This document shows positions 1 to 40,606 of a stretch of 40,606 nucleotides of DNA, one piece after another. Below the pieces are notes generated by a model. That model did no database searches. It saw only the letters and a list, made by a program, of their open reading frames with translations, and was not told where the DNA came from. Numbering within the stretch: the stretch's first letter is position 1; each line of letters starts with the position of its first letter. Position numbers and translations under genes: made by a program. Origin of the DNA: Hyphomonadaceae bacterium (GTDB lineage Bacteria > Pseudomonadota > Alphaproteobacteria > Caulobacterales > Aquidulcibacteraceae); assembly GCA_022843225.1 (NCBI GenBank), contig JALHOC010000015.1:4454-45059 (forward strand). Reading direction: 5' to 3'.

Positions 1-1441
1 CGATGAGGTACAAGAGCATCAGACCCCAACCGACAAACTTATGTGGCGAGATGGCTTGGAAGAACACAGACAAAGCCGCGATCCCGAAGCAGCCAATCAA
101 AGTCGGCAGCGCATACCATGTGAAGTACTGGCCCCAATCGATCGCGGTGAAGCCCTTCAACAGCTGCACGAGCGCACCTGCGGCGACGCTGACGAGAATG
201 AGCGCCGCCAGCGCCACGGTGAGCGCCAGCACTTTCGGCGTCACAAAAGTCCAATCCGGCGCGGGCGTGGAATCGACAATTTCGTGCATCCGCTTCTCGC
301 GGTCGCGCCACACCAGCTCGCCCGCATAATAGGTGGCGACGATGATCGGGATCAACGTGAACGCGCCGGCTAACGCCTGCGACATCAGCATCGTCACGGG
401 ATAGACTTGAACATTGCCTGCGATTTCGTCGGCGTACCAGAGCGCGCCGCCCGCATTGAACAGGCCGAGAGCCAGAAGCACGATGAAAGCCGGGCTCGAC
501 AGCACGTAGCCCAACTCGAAACGCGCGCGCGACAACACCTGGGTCCATGACGCACCGCCGCCAAAGCTGCGCGCGGTGCTGACAGGCGCCGTCGCCAAGG
601 CTGGCATGGCGCGCGAGGGCTTTTCTTTCTTCGCTTTCTTGGCGCCGCGGGTCGAGAAGCTGAAGAGAAAGTACGCGGCCGCCAATGCCGCAAGCGCCAC
701 GCCGCCCCAAATCGCTCTGTTGGCGAGGTACACGCCCGTAATCGGCAGCACCATCGTGTTGCGGTCGGATGCGGTCCAGTATCGCGTTTCCTGGAACAAA
801 GCCCCGAGCCCGTACGGCTCCAGAAGCGCGACAATGTCCTCATTCTCGGGCCGGTTGAAGATGCCACTTAGCACCACATAGAGCACGAGGAACGCAATCA
901 GCCCGACATAGCTCGCCATCATTGAACGCGTTGCGGTCGCCAACGTAAAGAATAGCGCGCTGCACAGGAACATGGTCGGCAAGCCCGCCACCGCGTAGGA
1001 ATAGGCGTAATGCCATGGCACAAACGGGCCCAGGCGTTCAGGGTCGAGCCATGGCATCAAAGACCCGATCATCATCGCCAGCGGCACGGACGCCAGCACG
1101 ATGGCGCTGGTCAGAAACGCGCCGACAAATCGCCCGAACAAATAGTCGAACTTTCGGATACGCGTTGCGTGGATGATCGGGCCAAAGCCTGTTTCGCTAT
1201 CGCGCAAAATCACGTTCGCGACGAAAGACACAACAGCGAATTGCGCGAAGATCGCCATGATGGCGATGGTCTGCGTGATCGCGCTAGGGCTGTTGATATT
1301 GGTGTTGCCGCCCGAACCGATCTGAACGGTATCAACCGTGACAGACAGAAAGGTCAGCAGAAAAAAGATGATGAACGTGATCCAGAGCACGGGGCTCTTA
1401 AGCTGATAGCCCAGCTCAAACGACGCGACTTTGCCGAACAT
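1..1441 (-). CDS. ABC-2 type transporter permease, C-terminus beyond window (possible M1-aminopeptidase fusion)
   Basis: An open minus-strand frame begins with ATG at 1441-1439 and runs without a stop through the left edge, giving 480 visible residues. The protein starts MFGKVASFELGYQLKSP and has a first hydrophobic segment near residues 19-36, with further ones clustered before about residue 180 and again near 230-255. A lysine-rich linker (about 258-270) follows, then a second membrane bundle that opens with a similar phrase (ARFELGYVLSSPAF), so the two halves look duplicated. This is the architecture of large ABC-2 permeases; some of this type carry a C-terminal M1 metallopeptidase domain, which would lie outside the window. 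It starts 14 bp after the ATPase stop, so the two form one operon. The permease call is firm; the peptidase fusion is inferred from family recollection. Confidence 0.8.
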   Translation of the reverse strand, partial: MFGKVASFELGYQLKSPVLWITFIIFFLLTFLSVTVDTVQIGSGGNTNINSPSAITQTIAIMAIFAQFAVVSFVANVILRDSETGFGPIIHATRIRKFDYLFGRFVGAFLTSAIVLASVPLAMMIGSLMPWLDPERLGPFVPWHYAYSYAVAGLPTMFLCSALFFTLATATRSMMASYVGLIAFLVLYVVLSGIFNRPENEDIVALLEPYGLGALFQETRYWTASDRNTMVLPITGVYLANRAIWGGVALAALAAAYFLFSFSTRGAKKAKKEKPSRAMPALATAPVSTARSFGGGASWTQVLSRARFELGYVLSSPAFIVLLALGLFNAGGALWYADEIAGNVQVYPVTMLMSQALAGAFTLIPIIVATYYAGELVWRDREKRMHEIVDSTPAPDWTFVTPKVLALTVALAALILVSVAAGALVQLLKGFTAIDWGQYFTWYALPTLIGCFGIAALSVFFQAISPHKFVGWGLMLLYLI

Positions 1442-1455
1442 GGTTTTCACTCCGC

Positions 1456-2331
1456 TCAGGCTGCGCGCGCGGCGGCGAGGGTCGAAAAGTACAGGTCTTC
1501 AAGCCCGCCTTCGACCGCGGAGAAATCCGGTCCAGGTTGTAAGTCCGCGAAGACGTGAATCATGGTGCGGCCCGCGAACAGGCGCTCTGAAATCACGGTG
1601 TAACGCTGCTTGGCGTCATCCAGCGCCTCGCGTGCGATGGCTGCGCGCCAAACCTTGCCTTGCAGCGATTGCCGCAGCGCTTCTGGCGCGCCCTGGCGCA
1701 CCACCTTGCCGCCAGCGAGGATCGCCATGGTGCGGCAGAGCTGAGCGACGTCCTCGACGATGTGCGTCGAGAGAATCACGACGACATCCTCGCCGATGGC
1801 CGCGAGCAGATTGAGGAAGCGATTGCGTTCCTCGGGATCGAGGCCCGCTGTCGGCTCGTCGACGATGATCAATTTTGGTTGGCCTAACAGCGCCTGAGCG
1901 ATGCCAAAGCGCTGACGCATCCCGCCCGAGAACCCGGCGATCGCCTTCTTGCGCACGTTCCAAAGATTGACTTGATTGAGCAAGCCATGAACGGCCTCGC
2001 GGCGCTCTTTGGTATTCACGATGCCCTTCAGCACCGCCAGATGGTCGAGCATCGCCTCGGCGGTTACGCGGGGATACACGCCGAAATCCTGAGGCAGATA
2101 GCCGAGTGTCCGACGCAGCAATTCAGGCTGCTTAATCACGTCGATATCGCCGAATTGCACGCTGCCGGACGTCGGCGTTTGGAGCGTCGAAACCACCCGC
2201 ATCAACGTCGACTTGCCCGCGCCGTTGGGACCGAGGAGCCCGAACATGCCAGTGCCGATGTCCAGCGAAACATTGTCGAGCGCGACCACGCCGTTGGCGT
2301 AGCGGTGGGTCAGGTTTTCGATCCGAAGCAT
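1456..2331 (-). CDS. ABC transporter ATP-binding protein
   Basis: A 291-residue nucleotide-binding subunit. Visible motifs are Walker A GPNGAGKST (34-42), Q-loop Gln81, signature SGGMRQR (135-141), Walker B ending in Asp158-Glu159 followed by PTAGLDP, and the switch His190 in LSTH. The last 90 residues form the usual C-terminal extension of ABC-2 exporter ATPases. It powers the membrane protein encoded immediately downstream. The substrate cannot be read from sequence; ABC-2 systems export drugs, lipids or polymers. The start ATG at 2331 gives a normal N-terminus (MLRIENLTHRY). Two dyad-symmetric sites lie 29-85 bp upstream of the start, so control by the divergent LysR protein is plausible but inferred. 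Confidence 0.93.
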   Translation of the reverse strand: MLRIENLTHRYANGVVALDNVSLDIGTGMFGLLGPNGAGKSTLMRVVSTLQTPTSGSVQFGDIDVIKQPELLRRTLGYLPQDFGVYPRVTAEAMLDHLAVLKGIVNTKERREAVHGLLNQVNLWNVRKKAIAGFSGGMRQRFGIAQALLGQPKLIIVDEPTAGLDPEERNRFLNLLAAIGEDVVVILSTHIVEDVAQLCRTMAILAGGKVVRQGAPEALRQSLQGKVWRAAIAREALDDAKQRYTVISERLFAGRTMIHVFADLQPGPDFSAVEGGLEDLYFSTLAAARAA

Positions 2332-2359
2332 CGGTTATGGGCTCCAAGCGCAATAATTC

Positions 2360-2376
2360 TTATCGAAATGCGATAA
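2360..2376. promoter_or_regulatory. Dyad TTATCG-N5-CGATAA, candidate operator 1
   Basis: A perfect inverted repeat with arms TTATCG (2360-2365) and CGATAA (2371-2376) around AAATG. It fits the LysR-type T-N11-A rule in both orientations (T2361/A2373 and T2363/A2375). It lies 29 bp upstream of the ABC ATPase start, in the region shared with the divergent lysR gene. A sister site lies 41 bp away. Which protein binds is inferred. Confidence 0.5.
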
Positions 2377-2401
2377 ATGCATACGCTCTGTCAACCACCT
2401 T

Positions 2402-2416
2402 TATCGTGTATCGATA
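2402..2416. promoter_or_regulatory. Dyad TATCG-N5-CGATA, candidate operator 2
   Basis: A second inverted repeat with the same half-sites (TATCG 2402-2406, CGATA 2412-2416) and the same 5-base spacer (TGTAT) as the site at 2360-2376. Centre-to-centre distance is 41 bp, close to four helical turns, so bound proteins would lie on the same DNA face. Confidence 0.5.
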
Positions 2417-2488
2417 TCCATCCGTCGCATTTCTTGCCCGCCCATATGATTGCGGAAAGCGATTTTCGCGTCCCGTTTATTCGATTTG

Positions 2489-2504
2489 ACAATTGTGGAA
2501 TTCC
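2489..2504. promoter_or_regulatory. Adjacent 8-bp palindromes upstream of lysR
   Basis: ACAATTGT (2489-2496) is followed directly by GGAATTCC (2497-2504), both perfect palindromes, 24 bp before the lysR start. A TTGACA hexamer (2486-2491) overlaps the first. No convincing -10 element follows at the usual spacing, so a promoter here is uncertain; the palindromes could be an autoregulatory site or chance. Confidence 0.25.
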
Positions 2505-2527
2505 GACCCGCACCCAAATAAGCGCCC

Positions 2528-3424
2528 ATGCCCAACCAAAAGCCCCGCCTGGTCAATCTGGACTTGGACCTCCTGCGCGCCTTCTTGGCCGTTGCGGAAC
2601 TCAAGAATTTCACGCGCGCTGGGGCTCGCCTGGGCCGCACCCAATCGGCCATCAGCCTGCAGATCAAGCGGCTGGAAGAGCAGGTCGGCGCGGAATTGTT
2701 CGTGCGCGATCCCCGGCGCGTCGTGCTGACCGCTCAGGGCGAAGGACTGCTGGTGCAGGCACGCAAGCTTCTACGCATGAATGACGAGATCATCGGCTCC
2801 ATCTTCGAGCATGCGTTGGAAGGCGAAGTTCGCTTTGGCGCGCCGGAAGACTTCGCCACCACGCATTTGCCGAGCATTCTAGGCAGCTTCGCGCGCGCTT
2901 ATCCCCATGTGAGCATGTCGGTAACCTGCGATCTTACGCTGAAGCTGATGGAGAAAATGCAGCAAGGCGAGCTGGATTTGGCGTTGATCAAGCGCGAACC
3001 ACTTGGCGCCAATCTGGGCGTCAGCGTGTGGCGGGAGCATTTGGTCTGGGTCGGCGCAGGCGAGGATGTGTTGCACGATGACGTGCCGGTGCCGCTCGTG
3101 GTGGCGCCTGCGCCGTGCGTGTATCGCAAACGCACGACGGAAGCGCTCGATTCCGTTGGGCGTGCCTGGCGCATTGCCTACACCAGTCCATCGCTCGCGG
3201 GGCAAAATGCCGCCTTGCGGGCCGGCCTGGGGGTCACTGCGCTGCCTGATGAAATGGTGCCGGACGATCTGACAAAGTTTGGCGCGCAACACGGTTTCCC
3301 GCCGCTCTCCGATGTTGAGATCGCGCTGATCCGAGCCGGCAACACGCTTCCCGTCGCCGCCGAGCGTCTGGCCAACTTCATCCTCGCCTCTCTGAACCGA
3401 ACCCCTCACGCGCAAGGTGCATAG
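2528..3424 (+). CDS. LysR-family transcriptional regulator
   Basis: A 298-residue protein of standard LysR length. The N-terminal winged helix-turn-helix occupies about residues 10-70 (LDLLRAFLAVAELKNFTRAG, then TQSAISLQIKRLEEQVGAELF), matching the LysR DNA-binding consensus closely. A linker helix follows, then the substrate-binding domain from about residue 95 (EVRFGAPEDF). It is transcribed away from the ABC operon; divergent LysR genes usually control their neighbour. The TATCG-N5-CGATA dyads in the shared spacer satisfy the family T-N11-A rule. The inducer is unknown. No clear Shine-Dalgarno is visible, but the start agrees with the family N-terminus. Only the ABC export role of the neighbour hints at what it regulates. 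Confidence 0.93.
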   Translation: MPNQKPRLVNLDLDLLRAFLAVAELKNFTRAGARLGRTQSAISLQIKRLEEQVGAELFVRDPRRVVLTAQGEGLLVQARKLLRMNDEIIGSIFEHALEGEVRFGAPEDFATTHLPSILGSFARAYPHVSMSVTCDLTLKLMEKMQQGELDLALIKREPLGANLGVSVWREHLVWVGAGEDVLHDDVPVPLVVAPAPCVYRKRTTEALDSVGRAWRIAYTSPSLAGQNAALRAGLGVTALPDEMVPDDLTKFGAQHGFPPLSDVEIALIRAGNTLPVAAERLANFILASLNRTPHAQGA

Positions 3425-3503
3425 GGTGGGCAAATGCAAACGATTGCGAAATTCAATTGTCGCACCTCTGGAAACCTCGCAGCGCGCACCCATCTCTTGT
3501 GAA

Positions 3504-3549
3504 CCAGGCCGGGCCCCTCTGACGGTACCCAACCGTGATGTCGGACTGG
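3504..3549 (+). ncRNA. Candidate structured cis-regulatory RNA, copy 1 (upstream of terC)
   Basis: A 46-nt motif closed by P1 (CCAGGCC 3504-3510 with GGACTGG 3543-3549, one mismatch). It contains conserved GGGCCCCUCUG (3511-3521), hairpin P2 (ACGGU 3522-3526 with ACCGU 3532-3536) and conserved GAUGUCGG (3537-3544). A second copy at 4865-4907 keeps both single-stranded blocks while P1 and P2 change in a mostly compensating way. It lies in the 339-bp leader of terC and is followed at once by a terminator-like stem, which resembles riboswitch layout. A terC-associated RNA motif has been reported in alphaproteobacteria as far as I recall; identity with it, or with the yybP-ykoY manganese riboswitch, is not established. 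I do not see the yybP-ykoY consensus. Confidence 0.55.
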
Positions 3550-3550
3550 A

Positions 3551-3637
3551 GGATTGTGGGCCGGAGAGCTGCGCTCTCTCCCCCCTTGCCCGCCCGGCCC
3601 AGCCGGGGCCTCCGGCCCGCAATCCACCCTATTTTTG
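3551..3637 (+). terminator. Long stem with U-tract, candidate terminator or attenuator before terC
   Basis: A 16-bp stem (3551-3566 with 3610-3625, one G-U pair) encloses a C-rich loop with a 6-bp hairpin (CCCGGC 3593-3598 / GCCGGG 3602-3607). A competing hairpin GAGAGC/GCTCTC (3564-3569 / 3573-3578) would break the outer stem. A T-run (3632-3636) follows six bases after the stem. It could end lysR transcription or act as the switchable terminator of the RNA motif just upstream. The T-run also forms TTGACG (3634-3639), a possible -35, with a poor -10 downstream. Confidence 0.5.
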
Positions 3638-3763
3638 ACGCCCGACTTGGAGGCGAGACACGGGCTTCTGCCCAAATTCTCTTCTCGTCGATACAGAGCC
3701 TTTTCCAGCGCCGCAGCCACGGGCTTCGGTGCTGAAATACTTGTTTGAGAAAGCAGAGCGCCG

Positions 3764-4798
3764 ATGGATTTCTGGATGGTCGAATACGCGGGTCAGCCGG
3801 TTTGGTTGTGGGCGGCTTTCCTCAGTTTCATCGGCTTTCTGCTCTGGCTTGATCTTGGCGTGGTCAACAACAAGGACGGCGTGGTTTCGCCGAAGAAGAG
3901 CGCCTTGATGTGGGCGAGCTTCGCCTCGCTTGCGGTGTTGTTCAGCCTTTATGTTGGCTTCGTTTACGAACCAGACCCGCGCTATTATTCGAACCCGGAA
4001 AATCTCAATCAGCAGGCGGTGCTCCAGTACTTCACGGGCTATCTGCTGGAGACCGCGCTCGCATTCGACAACATCTTCGTCATTTCGATGATCTTCACGT
4101 ACTTCGCGGTGCCGCGCGAGTACCAGCATCGCGTGCTGTTTTGGGGCATCATCGGCGCTATCGTGTTCCGCGCGATCTTCATTTCGCTCGGCTCCGTGGT
4201 CGTCAATCAATGGACCTGGGTGCTTTATTTCTTCGCGGCTTTCCTGATCTTCACCGGCTGGAAAATGCTATTTGGCGGCGAGCACGAGGTGAAACTCGAG
4301 GACAATGCGGTCCTGAAATTCGTCAAGAAGCGCATGCGCGTCACGGACAAAATCGAGAACCACAATTTCTTCGTGAAGAAGCCTGACCCGCTGACGGGCA
4401 AGCTCGTTCTGTTCGCCACGCCGCTGTTCCTCGCGCTCATCATGGTCGAAGTTGTGGACATCATTTTCGCGGTCGATTCCGTGCCGGCGATCTTCGCGGT
4501 CACCCGCGATCCGTTTATCGTCTACACGTCGAACATCTTCGCCATTCTCGGCTTGCGCTCGATGTACTTCATGCTCGCCGCAGCGGTGGAGCGTTTCAAG
4601 TACCTCAAGTACGGCCTGTCGCTCGTCCTTGTTCTGATCGGCGTGAAGATCATTTGGAACTTCGGGCTGTCGAAGGCCCTAGGCTGGGCGCCTTATCTGG
4701 AGCCGCAATGGTCTCTCTTCGCCACCATCGCACTGATTGGCGGCGCCATTGGGTACTCTTGGTACAAGACCCGCGATCGAGCAGGCGGGCCGACATAG
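3764..4798 (+). CDS. TerC family integral membrane protein
   Basis: A 344-residue polytopic inner-membrane protein with seven or more hydrophobic segments. It carries the two acidic membrane motifs of the TerC/Alx family: LLETALAFDNIFVIS (about residues 95-109) and VEVVDIIFAVDSVPA (about 228-242). A basic cytoplasmic loop (VKKRMRVTDK) separates the halves. Family members such as E. coli Alx are linked to manganese export and alkaline or oxidative stress, and TerC to tellurite resistance; the substrate here is inferred to be a metal ion. The long leader with a structured RNA motif suggests riboregulation. An 11-bp hairpin ends the unit at 4818-4851. The ATG at 3764 gives a normal family N-terminus (MDFWMVEYAGQP). 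Confidence 0.93.
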   Translation: MDFWMVEYAGQPVWLWAAFLSFIGFLLWLDLGVVNNKDGVVSPKKSALMWASFASLAVLFSLYVGFVYEPDPRYYSNPENLNQQAVLQYFTGYLLETALAFDNIFVISMIFTYFAVPREYQHRVLFWGIIGAIVFRAIFISLGSVVVNQWTWVLYFFAAFLIFTGWKMLFGGEHEVKLEDNAVLKFVKKRMRVTDKIENHNFFVKKPDPLTGKLVLFATPLFLALIMVEVVDIIFAVDSVPAIFAVTRDPFIVYTSNIFAILGLRSMYFMLAAAVERFKYLKYGLSLVLVLIGVKIIWNFGLSKALGWAPYLEPQWSLFATIALIGGAIGYSWYKTRDRAGGPT

Positions 4799-4817
4799 CT
4801 GTCATGATGACAAATGA

Positions 4818-4851
4818 TGGCGCCCGCGTTGAAATCGGTGCGCGGGCGCCA
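4818..4851 (+). terminator. Hairpin downstream of terC
   Basis: An 11-bp perfect GC-rich stem (4818-4828 TGGCGCCCGCG with 4841-4851) with a 12-nt loop, 20 bp after the terC stop. It is followed by a weak T-containing tail (CACTTTGAAATTT) rather than a strong U-run, so termination may be partial and let transcription reach the second RNA motif. Confidence 0.55.
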
Positions 4852-4864
4852 CACTTTGAAATTT

Positions 4865-4907
4865 CCGGTCGGGCCCCTCTGGCGGCACATGTCGCGATGT
4901 CGGCCGG
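4865..4907 (+). ncRNA. Candidate structured cis-regulatory RNA, copy 2 (downstream of terC)
   Basis: The second copy of the motif at 3504-3549. P1 is CCGGUC (4865-4870) with GGCCGG (4902-4907); conserved GGGCCCCUCUG is at 4871-4881; P2 is GCGG (4882-4885) with UCGC (4892-4895); conserved GAUGUCGG is at 4896-4903. The helices differ in sequence from copy 1 yet still pair, while the two conserved blocks are identical, as expected of an aptamer-like RNA. It heads the leader of the small-gene operon at 4953. A hairpin and a strong Shine-Dalgarno follow, so regulation of translation is a reasonable inference. Confidence 0.55.
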
Positions 4908-4913
4908 TTTCGC

Positions 4914-4945
4914 TCAAGCGGTAAACGCTTGATCCTGAAGGAGGA
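4914..4945 (+). promoter_or_regulatory. Hairpin plus strong Shine-Dalgarno, candidate expression platform
   Basis: A 7-bp perfect hairpin (TCAAGCG 4914-4920, loop GTAAA, CGCTTGA 4926-4932) stands between RNA motif copy 2 and a strong Shine-Dalgarno AAGGAGGA (4938-4945), 7 nt before the ATG at 4953. Unusually strong ribosome binding for this window supports the 47-aa gene as real. Confidence 0.5.
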
Positions 4946-4952
4946 GCACTCG

Positions 4953-5096
4953 ATGACCCAAAAGATTGGCGCAGTCCACGCGGCCATTCGAACCGCCGCT
5001 ATGTTCTCGAAAAGCGCGAGCGCCTCGCAGCAAAAGCGCTTGGCGAATGCGGGGCAAAACCCGTCGAAGGGCGAGCGCGCGAAGGTGCGGATATGA
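4953..5096 (+). CDS. Small hypothetical protein, 47 aa, coupled to ydcH-like gene
   Basis: A short frame starting MTQKIGAVHAAIRTA and ending KGERAKVRI, basic and serine/alanine-rich, with no membrane segment or recognised domain. Its ATG follows AAGGAGGA with a 7-nt spacer, and its TGA overlaps the next ATG (ATGA at 5093-5096), the usual sign of translational coupling. It could be a genuine small basic protein or a leader peptide that delivers ribosomes to the ydcH-like gene. It is preceded by the structured RNA motif, so it is probably controlled together with terC. I do not recognise the family. Confidence 0.55.
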   Translation: MTQKIGAVHAAIRTAAMFSKSASASQQKRLANAGQNPSKGERAKVRI

Positions 5097-5266
5097 TTGA
5101 GCGCCATGTTGTCAGCCTTGAGCACAAGCACTCTGCGCTCGAAGCTCTGCTCGCGTCCGAGGCTAAGCGCCCTGCACCCGATGACGCTCTGGTGCGTGTA
5201 TTGAAGCGCCAGAAGCTGCGTCTCAAGGACGAGATCGCCGCGAAACAACGGGCGCGTTCTAGGTAA
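5093..5266 (+). CDS. YdcH-like (DUF465) small coiled-coil protein
   Basis: A 57-residue protein starting MIERHVVSLEHKHSALEALL and ending in a basic stretch (LRLKDEIAAKQRARSR). The pattern of a short N-terminal helix, a central LEHKHSALEALLASE heptad-like helix, an acidic/proline turn and a second helix LVRVLKRQKLRLKDEI matches the YdcH/DUF465 family of helical-hairpin proteins, of unknown function and common in alphaproteobacteria. It has no own Shine-Dalgarno; its ATG overlaps the stop of the 47-aa gene, so translation is probably coupled. It ends 56 bp before the zinc-ribbon gene, likely the same transcript. Confidence 0.7.
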   Translation: MIERHVVSLEHKHSALEALLASEAKRPAPDDALVRVLKRQKLRLKDEIAAKQRARSR

Positions 5267-5322
5267 CTGAAGCAAAAAGATCCCGCGCGCGCCGCAGGAT
5301 CACTTTGAGGCAAGGAAATACA

Positions 5323-5658
5323 ATGGCTCTTCTCATGTGCCCGAACTGCAATTCAAGCATGCAGGCGCTCAATCGCTCCGGCGTCGAGTTCGATATGTGC
5401 CCCTCGTGCCGGGGCGTCTGGCTCGACCGAGGCGAACTTGAAAAGATCATTGAAAACGTGCGCGCCGAGGTTTCCCCCGCCGCGCCAGTTGCAGCCCCCG
5501 CGCCGCAATTCCAGCAAGCGCCGCAACCTCAACAACACCGCCCCGCGCCCCAGCCTCAGCAATACTACGGCGAACGCGGTGAGCATGGCGAGCGCGGCGA
5601 GTATGGCTACGGCCATAAGCGTAAGAAGCGCTTCGACATGTTCGACATCTTCGACTGA
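5323..5658 (+). CDS. TFIIB-type zinc-ribbon protein with low-complexity tail
   Basis: A 111-residue protein. Residues 1-45 form a zf-TFIIB ribbon: CPNC (6-9), then MCPSCRGVWLDRGELEKII, giving four Cys ligands and the diagnostic GVWLDRGEL phrase. The rest is low complexity: an Ala/Pro/Gln-rich linker, tandem GERGE(H/Y) repeats and a basic-then-acidic end (KRKKRFDMFDIFD). The ATG at 5323 follows AAGGAAA at a proper distance and is preferred over the in-frame TTG at 5305. Ribbons of this family are small cytoplasmic proteins of uncertain function, sometimes near membrane or stress genes. It probably belongs with the terC-linked small-gene unit. Confidence 0.8.
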   Translation: MALLMCPNCNSSMQALNRSGVEFDMCPSCRGVWLDRGELEKIIENVRAEVSPAAPVAAPAPQFQQAPQPQQHRPAPQPQQYYGERGEHGERGEYGYGHKRKKRFDMFDIFD

Positions 5659-5664
5659 TCCGCG

Positions 5665-5967
5665 TCAGAAGCGTTCGGCCCGCATCACAGCGACATCGCT
5701 TACAGCGACGATGCCCGGATAGGATTTGAAGTAGTCGCTGAGCCACGCAAGCGCGGCTTCGGAGGCTTCGTCGGAGCCGATAGCGACAACCAGGTACAAG
5801 CCACGCTCATCAACCCCAGTGTGGCGCCAGGCGCCGTGCGCGCCAGCGCCTTCAGCGCCGGCCAACACGCTCCAGCCCTTGAACCCGGCTTGCGCTAGCA
5901 TTCCCTCAACTGGCGAGACCGCATGGGCTTCAACGAAGATCTCGAGCTTCTTGCGTGGAACGAGCAT
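5665..5967 (-). CDS. PII-like (SbtB-type) signalling protein
   Basis: A 100-residue protein starting MLVPRKKLEIFVEAH with a PII-like pattern: a first beta strand (KLEIFVEA), a helix (VEGMLAQAGFKGWSVL), a glycine/alanine-rich T-loop-like segment (LAGAEGAGAHGAWRH), a strand (GLYLVVAIGS), a helix (EAALAWLSDYFKSY) and a final strand (GIVAVSDVAVMRAERF). It lies 4 bp after the stop of an SbtA-like bicarbonate transporter, the place of SbtB in cyanobacterial sbtA-sbtB pairs. SbtB binds adenine nucleotides such as cAMP and gates SbtA; the same role is inferred here. No C-terminal Cys motif of cyanobacterial SbtB is present. The family call rests mainly on context plus fold pattern. Confidence 0.7.
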   Translation of the reverse strand: MLVPRKKLEIFVEAHAVSPVEGMLAQAGFKGWSVLAGAEGAGAHGAWRHTGVDERGLYLVVAIGSDEASEAALAWLSDYFKSYPGIVAVSDVAVMRAERF

Positions 5968-5971
5968 GGGA

Positions 5972-6961
5972 TCACCCTACCAGAACGCGCGCCAGCGCGT
6001 GATAGATTGGAATGCCAATAAGCAGATTGAACGGAAACGTGATCCCAAGCGCAAGCGACAGGTACACGCCCGCATCCGCCTTCGGCAACGCCACGCGCAT
6101 GGCAGCTGGCGCGGCGATGTAGGACGCCGACGCAGCGAGCACCGCCATCAACGTGGCGTCTCCTTCCGACAGACCAAGAGCCGAGGCGCCGAGCAGCGCC
6201 ACGATACCGCTCAAGAGCGGCCACCCCATCGCGAATCCGACGAGCCCTGCGCTTAAACGCGACGCTTCCGCGAGACGACGAGACGCCACCAGCCCCATGT
6301 CCAGTAAGAACAAGCACAAGGCGCCCTGAAACAAAGGTCCGACGAACACGTCGAGGCGCGCCATGCCGCGCTCGCCGGTGATGACGCCAATAACAAAACT
6401 GCCAATCAGCACGACGGCGGCGCCGTTGAGCATCACTTCGCGAAACAATTCCGGCTTGAAGCGCGTACCCGCCTCGCGCGCTCGCGCGCCTGCGATAATG
6501 AGCGCCGCCAGAATTGCAGGCGTTTCCATCATGGCCAGAACCGCAGCCATGTAACCGCCGAATTCCACGCCCATGGAGCGCAGATATTCTGAGCCGGCCG
6601 CGAACGTCACCACCGAGACGCTGCCATAATGGGCGGCCGTCGCGGCCGCCGTAAGTCGGTCGAGTTTGGACAGCGCCCTAAGCGCGGCATACGCGGCGAA
6701 CGGCGCCAGGAAACTGAGCGCAAGCCCCAACCCGCCAGCCGAAATCAGTTCCGCACTCAACCCGCTCGCGCGCGCCTCGACCCCGCCCTTGAAGCCGATG
6801 CAGAGCATGAGATAGAGCGCCAAAGTCTTGGCGACTTGATCGGGAATGTTCAGGTCGGACTTCGCCCATCCCGCAAACGCGCCCAACCCAAAGAACAGCA
6901 CGGCCGGGGCGAGCAAATTCGCCATCGCTGCGGCGCCGGCGCTCGCAAGAATCTCAGTCAT
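5972..6961 (-). CDS. SbtA-like sodium-dependent bicarbonate transporter family permease
   Basis: A 329-residue membrane protein with about ten hydrophobic segments in two similar halves. Features typical of the SbtA (DUF897) family are the opening LLAPAVLFFGLGAFAGWAKSDLNIP, KTLALYLMLCIGFKGGVE (about 45-62), AATAAHYGSVSVVTFAAG in the first half, and the second-half ASASYIAAPAAMRVALP near residue 285. Cyanobacterial SbtA imports bicarbonate with Na+; heterotrophs keep homologues whose substrate is less certain. The stop lies 4 bp before the PII-like gene, and the start overlaps the MFS stop by 4 bp (6958-6961), so three genes are probably co-translated. Bicarbonate could feed carboxylases such as acetyl-CoA carboxylase; that is inference. 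Confidence 0.85.
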   Translation of the reverse strand: MTEILASAGAAAMANLLAPAVLFFGLGAFAGWAKSDLNIPDQVAKTLALYLMLCIGFKGGVEARASGLSAELISAGGLGLALSFLAPFAAYAALRALSKLDRLTAAATAAHYGSVSVVTFAAGSEYLRSMGVEFGGYMAAVLAMMETPAILAALIIAGARAREAGTRFKPELFREVMLNGAAVVLIGSFVIGVITGERGMARLDVFVGPLFQGALCLFLLDMGLVASRRLAEASRLSAGLVGFAMGWPLLSGIVALLGASALGLSEGDATLMAVLAASASYIAAPAAMRVALPKADAGVYLSLALGITFPFNLLIGIPIYHALARVLVG

Positions 6962-8250
6962 GGCTCGTCTTGCCCAGATTTAGGAGCGCTCGCAATGACG
7001 CCGGCGACGTCTTGCTTCACCGCGCGAAGCGCGATCGGCAAGCCGAGAGCCACTAAGGTCGCCGCCGCCATGAACGCGGCGCCCGCGAACGCCAGGGGTG
7101 CGCTTGCCCCGATCGCGTACGCGAACACGCCAGTAAAGAGGCTGGGCCCGATCATGCCCGCGACGCCCGTCAAGGATGAGAGCGCACCTTGCAATTGGCC
7201 CTGCTCACTCGCGCTCACCCGCTGAGACATAAGCGCTTGTCCGGCCGGTCCGGCGAGTCCCCAAAACGCCGCCACCGGAATGCCGGTGAAAAGCATCCAA
7301 GGCTCGGATGCGAAGGCGTAGATCGAAAATCCCAACGCGCCGCACACCAGCCCGATGAGCAAGGCGCGGCGTTCGCCAACAGCCGCAACAATGCGCCCGA
7401 CCAGACCCGCTTGCACAATGATCCCCGCCACGCCTACTGCGGCCAGCGTGAAGCCGACTTCGCGCGGCCCCCAATCGTAGCGATGCATCGCATAGAGCGC
7501 GAAGGTCGCGGGATAGACGACATGCGCGAGGTCGTTGAGGAATTTCACCGCTGCGAGGTTAGATATCTGTGGATGCGCGCGCAGCATGACGACCGAACCG
7601 ATCGGATTGGCCCTGCGCCAGGAAAAACGCGCGCGTCGATCGGCGGCCAAGGATTCCGGCAACACAAACAAACCGTACAACCCATTGAGCAAGCACAGCC
7701 CCGCCGCCACCCAGAACGGCAGGCGCGGATCCACATCGCCGAGCACGCCGCCTAGCGCCGGCCCAATCACAAAGCCAAGTCCAAACGCGGCGCCCAGCGC
7801 GCCAAACGCGCCGGCGCGTTTCTCTGGCGCGGTGACATCCGCGACATAGGCGTACGCGGTCGACACCGACGCCGAGGTCACCCCTGAAATCAGCCGGCCC
7901 AGCAACAACCACCAGAGCGTCGGCGCCAGCGCCATGAAGATGTAATCGATTCCTTGGCCGAAATTCGAAAGCAGCACGATGGGGCGGCGCCCAACGCGAT
8001 CGGACAGCGCCCCCACGATCGGCATCGCCACGAACTGCATCAACGCCCAGAGCGTGCCCGCAAACCCCACCCAATGCGCGGCCTCCGCTTCACTGCCGCC
8101 GTTCATTTCGACAACGAGTTGCGGAAACACCGGGATGATCACGCCCAGCGCCAACATATCGAGCGCGACGGTGATGAAAATGAAGGCGAACGCCGCGCGC
8201 CCTGGCGCAGCGGCATTTGACTCCGAATTTGGCGTGATCTGATCGGTCAT
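6958..8250 (-). CDS. MFS transporter, TetA/DHA1-like
   Basis: A 12-segment major facilitator protein of about 430 residues. Counting from the Met at 8250, the first membrane helix spans about 19-43 (FAFIFITVALDMLALGVIIP, with the TetA-like D and P residues). Motif A GALSDRVGRRP is at 80-90, and helix 5 carries GAAFGLGFVIGPALGG (motif C-like), typical of drug:H+ antiporters. The central loop is charged (DRRARFSWRRA). A GTG at 8271 could add seven residues; the ATG at 8250 is preferred for a usual N-terminus. Its stop overlaps the SbtA-like start, hence an operon. Substrate unknown; the link with a bicarbonate-type transporter may be merely positional. Confidence 0.9.
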   Translation of the reverse strand: MTDQITPNSESNAAAPGRAAFAFIFITVALDMLALGVIIPVFPQLVVEMNGGSEAEAAHWVGFAGTLWALMQFVAMPIVGALSDRVGRRPIVLLSNFGQGIDYIFMALAPTLWWLLLGRLISGVTSASVSTAYAYVADVTAPEKRAGAFGALGAAFGLGFVIGPALGGVLGDVDPRLPFWVAAGLCLLNGLYGLFVLPESLAADRRARFSWRRANPIGSVVMLRAHPQISNLAAVKFLNDLAHVVYPATFALYAMHRYDWGPREVGFTLAAVGVAGIIVQAGLVGRIVAAVGERRALLIGLVCGALGFSIYAFASEPWMLFTGIPVAAFWGLAGPAGQALMSQRVSASEQGQLQGALSSLTGVAGMIGPSLFTGVFAYAIGASAPLAFAGAAFMAAATLVALGLPIALRAVKQDVAGVIASAPKSGQDEP

Positions 8251-8304
8251 GAGGTGCACGCACCCGACCACGCGATGCCGCCAAGAGCCAGCGCGATCTT
8301 TCGC

Positions 8305-8493
8305 TCAGACCAAAGCAAAATCCGGCGCCGGCGCCAAAGCGAGGGCGCGCTCGTCGTCAACCGCCAACTCGAACGACGAGCAACACCGCGCGCAATACGC
8401 GACATCACCCGCAATGGTTCGGAAGGTGGATTTCCGCCGCTGCAAGGGCGTTCGGCAGGCGGGACAAGGCTCGCCGATATGCTTTTCGTGCAT
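8305..8493 (-). CDS. Small zinc-ribbon-like protein, 62 aa
   Basis: A short frame starting MHEKHIGEPCPACRTPLQRRK with CPAC (10-13) and CARC (34-37), that is four cysteines in two CxxC knuckles about 20 residues apart, the ligand set of a rubredoxin-like or zinc-ribbon fold. The C-terminus is acidic and Ala/Pro-rich. A GGAG stands 7 nt upstream of the ATG. It lies between the yjbR-like gene and the MFS gene on the same strand, consistent with co-transcription. No partner or function can be assigned; the regular cysteine spacing argues against chance. Confidence 0.55.
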   Translation of the reverse strand: MHEKHIGEPCPACRTPLQRRKSTFRTIAGDVAYCARCCSSFELAVDDERALALAPAPDFALV

Positions 8494-8542
8494 GACCGCG
8501 CTCCGTCCATCACATTAACGCAACAACGCTGAACAATTCCTT

Positions 8543-8890
8543 TCACGACGTCTTCTGCTTCCGGGCGCGCTTTGGTTTCGGCGCCGCCAGCCCGTGCGCC
8601 GCCTTCAACGCCGACAGCAGCGTGGCTTCGTCCACTTTTTTGAGATCACAGCGCGTCGCGCCCATTCGCCCCCACCCGCCAGCCACAGGCGCGAACGCCT
8701 CCGGCGCGTGCTCGCAATAGAAGTCCTGTAACGCCGCGTCAAACATCAGATTGATGTCGGCGTCGGAATTGGCGAGCGTCGCGAATGTCTTGCGCGGCGT
8801 GCGAAACGCGGCGCGATCGAAATGCGGCGCTTCGCTCGCGGCCTCCAGCGAGAGCGCCAGTGTCCGAGCGCGCGCTGGCGTCACGGCCAT
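8543..8890 (-). CDS. MmcQ/YjbR family protein
   Basis: A 115-residue protein with YjbR/DUF419 features: an N-terminal helix (ARARTLALSLEAASEAPHFD), the strand phrase AAFRTPRKTFATL (28-40), DADINLMFDAALQDFYCEH, and the GGWGRMGATRCDLKKVDEATLLSALKAAH segment matching the family W-G motif and final helix. The tail (PKPKRARKQKTS) is basic. YjbR proteins have a DNA-binding-like double-wing fold, but their biological role is not settled. Its ATG lies 4 bp after the symporter stop, suggesting co-transcription with it. Confidence 0.85.
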   Translation of the reverse strand: MAVTPARARTLALSLEAASEAPHFDRAAFRTPRKTFATLANSDADINLMFDAALQDFYCEHAPEAFAPVAGGWGRMGATRCDLKKVDEATLLSALKAAHGLAAPKPKRARKQKTS

Positions 8891-8894
8891 GACT

Positions 8895-10127
8895 TCATGT
8901 CCTCTCCCCGCGCGCTAGGATCGACGTCGTCGCGACATGACCCGTCACATTGCCCAAGGTGCGGAAAATGTCGGGGATCACTTCCACCGCAATCAAGATA
9001 CCCAGGATTTCGATCGGCACCCCGAGCGCTAAGGCGATGGGGCCAACCGAGGCAATGAATGAAATTTGTCCCGGCAATCCCACCGATCCGACGCTGACGC
9101 CAAACGCGACGAAGATCGCGCCAATGATCTGCAGCATGGTGGGCTCGATGCCGTACAAATGCGCCACGAAGAAACACACGGCCAGATTGGCCACCGGGCT
9201 GGTGAAGCGAAACAGAGCCACCGCGAGCGGCAAGGTTACGTCGGCGACGTGCGGCGGAATACGCAAACCACGTAGCGCCGCGTCCAGCATGGCGGGCAGA
9301 GATGCGAGCGAGGATTGCGTCGAGGCGGCGATGGCCCAGACCGGCGCCATCGCGCCGGTGAAGCGCCCGATCGGCTGGCGTCCCCAGGTGACGCCGATGA
9401 TCCACGCGACGATCGTGACGCTCAACGTCACCAGCGACACCACCGCCACGTAGTGCAACAGGGTTTGCGCCGCGCCGTAGCCCGCGCGTAGTCCAACGCC
9501 GAGCGCCAAGGCGAACACACCGACGGGCCCCGCAATCAAAATCCAACGCACAATCACGATCATCGCTTCCGACACGGCGCGGAAGAACGTGACAATGCTG
9601 TCGCGCAAAATCGGCTCGAGGCGCGTGGTCGCGAAACCGAAGAACACCGAGAAAAACACCAAAGGCAGAATGGCGCTTTCCGCAGCCGCCTTCACCGGAT
9701 TAGCGGGCGCGAGGCCCTGCAACCATTCGATGAAGCTTGGGGGTGCGGCCACCTCAGGGCCTGCCGCGCCGGCGCCATGCAAGAAGAGGTCGGCGGCTTG
9801 CGCGTCAATTGGCCAGAGCTGAAGCACGCCTTCGGTAACCGCGACGCCGTAACACGCGGCGAACACGAGCAGCAGCGAAAACAGGATGATCGCGCGTAGC
9901 ACCAGGCCGCCGGTTTTCGCGGCGTCCGCGACCGACGCAATGCCGACGATCAGCAACGACACCACCAAGGGCACGACGGTCATGCGCAAGGCATTGAGCC
10001 ACAAGCCGCCAAACGCCTCGATGATTTCCGCCGCGCCGGACAGATGCGGCGCATCGCTACGCACCCAGGCGCCCGCCGCGATCCCCGCGATGAGAGCTAC
10101 CAGAACGATGACGCTCAGAATTTTCAC
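8895..10127 (-). CDS. Dicarboxylate/amino acid:cation symporter (SDF family), divergent cation site
   Basis: About 410 residues with eight-helix SDF architecture: LNALRMTVVPLVVSLLIVGI (TM2 motif), hairpin 1 STQSSLASLPAML (the SSSATLP-like serine motif) and TM8 IPDIFRTLGNVTGH, which retains the Asp, Arg and Asn of the substrate site. The family NMDGT of TM7 is replaced by FRFTS, and the late TM8 Asp (D405 of GltPh) by His, so cation coupling may differ. The GTG at 10127 (VKILSVIVLVALIAG) is preferred because it opens the first membrane helix; a TTG at 10148 would add seven residues. Imports C4-dicarboxylates or acidic amino acids by family; the substrate here is uncertain. The yjbR-like gene follows after 4 bp. 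Confidence 0.88.
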   Translation of the reverse strand: MKILSVIVLVALIAGIAAGAWVRSDAPHLSGAAEIIEAFGGLWLNALRMTVVPLVVSLLIVGIASVADAAKTGGLVLRAIILFSLLLVFAACYGVAVTEGVLQLWPIDAQAADLFLHGAGAAGPEVAAPPSFIEWLQGLAPANPVKAAAESAILPLVFFSVFFGFATTRLEPILRDSIVTFFRAVSEAMIVIVRWILIAGPVGVFALALGVGLRAGYGAAQTLLHYVAVVSLVTLSVTIVAWIIGVTWGRQPIGRFTGAMAPVWAIAASTQSSLASLPAMLDAALRGLRIPPHVADVTLPLAVALFRFTSPVANLAVCFFVAHLYGIEPTMLQIIGAIFVAFGVSVGSVGLPGQISFIASVGPIALALGVPIEILGILIAVEVIPDIFRTLGNVTGHVATTSILARGERT

Positions 10128-10287
10128 GGCCGCCCCCAGACCCCCCAAAAGGAGGATCGAGGCGTGGTAGCCGAACGCTTATGGACGCGCCAGCGGCCAG
10201 CCAGAGTCGTTCACGCAGCCGCTCGCCTTCACTCCCGGGCCAAAATCCGGAACGGCTTGTTCTCTTCCCCTCCAGACAACGGAGGGC

Positions 10288-10375
10288 GGGGACGCGATGA
10301 CACCGCGTCGTGAAGCGTTCCTTTCGGAACGCGGAACGTGAACGCGACATCCTCGCGTCCCCGTGATCGTTTTTA
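10288..10375. repeat. Nested inverted repeat with T-run
   Basis: Outer arms GGGGACGCGA (10288-10297) and TCGCGTCCCC (10353-10362) are perfectly complementary. Between them lies a 7-bp hairpin GCGTTCC/GGAACGC (10315-10321 / 10326-10332). The outer 3' arm is followed after six bases by CGTTTTTAG. It could be a structured RNA with a terminator, or part of a dispersed repeat. Confidence 0.45.
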
Positions 10376-10527
10376 GCGCCGGCATGGCAGGGCGGTCTTT
10401 CACACCCGTGGACAAGTCGCAGGCGGCGTGCAGGCCGCGCGCTGCCTCACGCGACCTCGTGTTTCCTCCCCCGGTTATCGTGCTCCGCACGCCTCCCGCA
10501 GGCTACTGGCGGTTCGACCTCCACGCT

Positions 10528-10660
10528 CACCCAAAACACTTCCCCCGCGTGCGGGGGAAGTGGCCCTTAGGGCCGATGGGGACGCAAACGCCCCCCTCCG
10601 TCCGACTACGCCGAAGGCTTCGGCGGACACCTCCCCCGTGAACGGGGGAGGTGTTTGGGT
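10528..10660. repeat. Composite palindromic intergenic repeat
   Basis: It contains two perfect 12-bp hairpins, 10537-10562 (CACTTCCCCCGC arms) and 10628-10653 (CACCTCCCCCGT arms), plus GGCCC-TTA-GGGCC (10562-10574) and CGCCGAA/TTCGGCG (10609-10625) inside a GTCCG/CGGAC pair. The outer flanks CCCAAAACACTTCCCC and GGGGAGGTGTTTGGG are near-complementary, so the whole 130 bp is one large imperfect palindrome. This is the make-up of REP/BIME-like dispersed repeats. Confidence 0.65.
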
Positions 10661-10849
10661 CTTGCGTTTGGTCGCTCCGCCTCACGCTCAATCACACCGC
10701 TTCTGGCTTGGCTGAACAACGGACCAACTGCCCTCCTGCCGAAGCGGTGCATGCAACGTACAACAGGGCTGAACCCAGCCAGATTGATTTTCGCCCGCAC
10801 CTTTGTTTTCAAGGCGAAGCGGCGTGTCTTCGCGGGATTGGGGTGGCAT

Positions 10850-12367
10850 CTATCCCCATAAACGCGCACCACTTCCCGCGCAATTGCGCCTGTCATTCGC
10901 GGCCGAGCGCTTCATCAACTGCAGCACGCCATCCTCGATAGCGCCGAAGCGCAGATTGAGCATGTCATGACCGTAGGATTGGAACAATTTCCACGGCGCT
11001 TTGTTGGTCTGTTTGGGCATGAGATGCTGAACGCGCTGGAAATAGCCGGATGAGAAATCAGCAAACGGGCGATCTTCGTAAACGCCCGTAAGACGCGGAA
11101 TGGCTTGCGCCAAGCCATACTCGTCCATGTAATTGATCAATCGGCAGACATATTCGCTAACCAGATCAGCCTTCAGCGTCCAAGAGGCGTTGGTGTAGCC
11201 AAACACGAAGGCGAGGTTCGGCACGTCCGAAAGCATGGCGCCACGATAGACATAATGCTTACCCGGATCGATCTTGGCGCCGTCAACCACGATCTCGGCG
11301 CCGCCAAACATTTGCAACGAAAGGCCAGTCGCGGTGATGATGATATCAGCGTCGAGCTGTTTGCCTGACGTGAGCTTTATACCCGTTTCAGTAAACGTAT
11401 CGATCGTGTCGGTAACGACGGAAGCCTTGCCCGCCTTGATCGCCAGAAACATGTCGTTATCCGGCACTAGGCAAAGGCGCTGCTCCCACGGATTGTAGCG
11501 CGGCGTGAAATGCTCTTGCACGGTTTTGTCATCGAGCTGCTCGCGAATGAGGCCCAGCAAGCGTTCGCGGACTTTTCCTGGTCGCGCACGCGCCAAGCGG
11601 AAGACAATTTGCTGGAAGAGCGTCTTGCGAAAGCGCGTGATGTCGTAGGCGAGCTGCGCGGGCAGCCAGCGGCGCATCTTGTTCGCCAGCGCATCCTCGG
11701 CCGGCAGCGACACCATATAGGTGGGCGAGCGCTGCAGCATCGTCACATGCGCGGCTTTTTCGGTCATGGATGGCACAAGCGTGACCGCCGTCGCGCCCGA
11801 ACCGATCACAATTACGCGCTTGCCGGCATAATCCAAGTCCGCCGGCCAATGCTGCGGATGAATGATCTGGCCCTGGAAGCGATCCCGGCCTTTGAAATCA
11901 GGCGTGTAGCCTTCGTCGTAATTGTAATAGCCCGACGCTGCAAACACGAAGCTAGCGCTGTAGCGCTTGATCGCGCCGTCGTGCTCAGCCTCGATGGTCC
12001 AGCGCGCGTCCGCTGTAGACCACGAAGCGCGGATGACTTTGTGATTGAAACGGATGTGGCGGTCCACGCCATAGTCGCGCGCGGTGTCGTTGACATATTT
12101 GCGGATCGAGGGGCCATCAGCGATGGCTTTCTGCTCAGTCCATGGTTTGAAGGCGTAGCCTAACGTGTACATGTCGCTGTCGGAGCGGATGCCGGGGTAC
12201 CGGAACAAATCCCAGGTGCCGCCGATGGCGGCGCGCCGTTCGAGGATGGCGTAGCTCTTGCCCGGGCAATGCTTGCCCAGATGCACGGCAGCGCCGATGC
12301 CCGACAGCCCCGCGCCGACGATCAGCACATCGACATGCTCAGGCGAGGGTGATTGCGCGCTATCCAT
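10850..12367 (-). CDS. Flavin-containing (Baeyer-Villiger type) monooxygenase
   Basis: A 505-residue class B flavoprotein monooxygenase. Visible are the FAD Rossmann motif GAGLSG (18-23), GGTWDLFRYPGIRSDSD (49-65), the Baeyer-Villiger fingerprint FxGxxxHxxxW (F164, G166, H170, W174) and the NADPH Rossmann GSGATA (about residue 188). Length and motifs match NAD(P)H-dependent enzymes that insert oxygen next to ketones or oxidise soft nucleophiles; the substrate cannot be told. It stands alone, divergent from cmk with a 102-bp gap that holds a small hairpin (CGGCAA/TTGCCG, 12423-12440). The gene-free repeat region lies downstream. Confidence 0.93.
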   Translation of the reverse strand: MDSAQSPSPEHVDVLIVGAGLSGIGAAVHLGKHCPGKSYAILERRAAIGGTWDLFRYPGIRSDSDMYTLGYAFKPWTEQKAIADGPSIRKYVNDTARDYGVDRHIRFNHKVIRASWSTADARWTIEAEHDGAIKRYSASFVFAASGYYNYDEGYTPDFKGRDRFQGQIIHPQHWPADLDYAGKRVIVIGSGATAVTLVPSMTEKAAHVTMLQRSPTYMVSLPAEDALANKMRRWLPAQLAYDITRFRKTLFQQIVFRLARARPGKVRERLLGLIREQLDDKTVQEHFTPRYNPWEQRLCLVPDNDMFLAIKAGKASVVTDTIDTFTETGIKLTSGKQLDADIIITATGLSLQMFGGAEIVVDGAKIDPGKHYVYRGAMLSDVPNLAFVFGYTNASWTLKADLVSEYVCRLINYMDEYGLAQAIPRLTGVYEDRPFADFSSGYFQRVQHLMPKQTNKAPWKLFQSYGHDMLNLRFGAIEDGVLQLMKRSAANDRRNCAGSGARLWG

Positions 12368-12469
12368 GCCGGGAATTTGGAACCTTCACGCAGGCAACAC
12401 AAGCCGCGCACGGATCACGCAACGGCAAGGCGCATTGCCGGCGCGCGCGCCTCTGCTAAACCCCGCGTC

Positions 12470-13093
12470 ATGATTATCGCCGTCGATGGACCCACAGCTT
12501 CGGGCAAAGGCACGGTCGCCGCTGGACTCGCGCGCCGCTACGGCTTGAAGCGCTTGGACACTGGCGCCCTCTACCGCGCCGTGGGGCTAGCAGTGCTCGA
12601 CGCCGGCGGCGAACCGAGCGATGAGGGCGCCGCGATCGCCGCCGCGCGCACACTTGACCTCGCCGCCATCGATGAAAACCGGATTCGCTCCTCAGCAGCG
12701 GGGTTGGCGGCGTCGAAAGTGGCGGTGATCTCGGCGGTGCGCACGGTGTTGCGCGACGCTCAGCGCGCCTTCGCCGCCGACCCTAAAGGCGCGGTGCTCG
12801 ACGGGCGCGACATCGGCACGGTCATTTGCCCCGACGCGGATGTGAAGCTCTTCGTCACCGCCGCCCTGCCCGTGCGCACCGAGCGCCGCTTGCGCGAATT
12901 GCGGGCGCGGGGCGAGACCATTAGCTTCGAGGACCTGGAAGCGCAAATCGCCGAACGCGATGAACGCGACATGCGCCGCGCGGACTCTCCGCTCCGCCAA
13001 GCGCCTGGGGCGCACCTGCTCGACACGACCGATCTTGGCGTCGACGACGCCATTGATGCCGCCTGCCGCATTGTGGACGCCGCTGGCGGCTAG
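12470..13093 (+). CDS. cmk: Cytidylate kinase
   Basis: A 207-residue (d)CMP kinase that makes (d)CDP for nucleic-acid synthesis. The P-loop GPTASGKGT is at 7-15, LDTGALYRAVGL (29-40) is the nucleotide-monophosphate region, and DGRDIGTV (111-118) is the family signature; the lid region ERDERDMRRADSPL follows. The start ATG at 12470 gives the canonical MIIAVDGPTASGKG N-terminus. The next gene is rpsA, a pairing conserved across proteobacteria, here separated by a 176-bp leader with several hairpins, so rpsA probably has its own control as well as read-through from cmk. Confidence 0.96.
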   Translation: MIIAVDGPTASGKGTVAAGLARRYGLKRLDTGALYRAVGLAVLDAGGEPSDEGAAIAAARTLDLAAIDENRIRSSAAGLAASKVAVISAVRTVLRDAQRAFAADPKGAVLDGRDIGTVICPDADVKLFVTAALPVRTERRLRELRARGETISFEDLEAQIAERDERDMRRADSPLRQAPGAHLLDTTDLGVDDAIDAACRIVDAAGG

Positions 13094-13138
13094 GGGACCC
13101 TTGCCGCACAAGGCCGCCGCCCGTATAGAAGCGCCCGG

Positions 13139-13260
13139 CGACCGAGGGCCCTGAGGCCCTGGGTCGTTTGGCGTTCCCAAGCCAGACATTTCAGGAAGGC
13201 CCCATGGTGGGGCCGAGACCGCCGGAACCAACCGGTCGGCCTTATCTTTTTATTGGAGTT
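13139..13260 (+). promoter_or_regulatory. Structured leader of rpsA
   Basis: Three consecutive hairpins occur in the cmk-rpsA gap. An 11-bp stem (5 + 6 bp with one mismatch) spans 13139-13166, GGCCCC/GGGGCC spans 13198-13214, and GACCG/CGGTC lies just before 13244. A U-rich run (TCTTTTTATT) follows, then GGAG and the rpsA ATG at 13270. In other bacteria S1 represses its own mRNA through leader structure; an autoregulatory leader here is inferred. The first hairpin could instead terminate cmk. Confidence 0.45.
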
Positions 13261-13269
13261 CGTATTCGT

Positions 13270-14973
13270 ATGGCGGCACAAGCCCAGACCCCCTCCCTCA
13301 ACCCCACGCGCGACGATTTCGCGGCGTTGCTGGACCAGAGCTTTGAAACCCGCGGCATGGTCGAGGGTCGCGTGATCCCGGCAACTGTGGTGGCGTTGGA
13401 AAACGACTTCGTCGTGGTCGATATCGGTCTGAAGACCGAAGGCCGCATTCCGCTTCGCGAATTCATCACCGACGACGGCACGGGCGCCCCAAAGGCGGGC
13501 GACATCGTCGAAGTCTATCTTGATCGCATCGAAAATGCGCTCGGCGACGCTGTTGTGTCGCGCGAGAAGGCCCGCCGCGAGGAAGCCTGGACGCGCCTTG
13601 AGAAGAATTTCGCCGCCGCTGAAACCGTCATGGGCGCGCTCGTCGGGCGGGTGAAGGGCGGCTTCACGGTCGATCTCGGCGGCGCGAACGCGTTCCTGCC
13701 GGGCAGCCAAGTCGATATCCGCCCGGTGCGCGATGTCGGCCCGCTGATGAACATCACCCAACCGTTCGCGATCCTGAAAATGGACCGCCAGCGCGGCAAT
13801 ATCGTCGTTTCGCGCCGCGCCGTGCTCGAAGAGAGCCGCGCCAGCGAACGCGCTGAAATCGTCGGCAATCTGAAGGAAGGCGAAGTTCGCGACGGCATCG
13901 TCAAGAACATCACCGATTACGGCGCGTTCGTAGATCTGGGCGGCATCGACGGCCTGTTGCACGTCACCGACATGAGCTGGAAGCGCATCACCCATCCAAG
14001 CCAAGTGCTGAATGTGGGCGACACGGTGAAAGTGCAGATCGTCAAGATCAACCCGGACACCCAACGCATCTCGCTCGGCATGAAACAGCTGCTCACCGAT
14101 CCGTGGGATGGCGTCGACACGAAGTATCCGGCCGGCGGCAAGTTCAAGGGCCAAGTCACCAATATCACGGACTATGGCGCCTTCGTTGAGCTTGAACCCG
14201 GCGTTGAAGGTTTGGTCCACGTCTCTGAAATGAGCTGGACCAAGAAGAACATGCATCCGTCCAAAATCCTGAGCACGTCTCAGGAAGTGGATGTGATGGT
14301 GATCGATGTTGACGGCGAAAAGCGCCGCATTTCTCTCGGCATCAAGCAAGTGCAGTCCAATCCGTGGGACGCATTCGTATCGTCGAGCCCTGTTGGTTCG
14401 ATCATCGAAGGCGAGATCAAGAACATCACCGAGTTCGGTTTGTTCGTGGGCCTCAACGCCGACCTCGACGGCATGGTGCACCTGTCCGACATCGCTTGGG
14501 ACGCACAAGGCGAGGAAGCCCTCGCCCGCTACAACAAGGGCGATGTGGTCAAGGCCAAGGTGCTCGACGTCGATGTCGAGAAGGAACGTATCTCGCTGGG
14601 CATCAAACAGGTCGCGTCCGATCCGATGGCCGACGCCGACTTCCGCAAGGGCCAGATCATCACGGTTGAAGTGGTGGATGTGGCGACGGGCGGCATCGAA
14701 GTGGCGTTCGGCGACGGCAACGCGCTGCGCTCCTTCATTCGCAAGTCCGATCTCTCGCGCGACCGTCAAGAACAGCGCGCTGACCGTTTCTCCACCGGCG
14801 ACCGCGTGGACGCGATGGTGACCGGCTTCGACAAGTCGAGCCGCAAGGTCTCGCTGTCGATCAAGGCTATGGAGCTGAAGGACGAGAAGGAAGCGATCGC
14901 CCAGTTCGGGTCGTCGGATTCCGGCGCGTCGCTCGGCGACATCCTGGGCGCCGCCCTTCGCGACAAGAAGTAA
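13270..14973 (+). CDS. rpsA: 30S ribosomal protein S1
   Basis: 567 residues with six S1 (OB-fold) repeats at roughly 28-97, 115-180, 199-267, 286-354, 373-443 and 460-528. Repeats 3-5 carry the phrases [27 protein letters not shown] and [14 protein letters not shown] followed by G(L/M)VH(L/V)S. S1 brings mRNA to the 30S platform and melts structured leaders. The ATG at 13270 follows TTGGAG and yields [17 protein letters not shown], as in other alphaproteobacteria; upstream in-frame ATGs lack family similarity. Length is normal (E. coli 557). A strong terminator follows at 14997. Confidence 0.97.
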
Positions 14974-14996
14974 GCGGCCCGCAAATCCGACCAAGG

Positions 14997-15030
14997 AAAG
15001 CCCGGCGCGATCAGCGCCGGGCTTTTTCTT
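14997..15030 (+). terminator. Rho-independent terminator after rpsA
   Basis: A perfect 12-bp stem (AAAGCCCGGCGC 14997-15008 with 15014-15025), loop GATCA, followed by a T-rich tail (TTTTTCTTTCT). It is 24 bp after the rpsA stop and is the clearest intrinsic terminator in the window. Confidence 0.93.
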
Positions 15031-15111
15031 TCTCAATTTCAAGCCACTGGCCTGTTGACGGAGCGGCGCCTTCGGGCTCTCTATCCGGTGAAGAATGTAA
15101 GCGGGGAGCCC

Positions 15112-15402
15112 ATGCTGCGGTCCGAACTCGTCCAAAAGCTTCAGGAAGAGATGGCGCCCATGAAGGCGTCGGAAGTCGAAGAGGCGGTGGACATCGTGTT
15201 GGACGAAGTCGCCAAGGCGCTGGCTGAGGGCGGTCGCGTCGAATTGCGCGGCTTCGGCGCGTTCTCGGTGCGCAAGCGCGAGGCGCGCACGGGCCGCAAT
15301 CCGCGCACCGGCGCGACCGTGAAGGTCTCCGCCAAGAAAGTGCCTTTCTTCAAGCCGGGCAAGGAGCTGCGGCTCAAGGTCAATGGCGGCGAGGAGCCGT
15401 AA
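15112..15402 (+). CDS. ihfB: Integration host factor subunit beta
   Basis: A 96-residue HU/IHF-family protein. The N-terminal helices (MLRSELVQKLQEEMAPMKAS) are IHF-beta-like, and the DNA-binding arm carries GRVELRGFGAFSVRKREARTGRNPRTGATVKV, which includes the signature GFGAF...R.GRNPxTG and the Pro that kinks DNA. It forms a heterodimer with IHF-alpha and bends DNA in replication, recombination and transcription. The ATG at 15112 follows GGGGAG and gives the usual length; an upstream in-frame start near 15055 would add residues unlike the family. rpsA-ihfB adjacency is widely conserved. Confidence 0.95.
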   Translation: MLRSELVQKLQEEMAPMKASEVEEAVDIVLDEVAKALAEGGRVELRGFGAFSVRKREARTGRNPRTGATVKVSAKKVPFFKPGKELRLKVNGGEEP

Positions 15403-15420
15403 AGCGCGGCTCGCCTTCTT
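15388..15420 (+). terminator. Weak terminator candidate at the ihfB end
   Basis: GGCGAG + CCG (15388-15399, with a 3-nt bulge) can pair with CGG + CTCGCC (15407-15415), followed by TTCTT. The stem overlaps the ihfB stop codon. It is short-tailed, so termination would be inefficient. Confidence 0.35.
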
Positions 15421-15480
15421 GACTGCGGTAACGAATTAAGGTCTGCGACGGCTCAGGCGGGTTTCGGGAGGAACAGGCTC

Positions 15481-15915
15481 ATGTCCATGCTCAAGGAATT
15501 CCGCGATTTCGCGATGAAGGGAAATGTCGTCGATCTCGCTGTCGGCGTGATCATCGGCGCGGCGTTCGGCACGATCGTGTCTTCGCTGGTCGATGACATG
15601 ATTATGCCGCCCATCGGGCTTCTGCTCGCGGGCATCGACTTCTCGACGCTCAAGCTGGTGATTCAGCAAGGGGCAGCGGCAATTGGAACCGAGGGCGCGG
15701 ATGGCTATGTCGCCGCCGTGCCGGAAGTCGCCATCAATTATGGCAAGTTCATCAATGCGGCGATCAAGTTCATCATCGTCGCCTGGGTGCTGTTCATGAT
15801 CATCAAAGCCATGAACACGATGAAGGCCAAGGAGGCCGCCGCTCCGGCTGCGCCTCCGCCCACACCAGAAGACATCGTGCTGCTGCGCGAAATTAGGGAT
15901 GCGCTGAAGAAATAA
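15481..15915 (+). CDS. mscL: Large-conductance mechanosensitive channel MscL
   Basis: A 144-residue inner-membrane channel forming a homopentamer that opens under membrane tension to release osmolytes. It shows the N-terminal amphipathic helix and TM1 ([27 protein letters not shown]), the periplasmic loop with [14 protein letters not shown]2 ([20 protein letters not shown]) and a C-terminal helical bundle with a Pro/Ala linker ([21 protein letters not shown]). The ATG at 15481 follows GGGAGGAAC at good spacing. A TTGACT hexamer at 15419 may be part of its promoter, with a poor -10. Length and motifs are normal. Confidence 0.96.
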
Positions 15916-15927
15916 GGGCTTAGAGGG

Positions 15928-15962
15928 TTAGGGCCGTAGGGTAGAATAGCATATTGCCCTAA
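15928..15962. repeat. Inverted repeat between mscL and trpF
   Basis: TTAGGGC (15928-15934) and GCCCTAA (15956-15962) form a 7-bp inverted repeat with a 21-nt loop. Short repeats of the TTGCC/GCCCT kind continue to 15980. The stretch is AT-richer than its surroundings. It may serve as the mscL terminator or trpF leader; neither is certain. Confidence 0.35.
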
Positions 15963-15989
15963 TCACTTATTGCCTTACTGCCCTCGCCG

Positions 15990-16622
15990 ATGGCCCAAGC
16001 CAAAATCTGTGGAATCAAAGACGCCGCCGCTCTCGATGCAGCCATCCGGGGCGGCGCGCGTTTTATCGGGCTGGTGCTTTTCCCAAAGAGCCCGCGTCAT
16101 ATCAGCCTCGACACCGCTGCGGCTTTGGCCGCACGCGCGCGTGGGCGCATCGACATCGTCGCGCTCACCGTCGATGCGCCAGACGCTGAGTTGGAGGCCA
16201 TCGCGAGCGCCGTCCGGCCTGACTGGATCCAGGCCCACGGCGCGGAGAGCACCGCCCGAACAGCAGCGCTGCGTCGTTTCGCAACCAAGGGTGTCATCAA
16301 GGCGTTGGGCGTAGCCCGCTCGGCCGACCTCGCGGCGGCAGCCGGCTATGAGCCCGTGGCCGATATGCTGCTGTTCGACGCCAAGCCGCCGCCCGGCGGC
16401 CTCCCGGGCGGAAATGCTACAGCCTTCGACTGGCAAATTCTCGCCGGACGCCGGTTTTCCCGGCCCTGGATGCTGTCGGGAGGGCTCACCCCCTCGAACG
16501 TAGCCGAGGCGACCCGGATTTCGGGCGCCGCCCTTGTGGATGTGTCCTCTGGCGTCGAAAGCGCCCCGGGCCTAAAGGACCCCACTCGGATCGCCCAATT
16601 CCTGGCCGCCGCCAGACACTAA
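15990..16622 (+). CDS. trpF: Phosphoribosylanthranilate isomerase
   Basis: A 210-residue TIM-barrel enzyme converting N-(5-phosphoribosyl)anthranilate to the carboxyphenylamino-deoxyribulose phosphate in tryptophan synthesis. KICGIK (5-10) contains the catalytic Cys7. [16 protein letters not shown] follows. DWIQAHG is the strand-4 region, usually LVQLHG, and [14 protein letters not shown] plus [10 protein letters not shown] supply the phosphate-binding loops and the catalytic Asp near residue 185. It begins a block of trpF-trpB-trpA. Start ATG at 15990. The spacer to trpB is 23 bp. Confidence 0.95.
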
Positions 16623-16645
16623 CCCCAAGAGCTTCCAGCCCCCCA

Positions 16646-17860
16646 ATGGACGCCCGCAAAAACTGGCAAGACTTGCCCGACGCCCAAGGCCGTTTCGGCC
16701 AATACGGGGGTCGCTTCGTCGCCGAGACCTTGATGCCGCTCGTGCTCGATCTCGAGCGCGCCTATCGCGACGCACAGGCCGATCCCGCGTTCGCAGCGAC
16801 GATGGCGGACTTCTGGACCCATTATGTTGGCCGCCCCTCGCCTTTGTATTTCGCGGAGCGGATGACCGAGCACTTTGGCGCGGCCAAAATCTATTTCAAA
16901 CGCGACGAGCTCAATCACACCGGCGCGCACAAGATCAACAATTGCCTGGGGCAGATCCTGCTCGCGATACGCATGGGCAAGACGCGGATCATCGCTGAAA
17001 CCGGCGCCGGACAGCATGGCGTCGCCACCGCGACCGTCTGCGCGCGTTTCGGCCTGCCCTGCGTGGTGTTCATGGGCGCCACCGACATTGAGCGCCAGAA
17101 GCCGAACGTGTTCCGCATGAAATTGCTGGGCGCCGAAGTGCGGCCCGTCACCAGCGGCGCCGCGACTTTGAAGGACGCGATGAACGAGGCGTTGCGCGAT
17201 TGGGTCACCAACGTGCACGACACCTTCTATTGCATTGGCACGGCTGCCGGCCCGCACCCCTATCCGGAAATGGTGCGCGACTTCCAGAGCATCATCGGGC
17301 GTGAAGCGCGCGCGCAGATTTTGGAACGCGAAGGGCGCTTGCCAGACGCGGTGATGGCGTGCATCGGCGGCGGCTCGAACGCGATTGGGCTTTTCCACCC
17401 TTTTATTGATGACGAGAGCGTGCGTTTGATCGGCGTTGAAGCGGCCGGCCGCGGCATCGACGAGCGTTTTGAGCATAGCGCTGCTATCAATGGCGGGCGC
17501 CCCGGCGTGCTGCACGGTAACCGGACTTATCTGCTACAGAACGACGACGGTCAGATTCTCGAAGGCCATTCGATCAGCGCGGGTTTGGATTATCCCGGCG
17601 TCGGCCCAGAGCACTCGTACCTGCACGACATCGGCCGCGCGCAATATCTGAGCGCTACCGACAATGAAGCGCTCGCCGCGTTTCAGCTCTGCGCGAGCCT
17701 AGAAGGCATCCTACCTGCGCTGGAGCCGAGCCACGCGCTGGCGCGCGTTGGCGATGTGGCGAAGGAGCTGGGGAAAGACGGCCTGCTCATCATGAATCTC
17801 TGCGGCCGCGGCGATAAAGACGTGTTCACGGTGGCGGATGCGTTGGGGGTGACGCTGTGA
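16646..17860 (+). CDS. trpB: Tryptophan synthase beta subunit
   Basis: A 404-residue PLP enzyme joining indole and serine to give tryptophan. [13 protein letters not shown] (17-29), HTGAHKINN with Schiff-base Lys96, [16 protein letters not shown], and the phosphate-binding GGGSNAIG (about 239-246) are all present, followed by [18 protein letters not shown]. Length is standard. Its TGA overlaps the GTG of the next gene (GTGA, 17857-17860). An unrelated secreted-protein gene separates it from trpA, whereas trpB and trpA usually touch. Confidence 0.97.
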
Positions 17861-18321
17861 AGCGCGTCTTGTTTGCTCTCTCGTTCTTCGCAACGCCGGC
17901 TTTCGCCGAACCACCGCAAGTTTTGGTTCTGGATCGCCCAAACGATTCCCTGGCTGCCGTGACGCTGCCCCTCCCCACGAATGCAACGCTCGCCGAATGC
18001 GGTCAGTTCGACATTATGGCCTATTACTGCTTGCGTGTCGCGACCGAGCACGAAGAACCTGTTCTGTCCGAGCTGTCGAGCGGCGTTCTAGCCCACGGCT
18101 GGGCTGCTGTGGGCGACGGCCACCGGGCAACCAGGCCCTACTCAAATATCTTTCGAGCCACGCCCGCACCCGGCGAGTGCCCTCCCGTAATCATGATTTT
18201 AAGCGGCGATCACACGGCAAGCACCGCCGAGCCGCTGCCCGCTGGCGTAATTGAAGTCAAAATCACCCAAAGCGTCGATGTTTTTTGCATGTTCGATGGC
18301 TTGGACAGTCAGCGACAATGA
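17857..18321 (+). CDS. Hypothetical secreted protein inserted between trpB and trpA
   Basis: A 154-residue protein with a clear Sec signal peptide: a basic start (MKRVLF), a hydrophobic core and a likely cleavage after AFA (residue 17). The mature part has four cysteines (AECGQ, YYCLR, GECPP, VFCMF), which could form two disulfides in the periplasm. No domain is recognised. Its GTG start overlaps the trpB stop, and its TGA overlaps the trpA ATG, so it is translationally coupled on both sides and co-expressed with tryptophan synthase. GC and codon character look like the neighbours, although the gene has more AT in places. Function unknown. Confidence 0.72.
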
Positions 18322-19145
18322 TGTCACGCCTCTCCACTCGCTTTGCTTCCCTCAAGCGCGCCAATCGCGCGGCGCTCGTCACGTACATCATGGCGAGCGA
18401 TCCCGATCACGAGACGTGTTTTGAAATCCTGCGCGGCCTCCCCGCTGCCGGCGCCGACATCATCGAGCTTGGCTTTCCCTTCACGGACCCTATGGCCGAT
18501 GGCCCGAGTATTCAGAAAGCGGCTTTGCGTGCTTTGAAGGCCGGCGGCTCGCTGCAACAAACACTCGAGCTCGCGCGGCGTTTCCGCGAAACCAACAAAG
18601 AAACCCCGCTCATCCTGATGGGTTATGCCAATCCAATCGAAATCATGGGCTACGACGCGTTCGCCCGCGCGATGCACGCCTCCGGCGCCGATGGCGCCAT
18701 CGTTGTCGATCTGCCGCCAGAGGAAGATGCGCCACTCCGCGCCGCGTTCACGCCGCACGACCTCTCCATCATCCGCCTCGCGACGCCAACAACCGACGAC
18801 ACGCGCTTAACCAAAGTGCTCGATGGCGCCTCCGGTTTCCTCTATTATGTCTCGGTCGCCGGCGTGACCGGCGCCAATGCCGCAACTTCGGAAGCCGTGA
18901 CCGCAGCCATTGCCCGCCTGAAGCGCGCCACCGACCTGCCCATCGCGGTGGGTTTCGGCGTGCGCGAGCCCGAAGCCGCACGCGCCATCGCCCAGGTCGC
19001 GGATGCCGTCGTGGTAGGCTCGGCTTTCGTGGAGGAAATCGCTGCTGGCGGGAAAAAAGAAGCCGTCGAACGCGTCTTGCATAAAGTGAAGCTCCTGAGC
19101 GAAGCTGTGCGCACGGCGCGGTCACAAGAGGGGAAAATCCCATGA
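18318..19145 (+). CDS. trpA: Tryptophan synthase alpha subunit
   Basis: A 275-residue TIM barrel cleaving indole-3-glycerol phosphate to indole, which is channelled to TrpB. Catalytic Glu50 ([16 protein letters not shown]) and Asp61 match Salmonella Glu49 and Asp60. Then come [36 protein letters not shown] and the phosphate loop [10 protein letters not shown]. The ATG at 18318 overlaps the stop of the secreted-protein gene; a second ATG follows directly, so the start may be 18321. The end overlaps the accD start (ATGA, 19142-19145), another coupled junction. Confidence 0.96.
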
Positions 19146-20128
19146 ACTGGCTGTCGAACTTCACGCGGCCTGGGCTTCGTGGCAAGAAGCCGGAAGACGC
19201 GCGCGAGACGCCCGACAATCTCTGGATCAAAGACCCGATCTCTGGCGAATTGGTTTATCGCGCCGAACTCGAGGCCGCGCATTGGGTGACGCCGTCCGGC
19301 TTCCACATGCGCATCGGCCCAGAGCCGCGCTTCAAGCAAATCTTCGACGACGAGACCTGGCAAACCGTGCCGATGCCGAAGGTCATGGCCGACCCGCTCA
19401 AATTCAAGGACGATAAGAAATACGTCGATCGCTTGAAGAGCGCGCGCGCGAAAGTGGGTCGCGAGGATTGCATGGCGGCTGGCTATGGCCGCGTCGGCGG
19501 CGCGCACGCGGTGGTTCTCGTACAAGATTTCGAGTTCATGGGCGGCTCGCTCGGTATGGCGGCTGGCGAAGGCTTCATCGCCGCCGCCGAAGCCGCGATC
19601 CGCCGCAACGCCGCGCTGATTGTCGTGACCGCTTCTGGTGGAGCGCGCATGCAGGAAGGCATCCTCTCGCTGATGCAGATGCCGCGCACGACGCTGCTCA
19701 TTCAGTCTCTGCACGACGCGGGCCTGCCCTACATCGTGGTGTTAGCCGATCCAACCACTGGCGGCGTGACTGCGAGTTACGCCATGCTGGGCGACGTGCA
19801 CATCGCCGAACCCGGCGCGCTGATCGGCTTCGCTGGCCCACGCGTGATCGAGCAGACTATTCGACAGAAACTGCCGGAAGGATTCCAACGCTCGGAGTAT
19901 CTGCTGGACAAAGGCATGGTCGATCTCGTCGTTGATCGCCGCCAATTGAAAGCCACGCTCGCGACTTTGCTCTCGGTGCTGATGCACAAGCAGGCGTCCG
20001 CGCGCGACGATGGCGGCGAGATGTTCGATCTCACCGAGCTTGCGAGCGATGCCGAGGAAGCCGCGCCGACGAAAAGCAAGCGCAAGGCTGGCGCGTCAAA
20101 GGCGCCGCGCGCGAAAGCGGCGGAGTAG
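19142..20128 (+). CDS. accD: Acetyl-CoA carboxylase carboxyltransferase subunit beta
   Basis: A 328-residue crotonase-fold subunit that, with AccA, transfers the carboxyl group from biotin to acetyl-CoA. [19 protein letters not shown] marks the ribbon region, [15 protein letters not shown] opens the catalytic domain, and [13 protein letters not shown] and [14 protein letters not shown] are typical AccD phrases. The N-terminal zinc ribbon of most AccD proteins has four Cys; here residues 1-60 contain none, so the ribbon has lost its metal site. The C-terminus is a Lys/Ala-rich tail. It is coupled to trpA by ATGA and followed after 8 bp by folC, a conserved alphaproteobacterial order. Confidence 0.95.
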
Positions 20129-20136
20129 TTCCGCGC

Positions 20137-21393
20137 GTGACAGACGCGGCGCTCGCGACATTCGAGAGACTGTTCGGCCCTGAATTCGGGCACGGAAAGC
20201 CCTTTGACCTCGGCAAGCTCCGCGCTGTCTTGAACGTGCTTGGCGACCCGCACTCGAAGCTGCCGCCGCTCATACATGTCGCCGGCACTAACGGCAAAGG
20301 CTCGACCATCGCCTTCATGCGCGCCATTGCTGAAGCCGGGGGCTTGCGGGTGCATGCCTTCACCAAGCCGCATCTGTTTCGCTTGAACGAACGTTTCGTG
20401 GTCGCGAATGAAATCGTTGCCGATGAACGCCTCCTAGCGGCGGGCGATCGTATCGCCGCCATCAGTACTGACATCACACACTTCGACGCGCTGGTCGCGG
20501 CAGCGTTTCTGCTGTTCAGCGAGACGCCCGCCGATGTCGTTTTGCTCGAAACCGGCATGGGCGGGCGCGATGACTCAACCAATTTGATCGAGCGTCCCGC
20601 CCTCACCATCATCACGCCGATCGGCCTGGATCACCAGGATGCGCTCGGGTTCACGCTTGACGAAATCGCCGCGCACAAAGCCGGCATTCTGAAGCGCAAC
20701 GCGTCCGCCTTCATTGCCCGCCAAACTACAGAGGCCATGGCGGTCATCGAGGCGCACGCCGCCCACGTCGGCGCTCGGCTCTGTCGATGCGGTGTTGAGT
20801 GGGACGCTTACATGAGCCACGGCAAGCTTGTGGTGCAAACGGAAACCCGCGCGCTCGATCTTCCGCTTCCAGCTCTCGCGGGCGCGCATCAGATCGAGAA
20901 TGCGGGACTCGCCTGTTCTGCGCTGATGAGCATGCATGCGTTCGGCGATGACGCATTCGCCAGGGGCATCGCCAACGCAAACTTGCCCGGGCGCTTGCAA
21001 GCGCCTACGCGCGGGCCATTGAAGCAGCGCGCGCGCGACGCGGAGCTTTGGGTCGATGGCGGGCACAATGCGCACGCCGCTGCTGCGCTTCGGCATGCGC
21101 TAGCGGACATGCAGAAGAAGCGCCCCGCGCGAACGGCGCTTATCGTAGGTATGCGCGCGCGCAAGGATTGGCGCGCATTTGTTGAAGCCTTGGCGCCGAG
21201 CGCCGACCTTGTGTTTGCGGTGCCTCTTCCCGACGGCGCCGACCCTGGCGCCCTTGCCCGCGCCGCCGGCGCGCACGCACGCACCGCCTCGGATATTCCA
21301 AACGCAATCGACGCCGCCATCACTGGCGGCGCCGGACGGGTTCTGATCTGTGGGTCGCTCTCGCTTGCGGCAATGGCGCTCGCCGAACGCTAA
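20137..21393 (+). CDS. folC: Folylpolyglutamate/dihydrofolate synthase
   Basis: A 418-residue Mur-ligase-like enzyme adding glutamate to dihydropteroate and folates. The ATP P-loop GTNGKGST (50-57), FTKPHLFRLNERF, LETGMGGRDDSTN and GLDHQDALG (the Mg2+ loop) are present, and DGGHNAHAA marks the C-terminal domain. The start is GTG at 20137, 8 bp after accD, so the trp-acc-fol block ends here. It converges on trxA with a 4-bp overlap at 21390-21393 and has no terminator in the gap. Confidence 0.95.
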   Translation: MTDAALATFERLFGPEFGHGKPFDLGKLRAVLNVLGDPHSKLPPLIHVAGTNGKGSTIAFMRAIAEAGGLRVHAFTKPHLFRLNERFVVANEIVADERLLAAGDRIAAISTDITHFDALVAAAFLLFSETPADVVLLETGMGGRDDSTNLIERPALTIITPIGLDHQDALGFTLDEIAAHKAGILKRNASAFIARQTTEAMAVIEAHAAHVGARLCRCGVEWDAYMSHGKLVVQTETRALDLPLPALAGAHQIENAGLACSALMSMHAFGDDAFARGIANANLPGRLQAPTRGPLKQRARDAELWVDGGHNAHAAAALRHALADMQKKRPARTALIVGMRARKDWRAFVEALAPSADLVFAVPLPDGADPGALARAAGAHARTASDIPNAIDAAITGGAGRVLICGSLSLAAMALAER

Positions 21394-21710
21394 ACGCTCT
21401 CGTTCAACCACTCGACGATCTTGGACTTCGGCTTCGCGCCGACCATCGTGGCCGCGACCTTGCCATCCTTGAACACCATCAAGGTCGGGATGCCGCGCAC
21501 GCCATAGCGGCCCGGCGTCATGGGGTTGTCGTCGATATTGAGCTTGGCGATGGTCACGCGATCGCCCATTTCTGCGGCGATCTCTTCCAATGCCGGCCCG
21601 ATCTGCTTGCACGGCCCGCACCACTCGGCCCAGAAATCCACCAACACCGGGCGGCCGGACTTCAGCACATCGGCGTCGAAACTATCGTCGGAAATCTTGG
21701 CGGTGGACAT
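21390..21710 (-). CDS. trxA: Thioredoxin
   Basis: A 106-residue thioredoxin. The active site WCGPC is at 30-34, preceded by VLVDFWAEW and followed by PALEEIAAE, with cis-Pro in GIPTLMVFKDG. It reduces cytosolic disulfides. The ATG at 21710 follows AGGAG (CAGGAGCCCGTGCCCG) with a slightly long spacer. A 61-bp gap separates it from addA; the order addA-trxA on one strand is common in alphaproteobacteria. It converges on folC. Confidence 0.97.
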   Translation of the reverse strand: MSTAKISDDSFDADVLKSGRPVLVDFWAEWCGPCKQIGPALEEIAAEMGDRVTIAKLNIDDNPMTPGRYGVRGIPTLMVFKDGKVAATMVGAKPKSKIVEWLNESV

Positions 21711-21771
21711 CGGGCACGGGCTCCTGAATCAGAGGGCATCGGGGCGCATGTAGGCCTCAAATGTTAAGCTT

Positions 21772-24700
21772 TCAACCGCGCGCGAAGCCCGCAAAAATAT
21801 CACTTAAGCGTGTATCCGGCACTTCCATCATGTGCGGCGCTTCTGTCCACAACAACGCGCAGGCCACGGGTTTGCCGGGGAAAATCTGGCGCAGCACCTC
21901 CCGGTAGAGCGCGAGCTGTAATACATAGGCGTCGGGCGCGAGCGTCGGATCGCGCGGCGCGGGGCGATCGGTCTTGAAGTCGAGCACGACGATGCGCGCG
22001 CTTTCAACCACGAGCCGATCGACGATGCCGCGCACCGGACGCCCCGCCGCTTCGCCAACGATCGGCGCCTCGGCGCGGCTTAGGGGCCCAAACACTGCCG
22101 CGAAGCGCGCATCATTCAAGACGCCGAGCGCCTCGCGCGCATAAGCTTGCCCCTCCTCTTGGCCCACACCTTGGCGCTTTAACCAGGCCTGCGCCGCAGC
22201 CTCGCGCCGCTCGGGCGCAACGTCAGGCAAGCGCTCGAGCAATTGGTGGATCATGCTGCCACGTCGAAATCGCTTCTGACCGTCGCCACGCGGAGAGAAT
22301 AGCGCGGGATCGATGCGCGCAACGCGTGACGGCGTCGCGGCGCGCGGACGCGCGCTCGCTTGTTTCAAGTCGTGCGCCCATGCTGGCAAGTTGATGACGG
22401 CGGGCGGCGGTGTTGTCTGAACATCCGCGATCAGAGGCGCGCCAAGCCTCAGGCCCTTGCCGAAGGGCGTGTCGATCTCGTCGGCGCCGAGCCGGCTCAG
22501 CGCATCGTGCGTAGCGAGACGCCAGCTTTCCTTGTCCTCGCCCGCGCGAAACTGCGCGCCGCATACAATTAAGCGATCGCGCGCGCGTGTCATCGCCACA
22601 TAAGCCAAGCGCCAATGCTCGCTTAGCATGCGCGCCTTGTGCTTGACACGCGCGTCGGCGACTTTGGGATCATCATCCTTGCCGCGAAAGGAGACGAACG
22701 GCCCTTCGCTGTCATCGAAGATGAGGCCATCATCGGGCGCATCGCCGACATCACCCGTTGCATCCGGCAAGATCACGACCGGCGCCTCCAAGCCCTTGGC
22801 GCCGTGTACGGTCATGACCCGCACAGCGCCGGCCTCGGCCTCCAATTCCCGCTTCACCTGCCCCGCGTCGATCTCAATGTCATAGAGGAAGCGTTGCAAA
22901 GTCGGCGCGACATGATGCGCGGGCTTGAGCGCGCGCTGCAACAATTCCTCCAACGGATCGCGCGTCTCGGGGCCAAGGCGCACGAACACGCGCGCCCAGC
23001 CGGAACTCTCTCCACCATGGGGCGTCTCCAGCGCCCAACTCAGAAACGTGAATGCATCGTCGCCCTTGCGCGCGACGAGTTCACTCACGAACGATTGCGC
23101 AAAGGCGTACTTGTCGTCCGTGCTCGCCATAAGGCGCGCCATCAGCGGCTCGCCTTTCACGCGCCCATAGGCCAGCGGAAACAAGTCCGCATCGTCGTTG
23201 GTGAGATTGCACCAAGGACCCTTCAGGACGCAGGCGAGCGACAGATCATCCGACGGATCGAGCGCGACGCGCATCAACGCCAAGCAATCCTCGACCGCGA
23301 GTTCATCGCGCAGCACCATGCGGTCAGCGCCAGCGACCGGAAGCCCCGCGCGTTTGAACGCCCGGATCAACTCGCGAAACATCGCGCCGCGCTTGCGCAC
23401 GAGCGCCAACACATCGCCCGCGCGCATCGGGCGAAGCGTCGCGATCTTCGTTGCCTTGTCTTCTTCCCAAACCGCTTCACGCGCGTCGATCATGGCCTTG
23501 ACGCGCTCGGCTAACGCCTTGGCTAAGCGCGCGTGGGCGCTGGCGCCGGTCTCGACATCGACCGGCGCATCCCATGGCTGCGGCTCTGGCACGACGGGAC
23601 GCGGCGTCCACGGCCAAACTTCCACCACGCCGCTTTGGCCCGCGCGCGACGCGAGATGCACGATCTCATCATGCGCGCCGGGGCCAGCAATCAACGGCTT
23701 GGTTTTCATCGCCTCGTCGACGACACGCAGAATTTCCGGCGTAGAACGAAACGAGGTGCGTAACTCGGGCGCGGCGAATTTCATGCCCGCGGCGGCGGCG
23801 CGCGCGCTCAAGCTTTGCGATTCGCTCAGAAAGCGCGCCGGGTCCGCGCCTTGGAAGGCATAGATGCTCTGCTTGGGATCGCCGACGGAGAATACGGTGC
23901 GCGGATATTGGCGCGCGCCGCTGCCGGCGAAGAATTCATCCTGCAACGGCGCGATCAGCTCCCATTGATTGGGGCTGGTGTCCTGGCCTTCATCGATCAA
24001 GATGTGATCGAGCCCGCCATCGAGCTTGTAGAGCACCCAAGGGGCGACTGCCGAGCGCCGCAGCAGCGTGAACGCGTGCTCGATCAGATCGTCGAAATCG
24101 AGCACACCCGCGCTCAGCTTCGCATCGGCATAGGCTTGGTCAAGCTTCAGCGCGAGAGCCAAGGCCGCGGCGGCATCCTCAGCGCGCTCAATGGCGTTGA
24201 GCGCCGCACGCGCCTCCGCGCACGCTTGCACGAACGCACTGAGCAACGGCTCAAGCCAGGGATGTGCTTTCTTCAGCGCGGCGGTGACAAGCTTCGCGCG
24301 GGCTTCGCCCTCCGCGTTCAGCGCGAAGGCGAAGCTTGCCTGAAGCGCAAGCGCCACCGGGTCAGCGGCGGCCTCCACGGCTTTCGCTAGGCGCTTGGAA
24401 TTGTCCTGATCCTGCTTGCTACCCTCGGCAAGCTTCGCTGCCGCTTCGCGCAAGCCATCCCAATCCACGCGCGCAACGAAAGCGCGCGCGAATGCATCGG
24501 CGCTTTGTGTCGCGCCATGGCGATCCCGCAGAGCTTGCTCGGCAAAGAGAGGGCCTTCGCGCAAAGCAAAACGCCGAAACTCAGCGCGCCGCAGCGCCAA
24601 GCGATCAAGGAACGCCTCCAGCCCCTCCACGTGCAGCTTCGCCGCGAAACGCCGGAACGCGGCGCGCGGCGCATCCAACGCCAATGCCGCGTCCGCGCGC

Positions 24701-25182
24701 GCACGCGCCAACAGCGCCGCCGCGCGCGCCTCATCGGCGATGTCAAACCCCGGCGGCACGCCCGCCTCAAGCGGAAACCGCGCGAGCAGACGCTCGCAGA
24801 AAGCGTGGATGGTTTGAATCTTCAAGCCGCCGGGCGTTTCCAGCGCCTTGGCGAACAGCGCGCGGGCGCGTCCCAAATTCGGGTTCGTAACACCCAGTTT
24901 CTTCAGATCCGCCAAGAGTGTTGCGTCATTGGCGATGCACCAACCACCCAAGCGTTCGAACAAGCGGCGTTGCATCTCAGCGGCGGCGGCTTTGGTGTAG
25001 GTGATACACAAAAACGCCGATGGCCGTGCGTCATCGACCAGCAATAAGCGCGCGATGCGATCGACCAGCACTTTGGTTTTGCCCGAACCGGCATTGGCAA
25101 CGACAAACACTGAAGTCGTAGGGTCAGCCGCCAAAAGCTGATTGCGCGCGGCCTCGACGACTGGATCGACCAGGGCGCTCAT
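21772..25182 (-). CDS. addA: Double-strand break repair helicase AddA
   Basis: A 1136-residue UvrD-type helicase-nuclease. Walker A AGSGKT at 31-36, ITYTKAAAAEM (motif Ia), LIDEGQDTSPNQWEL (motif II), VGDPKQSIYAFQGAD (motif III), MTVHGAKGLEAPVVILPD (motif V) and VAMTRARDRL (motif VI) are all visible. The C-terminal RecB-like nuclease keeps VLDFKTDRPAPRD. With AddB it processes broken ends and loads RecA. The ATG at 25182 overlaps the addB stop (ATGA), which fixes the start better than a farther upstream in-frame codon at 25209. Confidence 0.95.
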   Translation of the reverse strand: MSALVDPVVEAARNQLLAADPTTSVFVVANAGSGKTKVLVDRIARLLLVDDARPSAFLCITYTKAAAAEMQRRLFERLGGWCIANDATLLADLKKLGVTNPNLGRARALFAKALETPGGLKIQTIHAFCERLLARFPLEAGVPPGFDIADEARAAALLARARADAALALDAPRAAFRRFAAKLHVEGLEAFLDRLALRRAEFRRFALREGPLFAEQALRDRHGATQSADAFARAFVARVDWDGLREAAAKLAEGSKQDQDNSKRLAKAVEAAADPVALALQASFAFALNAEGEARAKLVTAALKKAHPWLEPLLSAFVQACAEARAALNAIERAEDAAAALALALKLDQAYADAKLSAGVLDFDDLIEHAFTLLRRSAVAPWVLYKLDGGLDHILIDEGQDTSPNQWELIAPLQDEFFAGSGARQYPRTVFSVGDPKQSIYAFQGADPARFLSESQSLSARAAAAGMKFAAPELRTSFRSTPEILRVVDEAMKTKPLIAGPGAHDEIVHLASRAGQSGVVEVWPWTPRPVVPEPQPWDAPVDVETGASAHARLAKALAERVKAMIDAREAVWEEDKATKIATLRPMRAGDVLALVRKRGAMFRELIRAFKRAGLPVAGADRMVLRDELAVEDCLALMRVALDPSDDLSLACVLKGPWCNLTNDDADLFPLAYGRVKGEPLMARLMASTDDKYAFAQSFVSELVARKGDDAFTFLSWALETPHGGESSGWARVFVRLGPETRDPLEELLQRALKPAHHVAPTLQRFLYDIEIDAGQVKRELEAEAGAVRVMTVHGAKGLEAPVVILPDATGDVGDAPDDGLIFDDSEGPFVSFRGKDDDPKVADARVKHKARMLSEHWRLAYVAMTRARDRLIVCGAQFRAGEDKESWRLATHDALSRLGADEIDTPFGKGLRLGAPLIADVQTTPPPAVINLPAWAHDLKQASARPRAATPSRVARIDPALFSPRGDGQKRFRRGSMIHQLLERLPDVAPERREAAAQAWLKRQGVGQEEGQAYAREALGVLNDARFAAVFGPLSRAEAPIVGEAAGRPVRGIVDRLVVESARIVVLDFKTDRPAPRDPTLAPDAYVLQLALYREVLRQIFPGKPVACALLWTEAPHMMEVPDTRLSDIFAGFARG

Positions 25183-28085
25183 ACATCGTCCCCCGTCTCG
25201 TCGGCCCATTCCTTGCGCCGCGCGAGATGGTCGTAATCATCGTAGAGCCGCACTTTCAGCACACGCGGCTTTGATAGAAACGGCTGTTGGGGATCGGCGT
25301 AGCGCGTCAGCAGCGCCTTGAGCGCCGCTAGCGCCTTCATGCCGGCGGCGTGCGGCCCATCAACAAGATCAACGGCGCGCGGCGCAGGGTCGGCATTGCC
25401 GAAGCGCCAATAGATGAGCTCCGTCGCTTCCGCTCTCAAATTGGGAAACGCGCCCTCCGCAAGCATCGCCGCTTCAAGCAACAATTGCGGCGAGAGCCCG
25501 CTCTCGACCTGCGCATCCGTCGGCGGCGCGCCGGTTTTGAAATCGAGAATGACGGCGTGCCCCTTGGCGATCTCGATGCGATCGGCGATTCCGGTAAGCA
25601 GAACGTCGCCAATCGGCAACTCGCCGCGAATCTCGCGATGGATCGCGGCTTTGCGCGCACGGCGTTGATCGAACCAAGCGATGAGCGCGTGAACCGACGC
25701 CGCGAGACGCTCGCGCTCAGCCGCGCGGCGTTCTGCCGACATGCCATGCTGGCGCAAGTGTTCGTCGAGAAGCCGGGTGAGGTCCGCCGCATCGCGACCA
25801 TCACCGAACGCCTCGATCGCGGCATGCACAGCGGTTCCCCGCTCAGCGGGGCCCGCCGGCTCACCAATGGGCTTGAGCGCTTCCAGCCCAAGCAACATGC
25901 GCGCGTAGACTACGTAAGGGTCCCGGATCAGCGTTTCGACGCGCGTGACGCTCAAACGCTTGAGGCGCTGATGCGCTGGCGGCGCGGGACGCGGCGGCAG
26001 CGTTGGCCGCAACTCAACCGGTCGGTCGAGCGCGTGCGCCCAGACGACGTATCGGTCGGCGCGCTGAAGCGACGCGTGCGCGCCTTTCGCCAAGGTCTGC
26101 AAACGCCAGAGCCACCGCGACGCCAAGGTTGGCGCGCCATCGCGGCGCAGCGCGCGCGTCAGCACAACGTTCGGCGCGCTCGCGAGTTGCGCGAAGTCGT
26201 GCGCCGCTAGGCCGATGCGTTGATCGGGCGACGGCAGCCCAAGCGCCACGCGCATCGACCGCGACAGGAACGCTTCTTCTGGCGGCGGCGCGGGCCACAC
26301 GCCTTCATTTAGCCCACCCAGGATCATGAGATCGCGGCGCTGCAAACGCGCCTCCAGCGGCCCCCAGATCGCGACGCGCGCATCGCCGGCTGGCGACGGC
26401 GGAACTTCCAATCCTTGCATCAGGCGCAACAGAACGCGTGGCGCCGCATGCGCCGCGACAGCGCCGAGTTCGCCGCCATGCGCGATGGCCTCGCGCAAGA
26501 GGTTCGCCGCGGCTTCGCCGTCCCGATCTTGCCAGATGTCCGGCGCAGCGCGCTCGGCAGTATCCGTCAGCGCTTCCGCGAAGCGGGCCAAACTGATCTC
26601 GCTCGCGCCCATGAGCGCGGCGATAGGCGCCAAGGCCTCGCGCACACGCTCTACAATCGCGCGCGCTTGCGGAAGCTCTTGTAGCGAGTGGAGAGTCTCA
26701 AGCTCCGCCAAGCTCTCAAATCGGCGCGCGCCCCGTAACGCCGTGCGCTCCAACGCCGCGAGCGCGGCGGCGTCCTCTGCGATCAAGACGCGCGGATGTT
26801 TCAACAGTCCAGCAAGTGCGACTGGTTCGCTTAGATCGAGCGCCAACTCGCACAAGAGCTCGATCAACCGCCCGGCTTCCGTTTCGCGCAGTGGCCGCCC
26901 GTGCGAGACCGCCGCTTCCAGACCCCAGCGCGCAAGCTTTGACTCAACACGGCGCGCGAGGCCGGCATCCGGCGTCACCAGCGCCGCTGTCTGGTTCGGC
27001 GTTTCCAGCACTTCGCGCAGCATCAGCGCGATGGCGGCGGCTTCTTCATCCTCGGTTGCCGCCTCCAGGATCGATAGCCCTGTCGCGCCAGCGGCGACGA
27101 ACCCCGCGCCGACGGCTTCATCGATACGCTTAAGCCAATCCGCCGTTTTCTCCGCCGGCGCCAGCGCCTCACGCATCAGCACACGGCGCGCGCGTCCGTC
27201 GGTCATCTCAGCCGCCAACAGCGGAATGGTGCCGCGCGCCACGCCCAACGCCGCGAGCGTTTCTTTCAAGGCAAATTGCGGATGCTGCTCGGCGACGAAC
27301 GACCACGCCTCATCATCGAGATCGGTGTCGAGGCCAGGAAAAATCACCGCCCCTTGCGGCAAACCCGCCACCACGGCCATCAATTCGCGCGTCGCGGCGA
27401 TCGACCCGGTCGATCCCGCGATGATCACGGGGCGCGCCGGCGGGTTCGCGCGCCAATCGCGCGCCAGCGCCCGCAACAGCGCCGCGCGTCGCGCACCCGG
27501 ATCGAGCAAACCGTCAAGCGCCAAGCGCTGCGGCCAATAGCGCGCCACGATTTGCAGAAACTCGGCGGATGCCTCCCAGTGCCGCGCGAATTCGACACTG
27601 CGCACCAAAGTCGGCAGCCGCTCCCAATGTACATGCTCGGCGGCGGCGGCGCCCTCAAGCAGCGCGCGCAATTCGTCCGCCAATGCTAGCGCACGCGCGG
27701 GATCCTCGACGCCGCCTTGCGCCTTGTCGCGTGCGCGAATGAGCGCGGCGAGTTCCATCCGTTGCCGCGTCGGCTCGATCGCGGGCGCGACATCTAGGCC
27801 GATGGGATCAGCGCCCCAGACTTGTGGGTCTTCGTCGAGGTCGCCGAGCGGGCGGATCGCGGGCAAGAGCGCCGCACCGCCAAGACGCTTGGCGAACGCG
27901 TCGATAAGCCCGCGCGCGGCGCGCCGGTTAGGTAGAAGGATCAACGCATCCGAGAGCGCGAAAGCATCGCCCTCGCGCGCAAGCGTCTGCACGAGCGAAT
28001 CCGCGAGGAGATCGAGAAACGGCGCCGAGGCCGGCGCAGCGAACAGGCGCGGCGGCGATCCCGCGAACAAGGTCGCGCCGCTCAT
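25179..28085 (-). CDS. addB: Double-strand break repair protein AddB (alphaproteobacterial type)
   Basis: A 968-residue AddB subunit. The N-terminal helicase-like part carries ALILLPNRRAARGLIDAF, where a P-loop would be degenerate. The middle has MILGGLNEGVWPAPP, and the C-terminal nuclease holds HAVILDFKTGAPPTDAQ. The iron-sulphur cysteines of Bacillus AddB are not evident: the expected Cys-Pro position reads RDPYVVYARMLLG. The ATG at 28085 overlaps the murU stop (ATGA), and its own stop overlaps the addA start, so the three genes are coupled. Farther upstream in-frame codons are less likely. Confidence 0.93.
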   Translation of the reverse strand: MSGATLFAGSPPRLFAAPASAPFLDLLADSLVQTLAREGDAFALSDALILLPNRRAARGLIDAFAKRLGGAALLPAIRPLGDLDEDPQVWGADPIGLDVAPAIEPTRQRMELAALIRARDKAQGGVEDPARALALADELRALLEGAAAAEHVHWERLPTLVRSVEFARHWEASAEFLQIVARYWPQRLALDGLLDPGARRAALLRALARDWRANPPARPVIIAGSTGSIAATRELMAVVAGLPQGAVIFPGLDTDLDDEAWSFVAEQHPQFALKETLAALGVARGTIPLLAAEMTDGRARRVLMREALAPAEKTADWLKRIDEAVGAGFVAAGATGLSILEAATEDEEAAAIALMLREVLETPNQTAALVTPDAGLARRVESKLARWGLEAAVSHGRPLRETEAGRLIELLCELALDLSEPVALAGLLKHPRVLIAEDAAALAALERTALRGARRFESLAELETLHSLQELPQARAIVERVREALAPIAALMGASEISLARFAEALTDTAERAAPDIWQDRDGEAAANLLREAIAHGGELGAVAAHAAPRVLLRLMQGLEVPPSPAGDARVAIWGPLEARLQRRDLMILGGLNEGVWPAPPPEEAFLSRSMRVALGLPSPDQRIGLAAHDFAQLASAPNVVLTRALRRDGAPTLASRWLWRLQTLAKGAHASLQRADRYVVWAHALDRPVELRPTLPPRPAPPAHQRLKRLSVTRVETLIRDPYVVYARMLLGLEALKPIGEPAGPAERGTAVHAAIEAFGDGRDAADLTRLLDEHLRQHGMSAERRAAERERLAASVHALIAWFDQRRARKAAIHREIRGELPIGDVLLTGIADRIEIAKGHAVILDFKTGAPPTDAQVESGLSPQLLLEAAMLAEGAFPNLRAEATELIYWRFGNADPAPRAVDLVDGPHAAGMKALAALKALLTRYADPQQPFLSKPRVLKVRLYDDYDHLARRKEWADETGDDV

Positions 28086-28798
28086 GCAGCGTGCGCGAGC
28101 CGCGCCTCCGCCGCCGCACGTGCTTCGGGATCGCCGACATGCATCCAAAAGCCGCCGAGCGGCGCGCCAAACAAACGCCCCTCCTTCGCGAGCCGGCGCC
28201 AGATGCGCGTGAACGAGAAGGGCTCAAGCGGTTCCCCATCGACGGTGCAGGGATCGATGATCTGCGCGCCCATATAAGCCCACGGGCTGTGCGGCAGCGC
28301 GTCACGAAACGAAAGCGCGCCGCGTTCATCCATGAAAAAGTCGCCAGCGCCGTCAAAGCCTAGGGACTGATCCATCGCCGCCAACATCAGCCGCGCGCTC
28401 ATACGTGAGGGATCGAAGCCTTGTGCAAGACGCGCGATGGCGGATCCGTTCGGCTCCTCCCACACCGAGTCGATGTTGCAAACGAGGATTGGCGCATCAC
28501 CCAAGAGCGCTCGCGCCTGACGCACGCCGCCGCCCGTCTCCATCAATTGCGCGCGCTCGTCGGAGATCGCAACCTCGATATCGTCGCGACGCTTCACATG
28601 CGTTTCCAGCATGTCGGCGAAGGCGTGCACGTTCACCACTGCACGCTGCACGCCGGCCTCCACCAGTCGATCCAACACATGATCGATCAGCCCACGCCCA
28701 TTGACCGTCACGAGCGCCTTCGGGCGATCATTGGTCAAAGGCCGCATCCGCGTGCCAAGGCCTGCAGCTAGGACCATAGCTGTGTGAGGCACGCTCAT
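28082..28798 (-). CDS. murU: N-acetylmuramate alpha-1-phosphate uridylyltransferase (MurU-like nucleotidyltransferase)
   Basis: A 238-residue nucleotidyltransferase. MVLAAGLGTRMRPLTNDRPKAL (about 8-29) is the sugar-nucleotidyltransferase signature with the pyrophosphorylase GxGTR loop and catalytic Lys. VNVHAFADML and CNIDSVW are typical of the short MurU/GlmU-N-like group. With AmgK it forms the cell-wall recycling branch that turns N-acetylmuramate into UDP-MurNAc and bypasses MurA, the fosfomycin target. The ATG at 28798 overlaps the amgK stop. The addB gene overlaps its own stop. The MurU name rests on the paired amgK-like gene. Confidence 0.82.
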   Translation of the reverse strand: MSVPHTAMVLAAGLGTRMRPLTNDRPKALVTVNGRGLIDHVLDRLVEAGVQRAVVNVHAFADMLETHVKRRDDIEVAISDERAQLMETGGGVRQARALLGDAPILVCNIDSVWEEPNGSAIARLAQGFDPSRMSARLMLAAMDQSLGFDGAGDFFMDERGALSFRDALPHSPWAYMGAQIIDPCTVDGEPLEPFSFTRIWRRLAKEGRLFGAPLGGFWMHVGDPEARAAAEARLAHAA

Positions 28799-29877
28799 GC
28801 GGCGCGCTCGAGATAAGGTTTGGCCACGCTCTCGACGAACGCGCGCGCGTCTTCCAACGCCGGGTGCTGTAGCGTCCGCGCCAGATGCCCCCACTCGCGC
28901 GGCATAAAGGAGAGATAACGCTGCTTGCCGTCCCGCCCGGCCAGACGCGCAAAAATGCCGAGAATACGCATGGCGTTGATCGCACCCAACACCGCGAGCT
29001 CACGGCGGAACTCGGCTTCGTTCGCGCCCGTAGCATCGAGATAGGCGCGGATAGCCGCGTTCGCCGCCGCCGGGCTGACATCGCGGCGCGCATCGTGGAG
29101 CAGCATGGCGAAGTCCCAGGCGCGCCAGCCGCGTACCGCGTCCTGGAAATCCAAAAGCCCAACGCGTTGCAGGCCTTCCCGATCCGGCAGCCAGATCAAA
29201 TTTTCCGCGTGATAATCGCGAATAGTCAGCGCGCGCGGAAAGCCAAGCGCCTTGACGATCAGATTATCGCGCACTTGCTCCCAGCGCGCGCGCGCCGCCT
29301 CATCAATGCGCACCTCCGCCGCGCGCGGCAGCCATTCGACGAACAGGTCCGCGTTCACCTCCAAGGCCAACGCATCGTAGTCGAGCAGCGGCCATTGCGC
29401 GCCGCCCGGACCGTTCAACCGAGTCGGCATCGGCGCGGCATGCACATGCGCGAGCACGCGCGCAGCTTGCTCGTACAAGGCGATCTCGTCAGCGCCTTCC
29501 GGGATCACTTGCGCGAACAGGCCCTCGCCGAGATCTTCCAGCACCGCATAACCGGAGTCGATGTCGACGCCGTAGATCTCCGGCGCGGCCAGCCCCAGCG
29601 CGCGCAGATGCGCCGCCACCGCCACGAACGCCTCGACGCGCGAGGCCGCGAGCCGCGATGTGGCGTTCCAGCCCAAAGCGCGACGTTGCTCGGGCGTTGC
29701 GCTCGGCGGGCACGGCGCGCTTTCGCTCGATGGTGCCGCGTCCATCAGGATCGCGCGCCGGTTCGGCAAGATCAGACGCTCATAGCGGCGCGTCGAGGCG
29801 TCGCCCGCCAGCGGCGCGCGTTCGGCGTCGGCGAAGCCGGTCTCCGAAAGCAACCGCGCAAGCGCTTCAGATCGCAT
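28795..29877 (-). CDS. amgK: N-acetylmuramate/N-acetylglucosamine kinase (AmgK-like, aminoglycoside phosphotransferase fold)
   Basis: About 360 residues with the APH kinase fold. AGDASTRRYERL is the nucleotide-binding strand region, VLEDLGEGLFAQ the hinge, IRDYHAENLIW the catalytic Brenner motif (Asp and Asn) and VGLLDFQDAV the DFG-like Mg2+ motif. Phosphorylates anhydro-cell-wall sugars at C1 in peptidoglycan recycling. Its partner nucleotidyltransferase starts in its stop codon (ATGA), and it overlaps tsaE by 11 bp at its start. The ATG at 29877 is chosen for an N-terminus of usual length; an upstream in-frame ATG about 24 bp away is possible. Confidence 0.85.
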   Translation of the reverse strand: MRSEALARLLSETGFADAERAPLAGDASTRRYERLILPNRRAILMDAAPSSESAPCPPSATPEQRRALGWNATSRLAASRVEAFVAVAAHLRALGLAAPEIYGVDIDSGYAVLEDLGEGLFAQVIPEGADEIALYEQAARVLAHVHAAPMPTRLNGPGGAQWPLLDYDALALEVNADLFVEWLPRAAEVRIDEAARARWEQVRDNLIVKALGFPRALTIRDYHAENLIWLPDREGLQRVGLLDFQDAVRGWRAWDFAMLLHDARRDVSPAAANAAIRAYLDATGANEAEFRRELAVLGAINAMRILGIFARLAGRDGKQRYLSFMPREWGHLARTLQHPALEDARAFVESVAKPYLERAA

Positions 29878-30337
29878 CGAGACGGCCCTTCCATGCGCCA
29901 TAAGCCGTGAACGTCGCGCGGCGGCCATCGCCTTGCGGCGCGAGCGCGATGTCGAGCCGATCGCGGGGAGCTTGGCCTTCCAAGCGCTCAGGCCACTCGA
30001 TCAGGCAGGCCGCGCGCACGAACGCCTCATCGAGCCCCAGCTCCCAGGCTTCATCCGGCCGCTTCAGCCGGTAGAGGTCAACGTGCCAGAGTTCGCCCTT
30101 TGGGCCGTCATAGGTCTGCACCAGGGTATAGGTGGGGCTGGGCGCATCCTCGTCCCTGCCAGTCCAGGCTGAGATCGCGCCCCGCGCCAAAGTGGTTTTG
30201 CCCGCACCCAGGCCACCCGATAGGCACACGACATCGCCCGGGCCCAACCGCGCCCCCAGACGCTGACCAAGCGCCATTGTCGCGGCGGCGTCGGGCAGCG
30301 TGACATCACGCGAATCAGTAAGGGTTTGTGCGCTCAC
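29867..30337 (-). CDS. tsaE: tRNA threonylcarbamoyladenosine biosynthesis ATPase TsaE
   Basis: A 156-residue ATPase of the t6A complex (with TsaB, TsaC and TsaD). Walker A GGLGAGKTT (41-49), SPTYTLVQTY (the switch-like motif) and WHVDLYRL are diagnostic, followed by IEWPERL. It supports TsaD in making t6A37 on ANN-decoding tRNAs. tsaD lies about 5 kb to the right, while tsaB and tsaC are not in the window. First gene of the tsaE-amgK-murU-addB-addA run, each junction overlapping. The next gene, on plus, diverges from it. Confidence 0.95.
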   Translation of the reverse strand: MSAQTLTDSRDVTLPDAAATMALGQRLGARLGPGDVVCLSGGLGAGKTTLARGAISAWTGRDEDAPSPTYTLVQTYDGPKGELWHVDLYRLKRPDEAWELGLDEAFVRAACLIEWPERLEGQAPRDRLDIALAPQGDGRRATFTAYGAWKGRLDAI

Positions 30338-30420
30338 GGGGCGAGAAGCTGGCCCAATGCCCTGGCCGCTTCAAGGCCGGCTTGCGCCAACCCGCCATTC
30401 CATCCAAACACTGCGTCCGC

Positions 30421-31662
30421 ATGGGTGCGAACGAGATCAGACGGGTCATCATTATCGGCGCTGGCCAGGCCGGCGGCGAGGTCGCGCAACGGCTGCGTCA
30501 AGGTGGTTTCGAGGGCGACATTACGCTCATCGGCGAAGAGCCGGCGCCGCCCTATCAGCGCCCGCCCCTTTCCAAGAAATACCTGTCCGGCGACCTGGAC
30601 ATGGATCGGCTGCTTCTGCGACCCGCCACCGTCTATAGCGATGAGCGGATTGCCTTGCTTACAGGCACGCGCGCGGTCTGGATCGACCGCGCCAACATGC
30701 GCGTGCGGCTCGAAGGCGGGCGCGAACTCGGCTTCGACGCCCTGGTGCTCGCCACCGGCGCGCGACCCCGCCCGCTGCCGATTGTGGGCGCCGATCTTGA
30801 TGGCGTGCACGTGCTGCGCACCGCCGCCGACGTTGACGCGATCCGTCCGCGCTTCGTCAGCGGCGCCAAACTACTTGTGATCGGCGCGGGCTATATTGGC
30901 CTCGAAGTGGCGGCCGTGGCCCGACAATCGGGGCTGGACGTGACGGTGGTGGAAGCGGCTGTGCGCCCGCTCGCGCGCGTCACCAGCCCCGAGGTCGCCG
31001 GATTTTTTCTCGATGAACATACACGCCAAGGCGTGCGCTTCGTGCTGGGTGGTCAAGCCACCGTGATCAAGGGGCGCACGCACGCGACAGGAATCGTGCT
31101 CGCCGACGGCACTGAAGTTCCAGCCGACCTCGTGATCGCCGGCATCGGTGTGGTTCCTGAAGTCACTCTGGCGCGGCAATGCGGACTTACAGTCGAGAAC
31201 GGCATCGTCACCGACGCCCGCTGCCGGACAGACGACCCCGCTATCTTCGCTATCGGCGACTGCGCCGGGCGACCAATGGCGCAGTACGGCAACCGCGTGC
31301 AGCGGCTCGAAAGCGTGCACAACGCCATTGAAGGCGCAAAGCTCTGCGCGGCCACAATTCTGGGTCAAGACCAAGCCATCGAGACGCCCTGGTTTTGGTC
31401 CGATCAATACGACCTCAAACTGCAAATCGCCGGCCTGTTTCAGGACTATGATCACGTAGCGATACGCGGCGATATGGCCGAGCGCGCCTTCGCGGCTTTC
31501 TACTACAAGGAGCGTCGTTTGATCGCGGTCGACGCGGTCAACCGGCCAGGAGAATTCTTGGGCGCCAAAACCTTGATTCAGCGCGGGCATACTATCGCGC
31601 CGGAGACAATTATTGACATGTCGCGGCCGATGAAGGACCTCGTCGCCGCCGCCGGCCAGTAA
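30421..31662 (+). CDS. FAD-dependent ferredoxin reductase (putidaredoxin reductase-like)
   Basis: A 413-residue flavoprotein of the ferredoxin-NAD(P)+ reductase type used with adrenodoxin-like ferredoxins. The FAD Rossmann motif is GAGQAGGE (13-20), YQRPPLSKKYL is the family phrase, a second NAD Rossmann GAGYIGLEVA lies near residue 156, IFAIGDCA binds FAD near 275, and the C-terminal WFWSDQYDLKLQIAG is characteristic. It moves electrons from NAD(P)H to the ferredoxin encoded 9 bp downstream. The ATG at 30421 gives MGANEIRRVIIIG; an in-frame start at 30328 would add an unlikely Arg-rich prefix. A P450 or dioxygenase partner is not in the window. Confidence 0.93.
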   Translation: MGANEIRRVIIIGAGQAGGEVAQRLRQGGFEGDITLIGEEPAPPYQRPPLSKKYLSGDLDMDRLLLRPATVYSDERIALLTGTRAVWIDRANMRVRLEGGRELGFDALVLATGARPRPLPIVGADLDGVHVLRTAADVDAIRPRFVSGAKLLVIGAGYIGLEVAAVARQSGLDVTVVEAAVRPLARVTSPEVAGFFLDEHTRQGVRFVLGGQATVIKGRTHATGIVLADGTEVPADLVIAGIGVVPEVTLARQCGLTVENGIVTDARCRTDDPAIFAIGDCAGRPMAQYGNRVQRLESVHNAIEGAKLCAATILGQDQAIETPWFWSDQYDLKLQIAGLFQDYDHVAIRGDMAERAFAAFYYKERRLIAVDAVNRPGEFLGAKTLIQRGHTIAPETIIDMSRPMKDLVAAAGQ

Positions 31663-31671
31663 AGGGACGTC

Positions 31672-31992
31672 ATGCCGAAGATCACGTATATCGAGCACAC
31701 GGGCAAGGAACATGTCGTCGACGCGCCGGTGGGCCAGACGGTCATGGAAGCGGCCGTGAAGCACGCGCTGCCGGGCATCGACGCCGATTGCGGCGGCGCC
31801 TGCGCTTGCGCGACCTGTCATGTCTATGTCGATCCCGACTGGGCCTCCAAGACTGGCGAGGCCTCGTCGATGGAGCAATCCATGCTCGACTTCGCAAATG
31901 ACGTTGAAGACACCTCGCGTCTTTCTTGCCAGATCAAGATCAGCGCCGATCTCGATGGCCTCGTCGTGCGGTTGCCGAAGAGCCAGCATTGA
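31672..31992 (+). CDS. Adrenodoxin-type [2Fe-2S] ferredoxin
   Basis: A 106-residue ferredoxin. Cluster ligands are Cys40, Cys46 and Cys49 (C-x5-C-x2-C) and Cys86, the adrenodoxin/putidaredoxin arrangement. [28 protein letters not shown] opens the beta-grasp domain. It is the likely electron acceptor of the upstream reductase and donor to an oxygenase or to Fe-S/haem A biosynthesis enzymes elsewhere. ATG at 31672, with GGGACGTC upstream; its TGA overlaps the next ATG by one base (TGATG). Confidence 0.94.
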
Positions 31993-32438
31993 TGCTGAAA
32001 GCGCCGCCTCCGCTCTGGGCGATGGCGCTGCTGACCGCATTCTACTTTCTGAGCGACCTACCCTTCTTCGCGACGCTGCCAAGCCTGCAAAACACCATCG
32101 CCGGTCTGGCGCTGACAGCGATCGGCGTCGCCTTGCCAGTGATCGCCATCGCCCAGTTCCGCGCCGCGAACACGCAAGTGATGCCGACCTCGGAAACCAA
32201 CAATCAGTTGATCATCACAGGGCTTTACCACCTCACCCGCAACCCGATGTATGTGGGCGTCATCTTGGCGTCTTGCGGCGTCGCGCTCTGGGTGGGGCGG
32301 CCATTGATGGTTCTCGCGCCCTTGTGCGTGTTCATCATCACCAATTGGGTGCTGATCCCTTACGAAGAAGCCAAGATGCGCCGTCAGTTCGGCGCCCCGT
32401 ACGACGCCTACACGCAGCGCGTTCGCCGTTGGATTTGA
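31992..32438 (+). CDS. Isoprenylcysteine methyltransferase-like (ICMT/PEMT) membrane protein
   Basis: A 148-residue protein with about four membrane segments and the ICMT/PEMT signature: GLYHLTRNPMYVGVIL (about 78-93), then a short hydrophobic stretch and VLIPYEEAKMRRQFGAPYDAYTQRVRRWI, which matches the C-terminal E-x2-L-x9-Y-x3-V-P pattern. SAM-dependent methylation of a lipid or thiol at the membrane is suggested; the substrate is unknown. The ATG at 31992 overlaps the ferredoxin stop (TGATG). About 100 bp of unassigned sequence follow; a short frame ending in ...EFLEAVVREYARP reads like a gene remnant. Confidence 0.82.
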   Translation: MLKAPPPLWAMALLTAFYFLSDLPFFATLPSLQNTIAGLALTAIGVALPVIAIAQFRAANTQVMPTSETNNQLIITGLYHLTRNPMYVGVILASCGVALWVGRPLMVLAPLCVFIITNWVLIPYEEAKMRRQFGAPYDAYTQRVRRWI

Positions 32439-32540
32439 GGAACTTTGCCATGCGGACGATGCTCGCAAAAATGTGTTAGATCGCTCTCTGAAGGCCGCGA
32501 GTTCCTCGAAGCCGTGGTGCGCGAATACGCCCGCCCCTAG

Positions 32541-32861
32541 CTAAGCCAGCGCGATCATATCCTCGCCAACCACGCTCACCGCGACACGCTCCAGCGGTGC
32601 GCCATCGCACGGGCCGCCCGCGCACGCGCCCGTTTCGAGATCAAAGCTCGCGCCATGCGCGCCGCACACGAGATAGCGCTGCTCTTGCACGAGAATGCGC
32701 CCATCCGCGCGTTGCAGCGGGTAGCCGGCATGCGGGCAGCGATTGCGGAACGCGAACACGCGTTCGCCGCGCCGCGTCAGAATTAACGCACCGCCTTCAG
32801 AGGCGACCACCAGCGCGCCGCCATCTGGCACGTCCTCGACGCGCGCGAGAAGAGTGCTCAC
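32541..32861 (-). CDS. Rieske [2Fe-2S] domain protein
   Basis: A 106-residue stand-alone Rieske protein. The ligands are C42-P-H44 and C66-G-A-H69 (CxH...CxxH), with [20 protein letters not shown] matching the Rieske core. It is of the size of ferredoxin components in ring-hydroxylating dioxygenases or of NirD. No matching oxygenase is nearby, so the partner is unknown. The gene overlaps gpsA by 4 bp (32858-32861), suggesting joint translation. C-terminal GEDMIALA ends the domain. Confidence 0.9.
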
Positions 32862-33871
32862 GCGCCTTCCGCGCGGAAAGGCCGAGAGAGCAGCGCGGTG
32901 ATCGCCTCGTCAACGCCAATGCGCCCGGCGACGATCGCATCGACGGCCGCGCAGATCGGCATTTCAACGCCGTGTTTGGCGGCCAGGGCGACCACGGCGG
33001 GCGCGCTTTCCGCACCCTCCGCAACCGAACGGCGCTCAGCCAGGATGTCCTTCAACGCGCGCCCCTCCCCCAAGGCCGCGCCCAGCGAAGTGTTGCGCGA
33101 GTTCATCGACGCGCAGGTGAGCACCAGATCACCCAAGCCGCACAGGCCAGACAACGTTTCCGCCTTCGCGCCCATGGCGAGGCCAAGCCGGGTCAGTTCG
33201 GCGAAGCCGCGCGTGATCAAAGCCGCGCGGGCGCCATCGCCCAGCTTGCGGCCCTCAGCGACGCCGCACGCGATCGCGATGACGTTCTTCACCGCGCCGC
33301 CGATCTCCGCGCCGATCAGGTCGTCCGTGATGTATGGGCGAAAGGTTGGCAAACCGATCGTGGCGACCAGGCGTTCCGCGAGCCAAGTGTCGCGCGTAGC
33401 GATTGTGATCGCCGTCGGCAAGCCGCGCGCGACATCCTTGGCGAAGCCCGGGCCCGAGAGGACGGCCGGGCTGACGTTAGGGCCAACATCGGCCAGCACT
33501 TCCGTCATCAGCGCCAGGGAGCCACGCTCGACCCCCTTGGCGCAGAGCACCACCGGCGGATCGGAATCGACTAGGCTCAGGAATGCCCCCAAGACCGATC
33601 GCATGTGCTGCGCCGGTGGGGCCATCAGATAGAGGTCGGCTGCGGCGGCTTCCCGCAGATCGCCGGTGGCCTGAATACCAGGGTTCAGCGGAATTCCAGG
33701 CAGAAACAATGTATTCTCGTGCGACTCGTTGATCGAGCGGACCACCTCGGGCTCGCGCGCCCAGATCAGGACTCGCCGGCCGGCCGCCGCCGCCACTTGC
33801 GCCAGGGCCGTCCCCCAAGCGCCCGCGCCAAGAACCGCGACGCTTTCGAATGCGTTGTCTGAATCCTTCAT
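32858..33871 (-). CDS. gpsA: NAD(P)H-dependent glycerol-3-phosphate dehydrogenase
   Basis: A 337-residue enzyme making sn-glycerol 3-phosphate for phospholipid synthesis. The NAD fold is [15 protein letters not shown] (11-25), [17 protein letters not shown] is the substrate loop, [17 protein letters not shown] contains the catalytic Lys, and [11 protein letters not shown] and SRN follow. The ATG at 33871 gives [13 protein letters not shown]; a TTG at 33886 could add five residues. In many alphaproteobacteria gpsA follows tsaD directly. Here a TetR gene and two microprotein genes on the other strand lie between them. Confidence 0.95.
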
Positions 33872-33906
33872 TGAACGTTCAGCCAATACACGCTACCTTC
33901 TAGGTC

Positions 33907-34548
33907 ATGATGGATGAAAAAAGCGCCACCCGCGACCGTATCCTCGAAGCCGCGATGGCCCGTATCAAGCATTACGGCTACGGCAAAACAACCATGGCCG
34001 AGATCGCTGCCGATTGCGGCATGTCGCCCGGCAACATCTACCGCTTCTTCGAAGCCAAGATCGACATCGCAGAGGCTATGGCGCGCAAACACTACGCGGC
34101 GGTGCAAGGCGAATTGGCGGCGTTGGCGCGCAAGCGCGAATGGCCTGCTGACCGTCGCCTGCGCGAACTCTTCCGCAAGCGGCTGCATGATTCTTATTTC
34201 TTGCTCGAGGAAAGTGCGAAAATCATGGAAGTCGCGGAGGTTCTGCATCGCGAACGACCGTTGTTCGCTAACGAGCAATTGGCGTTGGAACGCGTGTTCC
34301 TAACGGCGCTGTTGGAAGAAGGCGCGCAGGCCGGTTTGTTCGCGGAAGCCGATCACACCTTCATCGCTGAGATGCTGCAAGCCGCGACCATGAAATTCTC
34401 GGTCCCGCAATTGTTCTCGCACCTGACCCTGCCGAAGCTGGAGCGGGAATTGGACGGCGTTTTGGATCTCGTTTTGAACGGGCTTTACGCCCGCCAAGGC
34501 GCATCGTCCGCCACGAAGACGCGCAAGCCAGAAGTCGCGCCCGCTTAA
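33907..34548 (+). CDS. TetR-family transcriptional regulator
   Basis: A 213-residue regulator. The N-terminal helix-turn-helix (about 10-56: RDRILEAAMARIKHYGYGKTTMAEIAADCGMSPGNIYRFFEAK) is a textbook TetR DNA-binding domain. The C-terminal domain is helical and ligand binding. The ATG at 33907 starts 36 bp from the divergent gpsA start, so gpsA or the downstream small genes could be targets. Two ATG codons in tandem open the gene. The C-terminus is basic (SATKTRKPEVAPA). No ligand is evident. A sigma70-like promoter follows at 34585. Confidence 0.92.
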   Translation: MMDEKSATRDRILEAAMARIKHYGYGKTTMAEIAADCGMSPGNIYRFFEAKIDIAEAMARKHYAAVQGELAALARKREWPADRRLRELFRKRLHDSYFLLEESAKIMEVAEVLHRERPLFANEQLALERVFLTALLEEGAQAGLFAEADHTFIAEMLQAATMKFSVPQLFSHLTLPKLERELDGVLDLVLNGLYARQGASSATKTRKPEVAPA

Positions 34549-34584
34549 ATCGGGTTAACTTGTGAACGGTAACGATTTTATTCA

Positions 34585-34613
34585 TTGACTAGCGACCAGT
34601 GCTCCGCTATATT
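34585..34613 (+). promoter_or_regulatory. Sigma70-type promoter of the first microprotein gene
   Basis: TTGACT (34585-34590) and TATATT (34608-34613) are separated by exactly 17 bp, the best consensus-like promoter in the window. The expected start site is near 34620, about 25 nt before the ATG at 34646, leaving a short leader with ACGGAGC as ribosome site. Confidence 0.75.
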
Positions 34614-34645
34614 CCTTTCATCGGATCAAAGCACGGAGCACTTCA

Positions 34646-34762
34646 ATGACCGCCAACCGCCCTTCCTTCTTGACCATGTCAGCCTTCGTGGCGTTCGCCG
34701 CCTTTCTGGTCGCCGCAGCGGCCTCCCCGGTCTTGCACATCGCGGCGCAAGTCGTCGCCTGA
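34646..34762 (+). CDS. Single-pass membrane microprotein, 38 aa (paralogue 1)
   Basis: A 38-residue peptide starting MTANRPSFLTMSAF, with a hydrophobic helix at about 11-32 and the ending SPVLHIAAQVVA. It lies directly after a consensus promoter and carries an ACGGAGC ribosome site 8-10 nt before the ATG. A second 38-residue peptide at 34984 aligns without gaps, with 15 identical positions including P28, V29 and A33-A34-Q35-V36-V37. A duplicated, conserved length and ending make a chance frame unlikely. Probably an inner-membrane peptide; no known family recalled. The gene lies between tetR and tsaD. A short stem with TTT (34778-34793) may end its transcript. Confidence 0.65.
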   Translation: MTANRPSFLTMSAFVAFAAFLVAAAASPVLHIAAQVVA

Positions 34763-34777
34763 GGCTGCGGGAAGGTG

Positions 34778-34793
34778 CCCCGCCCCGGGGTTT
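34778..34793 (+). terminator. Weak terminator candidate after microprotein 1
   Basis: CCCCG (34778-34782), loop CCC, CGGGG (34786-34790), followed by TTT. The stem is short and the tail minimal; termination would be partial. Flanking GGAAGGTGC and GCACCTTTCC could also pair over a long loop. Confidence 0.35.
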
Positions 34794-34983
34794 GTGCAGG
34801 CGCGAAGTGAGAGCTTTACGCCCGCACCTTTCCTTGCGTTAATGGGGTTAATTTTAACTTCACCATCCAATTGCGCATAGCTGCGCTGGGCATTCTCGCC
34901 TTCTCTTGGGTGCATCCGAGGCGCATCTAACCGGCATCGATGTTTCGCACGTGCAGCATCGAGATAGAGAATTGGAGAACAAC

Positions 34984-35100
34984 ATGTCTGCGCAAGACCT
35001 GCCGACGACCGCCCGGGCCCTGTCCGTGATCGTCGCTATTGCCCTGGTGGCAACCGCGCTGGCGCCAGTGATTTTCACGGCCGCGCAGGTTGTGACCTAA
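34984..35100 (+). CDS. Single-pass membrane microprotein, 38 aa (paralogue 2)
   Basis: A 38-residue peptide starting [15 protein letters not shown], with a hydrophobic helix at about 13-32 and ending [12 protein letters not shown]. It has a TTGGAGAAC ribosome site 5-10 nt before the ATG. It matches the 34646 peptide along its full length, with P-V-x3-A-A-Q-V-V conserved at the C-terminus. Its TAA overlaps the convergent tsaD stop by 4 bp. The 221-bp gap between the two peptides holds TTAA-rich sequence (near 34848) but no clear promoter. Likely a membrane peptide of unknown role. Confidence 0.6.
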
Positions 35101-36191
35101 GCTTTTGCTCCCTTGCGCCCGGGCTTATGGCTCGGGCGCAAGCGGGCTGAAGTTTCATCCAAAGGCCATCGCGGCCGGGCCGGAACGGCCAGATCATCAC
35201 TGAATCCACGGCTCAATCGTTCAGCCCCAGCCAGAGCAATCATAGCCGCATTGTCGGTGCACCATTTCATCGGCGGGGCATGAAACTCATAGCGCTGCTC
35301 CAACGCCAGACCTTCGAGCCGCGCCCGAATGGCGCGATTGGCCGCGACACCGCCCGCCGCCACTAATCTCCCCTTCGCCCCCCAAATCGGATCGAACGCA
35401 CGCATCGCTTTGCGGGACCGGTCCTCGATCACGTCTAAAACCGCCGCCTGGAAGCTGGCGCACAAATCGGCCTTGTCTTGGTCCGTCGGCGATCCCAATC
35501 GATCCACTTCGCGCGCACACGCCGTCTTGAGGCCCGCGAACGAGAAGTCGCAGCCCTCCCGGCCCAGCATCGGCCTAGGCAGCGCGAACCGCGTCGGATC
35601 GCCATTTTTCGCATGTTTTTCAACAAGCGGGCCACCGGGAAAGCCAAGATCCAGGAGCTTGCCCAGCTTGTCGAAGGCCTCGCCCAGGGCATCGTCGATG
35701 GTCGAGCCCAAGCGCCGATAAACGCCCACGTCGAGCACGCCGATGAACTGGCAATGCCCACCCGACACCAGAAGCAACAGGTACGGAAAACTCGGCCCCA
35801 CCCCAACAAGGCGCGGAGACAGCGCATGCCCTTCCAGGTGATTGACCGCAATCAGCGGCTTCCCATGCGCCAGGGCAATCGCCTTGCCCGCCAGTAAGCC
35901 CACCATGACGCCGCCGATCAGGCCTGGTCCCGCCGTCGCCGCCACCCCGTCAAGATCGTCGAAGCCCAGGGCCGCGTCGCGCATGGCCGCTGCAATGGTT
36001 CCATCAAGCCCTTCGACATGGGCGCGTGCGGCGATTTCCGGCACCACGCCCTGATAGGGCGCATGCTGCGCGGCCTGGCCCAGCACAATGTCCGACAGAA
36101 CCTCCGCGCGCCCGTCCGTCAGCCGCACCACCGCAGCGGCGGTCTCGTCGCAGCTTGTCTCGATGCCAAGGACAGTGAGGGATTGGGTCAC
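35097..36191 (-). CDS. tsaD: tRNA N6-adenosine threonylcarbamoyltransferase TsaD
   Basis: A 364-residue Kae1/OSGEP-family enzyme that transfers threonylcarbamoyl to A37 of t[18 protein letters not shown] (8-22) and the metal-binding HLEGH (118-122) are diagnostic, as are [21 protein letters not shown] and the C-terminal [12 protein letters not shown]. It works with TsaE (29867-30337) and with TsaB/TsaC elsewhere. The start ATG at 36191 is divergent from hemC with a 63-bp gap, a conserved alphaproteobacterial layout. Confidence 0.96.
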
Positions 36192-36254
36192 GAAGCGGGA
36201 TGTAGTCGGTAATCACCCTCCCCGCGAGAGGCGGAATAATCTACATCCTTGGCG

Positions 36255-37196
36255 ATGAGCATTCTTCTCCGCATTGGCGCGCGCGGGTCGCCGCTCTCGG
36301 CAGCGCAAACCGAACGCACACGCGCATTGCTAGCCGCTCATATGGGCGTCGATCCCGAACGCATCACGTTTGTCGCGATCAAGACAACAGGAGACGCGAT
36401 TCAGGATCGCCGCCTGATCGAGTCCGGCGGCAAAGGCCTGTTCACTAAGGAACTCGACGAAGCCCTGCTCGACAAGCGCATCGATATCGCCGTTCATTCG
36501 CTGAAGGATTTGCCCACGCGTCTCCACGACGGTTTGACGCTAGCTTGCGTCCCAGAGCGCGAGGATCCGCGCGACGCCTTCGTCAGCTTGCAGGCGAAAA
36601 CGCTCGCGGATTTGCCAGCTGGCGCAAACGTCGGAACCGCCAGCTTGCGCCGGCAAGCGCAAGTCCTGTTTACGCGCCCTGATCTTGGGATTGTCACCTT
36701 GCGCGGCAATGTCGATACGCGATTGAAGAAGCTCGAAGCCGGTGAGGCGGACGCAACGTTCCTGGCGCTGGCTGGCCTGAGACGACTCGGCCTGGAAGCG
36801 CGCGCAACAAGCTTGATGGACCCGATCGCGGCCCCGCCGGCGGCGTGCCAAGGCGCGCTCGCCATCACAGCGCGCGCACATGACGGCGAAACGCTCGCAA
36901 AATTGTCGGGCTTCGAGAACAGCGACGCGCGCGTGGAAATCGAAGCAGAACGCGCTTTTTTGGAAGCGCTTGACGGTTCCTGCCGGACGCCGATTGGCGC
37001 GCTGGCGCGCCTGGCCAATGGCGCATTGGACTTTGTCGGCGAAACACTGACGCCTGACGGAAGCGCGCGTTGGCGGCGCACAGCGCGCATTGCATTGGGG
37101 AGAGACCCGGTCGCCGAAGCGCGCGCGCTTGGGCTCAAACTCGGCGGGGAAATTCGCACCGAAGCCGGCGCTGCGCTTGTTATGGACGCCTCGTGA
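36255..37196 (+). CDS. hemC: Hydroxymethylbilane synthase (porphobilinogen deaminase)
   Basis: A 313-residue enzyme linking four porphobilinogens into hydroxymethylbilane. Catalytic Asp85 (VHSLKDLP), the Arg-rich TASLRRQAQ and VTLRGNVDTRL loops, and the dipyrromethane-anchoring Cys243 (DGSCRTPIGALA) are in place. The ATG at 36255 gives MSILLRIGARGSPLS; an in-frame TTG at 36249 is less likely. Its TGA overlaps the GTG of hemD (37193-37196), so the two are coupled. It opens the haem cluster at the right end. Confidence 0.96.
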   Translation: MSILLRIGARGSPLSAAQTERTRALLAAHMGVDPERITFVAIKTTGDAIQDRRLIESGGKGLFTKELDEALLDKRIDIAVHSLKDLPTRLHDGLTLACVPEREDPRDAFVSLQAKTLADLPAGANVGTASLRRQAQVLFTRPDLGIVTLRGNVDTRLKKLEAGEADATFLALAGLRRLGLEARATSLMDPIAAPPAACQGALAITARAHDGETLAKLSGFENSDARVEIEAERAFLEALDGSCRTPIGALARLANGALDFVGETLTPDGSARWRRTARIALGRDPVAEARALGLKLGGEIRTEAGAALVMDAS

Positions 37197-37873
37197 GCAA
37201 GCGTGTTGCTATCACGCGTGCGCAACCCGAAGCCGAATCCACGGCCGCCCGCGTGCGGGCGCGCGGTCATATGGCGATTGTAGCGCCGTTGCTGACGATC
37301 GTACCCTGCGGCTACGATACGAGCTTGCATGGCGTACAGGCTTTGCTGTTCACAAGTTCGAATGGCGTGCGCGCCTTTCCCAATCATCGCGGCGCTCAAG
37401 CAGTCACGGTCCTCGCGGTCGGTGACTCGACGGCGCAAGCCGCGCGCGATTCCGGCTTCGCGAATGTACATTCCGCACAGGGTGATGTGGGTTCATTGGC
37501 CGCGCTCGCCAAGCGCATGCTCTCGCCTGCTTCGGGCAAACTCCTCCATATCGGCGGCGCCGACATTGCCGGGGATTTAGCGGGCGACTTGACCAGCGCG
37601 GGGTTTCTCGTTGAGCGTCGCGTCGCCTATGCGGCGACTGCAGCAAGCGCGCTGCCGTCGGCATACGCGGAGCCGCTGGACATCGTGCTTTTCCACAGCG
37701 CGCGGGCGGCGGCGGCGTTCATCGCCCTCGGCGCGCCGCACGCGGATCGCCTGATCGCAGCGTGCATGAGCCCCAATGTAGCCGAAACAGCCGCCCAGAC
37801 GTCCTGGGCACAGCTTGTTGTGGCGCCCCGGCCACGCGAAGACGACCTTCTCAACACCGCATTTCAGGGGTGA
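37193..37873 (+). CDS. hemD: Uroporphyrinogen-III synthase
   Basis: A 226-residue HemD protein that cyclises hydroxymethylbilane with D-ring inversion. Sequence is typically poorly conserved; the visible guides are the RVAITRAQPEAESTAARV start, ALLFTSSNGVRAF (family TSxNG motif), VLAVGDSTAQAARDSGF and IVLFHSARAAAAF. The GTG at 37193 overlaps the hemC stop, which decides the start. The mitofilin-like gene begins about 120 bp later, as is usual in alphaproteobacteria. Confidence 0.92.
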   Translation: MSKRVAITRAQPEAESTAARVRARGHMAIVAPLLTIVPCGYDTSLHGVQALLFTSSNGVRAFPNHRGAQAVTVLAVGDSTAQAARDSGFANVHSAQGDVGSLAALAKRMLSPASGKLLHIGGADIAGDLAGDLTSAGFLVERRVAYAATAASALPSAYAEPLDIVLFHSARAAAAFIALGAPHADRLIAACMSPNVAETAAQTSWAQLVVAPRPREDDLLNTAFQG

Positions 37874-37994
37874 GACTACCCTGCTGGCGCAAGCGCTTGA
37901 GCGCACCCCTCAGGGCCCCTAAGTTCCCCGCTTCGAGCCGCCGCTTCGTTCTCGTTGCGAAATGGCGGAAATGTCGGGAATTTTGGGGAATCTC

Positions 37995-38987
37995 ATGAGC
38001 CGTGACGACGACGACCCGCGCGACCGCGCCGAGCCGATCGACGTTGAGTTCGAACCGGCCAATCGCTCTCGCGGCGGCGGGGGCATTTCCAGTGGCGCGG
38101 CAATGTTGCTGGCTGTGGCCGCGGCCGGCGTTGGCGCCGCGGGCGGCGCTGTGGCGCCGCGCATTCCCGCCGTACAATCTGCGCTCAACCAGATCGCTCC
38201 CGCGTCCGCGGCGATCGACGCAACAACGCCGAATGCGAGCGCGGCCGAACTCGACCAACGGCTCGCCGCGATTGAGACCATCATGAACGCCCCGCTTGCA
38301 GTGGCGGCGGCGGGCGAAGCAGGCGACGGCGGCACCGCAGCGCGCGTGTTCGCTTTGCAAGCGGGCCTGCGTGATCTTGAAGGCCAATTGCAGCGCATGC
38401 CGAGTACGGCGGAAGTGCAAGCGCTCGTCGGCGAAGTGCGGCGTTTGCAGGAAGAGCTCCCAGCTGTCGCCGCAGAGGCGCGCGCCGCCGCCACAGCTGC
38501 GCGTGCGTCCTACGCAGTAGTCGCTGCGTCTGAGGCCGCGCGCTCATCTGGCCCATTCGAGCAAGCGCACGCCGCGCTCGCGGCTTTGCTGCCGAATGAT
38601 CCCAATGTCGCGGCGCTGGCGCCGCTGGCGCGCTCGGGCGCGCCGACGCGCACGGAATTGCGCGACCGCTTCGAGCGGCTCGACAACGAAATCATTCGCG
38701 CGTCTCGGCAAAGCCAAGCCGGTGCAGGTTTCTGGGGCCGCATCCAGGCCGCGCTCGCGCAATGGATCGTGATCCGGCGCTCGGGGACGGGCGACACGCC
38801 AGAAGGCATCGTAGAGCGCGCCGAACAAGCGATCGCCGCGGATCGCCTCGACGCTGCCGTACAAGAGCTCAATCGCCTGCCCGCCGCGCCGAAGCGCGTC
38901 GCGCAGACCTGGATCAACGACGCGAGCCGCCGCATCGAAATCGATCAGCGCATCGCGGCGATCCGCCAAGAATTGTCGCGGAGTTAA
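37995..38987 (+). CDS. Mitofilin/HemX-like membrane protein (COG4223-like)
   Basis: A 330-residue protein with an acidic N-terminal cytoplasmic tail (MSRDDDDPRDRAEPI), one membrane segment near 33-55 (ISSGAAMLLAVAAAGVGAAGG), a long Ala-rich helical/coiled-coil periplasmic region and a conserved C-terminal domain (WIVIRRSGTGDTPEGIVERAEQAI...WINDASRRIEIDQRIAAIRQEL). This is the alphaproteobacterial relative of mitochondrial Mic60 that sits between hemD and hemY; roles in envelope membrane shaping have been shown in some species. The ATG at 37995 follows GGGGA; ATG codons at 37962 and 37974 could extend it. It ends 6 bp before hemY. Confidence 0.85.
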   Translation: MSRDDDDPRDRAEPIDVEFEPANRSRGGGGISSGAAMLLAVAAAGVGAAGGAVAPRIPAVQSALNQIAPASAAIDATTPNASAAELDQRLAAIETIMNAPLAVAAAGEAGDGGTAARVFALQAGLRDLEGQLQRMPSTAEVQALVGEVRRLQEELPAVAAEARAAATAARASYAVVAASEAARSSGPFEQAHAALAALLPNDPNVAALAPLARSGAPTRTELRDRFERLDNEIIRASRQSQAGAGFWGRIQAALAQWIVIRRSGTGDTPEGIVERAEQAIAADRLDAAVQELNRLPAAPKRVAQTWINDASRRIEIDQRIAAIRQELSRS

Positions 38988-38993
38988 GCCCTC

Positions 38994-40403
38994 ATGTTGC
39001 GCCTTGCGTTTCTGCTGATCATCGCCGTGATGGCGGTGCTGGCGTCGTGGCAAATTCTCTCCACCGATGCCGGCACGGTCGAAATCAATTGGTTTGGCGC
39101 GGAGGTCTCGACCAGCGGTCTGTTCGCGGTGATCGTGCTTGTCACCATCGTCGCGCTGGCTTTGCCATTGCTGCGCCTTTTGATGTTTTTGATGGACGCG
39201 CCGGGTCGCATTGGCAAATCGAGCCAACGCGCGCGCATACGCCGGGGACAGGAAGCGCTCGCGCTCGGCTTGATCGCTGCGGAGGCTGGTGAGTTCGAAG
39301 ACGCGCGTCGCCACGCTGACAAGGCCGAGGACCTGATCGACGAACCGCGCTTGGCGATGTTGCTGCAGGCGCGCGCGGCCGAGGTGGGTGGCGACACCGC
39401 CGGCGCAGAGCGCGCCTATTCCGGCATGCTCCAACACGAAGACACCGAGGTGCTTGGGCGCAAAGGTCTCATGGCCGCCGCCTTGAAGCGCGGCGACCGC
39501 ACAGCCGCGCGCGCGCACGCTGAGGGCGCGCTGAAAGCGTCGAAGACGGCCGCGTGGCCGTTCCAATATGCGTTCGATCTCGCTGTGCAGGCCGCCGATT
39601 GGGAAAGCGCGATTGAGACGCTCGACCTGGGCGATAAGCGCAAGCTGATGGAAGACAAAGTCGCCAGGCGCCGCCGCGCGGTGTTGATGGCGGCGCAAGC
39701 GGCGAAGCTCGAACGCGAACGCCGGCCCGACAAAGCCGCCGAGCTTGCACAGAAAGCGTTCCGTATGTCGCCGGGCTTTGCGCCGGCGGGGGCGCTGACC
39801 GCGCGCTTGATGGCGGGCGAAGGCAAGGCCGAGCGCGCGGCCGCGATCCTGGAAGAAGCCTGGGAAAACGGCCCCCATCCAGCTCTCGCGCACGCCTATC
39901 GCGACCTCGTTCAAGGGGAGACCCGGGAGGCGCGCGCCGAACGTATGGCCGCTCTCGCCGACAAGCGCCGTGACTCTCGCGAAAGCCGCATCGTGCTGGC
40001 CGAACTGGCGATGGAACGCGGCGATTGGGGCGGCGCACAGGCCGCGCTCGAAGACGCCTATCGCGAAAATCCCTCCTCGCGCATTTGCATTCTGTTCGCG
40101 CAGGTCGCACGCGGGCGCGGCGATGAGAACGGTGCGCGGACATGGCTGGCGCAAGCCGCCGCCGCGCCACGCGAAGCGGATTGGTCCGACCTCGATCCTG
40201 AAGGCCCGGCGTTCTTGTACGATGACAATGATTGGGCGCGGCTAGTGTACGTCTATGGCGACGGCGGCCAGCTCATCCACCCACGCATGGAACGCGGGGC
40301 TCATGACGCGCTGGGGCCGGTGCTGGCGTTGCCAACCGCCGTGCTGTCGCCGCCGAGGACGCAGCCCGTGACGGACCATGTTGAGGTCGAGGAAGTGCGG
40401 TAA
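38994..40403 (+). CDS. HemY-like membrane protein with TPR domain
   Basis: A 469-residue protein with two N-terminal membrane helices (about 3-20 and 42-66) flanking a short periplasmic loop (TDAGTVEINWFGAEVSTS), as in the HemY N-terminal domain, followed by a long helical TPR-type region: EALALGLIAAEAGEFEDARRHADKA, RKGLMAAALKRGDRTAARAH, and further pairs to about 380. DLDPEGPAFLYDDNDWARLV near 410 is a conserved alphaproteobacterial tail, and a Pro-rich end follows. HemY proteins occur beside hemC/hemD but are not required for the enzymatic steps; their role is unclear. ATG at 38994. Confidence 0.88.
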   Translation: MLRLAFLLIIAVMAVLASWQILSTDAGTVEINWFGAEVSTSGLFAVIVLVTIVALALPLLRLLMFLMDAPGRIGKSSQRARIRRGQEALALGLIAAEAGEFEDARRHADKAEDLIDEPRLAMLLQARAAEVGGDTAGAERAYSGMLQHEDTEVLGRKGLMAAALKRGDRTAARAHAEGALKASKTAAWPFQYAFDLAVQAADWESAIETLDLGDKRKLMEDKVARRRRAVLMAAQAAKLERERRPDKAAELAQKAFRMSPGFAPAGALTARLMAGEGKAERAAAILEEAWENGPHPALAHAYRDLVQGETREARAERMAALADKRRDSRESRIVLAELAMERGDWGGAQAALEDAYRENPSSRICILFAQVARGRGDENGARTWLAQAAAAPREADWSDLDPEGPAFLYDDNDWARLVYVYGDGGQLIHPRMERGAHDALGPVLALPTAVLSPPRTQPVTDHVEVEEVR

Positions 40404-40606
40404 GGCGCGTGGCGGTTACAGAAAAATGGTGGTGTGGGCAGTCGAGAGCGGACCGGTATCTTCCCAAATTCCCTGTTTTTGTATGTTTACAGGGAATTTC
40501 TTGCCCGTTTAAGGCCCGGCTCCGCTGCTAAGTCCGCAGAAGTGCGGCAAGTTTTCGAGGCGCGCCTCGGAGTTTCCCGGCAGAAAAAACAGGGAATTTG
40601 CAAAAA
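40404..40606. repeat. Non-coding tail with AGGGAATTT inverted repeats, runs off window
   Basis: No gene is seen. AAATTCCCTGT (40466-40476) and ACAGGGAATTT (40489-40499) form an 11-bp inverted repeat. AAAAACAGGGAATTT (40585-40599) is the exact complement of 40466-40480 (15 bp) about 105 bp away. A 14-bp palindrome CGAGGCGCGCCTCG lies at 40556-40569, and CCGCA/TGCGG forms a small hairpin near 40534-40547. The T-rich first repeat could also end hemY transcripts. It looks like the start of a repetitive or mobile-element-associated region. Confidence 0.55.

Follow-up and report, generated by a model that had tools for sequence, protein, structure and literature searches.

The window analyzed here, a 40.6-kb stretch of DNA from a Hyphomonadaceae bacterium, contains two copies of an apparently structured RNA motif on either side of a terC gene, raising the question of what this RNA is and why the same leader precedes both terC and the genes downstream of it. 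A sequence-only reading of the window had proposed a functional RNA with conserved blocks and compensating helices, possibly a reported terC motif, that might place terC and the adjacent small genes under shared control. We examined the identity of the two elements, their distribution and covariation across genomes, the promoters and genes associated with them, and their relation to the ribosome-binding sites of these genes.

Two terC RNAs lead neighboring transcription units

Direct reading of the window located the conserved block GGGCCCCTCTG at 3511-3521 and 4871-4881 and the conserved block GATGTCGG at 3537-3544 and 4896-4903, each identical in both copies. The sequences of the helices P1 and P2 are unlike in copies 1 and 2, yet both helices are base-paired in the fold of each copy, as had been claimed. 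In copy 1, on the plus strand, P1 is formed by 3504-3512 and 3541-3549, and P2 spans 3522-3536. The Rfam covariance model of the terC RNA, RF03067, matched copy 1 at 3501-3553 (52.4 bits, E 2.1e-6) and copy 2, also on the plus strand, at 4861-4912 (44.0 bits, E 1.8e-4), both above the gathering score of 39.9, and no other Rfam family reached its gathering score in the 40.6-kb window. The likeness to the terC RNA encompasses the sequence blocks, the P1/P2 architecture and the location of copy 1 before terC; copy 2 differs in leading a unit without terC. The suspicion that this is the reported terC motif was thus correct. A third copy in the same genome, outside the window on contig C44 (G000:C44), scored 38.4 bits, slightly below the cut-off, with its GATGTCGG block 25 nt 5' of the start of a second TerC gene. 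Weak RF03067 matches elsewhere in this genome (L004-L007, 15.7-17 bits) contained no motif with at most two substitutions and were discarded.

Copy 1 lies in the leader of terC (3764-4798, plus strand; 344 aa; PF03741, E 8e-55). Copy 2 lies in the leader of a plus-strand unit of small genes (4953-5658) consisting of a 47-aa ORF (MTQKIGAVHAAIRT..., 4953-5096), a DUF465 protein (5093-5266; 57 aa; PF04325, E 1e-11) and a Zn_ribbon_TFIIB protein (5323-5658; 111 aa; PF13453, E 3.4e-20). The 47-aa ORF has no Pfam match, and related genomes usually have a MINAIG-type small ORF at this place. The description of the copies as flanking terC holds for their position, but the actual arrangement is a pair of neighboring transcription units, each preceded by a leader of its own, that belong to a set of such units clustered in the genus. 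Because the same leader precedes both terC and the small-gene unit, the proposed shared control is plausible.

Covariation supports a functional structured RNA

Taken alone, the thermodynamic folds of the two window pieces are ordinary (z 0.76 for copy 1 and -0.34 for copy 2), so the evidence for an RNA at these sites comes from conservation and covariation. We sampled the family by Rfam searches of genomes from the class (matches in 52 of 385), the order (73 of 200) and the phylum (64 of 398), sets that overlap, and by an exact-pattern search over named genomes, which yielded at least 119 stretches. The gene and promoter analyses used 318 loci plus the window, with the loci of the phylum search left out; this sample is not random, as clusters were fetched deliberately and close relatives are included. 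Fuzzy matching detected 372 distinct copies, of which 339 were retained because their conserved blocks carried no more than two substitutions. The 33 instances with three substitutions were dropped as mostly chance, although a few (for example, L217, L240 and L263) may be real.

For the covariation analysis, 110 sequences were picked for diversity out of the 339. RNAalifold alone failed to recover P1 from this alignment, and P1 and P2 were then tested as a predefined structure. Standard pairs filled 83.1% of the P1 and P2 cells, compared with 67.7% in shuffled alignments and 32.7-38.0% in slid registers, and changes on both sides of a pair were observed in 340 cells, compared with 122. Compensatory both-side changes were found at 13 of the 16 pairs, and none of 500 shuffles reached the covariation score. 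One mismatch is tolerated within P1 (column 9 with 63, unpaired in 62 of 107 cells), and the pair at the outer end of this helix (column 4 with 68) is mostly unpaired (77 of 106). Between the helices, the two conserved strands face each other across an asymmetric internal loop, and the length of P2 is variable. A subclass with GCATC after P1 has an extra local hairpin, P3 (89.7% paired compared with 28.4-38.2% in slid registers; 54 sequences), whose invariant 5' letters are in part a result of selecting on GCATC.

This pattern of change indicates that selection acts at the RNA level and that the motif is a functional structured RNA, bearing out the earlier proposal of compensating helices. Because the RF03067 cut-off is passed and the covariation of P1 and P2 is strong, we identify the two window elements as members of the terC RNA, a known but unexplained class of cis-regulatory RNA.

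The RNA marks one TerC subfamily within the order

In the genus of the window, 13 of 16 other genomes matched, one of them below the cut-off. Outside the class, the phylum search matched a single family (f195; 9 genomes, one below the cut-off), and Pseudomonas and an Arenimonas metagenome-assembled genome were among the carriers in the matches listed by the pattern search. Matching genomes carry 1-8 copies, with 8 in G438, from the genus of the window, and in G566, from the same order; the Caulobacter vibrioides genome carries a copy above the cut-off.

As a proxy for TerC subfamilies in the 200 genomes of the order, we used the last profile position of the TerC domain, 176 or 177, a rough measure that involves no tree. 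Among the TerC domains listed, 81 ended at position 176; 53 of these have the motif within 700 nt on the upstream side, 17 have it 700-2500 nt upstream, and 11 have none. None of the 69 listed domains ending at 177 had the motif upstream. Among the listed domains, the RNA precedes most of the 176 type and none of the 177 type, and therefore marks one TerC subfamily rather than terC genes generally. Within this subfamily, the expectation that the motif would be kept upstream of terC in relatives was borne out. Several of the motifs located 700-2500 nt upstream of the domain belong to units with the order Bax1-I-TerC.

The RNA is associated with RpoH-type promoters

Listing the regions upstream of the motif brought out CTTGA, followed about 17 nt on by CCNATNT, in many copies. 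We quantified these boxes in 282 nonredundant upstream regions out of 307 usable ones with at most one substitution. CTTG was present in the 14-nt bin from -52 to -39 in 150 of the 282 regions, compared with 10-17 in each of the other four bins. It was present within -50 to -39 in 178, and in 150 of these, the -10 block, located by a search seeded with CCTATATT, begins 21 or 22 nt later. A strict two-box score, CTTG-N17/18-CC[CT]ANNT, with the spacing taken from this CTTG-anchored count, was reached by 146 of the 282 copies. After dinucleotide shuffling, only 2-5 of 282 reached it, and among control segments taken from in front of other genes at these loci, 17 of 1550 did. The strict box is missing in the other 136 copies, some of which carry other boxes or none that we recognized. 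A looser score of 9.5, applied to all 307 regions, was reached before TerC (78/135), Zn_ribbon_TFIIB (24/30), DUF465 (23/37), DUF4112 (8/10), kinase-like (5/6), Bax1-I (5/11) and TerB (5/14) genes.

The boxes match published RpoH promoters. In Sinorhizobium meliloti, the promoters are given as CTTGAA-N15-16-CCTATAT for RpoH1 and CTTGCC-N15-16-CCTATCT for RpoH2 (PMC4843759), with the CTTG box, the -10 box and the start-to-start distance of 21-22 nt all as described here; this is a likeness to a promoter class, not to an RNA. For Rhodobacter sphaeroides RpoH promoters, TTG is stressed in the -35 box, and C-14, T-13 and T-9 are placed in the -10 box (PMC3441632). Using an offset inferred from the R. 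sphaeroides positions, we counted 15 nt from the beginning of the -10 block to the predicted +1. In 89 of the 146 copies, this start lies 5-7 nt upstream of CGGG and hence close to, or at, the outer end of P1.

In the window, a box upstream of copy 1 (3468-3495, plus strand) consists of CTGG, which agrees with CTTG in three of four letters, and a perfect -10 block, CCCATCT, 21 nt later; its score of 9.5 is reached at that position by 0.6% of 1334 control segments. The box upstream of copy 2 (4828-4856, plus strand), GTTG and then CCACACT 22 nt later, scores 8.5 and is weak taken alone because 3.8% of the same 1334 controls reach this value. The -35 boxes are imperfect in both window copies, and the predicted +1 falls on the first base of P1 in each (3504 and 4865). 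The third copy has the box CTTGAAGG...CCATAT (score 10). The genome encodes one rpoH (361 bits), and the same box (score 11) precedes its clpB, a classic heat-shock gene that served as the promoter control after a search of this genome for GroES found none. Furthermore, an HtpX-like M48 gene follows the first gene in 12 of the units led by the RNA (assigned by cluster, and by Pfam for one). HtpX is RpoH1-dependent in S. meliloti (PMC2976971).

Because the boxes match published RpoH promoters and are located just upstream of the RNA, the start of transcription is predicted at or near P1, which suggests that the RNA often forms the very start of messages produced from heat-shock-type promoters. 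With 1-8 copies per matching genome, it can mark only a part of the RpoH regulon. We also considered a blunt 5' end exactly at P1 as a precise constraint, which is unsupported: the end of P1 and the predicted +1 are uncorrelated (-0.09), and they lie within 2 nt of each other in 47% of the copies compared with 51% under random pairing, which fits equally well. The predicted unpaired 5' bases range from none to several.

The RNA leads a broad set of genes

A simple custom gene caller detected a same-strand gene within 600 nt for 319 of the 339 copies; some of the other 20 lie at contig ends. The first gene belongs to the TerC similarity cluster in 145 of the 319, with 5 more TerC-like fragments. 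The other first genes encode DUF465 (38), Zn_ribbon_TFIIB (32), TerB (17), Bax1-I (11), DUF4112 (10), diacylglycerol-kinase-like (8) and MINAIG-type small proteins (7), followed by many small groups and singletons. Pfam annotation of 30 representatives added, in single or few cases each, M48/HtpX (mostly after the first gene), Na_Ca_ex, NhaA, VIT1 (later in the unit), carbonic anhydrase, alternative oxidase, a Ca-type P-ATPase, CitMHS, DUF475, DUF533 and Tim44; 9 of the 30 had no Pfam match.

In the genus of the window, such units are clustered: motif-Bax1-I-TerC, motif-small ORF-DUF465-Zn ribbon, motif-'Usp-like'-TerB ('Usp-like' being our own label for a gene without a Pfam match) and motif-NhaA-Na_Ca_ex-LysR. 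Another genome of the same family (G467) has motif-Zn ribbon-NhaA-Na_Ca_ex-LysR. We considered the possibility that a Bax1-I gene was lost between copy 1 and terC. Relatives have motif-Bax1-I-TerC units, and the one Bax1-I gene found in the genome of the window sits on another contig; direct motif-TerC units exist as well. In this genome, copy 1 and the third copy precede terC genes and copy 2 does not, and the gene content of the family as a whole suggests that the name terC is too narrow, the RNA serving a broader range of stress and ion-transport genes.

The yybP-ykoY Mn2+ riboswitch and the E. coli alx leader are 5' leaders of TerC-family genes, and the terC RNA could be a riboswitch of this kind, with the internal loop sensing Mn2+ or pH and the RpoH-type promoters being incidental. 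The transporters led by the RNA are consistent with such a role, TerC in the first place and, in single or few cases, DUF475, NhaA, Na_Ca_ex, VIT1, the Ca-type P-ATPase and CitMHS. Bacillus subtilis TerC proteins are reported to be tied to manganese (PMC12096827). However, the Rfam comparison of both leaders that the sequence-only reading had called for returned RF03067 and no yybP-ykoY match in the window, and the conserved sequence is different. Moreover, most of the leaders outside terC precede DUF465, Zn_ribbon_TFIIB, TerB, DUF4112 and Bax1-I genes, which are no obvious ion exporters, and the promoters are too closely associated with the RNA to be incidental. We therefore regard an ion or pH riboswitch as a rather unlikely, if serious, alternative.

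The conserved loop shows excess complementarity to the ribosome-binding sites of several families

The loop strand GGGCCCCUCUG includes a CCUCU resembling the 16S anti-Shine-Dalgarno sequence. For 263 nonredundant genes led by the motif, we computed the energy of the duplex between the loop and the 25 nt preceding the start codon and compared it with that of 1773 other genes from these loci, correcting by regression for the strength of pairing with the 16S tail, GC content and G count. The motif-led sites bind the loop better (residual -1.18 kcal/mol, p 3e-9; -0.41 to +0.40 for 12 permuted loops). The effect is carried by TerC (-1.57), DUF465 (-2.21), TerB (-3.38, n 7) and Zn_ribbon_TFIIB (-0.94). 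Bax1-I (+0.69, n 11), kinase-like (+0.44, n 7) and mixed other genes (-0.06, n 49) do not show it, and for DUF4112 (-0.42, n 8) it falls short of significance. In the window, the loop duplexes with the sites of terC (-10.8 kcal/mol) and of the small ORF (-10.3 kcal/mol) are stronger than the control mean of -9.0; the site of the small ORF, GGAGGAG (4940-4946, plus strand), is partly complementary to the conserved loop.

In partition-function folds of the leaders, pairing between the loop and the ribosome-binding site reached 0.252, compared with 0.161 when matched sites were swapped in (n 201, p 0.035), and the accessibility of the ribosome-binding site was 0.329 compared with 0.392 in the swapped controls. 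DUF465 showed no effect in this test, and DUF4112 showed the reverse. We consider this evidence suggestive. Because the loop is near-invariant and the ribosome-binding sites are variable, such pairing is beyond the reach of covariation.

A second alternative is that the RNA is a protein-binding leader or a 5'-end stabilizer, with P1 shielding the message from 5'-dependent decay and a protein, perhaps the Zn-ribbon product, binding the loop. The placement of the RNA near the predicted start of the mRNA, the opposition of two conserved strands in an asymmetric loop, and the many small proteins without a known function among the genes led are all compatible with this explanation, but it leaves the excess complementarity between the loop and the ribosome-binding sites unexplained, and the variation in the predicted unpaired 5' bases does not favor it. 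We give it the same low probability as the ion riboswitch.

Long hairpins are frequent in the leaders, but terminators are not general

Immediately after copy 1, a long hairpin (3548-3628, plus strand) begins at the 3' strand of P1, with its 5' strand GGATTGTGGGCCGGAG pairing with CTCCGGCCCGCAATCC. The fold of 3545-3640 has an energy of -49.2 kcal/mol (z -4.08), and none of 200 shuffles was equally stable. Where 60-170 nt follow the motif, the leader often contains such a hairpin, with mean z-scores, relative to mononucleotide shuffles, of -4.0 for Bax1-I (n 10), -3.3 for Zn_ribbon_TFIIB (n 24) and -2.9 for DUF465 (n 35), but only -1.1 for TerC.

These hairpins, some of which end in T-runs in the leader folds, could point to transcription attenuation, with the hairpin after P1 acting as a terminator governed by P1. 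However, no terminator-like site was seen at the plus-strand hairpin of the window, and across the family, such sites were present in only 35 of 269 leaders compared with 17 of 269 shuffled ones, so we rejected intrinsic termination as a general mechanism. Furthermore, many TerC leaders are short, with a median of 55 nt from the motif to the start codon. Attenuation thus appears improbable, and since intrinsic terminators are not general, translational control is the better guess.

Translational control could also be exerted by heat itself. The ROSE-type thermometers of Alphaproteobacteria reside in leaders of RpoH-transcribed genes and act on the ribosome-binding site through helices that melt on heat, which would suit both the RpoH-type promoters and the reduced accessibility of the ribosome-binding sites reported above. 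The window, however, contains no ROSE-type Rfam match at the gathering score, the leaders contain very stable G+C-rich hairpins, and the terC RNA has a near-invariant asymmetric internal loop that thermometers do not need; we judge a thermometer to be slightly less probable still than attenuation. Finally, a DNA element, that is, an operator just downstream of the promoter, would account for the narrow range of spacing to the promoter, but is very hard to reconcile with the compensatory changes in both helices and the variable length of P2.

A model for the terC RNA

The best explanation of these observations, in which we place about even confidence, is that the terC RNA would form the extreme 5' end of mRNAs that start at RpoH-type promoters and act as a switch on the ribosome-binding site. 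The two terC RNAs in the window would then be the extreme 5' ends of neighboring mRNAs, one encoding TerC and the other encoding the small ORF, DUF465 and Zn_ribbon_TFIIB proteins. For roughly half of the family, if not more, an RpoH-type (heat-shock or stress) promoter would start the mRNA with the +1 at or near P1, so that transcription would be the first key to expression and the RNA the second. With the internal loop (GCCCCUCUG opposite GAUG) folded, presumably in the signal-bound state, the ribosome-binding site would be free. In the alternative state, it would be occluded by the CCCCUCUG strand or by long hairpins competing with P1. In this model, we infer that RpoH acts in vivo, where transcription begins, that the switch works in the direction of the signal freeing the site, and that control is exerted on translation. 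Judging from the genes led, the signal is likeliest an ion, pH or a protein.

A more far-reaching and clearly more tentative proposition is that the terC RNA is not a riboswitch of terC but a second key common to a regulon under a stress sigma factor, whose transcripts would begin with this RNA. The regulon would comprise envelope, ion and small Zn-ribbon/DUF465 proteins and would exist in Alphaproteobacteria and also, under a different promoter box, in Pseudomonas. The loop would then be a built-in anti-Shine-Dalgarno strand that is freed or captured by one common signal.

The structure of this RNA was already known. As far as the searched open literature shows, what is new is its association with RpoH-type promoters, its predicted position at the beginning of the message and the range of genes that it leads. 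The searches found no description of the promoter link or of the wider gene set, and no paper naming 'RF03067' or the 'terC motif', in a body of literature that excludes the original description of the terC RNA, which could say more; many of the matches for terC concerned telomerase RNA. Caulobacter vibrioides, with its copy above the cut-off, is open to direct tests. These findings would shift the question from which ligand a terC riboswitch binds to what second signal gates a part of the alphaproteobacterial heat-shock response.

A further hairpin in the terC RNA leaders

Many leaders carrying the terC RNA (RF03067) contain a further hairpin, P3, of the form GCATCG-R-loop-Y-CGATGC, which lies immediately 3' of the P1 helix and overlaps its end (54 leaders aligned). 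Judged by contig titles, these leaders come from Paracoccus, Sphingobium and Caulobacter, among others. P3 is often followed on its 3' side by GGGTCC, which could serve as an alternative partner of the P1 3' strand.

Genes and genomes around the motif

In the DUF465-Zn ribbon units of the genus and family to which the window belongs, the first gene is usually an ORF of approximately 50–60 aa (MINAIGAMHAALRAKK...), found at 4953–5096 in the window and at the terC RNA loci L187, L188, L199 and L202; the one MINAIGAMHAALRAKK... ORF that was tested had no Pfam match. Elsewhere in the window, on the minus strand (5668–6961), a gene for a P-II-like protein (PF00543) adjoins one for an Sbt_1 Na+-dependent bicarbonate transporter (PF05982), an arrangement reminiscent of the cyanobacterial pair SbtA/SbtB, in this case in a genome near alphaproteobacterial MAGs. 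Across the whole host genome, with a stated completeness of 99.5%, there were no candidates for Cpn10/GroES, reflecting either an assembly gap or genuine absence.

One locus, L141, combines the exact motif with a TerC-cluster gene on a 1.1-Mb contig titled Bacillus subtilis. Because the GC content of this 8-kb locus is 52.5%, the label is probably wrong.

Divergent leaders and other promoter-like boxes

Three genomes carry terC RNAs in divergent pairs, at G039 (contig C2, 1489503/1489661), G127 (contig C157, 2785/2971) and G128 (contig C9, 125403/125560). About 97–133 nt separate the partners, so that a single intergenic space is common to two leaders and their promoters.

At the Erythrobacter/Altererythrobacter loci L097, L124 and L143, the RNA is preceded by GGAACC and then by GTTA or GTAA-like letters, a pattern similar to EcfG general-stress promoters. 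At the Pseudomonas loci L069, L112, L123 and L167, CTAGCCTTA or CTAGGCTCA boxes 5' of the RNA replace the RpoH-type -10. These boxes resemble RpoS-type -10 elements and, on this sequence likeness, the same RNA may have been adopted in Pseudomonas by another stress sigma factor.
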